A stretch of 27,310 nucleotides of DNA from Saccoglossus kowalevskii (lineage: Eukaryota > Hemichordata > Enteropneusta > Harrimaniidae): assembly GCF_000003605.2 (NCBI RefSeq), contig NW_003132352.1:175989-203298 (forward strand). Reading direction: 5' to 3'. This document shows positions 1 through 27,310 of this stretch, piece after piece (the stretch's first letter is position 1; each line of letters begins with the position of its first letter). The notes beneath the pieces were generated by a model that did no database searches, had not been told where the DNA came from, and worked only from the letters and a program-made list of their open reading frames with translations. The position numbers were made by a program, and so were the translations under genes.

Positions 1-265
1 GTACAACGTAATCAATCATATATTTTATTCGTACACTGTAAAAATGTGTTATTTTTCTCGGTTCGTACAAGAATTTACATCCAAATAAAAAAAGCCGTAA
101 AGAATAGTACAGGGTAATTACATTTTCGAAACTGTAAAACGACTAGATGACACAATTCACTGCAAAATTCAATTTTCACTGTAAACTGTAAAAACATCTT
201 TTTTTTCCCTTGTAATTTGTAAAAAGCCCTATTTATTTCCCGTAAAACTGTACCAGCTACCTCCC
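1..265 (-). repeat. Dispersed repeat, inverted copy 1
   Basis: The reverse complement of this stretch matches 8301-8528 over almost its full length, with roughly 85 percent identity by eye. Shared words include TAGCTGGTACAGTTTTACGG, GAATTGTGTCATCTAGTCG and ATTTGGATGTAAATTCTTGT. This copy has about 40 extra bases (around 187-227 on the + strand) that the other copy lacks, and it may be cut by the window start. No coding frame runs through both copies. It looks like a non-coding dispersed repeat; the family is not recognised. Confidence 0.8.
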
Positions 266-440
266 TTGCCCGCCCTCTAATAACACAAGGTAATAAAACG
301 TTGACACCATGACATCGAAACTTCCCGAAAATAACATGATTTTCCAAATTCACACAACTCAAGCATGATATCGGTAGAAATACTATCAATCGACTTACAT
401 TACCTTTATTCAAACTAAAACAGGTTAAATCCTGTGAAAA

Positions 441-1061
441 TCAAAACACCAGAGCAATAAGAACAAACCCATCTACGCGGATATTTTGAAGCAGAGGCCC
501 AAGCATGCGTATATGTTTAGAACTGCGCATGTTTGGAACTGCATTATGCAGATGTTGGTTCTCCAACACATTGTTTTCATTTACATATTTTAATTTGCTT
601 TTCACACCAGTTACGCAGTTAGGTGTATTGTTTTTGTCAAGCTCCATTCCAAGTTGGTATGCTTCATGAACTAGAGTATTTTCATTTTAATTTTTAATTT
701 TTAGCCAATAATTTATTAAGTGCTTTATGCTCGTTAGAAGTAGGGGATACCAACCAAGTTCTAATAGACATGCTAAATTACTAGCTTTACAGTTAACTTT
801 ACAGAATTTGGTGTGTAGCTTCTCCATAGGAAGCATATTGTTATGAAGATCTTTGGATTGTAGTATGCAATCACTAGCCAATACTTCACTGCAATCGAGT
901 AGGACTTGTTTGATTATGCTGTCAAATAGTTTTATTGCGATGTTATTTTCTGAGTATAATAGTTGTTTCATTTTGAATAGTGCTTTTGTTGCTCTGTGTC
1001 CAAGATCTTCCTGTGCTTTGCTGAGTTTACCTGAAGAATTTATTTTTAGTCCTAAATAAGT
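441..1061 (-). pseudogene. Decayed non-LTR retrotransposon reverse transcriptase, 3' part
   Basis: Read on the - strand from about 1061 downward, the translation begins YTYLGLKINSSGKLSKAQ and continues through LFDSIIKQVLLDCSEVLA, KLHTKFCK, LELGWYPLLL and INYWLKIKN. This is the order seen after the catalytic palm in many invertebrate non-LTR reverse transcriptases (YLG..I..SG, LFD..IKP.L.YGSE, KLH..FCK, ELG.YPL). The frame crosses one stop (complement of 687-689) and continues as NENTLVHEAYQLGMELDKNN, so the stop is a point lesion in a copy that is otherwise in frame here. Similarity fades below about 560. The catalytic YxDD region is absent, so the copy is 5'-truncated and inactive. The clade (CR1/jockey-like or other) is not certain. 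Confidence 0.72.
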
Positions 1062-1157
1062 ATACGTTTTCCAAATCACGTATGTAAATAGGTCTCTATG
1101 TGGTAGTTGAGTGCGGTAACTGAGCGTCTCAGTTTTTATGAAGATATGCGTTGAGCA

Positions 1158-1257
1158 TACGCTCACTTTCAAAAGTAAGCGTGGAGCCAAACAATGGAAA
1201 GCTTGAGTGCGCTCACTTTTAAAAATAAGCGTGGGAACAAACCATGGAATGCTGGTG
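1158..1257. repeat. Two 50-bp tandem units, each with a palindrome
   Basis: Two copies with an exact 50-bp offset (GCTCACTTT at 1161 and 1211). Each holds a dyad of the form CGCTcACTTT...RTAAGCG followed by GTGGgA.CAAAC.ATGGAA. Related single words occur at 1267 (TACGCTCAGTTTAA) and 1453 (TACGCTTACTTTTA), so this is a small local family. Function unknown. Confidence 0.65.
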
Positions 1258-1265
1258 ATGTAATG

Positions 1266-1726
1266 AAAGCTACGCTCAGTTTAACATGAAGTTGATACAA
1301 GTTCGTTTCAGAGGTCTAACTTAAGTTAAAGAATCCAATCTGGATTCACATGAGCAGGACGTTTGTTAAAACTGAAGCAACCATATTTAAAAAAATATTC
1401 ACGCAGTTTGAACTCATGACCTTGTAAGATGGACGCGTCTGGTAATGAGGGACTACGCTTACTTTTACGTGTAATAGTAGGCATGGGACCTACAATAGAA
1501 TGAGAAGTGCGCGTGTCTGATTTCAAGTTACCATAAGTCACCAGTATATACATGAAGTTTTGGAGAGTACTATTTTGATTTACGCAAGATAAAAGCCGCG
1601 ATCAGCTACAATTATATTTAATAGTGATAAAGGTGCAACTCTGGCGTGAAATACAACATGACCAAAATATGTTTTAAAAATATTTATTCCTGTTATTGTT
1701 TTAGTGTTGTGTGACCAACAATAGAG
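1266..1726 (+). promoter_or_regulatory. Upstream region of the 1727 gene; possible 5' UTR acceptor
   Basis: No gene is supported here. The last 50 bases hold a pyrimidine-rich tract ending TTATTGTTTTAG at about 1704, followed 22 bases later by the start codon. This resembles a 3' splice site, so an untranslated exon may lie further left and 1705 could be the acceptor of the first coding exon. An A/T word TTATATTTA near 1611 is only a weak TATA candidate. Which alternative is right cannot be settled from the sequence. Confidence 0.3.
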
Positions 1727-4700
1727 ATGGCTTCTGGAGACCAAGCTACTTACCAACAGGAAGAAGGTGATCAGTCACATTATCAACTTGATAGAAACAG
1801 GGCTGATAATGTTGTAAAAATCTTTCTTGAGTTGATTGACTTACAACGTGAACTGGCTGCACTGAATGGCAAATTAAATGCAATCATCACACAGTGTAAA
1901 AATGTACCAAGCATTGCTACCAAGCTGGAGATAATAGATAATGCCAATCTGCCAAAAGATGAGTGGACGAAAGCTGATTCAAATGAATTAGAAAAACAGG
2001 TTGAAAAAAATCATGGATATAGTGCAAGACTTGATGACCAGGTAGGTAATATGAGGTTATCACCTGCTATCATTTGATAAGAGCGACGTCATGGGTTAGT
2101 ATTACCCAGAATCCATGATCCAAAGTGATATCAGATCTAAGCTTGTTGGTGACCATGCATTTGTACCTACTGCTCTCAATATGGTTTTTGAAATGAACAG
2201 CAATATTTCTCTTCTTCACAATATTTTTTTCAGAATAAACTTTTTATTTTTTTGTCATATTTGTCATTGAACCATGCAATTAATTGTTGTTATCTAGTTT
2301 GAAATTCTTATTTCACAGCGTTAAAAATAATACTATCGCACAATACTCTGCATCGTGTTCAAGCACACAAAGAACTGTTTAATGTGAAATATCAGTTAGT
2401 GCTATTCCCCCTAAACATCACTACTATGAATGATATGTACCATAGTCAAGTGATAATATGACTATGCATGAATGTATTACACTGGTAGTGAAGTTACATG
2501 TACCTGGTGGCTGCCATGTTTGTTTTTATCAGCAGAGAACACTTACACTCGTAATCATTCCATATTTGGAATTCACATTTCCTAATATGGTAGGATGCAA
2601 ATACCTAGTGCAATACCGCAAAATTAAGGCACGCTGTAACTTATGGCATTACAGTGACAGATGTATAATAATAGAAAATATTATTATGATTGTTGTGTTG
2701 TTTTGTATTTGATTTGTTTTTATCCAAATTGAAATAACCAGTTCGTTTGTTTGTTTGTGTCTAATATAATAAAAAGTCTAATTTTCTTTATATCGGTAGG
2801 TTGTACAGTCTGAGACCACTGGGAATGCAGATATTGTTGGTGACACAGGGTTTTCAGAGCTTAGCAGGTTAACAATGCATCCGGTGGCTACTCCGACTGG
2901 TAATGAGGTGTCCACTGTTGCTGTTCTCCAGGAACAGCTGTGTACACCTGAAGTTGACTTGACTCAAAGATCCAAGAATTTGTTGAATAAGTCCCAGTTT
3001 GCTGAGCACAAACCTTGTAAGAGTACAGATGAGTTCTTTTCTACTGTGGCTCTACAGAAACAGCCAAGTGCTGCTAAAGTTGACTTCACTCAAAGTGCTC
3101 AGATTCTTTTGAAAAAAGAGAAGTCCCAGGACAAGGTAGACTATGTTGAAAAGAAACTTGGTAAGAATCTGAATATGGATGAGTTTGATCTGAAACATTG
3201 TAAAACTAACAAAGAATGTATTAAAGTTGTTGTGCCACTCGCTGACCAAGATTCCTTATCACAGACAGCACCCACGCATCGTAAAAGTAATTTTTTTTTA
3301 CAAAAGTGTTTCGAGGTCAGGGAATGTGACGATCATATTGAGTTGTCACACCATAAGATGGACAATGTTGAACTTGGAAATGGTGAAGAACTTCCTATGC
3401 ATGTTGAAGAGACCATTGAAAATGATGTTGATGCTGGAAACATGCCATGTTATTTGTCAACGAGTGATAAAACGTTTGACAGAGACAAAACTCGCATTCT
3501 AAAGGCCAAAAGCAAAAGGAAAATAGCTATGCAATTTCCCTCCTATAGTGATATGTTGCATTCAGTAGACAGAAGAATTGCCAACTCTCTCCAGTCCAAC
3601 AGAGATAATGTTGATGAGACATCAGACATGTTAAAAGACAATCCACCTTCTGAATTGACAAACCAAGCAAGCGACAAAACAGAAGCAACTACTAATGTAC
3701 CAAAACCTAGCAAGGTAGGGGGCCTTCAGATGGCCCATCACAACCAGCCATTCTATTCACAGCCAACTGGTTTGCATGAATCAGTAAGACCGGCAAAAAC
3801 TGAGAAGTGTATGAAAACCAGTGCCTTGACCTTGACCAAACCTTCACATGGCACAGATGTCACGGGAGATGTCAGCAGTGTCATTGGTTCAGAGCAGTGC
3901 TATATCCATGGTGCTGGGTTACCTGCGTATCACCCAAAGTTGATAACAAACTTTATGCATCCATGGAGTGATAAAAATATGTTACATCCAGTGGACAGAA
4001 GAATTGCCAGTGACAGTCCACATATAAAATCACAATGTCTTGGCAACTCTCTTCAGTCCTATAGAGATAATGTTGATGAGACATCAGACATGGAAAAAGA
4101 TTATCAACCTTTTGAATTAACAAACCAAGCAAGCGGCAAAACAGAAGCAACTACTAATGTACCTAGCAGCAAGATATGGGGCCTTCAGATGGCTGAATCA
4201 CATCAAGTTGTACAAGCTTCAAAAAACACTTCACCGGTGTTGTCAGCTACAGCTAGGAAATCGGTTGCACATGTACCGGTAGATGTGAACTTGGATGTGC
4301 AAAACCAAGGGTATTTGAATGCAATTCCTTCTTCACCATGTGAAATCCAATCATCTTATCCACAGCCAACTGGTTTGCATGAAACATTGAGATTGCCAAA
4401 AAATGTGAAGTGTATAAAAACCAGTGCCTTGACCTTGACCAAACCTTCAGATGTCACGGGAGATGTCAGCAGTGTCATTGGTTCAGAGCAGTGCTATATC
4501 TATAATGATCGATTACCTGCGTATCACCCGAAGTTGATAAAAAACTTTATGCGCCTACGCATTGGTGTTCCATTTCCAGTACAAGTAGGGCAAGACCTCC
4601 CTAAGCGTTGCTTACGAGGAACTGGTACATATTCTGTGCAGAACAATTATTATGCCTACCCAGGTAATATTGTCATGCATTGTCAAAATCTGTTGTTTCA

Positions 4701-5970
4701 TATTTACATAGTGTGGAATACTTTATTTTCACTGGAATTAATTTACGCTGAAAAGGCTTTTTGGGTGTTTTGTATGGAATTTATTTTCACTGATTTTTGA
4801 TGAGTTGAATGTGAAATATAGGAAACAAAGTATATTCCCTGGTTTTTATTTTCACTGAATCATCCCTGCAGCAAAAATAGTGAAAATAAATTCCAAGCGA
4901 AAATAAAGTATTCTTCAGTAGTGTGTTCAATAATGCAGTACTGGCAGGTCAAGTTTTATAGAAAAAGAATATGCTATTTGAATAAAAAAAAAATAGTTTA
5001 TAGGGGAAAATCAATGCACTCTTGAAATAATTGAAATTGAAAAATTTGAAATTAAAATAAAATTGAAATAATGTCCAGTGTTTAAAATAAATATAAACAT
5101 GTATGCTATTATTTTTGTAAACGGATTATGCTTTGAGCCATTTAGGGTTACAGTCATGTGTAAACAAATGTACACATGCTTCAATACATAATCCGCAGTA
5201 TGTTATTAAAATGCGTGATCTTGCTTGATCTCATTTTCCAGGAGTTCGGGTAAAACTGAAGTATAATTGCCGACATATTGCCACAGTCGCATGCTTGAGA
5301 CCAACTGATACTATCAGTGAGCTGCGTCATATTGTCAAATACAAGGTACTGGATTCAAGTAATGGGAGGGAGGGAGGGGGGGGGGGTTACTGTCATTCAA
5401 AGATATTCATTAAATCTTGTAATCTTCCAACCAGCAGCAGTATTGTGACAATCAAAGCATGAATGGATGAATCCTTTGACACAAGTGTTAATGTCCATAT
5501 CATCACATGCTAAAAATTGGCCTGGTCGGCCCTTCACTACTGTAAAATACTTTATTTTCACTTTTTGGGTGTTTTGTATGGAAATTATTTTCACTGATTC
5601 TTCACTAGTTGAATGTAAAATATAGGGAAAATAGTATATTCGCTAGATTTTATTTTCACTAAATCATTCTTTCAGCGAAAAATAATTCCAAACAAAAATA
5701 AAGTATTTTACAGTATTAGAAATTGTGGATTTCTACTTCATGGCAATATTGGGGGCTTATCAACTCTATTTATGGATTCAGTTACAAGCATAATCGCTAA
5801 CAAAACAAATTATCAATTTGTTTTTTTTTCAGGTGTCCCAGGAAACTGGTTTACACATGGATCGATTTGTGCTTCACAATGCTATCACTGGCATGCTGCT
5901 TGATGGTGGTAGTTACATTGGACACAACAACTTGACAGTGGAGATCAAACCAACCTCACGTTGGTTTTAA
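1727..5970 (+). CDS. Four-exon gene: coiled-coil protein with C-terminal ubiquitin-like domain
   Basis: Exons are 1727-2041, 2800-4663, 5242-5345 and 5833-5970 (stop TAA 5968-5970); together they make 2421 nt, or 806 residues. Donors are CAG|gtaggt, CAG|gtaata and AAG|gtactg. Acceptors end ggtag|G, ttccag|G and ttcag|G. Intron phases 0, 1 and 0 keep the frame open throughout, which is strong support. Residues ~25-100 are helix-rich (ELIDLQRELAALNGKL). Residues ~130-690 are Ser/Thr/Asn/Lys-rich and probably disordered, with duplications. Residues ~727-800 read as a beta-grasp fold: VRVKLKYN, then RPTDTISELRHIV (compare ubiquitin EPSDTIENVKAKI), then FVLHNAITGMLLDGGSYIGH and LTVEIKP. The protein ends TSRWF with no Gly-Gly, so it is unlikely to be conjugated; the domain would instead mediate binding. 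No ortholog is recognised. Reading past the exon 2 donor would stop at 4798-4800, giving a possible shorter isoform. The gene structure is well supported; the domain call is moderately supported. Confidence 0.8.
2042..2799 (+). other. Intron 1
   Basis: It runs from GTAGGT to ATATCGGTAG and joins codons in phase 0. It contains no recognisable repeat or nested gene. An open frame at 2458-2712 is rich in Cys/Ile/His with no recognisable domain and is taken as chance. Confidence 0.75.
2908..3117 (+). repeat. Short internal coding duplication (exon 2)
   Basis: Protein residues ~143-170 (STVAVLQEQLCTPEVDLTQ...) and ~186-211 (STVALQKQPSAAKVDFTQ...) align with a 43-residue offset. Both follow the pattern STVA.LQ.Q....VD.TQ....LL.K. 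They look like two diverged copies of a short segment inside the disordered region. Confidence 0.6.
3547..4558 (+). repeat. Large tandem duplication inside exon 2
   Basis: Segment A (about 3547-3956) and segment B (about 3966-4558) encode the same series of blocks: M.LH.VDRRIA, NSLQS.RDNVDETSDM, ELTNQAS.KTEATTNVP, QPTGLHE, KTSALTLTKPS, DVTGDVSSVIGSEQCYI, then LPAYHPKLI.NFM. The DNA is nearly identical over long runs, so the duplication is fairly recent. Segment B carries an extra ~55 residues (about 4195-4360) between the GLQMA and QPTGLHE blocks. Frame is kept in both copies, which argues for coding selection or recent origin. Confidence 0.9.
4709..4920. mobile_element. TACTGTA-type MITE, diverged copy in intron 2
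   Basis: The left end GGAATACTTTATTTTCACT and right end AAATAAAGTATTCTTCAGTA are inverted relative to each other and match the better-preserved copy at 5538-5715. The words TTATTTTCACTG and GAAAATAAA recur inside. The reading frame past the exon 2 donor runs into this element before stopping at 4798-4800. It has no coding capacity; it lies wholly within intron 2. Confidence 0.75.
5364..5386 (+). other. G-rich tract (G-quadruplex-prone) just after the exon 3 donor
   Basis: GGGAGGGAGGG followed by an 11-13 G run on the sense strand, starting 18 bases downstream of the exon 3 donor (5346). At least four G-runs with one-base spacers are present, which fits a quadruplex-forming pattern in DNA and in the pre-mRNA. 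Confidence 0.7.
5538..5715. mobile_element. 178-bp TACTGTA-type MITE in intron 3
   Basis: The terminal inverted repeats are near perfect: TACTGTAAAATACTTTATTT at the left, and the complement of the right end (5696-5715) reads the same. The ends begin with TA, as in elements that duplicate TA on insertion (Tc1/mariner and similar); superfamily is inferred only. The interior repeats ATTATTTTCACT several times. It lies fully within intron 3 (5346-5832) and has no open frame. Confidence 0.85.
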
Positions 5971-6201
5971 TAGAAATCCAGAACAAACGCAATAGATATG
6001 GGTGGGTGGAGTGAAAGAGTGAGTGCTGTATTTGATTTGTTTGTGCTAAAACGTCATCTAGCACCGTTGTAGTATGCAGGCTTGCATACTCCACTTACTC
6101 AACTGTTATGCATACAGCTATGAAGGATGGCTCACTTGGAAAAATGTATAGTCTTATATAAATAAGAGAATCAGCTCTACATATTGTACAATTTGAGCAT
6201 C

Positions 6202-6355
6202 AATAAAAATTTACATAACCACATACAAGGTTTCAGAAACTACAAGCAGCTGTAATGAAATTTTGAGCTTTTAACCCAATTTAATAGATGGGTTGTTGCA
6301 TTATCATCTTTGCTGCTGTCTTCAATTTTATTAAATGTTTTTATCGAGCAATAAA
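6202..6355 (+). terminator. Candidate poly(A) signals of the ubiquitin-like gene
   Basis: AATAAA occurs at 6202-6207 and again at 6350-6355, 232 and 380 bases after the stop codon at 5970. Either would give a short 3' UTR. AT-rich sequence makes such hexamers common, so which one is used is unknown. Confidence 0.45.
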
Positions 6356-6359
6356 AGAT

Positions 6360-7370
6360 GTAAAAGTAGTATGGTTATCACAAGATAACTGCAGAATAAG
6401 CACTCCGGTAGTAAGAGTTACCTTCATTTGATATCACCTTCATATGCTCATAGAGTGTTGCAGTGTTTTATAGATAAACATTATTTCAGGTAGTTTGCTA
6501 CCATTAAACATAAAAAAAAATGATAACAATAAATTATTCAATGATTGTTTGTATAGGTCATTTGTATTTAATGTTTTTCACGAAGAAAGAAGGCTGTGTT
6601 TTCAAGAAAACTTATACAAAATAATCTAAAAAGCGGCCATTTTGGAACATTTTCATAGAACACATTATTCCACAGATAACTGGTATTCAAATTCTCCCAT
6701 TTTTTAGTGACTCTCATCTGTTGCCCTCATAACACTACATTTTGAGATACATGTATGATGGAATGCTTCTGCCAAAGGAACCAATGGTATACTGTTCAAT
6801 TTTCACGTTTGTTTTGTGGAAAACTTAGTTAGGTGACCATATATTTTTATTTCAGAATTTTGAACCTGACAGTAACCTAACCAATCTTGCTGGATTTTGA
6901 GGATTTCCGAATATATTTTTTTCAATGGTAGCAAACTACAGATGAAAGCGTCGCTGCTTATTTACTGGTCTTTTTCTGCAGCATAATAAAACTTTAAATA
7001 TGGATGAGAATTGACATAATTTTTTGTGATGTTTGATAATGTAATTGATAAATAAATTAGACTAAGATTTATCGTGACCCTGTTCTGGTACTATATGCAG
7101 CCCACATGTGGGTTTTCATTCAATAAAATAATTAAATTCTCTAATACGCTTGTGCACTGGTTATTTGTGTACATACATACAGTCTTTGCATATGCGTATT
7201 AATGTTTTTAATTTTTTTATCTGAGTAATGCAACATTTTTAGCTCATGAATCGTAATCTTATTTTATCTACAGTGTGGTGTATCGAACATTTTAAAAATT
7301 ATTTTTTTGTCCATATTACATTCTTAATATTACAGTTTTTGGTTCAGCCTTATTTATATATTATATATAT
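6360..7370. other. AT-rich intergenic stretch, nothing supported
   Basis: No ORF with coding character, no recognisable repeat end and no RNA gene were seen. It probably holds 3' flank and old repeats. Confidence 0.5.
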
Positions 7371-7374
7371 AATG

Positions 7375-7502
7375 CATATTTCACCAAGTGATAATTTTAC
7401 TGCATTCCATGTAATGGAGTATATAAATGTATATAGTGCACATTTCACTAAGTGATAATAATTGTACTTTTTTTATTGCATTCCATGTAATGGATTATAT
7501 AA
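7375..7502. repeat. Local direct duplication of ~65 bp
   Basis: ATTTCACcAAGTGATAAT ... GCATTCCATGTAATGGA.TATATAA occurs at 7377-7427 and again at 7442-7502. The copies differ by a few substitutions and a short T-rich insertion in the second. Confidence 0.65.
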
Positions 7503-7584
7503 TATGATGAATTTCTGTATATTTGAAAGTATAATAAAAATTTTGATATGAAGTACTGATTGCCTTTAATAGTTTGTTTGGTAG

Positions 7585-7800
7585 TCTTCAGTGAAAACCT
7601 GTGATGTACATAGTGGAAGTCTTTGGAGTTACTCTGTCTGTATGTATCACTGGTCGGATTTCAGTGAAACTTGGTATACATATGCTCTGGGATAATACAC
7701 ATAGTTCTGGCTTAAAATCCATGCATACTAATAACCAATTTTGCATAATGTCTATTTTCAAAAGCAAACTACAGTTTTCTTCCCTCATAAACAACATGTT
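7585..7800 (-). repeat. Reversed copy of the ~150-bp satellite/terminal unit
   Basis: The complement of 7600-7700 matches 11300-11435: an AGTTTCA..G/AAATCC stretch after a CCAGAGCAT word, a CAGACA run, then TAACT.CAAAGACT.CCA.TATGT. This is the same order as the end of the tandem array at 10365-11460, but on the other strand. The terminal hairpin is degraded here. Confidence 0.55.
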
Positions 7801-7850
7801 GTTTTAATTATTTAATGAGAGTCAAGAAATTAGTTGTTCGCTGCCTAAAA

Positions 7851-8015
7851 GGGACATGTAGATATAACTTAAATTATTTCCGAGGATCCAATGGGGGAAG
7901 CATGTTTCTAATATTTTTATTTCATTTTTACGCACTTGTTGAAAAGGAGAAAGTCTGAGAGTGATGAAAAATGGACATGTGCATAATACAACTAAAATTA
8001 TTCTGAAGTCCCAAA
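7851..8015. repeat. Diverged direct repeat, ~121-bp offset
   Basis: GGACATGTagatATAAC..AAATTATTtCcGA at 7852 recurs as GGACATGTgcatAATAC..AAATTATTcTGA at 7973. It lies next to the satellite copy and is probably part of the same decayed repeat. Confidence 0.45.
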
Positions 8016-8289
8016 ATATAGAGAAATATTTTGTAAAAGAAATCATAATTGTATGCCCATTGGCAAGTAGAAAATAATCTCCCCAAGTCTGCGTAATGCA
8101 ACAATGTTGTGGTGATTTCTATCAAATATATGTCTCAAACTAAATAACGTCAATGAAAACTGTATGCTTTGTCCTGTGTTTCAATGGATGGAAAAAAAAG
8201 TTACATACTTGATGTTAAGTGATGAGAATGAATACCCATGTTGATTACAATCCCTGTAGATTCATAATCCACCAAATAGCGAATGCATT

Positions 8290-8530
8290 GGGGGGGGGGG
8301 GGGGTTAGCTGGTACAGTTTTACGGAAAATAAAAAGGGCTTTTTACAGTGAAAATTGAATTTTGCAGTGAATTGTGTCATCTAGTCGTTTTACAGTTTCG
8401 AGAATGTAATTTCTCTGGATTATTCTGTACGACTTTTTTTATTTGGATGTAAATTCTTGTACGTACCGAGAAAAATGACACATTTTTACAGTGCATGAAA
8501 AAAATATTTGATTGATTACGTAGTACCGGT
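8290..8530 (+). repeat. Dispersed repeat, inverted copy 2, preceded by a poly-G run
   Basis: A run of 15 G (8290-8304) leads into TTAGCTGGTACAGTTTTACGG. The sequence then follows the complement of 1-265 to about 8528 (TTGATTGATTACG). It lacks ~40 bases present in copy 1. With copy 1 it forms an inverted pair about 8 kb apart, enclosing the four-exon gene. A further stretch to 8640 ends in a C run, so the element may extend there. Confidence 0.8.
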
Positions 8531-8640
8531 ATGTCTAGCCTGTGATTACAGAATTACGGAATTTATTTTTTTAATTTACGTTGTACGATCAAAAAAATAT
8601 TGCAATTACGTTGAACGAAAATAACCCTTGCCCCCCCCTC

Positions 8641-9430
8641 ATTTTGGTCATCATTTTGACAACGTTTTTATTTACCTATAAACGTATTTACAACTTATAC
8701 CCTACAGGAGAGGGATAAAAAACTAAGGCACGTAATACTAGAAATCAGCATGCATGTTGAACCATGTTTCTTTGCCTTATTATCTGGTAGAACAAGAAAG
8801 TTCTCATGAACTGTGTCCCACTATGGCTAAATGAAAGCAAACTTTATTTGTCATATGACCTTAATTTATCAATTTTCTGTTTTTACTTATGTCTGTGAAT
8901 CTACTAGTCATAGATTATTTGACAAATGTACTTTTGAGATGGTAAAAAATATGTGAATGTTGGTCAATCAGCAGATTTGATATCTATTTTTGTTGAATAT
9001 AATAAAGTAAACACCTTTATATATGGTGATCCACACTGTAGGAAAAATACCCACAAACCTGTTGCTACGGTACAACTACCAGAAGATACCGAATACACAG
9101 TGTGTTCGAATATATTTTTTTGTTGTTACCTAATTACTATGCAAAGAGCACTGTTAATAGAAATTCTGTAGTTGCCTATCCCAATTGAATTCTAAAGGGT
9201 TTTTTGTAGTAATAACTTTTAAATAAATTATTTGACATTCAATTAATTAATACTTGCTAACTTGTGCTAACCTAATGACAACTAAATGTATTTTAATAAC
9301 CACAATTAGCTAAATTTTTGACTATTCATTTGGTAATATAAATCATGTTCAGAACAGCGTGTAAACATTTGAGATTCATCGATCAGAGTTTTGGATCGTG
9401 TACACTTGTATTGTTGATATTAGAAATATC
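8641..9430. other. Intergenic stretch, nothing supported
   Basis: AT-rich DNA with no recognisable gene or repeat boundary. A small open frame at 8953-9171 shows no domain and is treated as chance. Confidence 0.5.
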
Positions 9431-9435
9431 TTTAG

Positions 9436-9474
9436 CAGGGGCGGATCTAGAATTTTTCCAGAGGGGGGGGGGGG
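9436..9474 (+). mobile_element. Remnant end of a CAGGGGCGGATC-type repeat
   Basis: CAGGGGCGGATCTAGAATTT followed by TTCC and a G-rich run resembles a terminal segment common in invertebrate repeats. No matching opposite end is seen nearby. A related inverted word (TCTAGATCCACTG) lies inside the MITE at 12007-12246. Confidence 0.35.
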
Positions 9475-9612
9475 CTCTAATACATGTATTGTCTATATTG
9501 TAGTAATAATTTTATTGAAATCATACCCTGTTTCCAGATTTTTAAAATACAATAAAGTTTCAGATACATTCAAAATAGCAGGAAAAAATACAAATGAAGA
9601 CAAAAAGAAAGC

Positions 9613-9739
9613 TTAAAGCGCGGTGGTCGCCGCACAGCACGTGTTTGATGTAAATAAACAATGTATTTTACACGCGTTGTATACGTTGCTATGAGTCCCA
9701 TATCAAACAGGACGCGGCGCTTCGACTGCCACCCTTTAA
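9613..9739 (+). mobile_element. 127-bp MITE with TTAA-bounded inverted ends, copy A
   Basis: It begins TTAAAGCGCGGTGGTCGCCG and ends CTGCCACCCTTTAA. The two ends are imperfect inverted repeats over ~37 bp (TTAAAG.G.GG..GTCG..GC). The core TGTATTTTACACGCGTTGTA is shared with 12901-12989 and 13664-13796. TTAA at both edges would fit a TTAA-target (piggyBac-type) insertion, but the outer bases are not the usual CCC, so that assignment is only a suggestion. Confidence 0.75.
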
Positions 9740-9852
9740 TAAAATAAAAGAAGAGAACACAACGTCTTATTAGAAAAAAAATAATATTCAGCCACATTCG
9801 ATATCATTAGATAAGTTTAGATCTTTAAAAGTGCTGAAATAGGTGAGGGTAC

Positions 9853-9900
9853 ATTAAAGCGGGAGGGTTGTCACCTGCACACGCCCGGGAATTGAGTCCC
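9853..9900 (+). repeat. Second TTAAAG-type repeat segment
   Basis: TTAAAGCGGGAGGGTTGTCACCTGCACACGCCCGGGAATT (9854-9893) matches 24094-24135 (TTAAAGCAAAGGGGTCGTCACCTACGCACACACGGGAGTT) with scattered changes. It may be the end of another element. It sits immediately before the reverse-transcriptase remnant, so it could mark a junction. Confidence 0.5.
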
Positions 9901-10364
9901 AAGCGATGATAACAGCAATATCGAGAGATTTAGGATGGCAAGACATCAACTTTATTCACGATAAATCGCGAATACAGTATTTGGACAGATTACAAAAGAT
10001 GAATGATAACAGGTGGACCAAAATAGTTTTCTCTAAACTACATGAATCATATCAGAACAAGGCTAAACTTGCTTGGAACTGGCCAAAATATATAAACAAT
10101 ACCCTAATTCAAAATGATATGGATCATGTTTATGGCCTAAAAAGACCACAGAATATTAGTTGGATTAAAAGTTTCTATAAAATTAGTGAAGAAAATGAAA
10201 TAAAGCGTTGAAACTATTCAAGACATGAAATCCCTAAAAGCACTATGGTTGGATTAAACACAACAATAATCAAAGAAAGCTTAGAAAGAACCATGTGCTG
10301 AGAGTATTGGAGACACATTAAATATAATTCAAAATTACTTAGCTGGAAACTAATTATGCAAATC

Positions 10365-11400
10365 AGAAAATTAATATGAACAGATTTGAGTGTAAAACTA
10401 ATGAGGTCTGCGCAATGTAACAGAAAATCTATGTTTCTAAGTTTAATTGAAACATGATTAGAACCAAAAAATTATGAATTATTATACTTATTAGGGAATT
10501 AATATGAACAGATTTTTACCCCAAACTAATTAGGTTTGTACATTGTCCTAGAGCATCTTTGTACTAAGTTTCATTGAAATGGAATAATTAGTACTTTAGA
10601 TATCAGTGTGAAAGCTTAAAATTGGTTAATTATGCAAATTAGGTAATTAATATGTACAGATTTTAACCCACAATTATCCAGGTCTNNNNNNNNNNNNNNN
10701 NNNNNNNNNNNNNNNNNNNNNNNNNNNNNNNNNNNTATTAGGTTCTGAGCAGTGTCATATGACATCTATGTACCAAGTTTCATTGAAATGTGATGATTAG
10801 TACTTATATCAAATGCTGAAAATTAATTAATTATGCAAATTAGGTAATTAATATGTACTGATATTACCATAAAAACTATCAGGTCTGTGCAGTGCCATAT
10901 GACATCTATGTACCAAGTTTCATTGAAATGTGATGATTAGTACTTGAGATATCAGTGGGAAAACCGTAAATTGACTAATCATTATGCAAATTAGGTAATT
11001 AGCATGTATGTTCAAAGGTTCATCAAAATCCAATGAGTGGTTGTTTAGATATCAGTGGAACAATCATGGAACAGCTAAAAATCAGCTAATTATCATGCAA
11101 ATTAGGTAATTAATATGCACGGATTTTTACCAAAAACTAATCAAATCTGCGCATATGTTCAGAGCATCTATGTACCAAGTTTCATCAAAATCCAATGAGT
11201 GGTTCTTTAGATATCAGTGGAACAGTCATAGAACAGCTAAAAATTAGCTAATTATCATGCAAATTAGGTAATTAACGAGCATGGATTTTTACCAAAACCT
11301 AATCAAATCTGCGCATTGGCCCAGAGCATCTATGCACCAAGTTTCATCAAAAACCGATGTATGGTTTTTGAGATAGCAGTGGAACAGTCGGACACACATA
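10365..11400 (+). repeat. Tandem array of ~150-bp monomers with ATGCAAAT words
   Basis: The unit boundary GGTAATTAATATG (or variants) occurs at about 10367, 10494, 10642, 10843, 10993, 11104 and 11267, so units are ~110-165 bp, mostly ~150. Each unit runs through a CCAAGTTTCATTGAAAT-like block, a GATATCAGTGG-like block, and TTATGCAAATTAG. Later units are more alike (CATCAAAATCCAATGAGTGG), suggesting local homogenisation. The array ends with a CA-rich run and a hairpin. It interrupts a reverse-transcriptase remnant. Confidence 0.9.
10686..10735. other. Assembly gap (50 N)
   Basis: Fifty N bases inside the satellite array. The left flank ends in ATCCAGGTCT and the right flank starts TATTAGGTTCTGAGC. 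Both align to the same place in the ~150-bp monomer, so the true gap is probably either a short overlap or a whole number of missing monomers. Confidence 0.98.
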
Positions 11401-11427
11401 CACACACACAGACACACTAACTGCAAA

Positions 11428-11459
11428 GACTCCCATTATGTGCTTCGCACATGGGAGTC
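11428..11459 (+). other. Terminal hairpin of the satellite element
   Basis: GACTCCC-ATT-ATGTG, loop CTTCG, then CACAT-GGGAGTC: 12 paired bases with a 3-nt bulge. It closes the array just after a CA-rich run and is followed by AAAAAGGAAAA. A degraded form lies near 7590-7620 on the other strand, so it is part of the repeat rather than a local accident. Confidence 0.8.
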
Positions 11460-11863
11460 AAAAAGGAAAATTATACAAAGGATCCCCTTGATCATCATGG
11501 CATCTCAATCCTCTTTAATAGACTTGAAAGGGAATAAAACAGGATGGGAAAATTATAAACGTGACGGGGTATGTAAGCTTTGTAATGATGGAAAGGAGGA
11601 TGTTTATCACTTTTTATTTCTTTGCAAATCAACTAACCACTTGAGAAGTAAATTCTATTCAGCACTGACCGATACAATAGCGGAAAGTGGTGAAGAAATA
11701 ATACATCAAACAAAATCCGAAACTTTCTCACCCACCTATGGAAATTCAGAAACAAGAAACTGAATGATTTACATGTATGAATTAATGCTTCTTATAGATT
11801 TTTTTCTTTTCTTTTTTTGTTGTTGTTGACTTGTATGTTACTTTTTACGCCGTTTCAAAGGCT

Positions 11864-11870
11864 AATAAAA

Positions 11871-11906
<36 letters not shown>
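11864..11906 (+). repeat. AATAAAA plus (ATT)n microsatellite
   Basis: About 12 ATT repeats directly follow AATAAAA and come ~100 bp after the reverse-transcriptase frame. Simple-repeat tails like this are common at non-LTR element 3' ends. Confidence 0.8.
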
Positions 11907-11924
11907 GCGACGACTCCTTCGATT

Positions 11925-12350
11925 TAAATATAATTTGATTGTAGTACCTTTTCCAAAGAAAATGGCAATACATTTCAAAATGTTGTCACGTTATTTACTA
12001 TCAGAGCAGTGGCAGCGTCACGAAATTTGGCATGGGAGCATCTGCTCAGCAACCATGCGCCAAATACCTAATTAGGGTTCTGGGGGCATGCTCCCTCTTA
12101 AAAAAATGAAATCTAGATCCACTGAAACGATATTTCCTGTATTTTGAGGGACAAATTTTGCTGACACAAAGGGTTTGGAGGGGCGAAGCCCCAAACATTT
12201 TTATGAGGGGGCAACCCCCCTCTGTCCCCATGTGCCGCTGCCACTGCAGAGTTTCTCAAAAACTGATTTCAGAAGACATCCTGCCATCATGTCAGATCTA
12301 TACTGCTAGTTGTAGCATCTGAAATCGCGTGCACACTGTTACAACACTAA
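11925..12350 (+). repeat. Paralogous repeat, copy 1 (carries a MITE)
   Basis: 11960-12006 and 12247-12340 match 14830-14945: CAAAGAAAATGGCAAT.CAT, TTATTTACTATCAGAG, then after the MITE TTTCTCAAAAACTGATTTCAG and AAATCGCGTGCACA. This copy also has ~30 bases (12290-12320) absent from the other. Confidence 0.85.
12007..12246. mobile_element. 240-bp MITE, CAGTGGCAGCG ends, 5-bp target duplication
   Basis: It starts CAGTGGCAGCGTCACG and ends CGCTGCCACTG; the ends are inverted repeats of 11-15 bp. CAGAG flanks both sides (12002-12006 and 12247-12251), whereas the empty paralogous site at 14868-14880 has it once. Two strong GC hairpins lie in the right part: GGGGC-GAA-GCCCC (12180-12192) and GAGGGGGCAACCCCCCTC (12205-12222). 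It has no coding capacity. Superfamily is uncertain: the ends look hAT-like, but the duplication is shorter than the usual 8 bp. Confidence 0.85.
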
Positions 12351-12351
12351 C

Positions 12352-12695
12352 CTAATGTAAACATTTTCTGTACATCATTATAAGTCCTCTATAGAGGGCG
12401 CTTTTATTTATGATAACCACTAATTACGCGTTTTGTCAACTTCGCTTACTTTTTTACTCCAGCACTGAAAGAAAATAACTGATGTATATTAATGAAGGGC
12501 ATAGCAATGACAGTCTTTGTTACATGGAGCTAAGTGATTACAAAAATGTTCTCAACTCAGCCCCTCAACAACTGTGTTCTCAAACACGGACTTTCGTTCA
12601 GCTAAACGTACATTTTACAAGTAATTGTGCACGTAACTGTCGCATTTAATTATTTGTTTCCAGACCCCAAACATCCCCTTTAAATCCGTTACAGA
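12352..12695. other. Intergenic repeat-derived stretch, no gene
   Basis: Contains CCTCTATAGAGGGCGCTTTT at 12386-12405, sharing AGAGGGCGC with 12700 and 14391. Nothing else is recognised. Confidence 0.45.
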
Positions 12696-12699
12696 TCAT

Positions 12700-13143
12700 A
12701 GAGGGCGCCACCAAGCAATGCTGGCTTTTTGGACGGATTTTTACGAAAACTGTGCTTATTTACATTAAATTGCCCACTAAATCTCTAATCGCGTCATGAT
12801 TCAAGGGCGCCACATGGCAGTGCTGGCTTTTTTAACAGGTTTGTTTTTACGAAATCCGCGCATATTTACATTGAATTGCTCGCCTATTTCTCTATTTGCG
12901 TTTAAACGCGGTGGTCGTTGCGCAGCGCGTGTTCGAATTTCATGTAAACAAACAATGTATTTTACACGCGTTGTATACGTAGCTATGATACGAAATTTGC
13001 ACTTATTTACATTAAATTGCTGGCCAAATCTCTAGTCGCGTTACTGGTTAGAGGGTGCCACCAAGCAGTGCTGTTTTTTTGAACAGATTTGTTTTTACGA
13101 AATCCGCGCATATTTACATTAAATTGCTCGCCTAATTCTCTAT
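12700..13143 (+). repeat. ~105-bp tandem array, about 3.5 units, invaded by a MITE
   Basis: Units start at 12700, 12804 and 13050 with AGGGCGCCAC or AGAGGGTGCCACCAAGCAG. They continue through GTGCTGGCTTTTTT, GTTTTTACGAAATCCGCGCA, TATTTACATTAAATTGC and ATCTCTA..CGCG. Between units 2 and 3 lie the MITE at 12901-12989 and a half unit (12991-13048). Confidence 0.85.
12901..12989 (+). mobile_element. TTAAAG-type MITE, copy B (right end missing)
   Basis: TTTAAACGCGGTGGTCGTTG through TGTATTTTACACGCGTTGTA to TACGTAGCTATGA matches the first ~85 bases of 9613-9739. The right inverted end is absent and the array resumes mid-unit, suggesting deletion or an abortive event. Confidence 0.75.
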
Positions 13144-13170
13144 TCCTTTCTTATCTCGCCGAAACCATAT

Positions 13171-13195
13171 AGAATAGAAGAATAGAATAGAATAG
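13171..13195 (-). repeat. (AGAAT)n tract, possible retroposon tail
   Basis: About five AGAAT units. Read on the - strand this is (ATTCT)n, a simple tail type seen at non-LTR element ends. The following ~350 bp contain no recognised coding sequence. Confidence 0.5.
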
Positions 13196-13660
13196 TACTT
13201 CATTGATACCGTAAAAAATATTACATTTATTTTTTGGTTATAGACACCAATGAAGTTGAAATATTGAAAACATTAGTAACGTAATAAGTAAAAGTATATA
13301 ATAAAAATAGTAAAATTAGGTTATACTACTAGTATTTTGATTGTGAAATTAATTGTTACACACATACTTTGATAATACATTTTTAAAATTGTTAGTCAGT
13401 GTTATGCATGTACAACAAATAACAACCGATCCCAAATTTTAGAAATACATGTAGCTCAGTTTTGTTTATGTCTGTTGTAGTTGGTGGCGTCCTTTAACAC
13501 GCGACGCCCACAAAAAGAGATGCGCGATGATAGATAGTGATTTGACACACAATTTAGTATGAATGAAAAAAAACAAAAAAACATACAATAAATCAATGGT
13601 CAATGATATGCATTTTATACCTCAATCAGTTAACATAGGTAGGTCCATGGTTATACATAA
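13196..13660. other. AT-rich stretch without a supported gene
   Basis: Could be the 3' UTR of a - strand retroposon ending at 13171. A weak dyad (GTGGCGTC ... GACGCCCAC) lies at 13484-13512. Confidence 0.4.
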
Positions 13661-13663
13661 TCG

Positions 13664-13796
13664 TAAAAGGGCGGCTGTCGTCGTGCCGCGTCCTGTTCGA
13701 TATGGGACTCATAGCGACGTATACAACGCGTGTAAAATACATTGTTTATTTACATGAAATACGAACACGCGTTGCGCGACGACCACCGCGCTTTAA
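13664..13796 (-). mobile_element. TTAAAG-type MITE, copy C (full length)
   Basis: The complement reads TTAAAGCGCGGTGGTCGTCG through TGTATTTTACACGCGTTGTA to CGACAGCCGCCCTTTTA. The ends are inverted repeats as in copy A, with one edge TTAA and the other TAAAA. The interior contains TCGATATGGGACTCATAGCG, also seen in copy E. Confidence 0.8.
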
Positions 13797-13890
13797 CACT
13801 TGATTGTCATTGATACACGTAGCTCAATGAGCCTGCTTATGTTTTGATCTCCACCAACCAATGTCTGGTAATTACCATACCACCTCACAT

Positions 13891-14090
13891 GGGCAGTCGT
13901 AGGCAAACAATGTAAGTACTTGTATTTTACACGCATTGTTTTAGCTGCAGTTCTGTAGCTCTGGATTTCGCTGGTGTCCAATTATGAGACGAACGAATCA
14001 GACTACGGATGCAAATCCAGAGCTACAGCGAAATACAGAGCTACAGAACTGCATCTAGAATTGTTTACGCCGCATGGGGCCCATGTCGAA
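13891..14090 (+). mobile_element. TTAAAG-type MITE, degenerate copy D with internal insertion
   Basis: CAGTCGTAGGCAAACAATGT, GTATTTTACACGCATTGTTT and, after an insert, TACGCCGCATGGGGCCCATG followed by TCGAA keep the family's block order. The insert (13946-14053) separates the core from the right half. Confidence 0.5.
13946..14053. repeat. 27-bp-armed inverted repeat inserted in MITE copy D
   Basis: The left arm (13946-13972, TGCAGTTCTGTAGCTCTGG...) and right arm (14027-14053) pair over 27 bases with one mismatch. The right side also holds a tandem 18-bp duplication (AAATCCAGAGCTACAGCG at 14013, AAATACAGAGCTACAGAA at 14031), so the left arm can pair with either. It could be a tiny foldback element or a hairpin made by template switching. 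Confidence 0.75.
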
Positions 14091-14385
14091 AATGTTGCAT
14101 CATTGTAAAGAACACACAACTGATATATTCTACCCAGAATACACTTGGTCGTCATTCACCACGGTGGAGTAGCAAAATAAATACGAGCAACAAATAAAAC
14201 AATAATCCAAAATATCATCCATTATATTAAGTTTCCTAAATTGGCGGTTATTGACCCCCGCATTTAGCACGGATGACGCATATCACATTTAGCACCTAAA
14301 CTTTCAGTCACATTCGATACTATTCAACTCAGGCCCTCTCAATGGTGGTCTGAGCACTCAATAATAACTTTATTACATTACTATG

Positions 14386-14399
14386 CCATCAGAGGGCGC
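14386..14399 (+). promoter_or_regulatory. CTCF-like core motif
   Basis: CCATCAGAGGGCGC matches the known CTCF core consensus CCASYAGRKGGCRS at 13 of 14 positions. CTCF is present in most bilaterians. AGAGGGCGC also occurs at 12393 and 12700, where the left half matches poorly. Motif match only. Confidence 0.35.
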
Positions 14400-14406
14400 A
14401 GTATGG

Positions 14407-14795
14407 TATAAAATAAAATAAAATACAAATCATAACAAATACAGTAGCTAAAATATAAGATAAAATTAAAATTAAAAGATGTTAAATAGGAAAAAAATAA
14501 TGATAGTTACAGGATTCTTCCAATGTAGAGGTGATAGCTATCATATACCTGATTTCTGTTCTGCCTTATTTAGAAACGTTGCCAGGGGTATGAAGCACGT
14601 CATTATTTTAATGAAAATGTCTGTTTTATTTAGTTTATTTTTAATTCCTATTTCTTGAAACATCTATCTTCTTTCTTTATCGAGAAATTCGCAATCTAGG
14701 ATAAAATGTTGTTCGTCTTCAACTGAATTTGTATGACATTTTTTACAAAATCGCTCTTCCGCAGTCAGAAGTGCAGAAATAGGTAAATGTATATT
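14407..14795 (-). pseudogene. Non-LTR reverse-transcriptase C-terminal end with (ATTTT)n tail
   Basis: Read on the - strand from about 14795, the translation reads IHLPISALLTAEERFCKKCH, then NSVEDEQHFILDCEFLDKER, one stop (complement of 14664-14666), then MFQEIGIKNKLNK to a stop at 14541-14543. The C-x2-C ... H-x4-C cluster (FCKKC, EQHFILDC) is the zinc-binding motif near the end of many non-LTR polymerases. The 3' UTR is ~115 bp and ends in (ATTTT)n (14407-14425). It is a truncated dead copy. Confidence 0.75.
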
Positions 14796-14945
14796 AAATT
14801 AAATGTAATTTGGTCGTAGTGCCTTTTTCAAAGAAAATGGCAATGCATTTACAAATGTTGTCCAATTATTTACTATCAGAGTTTATCGAAAACTTATTTC
14901 AGAAGCAGACAACCACCCTGCCAACATGAAATCGCGTGCACAGAT
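14796..14945 (+). repeat. Paralogous repeat, copy 2 (empty MITE site)
   Basis: Matches 11925-12340 without the 240-bp MITE. TACTATCAGAGTTTATCGAA here corresponds to the disrupted TACTATCAGAG / CAGAGTTTCTCAA pair in copy 1. Confidence 0.85.
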
Positions 14946-15024
14946 TGTACATCAGGCAGGGGGAGGGGGTGTTGATAATCACTCAATACATGGTACCCCT
15001 CTAACGATCAATGCTCTGACTGTC

Positions 15025-15120
15025 GGCGGCCATTTTTGTTCTGACATTCAATCGGTGATCTGCAGTTGATTTCCGGGTTGAAGCAGTTGTGAGTTAGTCA
15101 AATACTTCGTACATTATCAA
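15025..15120 (+). promoter_or_regulatory. Candidate TATA-less promoter (YY1-like and ETS-like motifs)
   Basis: GGCGGCCATTTTTG (15025-15038) fits a YY1 site (complement AAAATGGCCGCC) and ATTTCCGGG (15069-15077) fits an ETS site (complement CCCGGAAAT). The pair sits 50-90 bases before an ATG and a strong splice donor, in a locally GC-richer stretch. This resembles housekeeping promoters in animals. Confidence 0.4.
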
Positions 15121-15124
15121 GGCG

Positions 15125-15165
15125 ATGAACCCACTAAATTTTCTCACAACCATATGTGGTGACAG
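15125..15165 (+). CDS. Candidate first coding exon (13 codons plus 2 bases)
   Basis: ATG at 15125 encodes MNPLNFLTTICGD, then AG at the end of the exon, followed by a consensus donor GTGAGT at 15166 (phase 2). No downstream acceptor in the next 12 kb gives a convincing continuing frame: those tested by eye at 15916, 16237, 21019, 21611, 21980 and 22519 hit stops quickly. The next exon may be beyond the window, or this may be non-coding. Product unknown. Confidence 0.35.
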
Positions 15166-15171
15166 GTGAGT

Positions 15172-17380
15172 ATCCATAAGCCGTATGAAAGCTCAATAAT
15201 TCAAAATATTATTTGCGATCGTCGACAGATAAGTTTTGTTTAGAGAGGTGTTCGGGATGTTCGCACAGAAACAGAATGTGTTTCAAGTTTCCGTCACTCC
15301 CCGTTCACTTCTACATTTAATTCTCGTTTGATTTTAGTTTTGCTAACTAATGCGGCGAATAGTCTTTGGTAGTTATCGTTCCTTTGATAAAAACACGTCA
15401 CATAAACTGACCTTGTCTTTAAACGACACACCCGAATGCCGTAGGCTTCGTAAACAAGCAGGTGCAAAGTCCGACCTGAACTTCACTGACCGATTCTTAC
15501 CCGTGCTGGCCGGGGATCGAATACGGTCAACCAATGTTTTTTTTGTCGGAATTACAGTTATCGACATAAATATCGTGGCCCTTTATAATAACAGCTATAT
15601 TTCTCAGTTAATTTACTGATGATCGAACTTCACACACCATAATTGTGATCGACTGTGTTCGATTGAGACAAGCTCACCTGGTGTGCCGGTTACGTGTCGG
15701 GGACACCAACCGAGCTGAGGACAAGTTGGCATCACCTGGAACAACTTAAACCGTGTCCCGTTTTGAGAATTTCGTATGTGTGATGATTTCTACATTATTG
15801 TGCCTTGTCTTTTTGGACAGTTTTCATTTCCACATTTCTTTTTTTGTAATCAGTACTATCAATGAACTGGGCTTCTAGTGAAACAGGAAACCTGGATATA
15901 ATTTGAAATGTGACATTTTCTTTCCAGTTCCTGATAATATATCAATTGTGTGAAATTATTTGTCCTTCATTTACCAACAGGCAAGGGACATTCATAACAT
16001 TTAATGGATGTTGCTGTTGCAATAATCCTTGGGGAGTGTCCATAAACTTACATAATACTAGTACATGTATTAGATTTAAAAAACAATATTAAACCAAAGA
16101 CAATAGAAATCTCTTTCTAATGTCTTTGATTAAACAATGTACAGTGATATAGAAAGACTGAATGATCCTTAAAATCGTAGTATTACTAATCGGTCGTTGT
16201 TCATAACCTACCTTTTACCTTTTCTGCACTTTTCAGTGATATTCCTTGGTAGCTCTGGGTCATTGAGAGCACAAGTTTTTTGTTTTGTAGAGCGATACCG
16301 AAGGATCGAACCCCAACAATTAAACTATTTTTAGGTGAGGAGAAAATAAACACCCTGTTAAAAACTACAGGTATAGGGATTAGATAAAACCAGGTCTCGC
16401 GAGCCGTGGTGATCACGGGAATCATGAGGTACAGTGTCACTGGTAATACGCTAATTTAACGCAATATTAATTAACTGATTCATAGAGACAACAGCTTCAA
16501 AAAATCGTTTGAGACAGTTTACTGTCACATAACATTTCATTGTTATGTTAATTAGCAAGCACTTCCTTGTACTGGAAGCTCACGGATGTGTTTACCCTCA
16601 CCTGAGTACACAAGATTATATAGATTTTTTTTCAATGATATTTAAGGAACTGTTCTAGTTTTGGGGGACAATTTATTCTTTTTATTTGTAGTTGTACCTC
16701 TTAAGGAATCTGCATTTTTTGTCGTAGCATCCTCCTGCATTTAAACAGTCTGATGAAACAACTGATCACAGCAGTAATATTTGCGTTTATTTTTATTTCA
16801 CTCAATTTATTTTATCTATCTATGAATAAAAAATACTAATAATATAATAATCTGAATAATATACTCATATCAGGTTACCCCTGAATTTGGCAATTATTAG
16901 TTTATGAATTTTTAAAGAGCATTTAGAAACTCAAAATGGCAGTTGGAATCCTGACCAATCACAGTGACTATGAATATGATGTCACTAGTGCTGAGGAATG
17001 TAATTTCGAAACGATCTGAGCAATATCTAATCAGCAATCAGTTTCGCATATAGAGGTCGGTAGAGGCAAAAGAACATCCAAAAAACAAATCACAACCTGC
17101 CATTTGAATTTGAATCTACGTTTTATAAATATTTACATTTTAAATATTAACAAAATTTGACAGTTTAACAGCATCATGGGTAATCTCAAATGAGTGTAAT
17201 ATGGGTAAATTGTATTAAAATAACATTAAATAAGGTTTGGTTGGTTGGTTGCTGAATATGAATCTTATCTTGGCCTTATTTTTTTGAGTTAAAAGACTTT
17301 TAATATCATCAGAAAAATCATAAATGCAGAGCTGACAACCATTACGAAAAATTTGTATTTGTTACGAAAATACAACAGGA
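15172..17380. other. Intergenic or intronic stretch, no supported gene
   Basis: 15350-15600 is GC-richer and open for 89 codons on + (MRRIVFGSYRSFDKN...), with no recognisable domain and with an open frame on the opposite strand. It may be repeat or chance. Otherwise AT-rich with no repeats recognised. Confidence 0.4.
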
Positions 17381-17381
17381 A

Positions 17382-18394
17382 TACGATTATAAGCCCCTCC
17401 CCGAGTATAAGCCCACCCCTCTGTTTTTGGTCGTTTAACAAGTTGAGGGCATCCCTGAGTATAGGCCCAGGGTGGTTTTACCGGGTGTCAAGAAATTTAT
17501 TAAAATATGCATGTAAAAAGTGTATTTCATTGCCTAAAAATCATGATTGGTACGGTAGTTTGGTTCCAGCTTTTACGAGAAAACTCACATTAATTTCAGA
17601 GTGCATGGTGGGCGAACAAACATAGTTCCCACATTTTCTATTCTGTTATATACTTGAAATGAACCCCGATGTTGCAATACCGATTTAATCCATATTTCTT
17701 TTGAGTAGTAGTTTTCCAAATGACAAAAATGTGATCGTCAAGTCGTGAAACCTGGTCACTGAACATCATTTTACTTTTCCCGAATAGTCTTGTCCATTGA
17801 GTCTATCGTGAATGGGGTGTGAACATGCAAACTATTTTTAAATACTTTGTCAATAATCGGAAAACTTTGTCTGTATGACACAGCATTATCATGGGTTAAC
17901 GAAAGACTGGAACCTGTTAGGTCAAAGGAAGTTGTTCAGATCAAATTATGATAGCGGAAATAGCTTTGTATCGAGAGTTTCATACGATCGAAAACATTTC
18001 ACAACGAAGATAATGATAAAGATCTTGCCTTCGACCGTTTTCCCACAGACCTAACCCATTTTTGCACCGTAAATTCAGACAGTATGTAAACCGTATTGTA
18101 ATAAAATGCGTGCACTTTTACGAACATGTTTCTTCATTGTAAAAAGTGTTGTTGTAATCATTGACGACTCGTTTCACATTTTTCCCTCAAAAAAACGTAA
18201 TTTTCCTCCAAGACCGGCACTGTGAATGAAAAATATAATTTGGATAATGTTTCAAGGTTCGGGAGATGGTTACACTATTAAGCGCATCAAAAAATTATTT
18301 TTTTCTGAGGTGGTTCTTGAGTATAAGCCCACCCCTTAATTTTCCTGATATTTCATGTTCAGGCCCCTGGGCTTATAGTCGGGGAAGTACGGTA
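17382..18394. mobile_element. ~1-kb element with TACCGTA / ATAAGCCC ends
   Basis: The right end, complemented, reads TACCGTACTTCCCCGACTAT then AAGCCC. The left end reads TACGATTATAAGCCCCTCCC. ATAAGCCCACCCCT or close variants recur at 17408, 17460 and 18320, clustered at both ends. The middle has no ORF with domain content. It is probably a non-autonomous DNA transposon; superfamily unknown. Confidence 0.6.
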
Positions 18395-18540
18395 GGTAAA
18401 ATACTGCAACTTAAAAAAATACAAATTTTGGATTAAAAATACAAATTTAGTAGGTGCTGAGCACCAATTCTGTTTTTCCAAGGTTGGCAGCTCTGTAAAT
18501 GTGTCTGAAGCGATTTAATTGTTGTCTCAAAATATTAAAT

Positions 18541-18724
18541 TACCGTAAAATCTGTATTACAAGCCTCATCCCTAATAGAAGTCGCACACATTCTTTTTGA
18601 ATAATTGAGAAGCAAAGATTCACCATTTTTCATATGTGTACATGCTCTAATAGAAGCCACATTCCCTCTGTTGCATTGTACCATTTTAATAGAAGCCGCA
18701 GCTTCTAATACAGATTTTACAGTA
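18541..18724. mobile_element. 184-bp MITE with TACYGTAAAATCTGTATTA ends
   Basis: The left end TACCGTAAAATCTGTATTAC and the complement of the right end TACTGTAAAATCTGTATTAG are inverted repeats over ~25 bp. TAATAGAAGYCRCA is repeated three times inside, with degenerate versions in both termini. The ends share TACYGTA with 5538-5715 and 17382-18394. Confidence 0.85.
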
Positions 18725-19520
18725 CACAACTGTGACATATGACAAGAATTGACACACAAAAACGTATTACAATTTCTAGTGGACCAGGGAGTGGTTGGCT
18801 GGCTGGCGAGCTAGCTGAAGAACAATTGAAAATGAGTGATTGCAACATTGTAATATTGAGCGATGGTTATGTGAGTGCCTGACCAGTCTCTATAAAAACG
18901 TATGTTGAATGCTGCTGTACTGTACACCCACATACTAACCTGGTTAGAGCTTATGCATGATCATCAAACATCCTGGTACTTTTGGGGGTATTTTCATATT
19001 TTGTCATGTTACTGTTTTTGAACATCAATAGCTACTGCTTGCATTTCTTTGTTAAATATATCCAAGAAATTCCCATTCATAGTGAATTTGTACCCTTAGA
19101 AAGTACATGTATCAAGATGTGTGTCCTTTTTTAAGTCAAGTGTAAGGCATATTCGTTGGCTAGTTTTGTTAATTGTGGGCAGTTGAGTCCTGTTAATTTT
19201 TGTATGATTGACGAAGCATGCAGAATCTTTTCTGTATTGGTCTTCACCAAAATCATATTGTTTATATACTTATAACACGCTTCTTGGGAAAACTTCATCC
19301 ATCATGGCTATCCTCAAAGTCGACCTTATTGAAATGATCACCATGTTGCAAGAGTAAACTTATCTGTGAAGCAAATTACCTGTAACAATGTAATTGCTAA
19401 TAATATGAAAAGGCATTACAAATGTGCATTTTATTTTTTTTTCTAAAATTTTGGTGAAATGCATACACTTCATGGCACTATAGACAACAGCATGCATCTT
19501 GACACAGTCAGAGGGCTTAT
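18725..19520. other. Stretch without a supported gene
   Basis: Contains a short GGTTGGCTGGCTGGCGAGCT run (18792-18811) and AT-rich sequence. An 18-codon ATG frame at 19304-19357 is too short to support. Confidence 0.45.
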
Positions 19521-19529
19521 GGATCAGAT

Positions 19530-19957
19530 TCTGTCCATTTGTTCATTTGTCTGTCCGTCCATCTGTGCTTAGCATTTTACAAAAGTTCATGCTCTCGATT
19601 TACATATGCTAGATTTTTCTTGTTGATCAGATTCAAAATGGCGGATTGACGGCCATATTTAATCCAAAAATACCTTAAAAACTTAGATGGTGGCCAATTG
19701 TGGTGGCCAATTCTGTTCAAACATAGAATATCAATTTGGTAACACCTGTTGTTGACATACCCGGTACTGAGGCACATCCATTATTTTTTGGTCATTTTGG
19801 TTGATTTGTATTGCGATCCATTCTAAGATGGTAGACTGGCAGCCATTTTGTTTGATGAAAAATATGAATCCATCTTTACACAATTCTGCTTATTATCACA
19901 AATCCAAGCTGTCAAATTATGTCAAAACATGGTTCACAGATATCAACGAAACTTGTG
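19530..19957 (+). repeat. Decayed dispersed repeat, left part (host of the hAT insertion)
   Basis: Begins with a pyrimidine-rich TCTGTCCATTTG..GTCTGTCC run and contains two similar blocks, ATTCAAAATGGCGGATTGAC (19631) and ATTCTAAGATGGTAGACTGG (19820), each followed by a GCCAT word. The tail ACAGATATCAACGAAACTTG resembles the satellite's GATATCA.../AAACTTGG words on the opposite strand. It continues after the hAT element at 21119. Confidence 0.5.
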
Positions 19958-19965
19958 CACCAACC

Positions 19966-21110
19966 CAGTGTTCTCCCCAGGCCTTTCAAGCACTGCGGGC
20001 CCGCGTCGCTTAGACAAACAGCCGCGTCGCTTTCGTTTTGCCCGCGATGCTTGAAATCCTGTCCGCGATGCTTATTCACGTTGTATTGTTGTATCAGCCT
20101 TGTCTAGCACATTTTTAAAACAATAACATGTATTAATCGAAAGGTAATCCCACCTTTGTACATGGTTAGCCTTACAAAAACAGTGATAAAAAGTCTACAA
20201 GAAGTTACCAAGTCAAACAAACCCAAAATACTAGGGTAGTAATAATTTGCCCATTGTGTCGGGATGGTCTATCCCGACTTGCTGCACTGCGGTTAATTGC
20301 GTTTTTACTACTCCATCGCCGATGACGCTAATTACCAAGAATTTAAAAAACAAGTGAAATTAAGTCGTATTGGAACGAAAACTGTAAATAAATCGAAGCA
20401 AAAATTATTCAATGCAGACGAGACAGTCGAGGAAAAAAACAAACTCTGACCTCTAGAAATACCTCATTTATCATAAATAATAATCGTTTTAATTAACCAA
20501 ACATTTTAAGTTTGTGTATTTTTAAACAAAAAAGTCAGGGACCGATGATCGAAACAGCAACGGAGAATACCCATTCAACGCAATGCCGTAAAGTGACAAT
20601 GTTGCGGTGATCGTAGCGTTACGCATAAGGTATAGATAGATCAATGAAAAATCGCTGACTTTAGTTTTGAAATGCCATTGTAGAAAAAAAATGTCATTAT
20701 TGATTTGTTAATTTCTTCATATTCTGATAACCCGCAATCTTGTAGACTTTACAAATTTAACAAAAAAGTGTTTTTCCTCCATGTCGTATGAACTGACAGT
20801 AACATTGGCACTAAAACTGACTGTACTTGTTGTACACAAAATAATGATGAACCAGTTACCTCCATGGATAACAATATATTCACTGACTGGCTAGAAGTAT
20901 TTCCATTTTTTTCCTGTTCTATTTCAAACTTTACCCGGTATTTGACTTGATGCACGCATAAAATACAATGAATTTAAATGATATAAAATATATGAGATAT
21001 GTATAAAACTATCTCTTCTTTATTGCAGTTCTAATGTTTGTTGGGGAAACTAATTATTATGCAAATAAGATGTATTGTTATGCTTGGCTTGGGGTCTGGG
21101 GAGAACACTG
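19966..21110. mobile_element. Complete non-autonomous hAT-like element, 1145 bp
   Basis: It starts CAGTGTTCTCCCCAGGC and its other end, complemented, is CAGTGTTCTCCCCAGAC: 17-bp inverted repeats with one mismatch. It is flanked by a perfect 8-bp duplication, CACCAACC (19958-19965 and 21111-21118). CAGTG-type ends with an 8-bp duplication are the hallmark of hAT elements. No transposase-like ORF is present, so it must have moved in trans. The left subterminal region carries four phased CCGCG..GCTT words, and an internal perfect hairpin GTCGGGAT/ATCCCGAC lies at 20258-20278. The perfect target duplication suggests a recent insertion. Confidence 0.92.
20001..20073 (+). repeat. Phased subterminal repeats of the hAT element
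   Basis: CCGCGTCGCTT at 20001 and 20022, CCGCGATGCTT at 20042 and 20063. Spacings are 21, 20 and 21 bases, about two helical turns. hAT transposases are known to bind short subterminal repeats, so these are likely binding sites. No matching array is seen at the right end. Confidence 0.75.
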
Positions 21111-21118
21111 CACCAACC

Positions 21119-21660
21119 CAATACATGTACCGGTATATCTCAAATTCATGCTCTTTGATAATTTATCGTTAGTTCTTGTGTGTACAAAGCACAAACAGGG
21201 TTATATTTCATGTTTTACAAATGTGGTTTGATAGATATGTGTGTAAAATCGTGTTAATATCAATATCACTGGGTGGTTTTCAAAGCAATTTAGTAGACAC
21301 ATACTTTATACCTTATAGTTTTTTTGTGTAACTTTGCAACTGTTTGTACAGTGCATTGACACATGGTAAATGCTTTCTGTTTGTGTAAATGAGTATGCGA
21401 TCATATTAATTAACTAATTTACATATTGAGACATTTTAATATTTTTCAGTATTGCATCATATAGATGTATAATGACACTTGGGAAAAAATTCCTTTTGTT
21501 CAAATTTGGTATCGATACCTTGGGGGTAATGGGCATTTGTGATTAGTTTTTGGTCCATTTTAACACATTATGTAGCTAATTTGCATAATATTTTTTTTTT
21601 CATTTCAGTCTGTGTGTAATCTTTGATAAAATTTGGTACATAAAATAGGTTAGCTGGTAC
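21119..21660 (+). repeat. Dispersed repeat, right part, and related decayed units
   Basis: Continues the host repeat after the hAT element. Words such as CAAATTTGGTATCGATACCT (21510), TAGCTAATTTGCATAAT (21573) and AAAATTTGGTACATA (21628) resemble complemented satellite words at 10365-11400, but divergence is high. TTAGCTGGTACAA at 21650 also echoes the ends of the 1-265 family. Confidence 0.4.
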
Positions 21661-24090
21661 AACATAATTAAATGGAAATTGGTTTGCAGTGCATTAAAAA
21701 TGTGTGATCGCAAGCTTGGTTTAATTTTTTATAGGTCAAAAATCTTCGTTATCTGTAAAATTCCTGAAAGTTTTGATTTATTGCTTGCCATGCAGTAACA
21801 ATGGTTTGCTTAAATACCTGCTGCAAATGAAAGATTTATTTGTCAAAGTGCAAATAAATTTGAACAAATAGTTGCCTGATTTACCATATGTTGTTTCTAT
21901 TCATAAAGCATGTATTCATTACACTATGTTAGCATGTCATTCTGTTCATGTCAAGTTCCATTGATACATTTCCTCCAGACTTCTTTTAGACTAATTCTCA
22001 ACTTCAGTAATGTCGCATTCAATGACTGCTTTGCCGGAATGATGACACCATAGCTGTCACCTTCACTGAATAACTAGACAGTTCTGCTCCCCTCCCCCCA
22101 TCCCAACTCTAGCTGATTCATATATATGCACAGGGAGTAGGGAACAATATATTGTTCAAAAATATTACAAAATATGGTTGTTTCCATACCCATGATTTTG
22201 GCCATGGCGATCGTAGCATTCGGCACTCAAAACAAAAAAGTTGCCGCGACCAACACTATTGTATTTACTGCAGTTGTGTTGACATCACGCCCTCATTCGT
22301 CGATCTGCTCGTTAACCAAATCATGGCAAATGATACGCATATGATGATAATAACACATCGCCACATCAGACTAGTATGAGTCAGTATATGTTATCTGAAG
22401 TTCACCACTGGGGGCCTGGGGGTGATTTTGATAGCGTTGAGTCTTCAGGCAGCATATCTTGGCATTTGTTGAGTTTCAGTCTGACTTGCTATTGGGACCA
22501 AGATCTATTTTTTCTGGCAGGTCTGTAATGTGAACACTATTTGTGTCAACTGAGAAGACTACATACATATACATGTATGACTGAATTTATCTCCGGAACA
22601 TTACTATAAACACAGTGACAGTTACTAGAAACTCTTCAGTTGATATTTAATGGTTTAACTTTTGTTACCTACTGGTAGTTCTTGTTCATAGTGTATTTTT
22701 GTGGCATGAGGTAACAGATTTTGTTTAAAATGACCCATACCATCATGTCCAGTATTGAAAATGATCATGGGGTACAGCAATTCAACAAATATTTCCAAAA
22801 GTCAGGACTGAAAAATATACCATTGATTTACCCACGCTTCATAGGACAATAGCAATGAATCACAGGAAAATTTGTTTATTTCTGGTCACATGACATGATG
22901 ATGTATATATTTTCAATGTTGTAAACAAGCAGACAAATCAATAGATGCATCTGGTTTGAATGGCAATTCTCTTTACCATCAAGATTAATTTGAGTTTGTA
23001 TTTACCTGGTACTCATTGAAATGAGTCACATTGTGAACATAAATGAGGTTGTTTAATATTTGGACAAATGAATCAATAATCTAAAACTAGAATAGTGACA
23101 ATTTTTTTTTATAATCGTAGTGTTGAATTAATTTTGCAATGACTTTGGTCAATGCAGCTGGATTTGAACATATCATTATTGTACGTCTGTGTCACATTTC
23201 CCATGTTTATTCTTTTTCATAAGTAATGCCTGGAGAATTCTGCACACAATGAACAAGTACATTGTCTGATGCATTATGAAATTGATATATGCTGTGTGGA
23301 CGAGATAAGAAACATTTCCTGTTAACGCAAAGGAAGTTAAAATACAGTGAAACGAGGAAGCGAATACACACTGTAATCTTTACTTGGTATACTTTTGTAT
23401 AATTCATTTGCGTCGACAGTTGCCACACTTACAAATGAGTGAATTGGCACTTGTTGAAAACTGATCGGTATACAAAAATAAAAACATTCAGTGGTCTCCT
23501 TTTGGGTGATGTATATTTCAGTGGTGTTGATGTTTTGGTTGATTAGAATCTGTTGTCGTGTTGGCAGTGGTTCAAGTGTTATTGATTGTTGGGGCAGCAC
23601 TGGTATGTTAACTGCAGTGTTGTTGAGTAGAAAATTTTGTTCTGTTTTTTGTTTTTCTAAAATTCTTACGTAGTGTTAACATGATTTTTTTATTTTACCT
23701 TCTATACTTGTATTTTTGACTTTTTAGATTTGCTCTCTGTCTCGCGTGCGTATGTAGTGTAGGAATCAATATGTCTGCGGTCGTGTACACATGTTGGCAA
23801 CCCTCTTCAATTGACCAGACTTTCAAAACTTTCAAAACAATTCTTAAAACCAATGAGTAAATATCCTCATTCTGGAATGAATGCATTTTTAACAGTATTT
23901 ATTAACTTTTAACTAAAGTGAAGGCATAACCTGACCTACCTCTCTATTTCCTTTCCTGTTAGTCTTCGACCTTTTGAGAATTTTAACTGCAGTAACAACT
24001 TTAAAAGCATGTGCATGGTTTAGTGGTTCTTAACAAATTTGAAACAAACAGCATTAGCAGGCAATGTAATAAACATTTCTCATCAAGTTC
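21661..24090. other. Long stretch without a supported gene
   Basis: Mostly AT-rich. A GC-richer island at 22195-22345 contains a 46-codon ATG frame (MAIVAFGTQNKKVAAT...) without splice sites or a recognised domain. Other open frames are short and overlap on both strands. Confidence 0.45.
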
Positions 24091-24092
24091 TG

Positions 24093-24140
24093 CTTTAAAG
24101 CAAAGGGGTCGTCACCTACGCACACACGGGAGTTCCAAGT
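24093..24140 (+). repeat. Copy of the TTAAAGC..GTCACCT segment
   Basis: Matches 9853-9900 (TTAAAGC, GGGG.TCGTCACCT, GCACACACGGGAGTT). Finding the same block twice, 14 kb apart, supports a dispersed element end. Confidence 0.5.
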
Positions 24141-24390
24141 AACCATAATAGTGTGTTTGTAAACAACGACATGCTATGTTTCATGCGCAGATGATGACTC
24201 CCCAGCTTTAATTGGCTTAAGTGATAATATTTGCGGAGATTTTGTATACAAATAGTTAAATTAACAAAAATTATTGGCTGGGTCAGTTGATTTGGTCCTT
24301 TAAGTCTGACAATATCCAATGCTAAAAAAAAAGAAGAATAATTCAAGGAATAAATCACTGCTGAATTGCATGGTGTGTATCCTCTTTACT

Positions 24391-24480
24391 TTTAAAGGCC
24401 GATGGTTGTCGCGCCATGTTCTGTTCGATATGGGACTCATAGCAACGTACACAACGTGTCTAGAATACATCACCTTTAAA
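24391..24480 (-). mobile_element. TTAAAG-type MITE, copy E, shortened
   Basis: TTTAAAGGCCGATGGTTGTC, then TCGATATGGGACTCATAGCA and ACGTACACAACGTGT, ending CACCTTTAAA. It matches the first two thirds of copy C in the same orientation and is bounded by TTTAAA at both edges, an internally deleted derivative. Confidence 0.7.
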
Positions 24481-24829
24481 AAATGTTTAATATGTAGTTA
24501 TGCTGGAGATGAACTACATTTGTGTTTGTTTTAAAGTGTTTACTGCCTTTAAAATGATGCGTATCGGTACTAGAAATTACTAATTAATTAATTTAAGTAA
24601 GTTAAGTTTGTCTCTCTCGTAACTGGTACATTGTATGACTTGAATGTTCATTGTTGAAATTTCATTTCTTTGTGTATTTATGATATTATATCAGTTGAAT
24701 ACAAAAACACACATGACATACGATTTATAGAGACAATCAAGTTTTAAACTATTAGGCAGTATCAATTTCAGTGACAAAACTAAAGTTTCACGATATGCCT
24801 AATATTGTCATTCAGTTTAGCCTATGACT

Positions 24830-25180
24830 CGTAGTAAGCTTTTCCATCAATATCTCGAGTGCTTACTTATTTCAATGAATCTTCGTACATATATACTCTA
24901 AGACAATGCACTAATCAAATTACTGTAGTTTTGTGTTTATATCATTCATAATAATTATCTAATTTGCATAATAATTTAATTTTTAGCTTTCCATCGATTT
25001 TTGTTAGGATTAATCATTACATTATAATGAAACTTGCTACATGTGCACCCTGAAACAACACACAGACCTAAATATATGCATAAGAATTAATTAATTTTCA
25101 TAATTATTCATTTGGTTCATTGAGCTAATCCAGAGACATGATTAGTTTAATGTTGAAAACATACATATTGATTATTTTAT
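24830..25180 (-). repeat. About two decayed satellite monomers, reversed
   Basis: The complement reads as the 10365-11400 monomer: GTACGAAGATTCATTGAAAT (compare GTACCAAGTTTCATTGAAAT), then GATATTGATGG, then TTATGCAAATTAGATAATTA, and again TAGCAAGTTTCATTAT. It is an older, unhomogenised copy. Confidence 0.6.
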
Positions 25181-25443
25181 TATTATTAGTCAATTTCTGG
25201 TATCTCAAAAAATCTGATTTAAGGATGTAGTAGACTTAACATGGATGCTATAATTAGGCTTGTTATTTTCATATAAGAATTGTCCTGAACTATAAAACTA
25301 TATATTTTATTAAAAGCTCTTGTTTCACACTTCCTAAAATTCTGGGTCATTTTTGATCTAATTCAATGGTAGTCACATGACTGCTAGTTAACTAACAAAA
25401 ATATTAATTAAAACAAATGGGTACTGCGTGACGCTGAAAATAG

Positions 25444-25803
25444 TTAGATGAGTAACAAACATCGTAATGTTAACCATAAGGTGTCCCATCCAATCGGGTG
25501 ACAGGATTTTTGCCCAGCGTGTTGCGTTAATTTCATGACACTAGCTTGAAGTGTTCGACCACAGTCACTGAATGACACCAAATTTATTTTGAGTTTAAAA
25601 CGTGATTTTTCGCCAATGCTCTCACATGTTTGTTTGATACTTTCGGTAGAACAGCCCATGCAAAATTCAAGCAAATGCGATACCGAGGGAACGCAGCATA
25701 CTCTATATTGTAGTTCACTAATTAGTTTGTTTTTATTTGCCAGAAATGGAAAGTAACCTTTCCAATGAACAAACTGACCAATACTTTCAGTTTGGGACGT
25801 CAT
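25444..25803 (-). CDS. Hypothetical single-exon ORF, 119 residues
   Basis: ATG at the complement of 25801-25803 begins MTSQTESIGQFVHWKGYFPF and the frame runs to a stop at 25444. It is Cys- and Ser-rich (for example VCCVPSVSHLLEFCMGC) with no recognised domain. Base composition is more GC-rich than the flanks, and a perfect TATAAAAT lies 38-47 bases upstream (complement of 25843-25850). That is close for a promoter and would leave a very short leader. It could be a small gene, a first exon, or a chance frame. Confidence 0.28.
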   Translation of the reverse strand: MTSQTESIGQFVHWKGYFPFLANKNKLISELQYRVCCVPSVSHLLEFCMGCSTESIKQTCESIGEKSRFKLKINLVSFSDCGRTLQASVMKLTQHAGQKSCHPIGWDTLWLTLRCLLLI

Positions 25804-26165
25804 TTGAGAAAAATTTTACACTCGGGCGAAGGATATACTTCTATTTTATAGATTGTGTGGTTCAAGTTAAAAAGTGATCATGCGTATCATCGATATTCAA
25901 TGTAAAACAGGCTCCAAACACTGACAAGACTCGTTTGCCTAAATAGCGTTGTACAGTTACAACGTAATCCTTTGCGCATACAAAGGTTGTTTATTGCCTG
26001 GACATAAGTGAGAGATTATGGTTACTTCCTTAGTAACCGGGAACTGCACGTCTGAGTTGATTGTGGCAGTTACTGCAATTTTTAATGTAGGCCAACTGTG
26101 ATCAGTTTGAATCGCCACATGTTTTCTACACAATGTCTAAGTTGCAGACAACGATCATATCGGTC

Positions 26166-26340
26166 ACCAGCCTTAGAAAAAAAAAATATATATATAGATA
26201 TATATAAAATAAAATAAAATAAAATGTGCGTTGTAGATGCAGGCTTGCAAGCTGGAGACGAGAGATAGAAACAACTCGGTCTGACAAAGCATGTGCTTCG
26301 CTGTTCGGTCGAGTGGCACCCGGGACTGGCGTAACGATTA
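26166..26340 (-). repeat. (TA)n and (ATTTT)n tail with an adjacent GC-rich segment, SINE-like
   Basis: On the - strand a ~115-bp GC-richer segment (26340-26227, containing CTTGCAAGCCTG and GCGAAGCACATGC) is followed by (ATTTT)n and (TA)n. This order (body then simple tail) fits a short retroposon, and the tail type equals that of the reverse-transcriptase remnant at 14407-14795. No convincing tRNA A/B boxes were seen. Confidence 0.35.
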
Positions 26341-26470
26341 TTCAATTGTATTTATATCTCAGATTCTTACTGGATATTAAAATTTAATTGTGATAAATAG
26401 TTTGTTGTTTGGGACAACGTGGCCTGGTATACAGGAAGTAAACATGCAGTACTGTTCAGCTCTGAAAATT

Positions 26471-26510
26471 TGACGTCATAATTAGGCGGAGACACTCCGT
26501 ATAAGGAGTG
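26471..26510 (+). promoter_or_regulatory. Candidate promoter: CRE and TATA-like dyad
   Basis: A perfect CRE palindrome TGACGTCA (26471-26478) lies 22 bases before GTATAAGG (26499-26506). The TATA-like word sits in the loop of a perfect dyad CACTCC-GTATAA-GGAGTG (26493-26510). An ATG frame starts 85 bases later. Confidence 0.4.
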
Positions 26511-26594
26511 AGGTGATTGACAAGTTTCTTGAGTTGTGTCATCATTTGCCATGACCATTTTCTTGAGAAGCATCAATCGTATTCAAATAACAAC

Positions 26595-26786
26595 ATGCCT
26601 GGCCGAAGAAAACAGCTTTCAGATGTCAACCACAACGTCAACCAGCAGCGATTGGAACAATTAATTTCCGTGATCGCCGAAAAAGTTCGCTATTTAAAAT
26701 GTAGACATCGATCAGTCTCAGCTTCAGCCATTTTATCATCGTCACCATGTGACGATAATTTCTTTTTTTCTTGGCACTTCTTCTAG
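26595..26786 (+). CDS. Hypothetical small ORF, 63 residues
   Basis: The ATG at 26595 has the good animal context AACAACATGCC and encodes MPGRRKQLSDVNHNVNQQRL, then EQLISVIAEKVRYLKCRHRS. It is basic at the start and helical in the middle. The frame is open upstream to 26517 but with no earlier ATG. The candidate CRE/TATA promoter sits just upstream. No domain is recognised; the Ser- and Phe-rich tail (SASAILSSSP, NFFFSWHFF) may be read-through past an unseen splice donor. Confidence 0.35.
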   Translation: MPGRRKQLSDVNHNVNQQRLEQLISVIAEKVRYLKCRHRSVSASAILSSSPCDDNFFFSWHFF

Positions 26787-26845
26787 TTCTTCAATGTCTG
26801 AGCTATATGGAGATAAATGTTGCACCGTCACAGCAGTATCGTTAG

Positions 26846-26935
26846 CAGTGTTCTCCCCAGGCTCAGAGGCAAGCATGGCAGTCTAATTTGCATGCTAATT
26901 TGCATACTAATTTGCATATTTTTCAGGATTCACTC
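26846..26935 (+). mobile_element. Second hAT-like left end with octamer array
   Basis: CAGTGTTCTCCCCAGGC is identical to the 17-bp left end of the element at 19966. The interior differs at once (TCAGAGGCAAGCATGGC), then shows three CTAATTTGCAT repeats. No opposite end is found before the window ends, so the element is partial here or extends beyond, and the right boundary given is nominal. Confidence 0.65.
26886..26917 (+). repeat. Three ATTTGCAT octamers at 12-bp spacing
   Basis: ATTTGCAT at 26886, 26898 and 26910, each within CTAATTTGCATR. ATTTGCAT is the classical POU (Oct) octamer. Its position just inside a hAT end suggests subterminal transposase sites; the match to a POU site may be incidental or exapted. 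Confidence 0.8.
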
Positions 26936-26980
26936 TCACAAAAACAAACATACAAGACAGTATTAAAATGTATGAGAGAC

Positions 26981-26986
26981 TTTATT
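26981..26986 (-). terminator. Poly(A) signal of the - strand gene
   Basis: AATAAA on the - strand, 86 bases past the stop codon at 27072-27074. It gives a 3' UTR of roughly 100-120 bases. Confidence 0.6.
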
Positions 26987-27071
26987 TAAATTACATAATA
27001 CTTTACATAATATACCATAATTTGACAAGATCGTCATTTAATGTAAACTGTTCCATAAAACTTAGTCTAAA

Positions 27072-27210
27072 CTAATCCTTCTGACTTTGTTGTGCATTGG
27101 CTGCCTTACTGTAGTTAAACTCGTCATAGACTTGCACGGGACTTTGTTCCATAAAGAAGATCCACTCTTTGCAATCATGTTGTGCTTTGAGCATTAACTG
27201 CACAACATTC
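27072..27210 (-). CDS. Last coding exon of a - strand gene
   Basis: On the - strand, TTTTTTCCCACTAG is followed by an exon at 27210. It starts with one base of a split codon, then NVVQLMLKAQHDCKEWIFFM, EQSPVQVYDEFNYSKAANAQ and QSQKD, then TAG (complement of 27072-27074). A good acceptor, 45 coherent residues with amphipathic character, a stop and a nearby AATAAA together make a convincing terminal exon. The rest of the gene lies right of the window. The protein is not recognised. Confidence 0.62.
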
Positions 27211-27310
27211 CTAGTGGGAAAAAATGATAAATAATAAAAAAACAACAATGAGGATTGAGGTTCAAATAAATGTAAACATAACGATTGAATTGTGCCACGA
27301 TCGGGAACCC

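Follow-up and report, generated by a model that had tools for sequence, protein, structure and literature searches.

Within the window, by which we mean the whole stretch of 27,310 nucleotides of Saccoglossus kowalevskii DNA that was analysed, four exons on the forward strand join in frame into 806 residues and a stop codon (Table 1). This four-exon model, with all its joins in frame, had been put forward in a preliminary description of the locus and is confirmed at the level of sequence. The introns are all GT-AG and have phases 0, 1 and 0 in order, exon 3 thus being entered at phase 1 within a Gly codon and left at phase 0. When positions 1500-7000 were scored with a splice-site matrix built from general consensus frequencies, the donors of the gene ranked 1, 6 and 27 of 334 and its acceptors 10, 3 and 2 of 324, with the donor of exon 1 in first place and the acceptor of exon 4 in second. 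The frame of exon 2 stays open for 666 codons, as against a longest stop-free run of 218 in 100 Markov-simulated windows. The locus looks like a real protein-coding gene, and the gene, like each of its parts, is present in a single copy in the 572-Mb genome.

Table 1. Positions of the gene and its features, numbered from the first letter of the window
Feature	Positions	Strand	Content
Coding exon 1	1727..2041	+	Residues 1-105; in-frame stop 15 bases upstream of the start codon
Long predicted helix, residues 14-58	1766..1900	+	AlphaFold2 on exon 1 alone, without alignment
Coding exon 2	2800..4663	+	Residues 106-726 and first base of the Gly-727 codon
Internal duplication, unit 1	3529..3963	+	Residues 349-493
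Internal duplication, unit 2	3967..4560	+	Residues 495-692; 12- and 48-residue stretches missing from unit 1
Coding exon 3	5242..5345	+	N-terminal half of tail domain, from the remainder of Gly-727 through Lys-761
Coding exon 4	5833..5970	+	C-terminal half of tail domain, Val-762 through Phe-806, and stop codon
AATAAA, candidate poly-A signal	6202..6207	+	

A further coding exon upstream of exon 1 is unlikely because an in-frame stop precedes the ATG and the acceptors found just before it, at 1725 and 1727, are weak. The observed/expected ratio of CpG is low in exons 1, 2 and 4 (0.18, 0.32 and 0.30, respectively, versus 0.85 upstream) and hints at a methylated, transcribed gene body, if weakly, since exon 3 does not share the depletion (0.86) and low CpG occurs in further tiles of the window as well. 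Rfam and tRNA scans over the whole window gave no match, nor did viral contigs queried with six peptide patterns.

A predicted helical N-terminus and a duplicated middle

The helical N-terminus noted previously is supported by the AlphaFold2 model of exon 1, in which pLDDT reaches about 95 across residues 31-50, within the helix; this helix is possibly an oligomerisation helix. The predicted fold of exon 1 has no match in the PDB (best E 9.6), and its sequence has no relative there (best E 0.89). Exon 2, previously described as low-complexity and disordered, is indeed mostly unstructured in a single-sequence model (pLDDT below 50 for 580 of 621 residues), but by composition the term "low-complexity" is too strong. 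It has no match among PDB sequences, and against Pfam and NCBIfam it returned sub-threshold hits only (OmpV, 0.12).

The duplication reported in this middle part is likewise present: its two units have 137 aligned codons in common, with gaps that are all multiples of three. The units differ at 21, 17 and 21 sites at codon positions 1, 2 and 3, and the NG86 estimates are 0.14 for dN and 0.23 for dS; purifying selection on the duplicated middle is therefore weak at most. Self-BLAST displayed the full self match only, the duplication being evident from other comparisons.

The ubiquitin-like character of the tail

The C-terminal tail, encoded by exons 3 and 4, had been described as ubiquitin-like, a claim that holds for the look of its sequence but not for membership in the family. 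We built a profile from 17 of the 19 ubiquitin-family places (PF00240) of the same genome, and on it the tail ranked first of 2,002, above all 2,000 of its own shuffles, albeit narrowly (9.8 bits versus 9.4 for the best shuffle). Against single members of this panel, at most 10 of 2,000 shuffles were as good for four of the 19, while about half of the 19 gave no signal. With a working copy of human ubiquitin, 10 of 10,000 shuffles were as good in local alignment (4 of 5,000 in a separate run), whereas the global alignment, at 450 of 10,000, was not significant. At the curated cut-off of the Pfam ubiquitin family (PF00240) the tail is unmatched, it is absent from the 19 PF00240 places found in its own genome, and no ubiquitin-like match was found among PDB sequences. 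We conclude that the tail may be called ubiquitin-like only in the sense of a weak sequence similarity. As stated previously, the C-terminal Gly-Gly needed for conjugation is absent, the protein ending in SRWF.

The 806-residue protein matched nothing in Pfam, including the Ser/Thr kinase domain, and Pfam, NCBIfam and the PDB hold no relative for any part of it. The profile search that had been recommended for the tail gave no Pfam or NCBIfam match, its hits in Pfam being sub-threshold only (GSG-1, 0.12); the best of the PDB sequences reached an E of 0.27 (ILF3), and a three-row profile matched no PDB sequence. A doublecortin domain, which came to mind by eye from a DGGSY stretch, was dropped, there being no Pfam match.

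A NIK-like gene on the same scaffold

A gene resembling NIK (MAP3K14), a kinase of immune signalling, lies 44.7 kb upstream on the same scaffold and the same strand. Its kinase-domain exons, joined by eye, gave MAP3K14 as the best PDB match (8.6e-38), followed by MAP3K8 (3.8e-37), and only 7 (local) and 8 (global) of 10,000 shuffles matched its tail to a working copy of the human NIK tail as well as the true sequence did. This neighbour was spotted by eye through comparison with a NIK tail, so that its match to our gene, for which 5-9 of 20,000 shuffles were as good when the tail was compared with the last three coding exons of the neighbour under three gap settings, was not found blind. Without the neighbour's preceding exon the counts were 16 (local) and 57 (global) of 10,000.

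Exon 3 aligns with the neighbour's penultimate exon, and both introns of the tail match those of the neighbour in place and phase: one, of phase 1, interrupts the Gly codon of a P-G-x-R-V stretch in both genes, and the other, of phase 0, falls at K|V, exactly 15 residues past the start of the PT motif. In a control confined to the same scaffold, with the gene's own locus excluded and moderate splice thresholds, the neighbour ranked 1 of 445 first exons. Among 10,074 exon pairs drawn mechanically from the scaffold, 66 had the junction in the same aligned column, and the pair formed by our gene and the neighbour topped these with a score of 42, the next scoring 31. With loose splice thresholds the neighbour ranked 8 of 1,282 by score alone. 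Exon 3 on its own was matched by 59 of 10,000 shuffles and one chance candidate equals its score; exon 4 on its own has no similarity to the neighbour's last exon (5691 of 10,000 shuffles, rank 136 of 440).

The tail has no detectable similarity to the working copy of the human NIK tail (1694 of 10,000 shuffles local, 6459 of 10,000 global), a profile of the neighbour plus human NIK was equalled by 578 of 5,000 shuffles, and hhalign gave a probability of 0.2 percent (E 0.27) in the NIK-tail comparison. Exons 1 and 2 showed no similarity to NIK-like exons in four comparisons. A whole-genome search with the neighbour's tail, read out to an E of 10, had no hit other than that tail, and on the panel profile that tail is not ubiquitin-like (rank 483). 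The tail of our gene resembles ubiquitin-like domains about as well as it does the NIK-like tail.

The C-terminal domain of mammalian NIK is a docking site for IKKalpha and p100. Its first glycine, by our count, is presumably residue 860 in human and 855 in mouse. Gly-727 aligns with the corresponding glycine of the neighbour and, by the same count, probably with that of human NIK and hence with the glycine mutated in aly. The aly mutation is reported to be G855R in the IKKalpha/p100-binding domain of NIK (PMC7696043) and to abolish IKKalpha binding (PMC5377069).

Origin, function and relation to known systems

The preliminary description knew of no family with this layout. While no family match has indeed emerged, the statement needs revision, since the tail agrees with the final exons of the NIK-like kinase gene of its scaffold in the position and phase of introns and, in part, in sequence. 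In the explanation we favor, to which we would give even chances, the tail is related to the NIK docking domain but has diverged from it, and it is carried on a helical and disordered body that lacks a kinase; its support from sequence is modest. Most likely, such a gene would have originated when part of the NIK-like gene, namely its last exons, was duplicated locally, the copied tail exons then having been joined to unrelated 5' exons. The tail would dock on the animal's IKK or NF-kappaB precursor and the protein would cluster via its helix, so that it could conceivably be either a natural decoy that competes with NIK or a scaffold that gathers IKK. The analysis shows the gene model, the predicted helix, the NIK-like neighbour, the coinciding introns and a similarity in sequence that is modest; we infer that the whole tail is homologous to that of NIK, folds as a beta-grasp, docks on IKK and makes the protein a decoy or scaffold. 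The role of a scaffold in ubiquitin or immune signalling suggested earlier might be narrowed to NF-kappaB via a NIK-type docking tail. More tentatively, NIK may have split in this lineage into a full kinase and an adjacent kinase-less gene that retains nothing of NIK but the docking tail, set on a self-associating helical and disordered body, and that would serve the non-canonical NF-kappaB pathway as a dedicated inhibitor or scaffold, i.e. as a natural dominant-negative NIK.

It is also conceivable, if less likely, that the tail is an independent ubiquitin-like domain at the end of an adaptor that binds a partner from the ubiquitin system or from signalling, its likeness to NIK being due to chance and to a beta-grasp pattern common to both. 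The local match to human ubiquitin, the first rank on the same-genome profile and the four responsive panel members all speak for this; however, the failure to match Pfam, the PF00240 places or ubiquitin-like PDB sequences, the insignificant global alignment and the silence of about half of the panel speak against it, and it would not explain why two introns coincide with those of a gene on the same scaffold. Less probable again is a fast-evolving, lineage-restricted gene whose tail has no close known domain, both resemblances then being due to chance or very remote. This would agree with the want of a family match for any part in Pfam, NCBIfam and the PDB, with the single copy of each part and with the weak constraint in the duplicated middle, but sequence and intron places jointly argue against it. 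Finally, the model could be wrong or the gene a pseudogene, either because exons 3 and 4 are not part of it or because more coding exons, possibly including a kinase, lie in the upstream N. Even though the window is preceded by 30 kb of N and an acceptor-like AG precedes the ATG, we consider this very improbable: the frame is unbroken with six well-ranked splice sites, a stop lies in frame close upstream of the ATG where acceptors are weak, and the similarity of the tail runs across the join of exons 3 and 4.

If the NIK-derived explanation is true, the gene encodes a natural NIK-tail protein without a kinase, which would allow the NIK docking domain alone to be studied outside vertebrates and raise the question of decoys as a means by which animals control NIK. 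The same explanation would hint at a ubiquitin-like (beta-grasp) domain in the NIK tail, which is to our knowledge structurally unsolved. Among the records listed by full-text searches of the literature, we saw none that describes a NIK paralogue lacking the kinase or that treats the NIK tail as ubiquitin-like.

Among known proteins, OASL, UBTD1/2, SF3A1 and the UBX proteins end in a ubiquitin-like domain or carry one close to the C-terminus, as would the protein described here, and no Pfam or PDB match ties it to any of them; none of them is known to pair such a domain with a long N-terminal helix and about 600 unstructured residues. With ubiquitin-like domains of PF00240 the tail shares a putative helix and an L-x-DG pattern, and it has PTDTI where ubiquitin has PSDTI, whereas its helix region is longer and both the Pfam match and the terminal Gly-Gly are missing. 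From NIK it differs in having no kinase domain, in a shorter tail that ends in RWF, in exons 1 and 2 that are unlike those of NIK, and in a tail not detectably similar to the working copy of the human one. What it has in common with NIK is a tail at the extreme C-terminus with the first glycine apparently kept and, as judged against the NIK-like gene of the same scaffold, two intron places with their phases and a modest similarity.

The four-exon gene and its surroundings

The gene structure proposed in the preliminary description, four exons joining in frame to 806 residues, was confirmed. Its introns are all GT-AG (phases 0, 1, 0). A splice matrix written by hand from consensus frequencies puts their donors at ranks 1, 6 and 27 among 334 candidates, and their acceptors at 10, 3 and 2 among 324, in window positions 1500-7000. 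The exon-2 frame spans 666 open codons, whereas none of 100 simulated windows gave an open run longer than 218. An in-frame stop lies close by on the 5' side of the ATG, the acceptors adjoining the ATG are weak, and an AATAAA occurs 3' of the coding part. We take this predicted four-exon gene to be real. Searches of the 572-Mb genome returned exon 1 (E up to 10), exon 2 (E up to 1) and the C-terminal residues 727-806 encoded by exons 3 and 4 (the tail; E up to 0.001) each as a single copy.

The helical N-terminus suggested earlier is supported by the AlphaFold2 prediction for exon 1 alone, which places a helix at residues 14-58 (pLDDT ~95 over 31-50); the predicted exon-1 fold had no fold match in the PDB. 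The duplicated, disordered middle is also supported: an imperfect duplication is seen directly (residues 349-493 versus 495-692; dN 0.14, dS 0.23), with gaps that are all multiples of three, and disorder fits exon 2, in which 580 of 621 residues modelled alone fall below pLDDT 50, although these values are compatible with disorder rather than proof of it because the model had no alignment.

The window also holds several repeats. A short element within introns 2 and 3 has inverted ends (AATACTTTATTTTCRC and its complement) and looks like a MITE; a degenerate array contains up to five copies with common ACCAAGTTTCAT-like segments and a run of 50 N; and a 185-base inverted pair, 92 percent complementary, lies on either side of the gene.

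Coordinates of the gene, its neighbour and other features (window positions unless a contig is named)
Feature	Position	Strand	Remark
Gene, exons 1-4	1727-2041, 2800-4663, 5242-5345, 5833-5970	+	
AATAAA	6202		
Intron element, two copies	4709-4921, 5538-5715		
LINE-like retrotransposon remains	687-1280	-	by eye
LINE-like retrotransposon remains	9858-10211	+	by eye
LINE-like retrotransposon remains	11377-11763	+	zf-RVT profile match 0.00054, below its cut-off
Degenerate repeat array	10335-11406		
Inverted pair	1-185 / 8342-8526		
NIK-like neighbour	G000:C2387:115839-133007	as gene	~115.8-133.0 kb
Neighbour, last coding exons	G000:C2387:130899-131019, 132288-132394, 132813-133007		first is top-scoring candidate
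N from exact window edges, assembly gaps or withheld sequence	G000:C2387:145894-175988, 203299-227539		
Five-repeat ubiquitin-like frame	G000:C1644:1273333-1274610		

Comparison with the tail of a NIK-like neighbour

A kinase gene, recognised by eye, lies upstream on the same scaffold (300,810 bases, of which 94,607 are N) and stops 44.7 kb short of our gene; 30 kb of the stretch between them is N. Among PDB sequences its joined kinase exons best match MAP3K14/NIK (8.6e-38), with MAP3K8 close behind (3.8e-37), and its tail resembles a hand-written sequence of the human NIK tail (7 of 10,000 shuffles as good, local). The neighbour has long disordered exons.

When the neighbour's preceding exon is included, only 5-9 of 20,000 shuffles reach the local score of the two tails under three gap settings; without it, 16 of 10,000 do so locally and 57 of 10,000 globally. 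The aligned stretch runs from P-G-x-R-V through V-S/F-Q-E/Q-T-x-L. Two introns coincide in position within it: in both genes the first is phase 1 within a Gly codon (...CCA G|gt, then GA... in each), and the second is phase 0, Lys|Val, 15 residues past the PT start. Against mechanically formed exon pairs of the same phases from both scaffold strands, our own gene left out, the neighbour comes top among 445 first exons when splice thresholds are moderate, and by score alone it is eighth among 1,282 when they are loose; the junction falls in the same aligned column in 66 of 10,074 pairs, among which the neighbour is best (42 versus 31 for the next). We thus argue that the two tails are probably homologous, short of proof because several results are contrary: no similarity was seen between exon 4 alone and the neighbour (5,691/10,000 shuffles as good), between our tail and the hand-written human NIK tail (1,694/10,000, local) or a two-sequence profile (578/5,000), or between exons 1 and 2 and the NIK-like exons compared, and hhalign of our tail gave next to none. 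Also contrary are the score of exon 3 alone, which 59 of 10,000 shuffles equal and one chance candidate ties, and the genome search with the neighbour's tail, which returns only that tail (E up to 10).

A possible ubiquitin-like domain of separate origin

The main alternative is that the tail is an independent ubiquitin-like domain. The genome has 19 places with a Pfam ubiquitin match (E up to 0.001). On a profile built from the 17 of at least 50 residues, the tail scores 9.8 bits, first of 2,002 sequences, the best of its 2,000 shuffles reaching 9.4; the neighbour's tail, at rank 483, does not come out as ubiquitin-like, which counts against kinship of the two tails. In single comparisons with the 19 members, at most 10 of 2,000 shuffles do as well as the tail for 4 of them, and about half give no signal; a hand-written human ubiquitin sequence is matched as well by 10 of 10,000 shuffles locally and 450 of 10,000 globally. 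These comparisons point to a weak ubiquitin-like signal, detected after the preliminary description had already singled it out. However, Pfam returned nothing for the tail except a sub-threshold GSG-1 match, PDB sequences gave a best E of 0.27, and the tail's own locus is absent from the 19 places. The reading we consider most likely is a gene that lacks a kinase and carries a docking tail of the NIK type.

Elsewhere in the genome, five divergent ubiquitin-like repeats that do not resemble ordinary polyubiquitin share a single open frame of 666 residues, and a similar three-repeat frame lies on contig C1911.

A putative docking role

The C-terminal domain of mammalian NIK is described as binding IKKalpha and p100, with the aly mutation, G855R, within it (PMC7696043), and this mutation is reported to abolish IKKalpha binding (PMC5377069). 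A protein that combines a NIK-type tail with a long N-terminal helix but lacks a kinase would be predicted to bind IKK and leave it unphosphorylated. Once docked, it could either block NIK as a decoy or gather IKK, options that sequence cannot tell apart; of the two guesses, the decoy is the simpler. The preliminary interpretation as a whole is partly supported and sharpened toward a probable NIK-type docking tail. By a hand-written human sequence and our own count, the aly glycine of NIK, which we take to be the first residue of its domain, would be kept in our protein as Gly-727.
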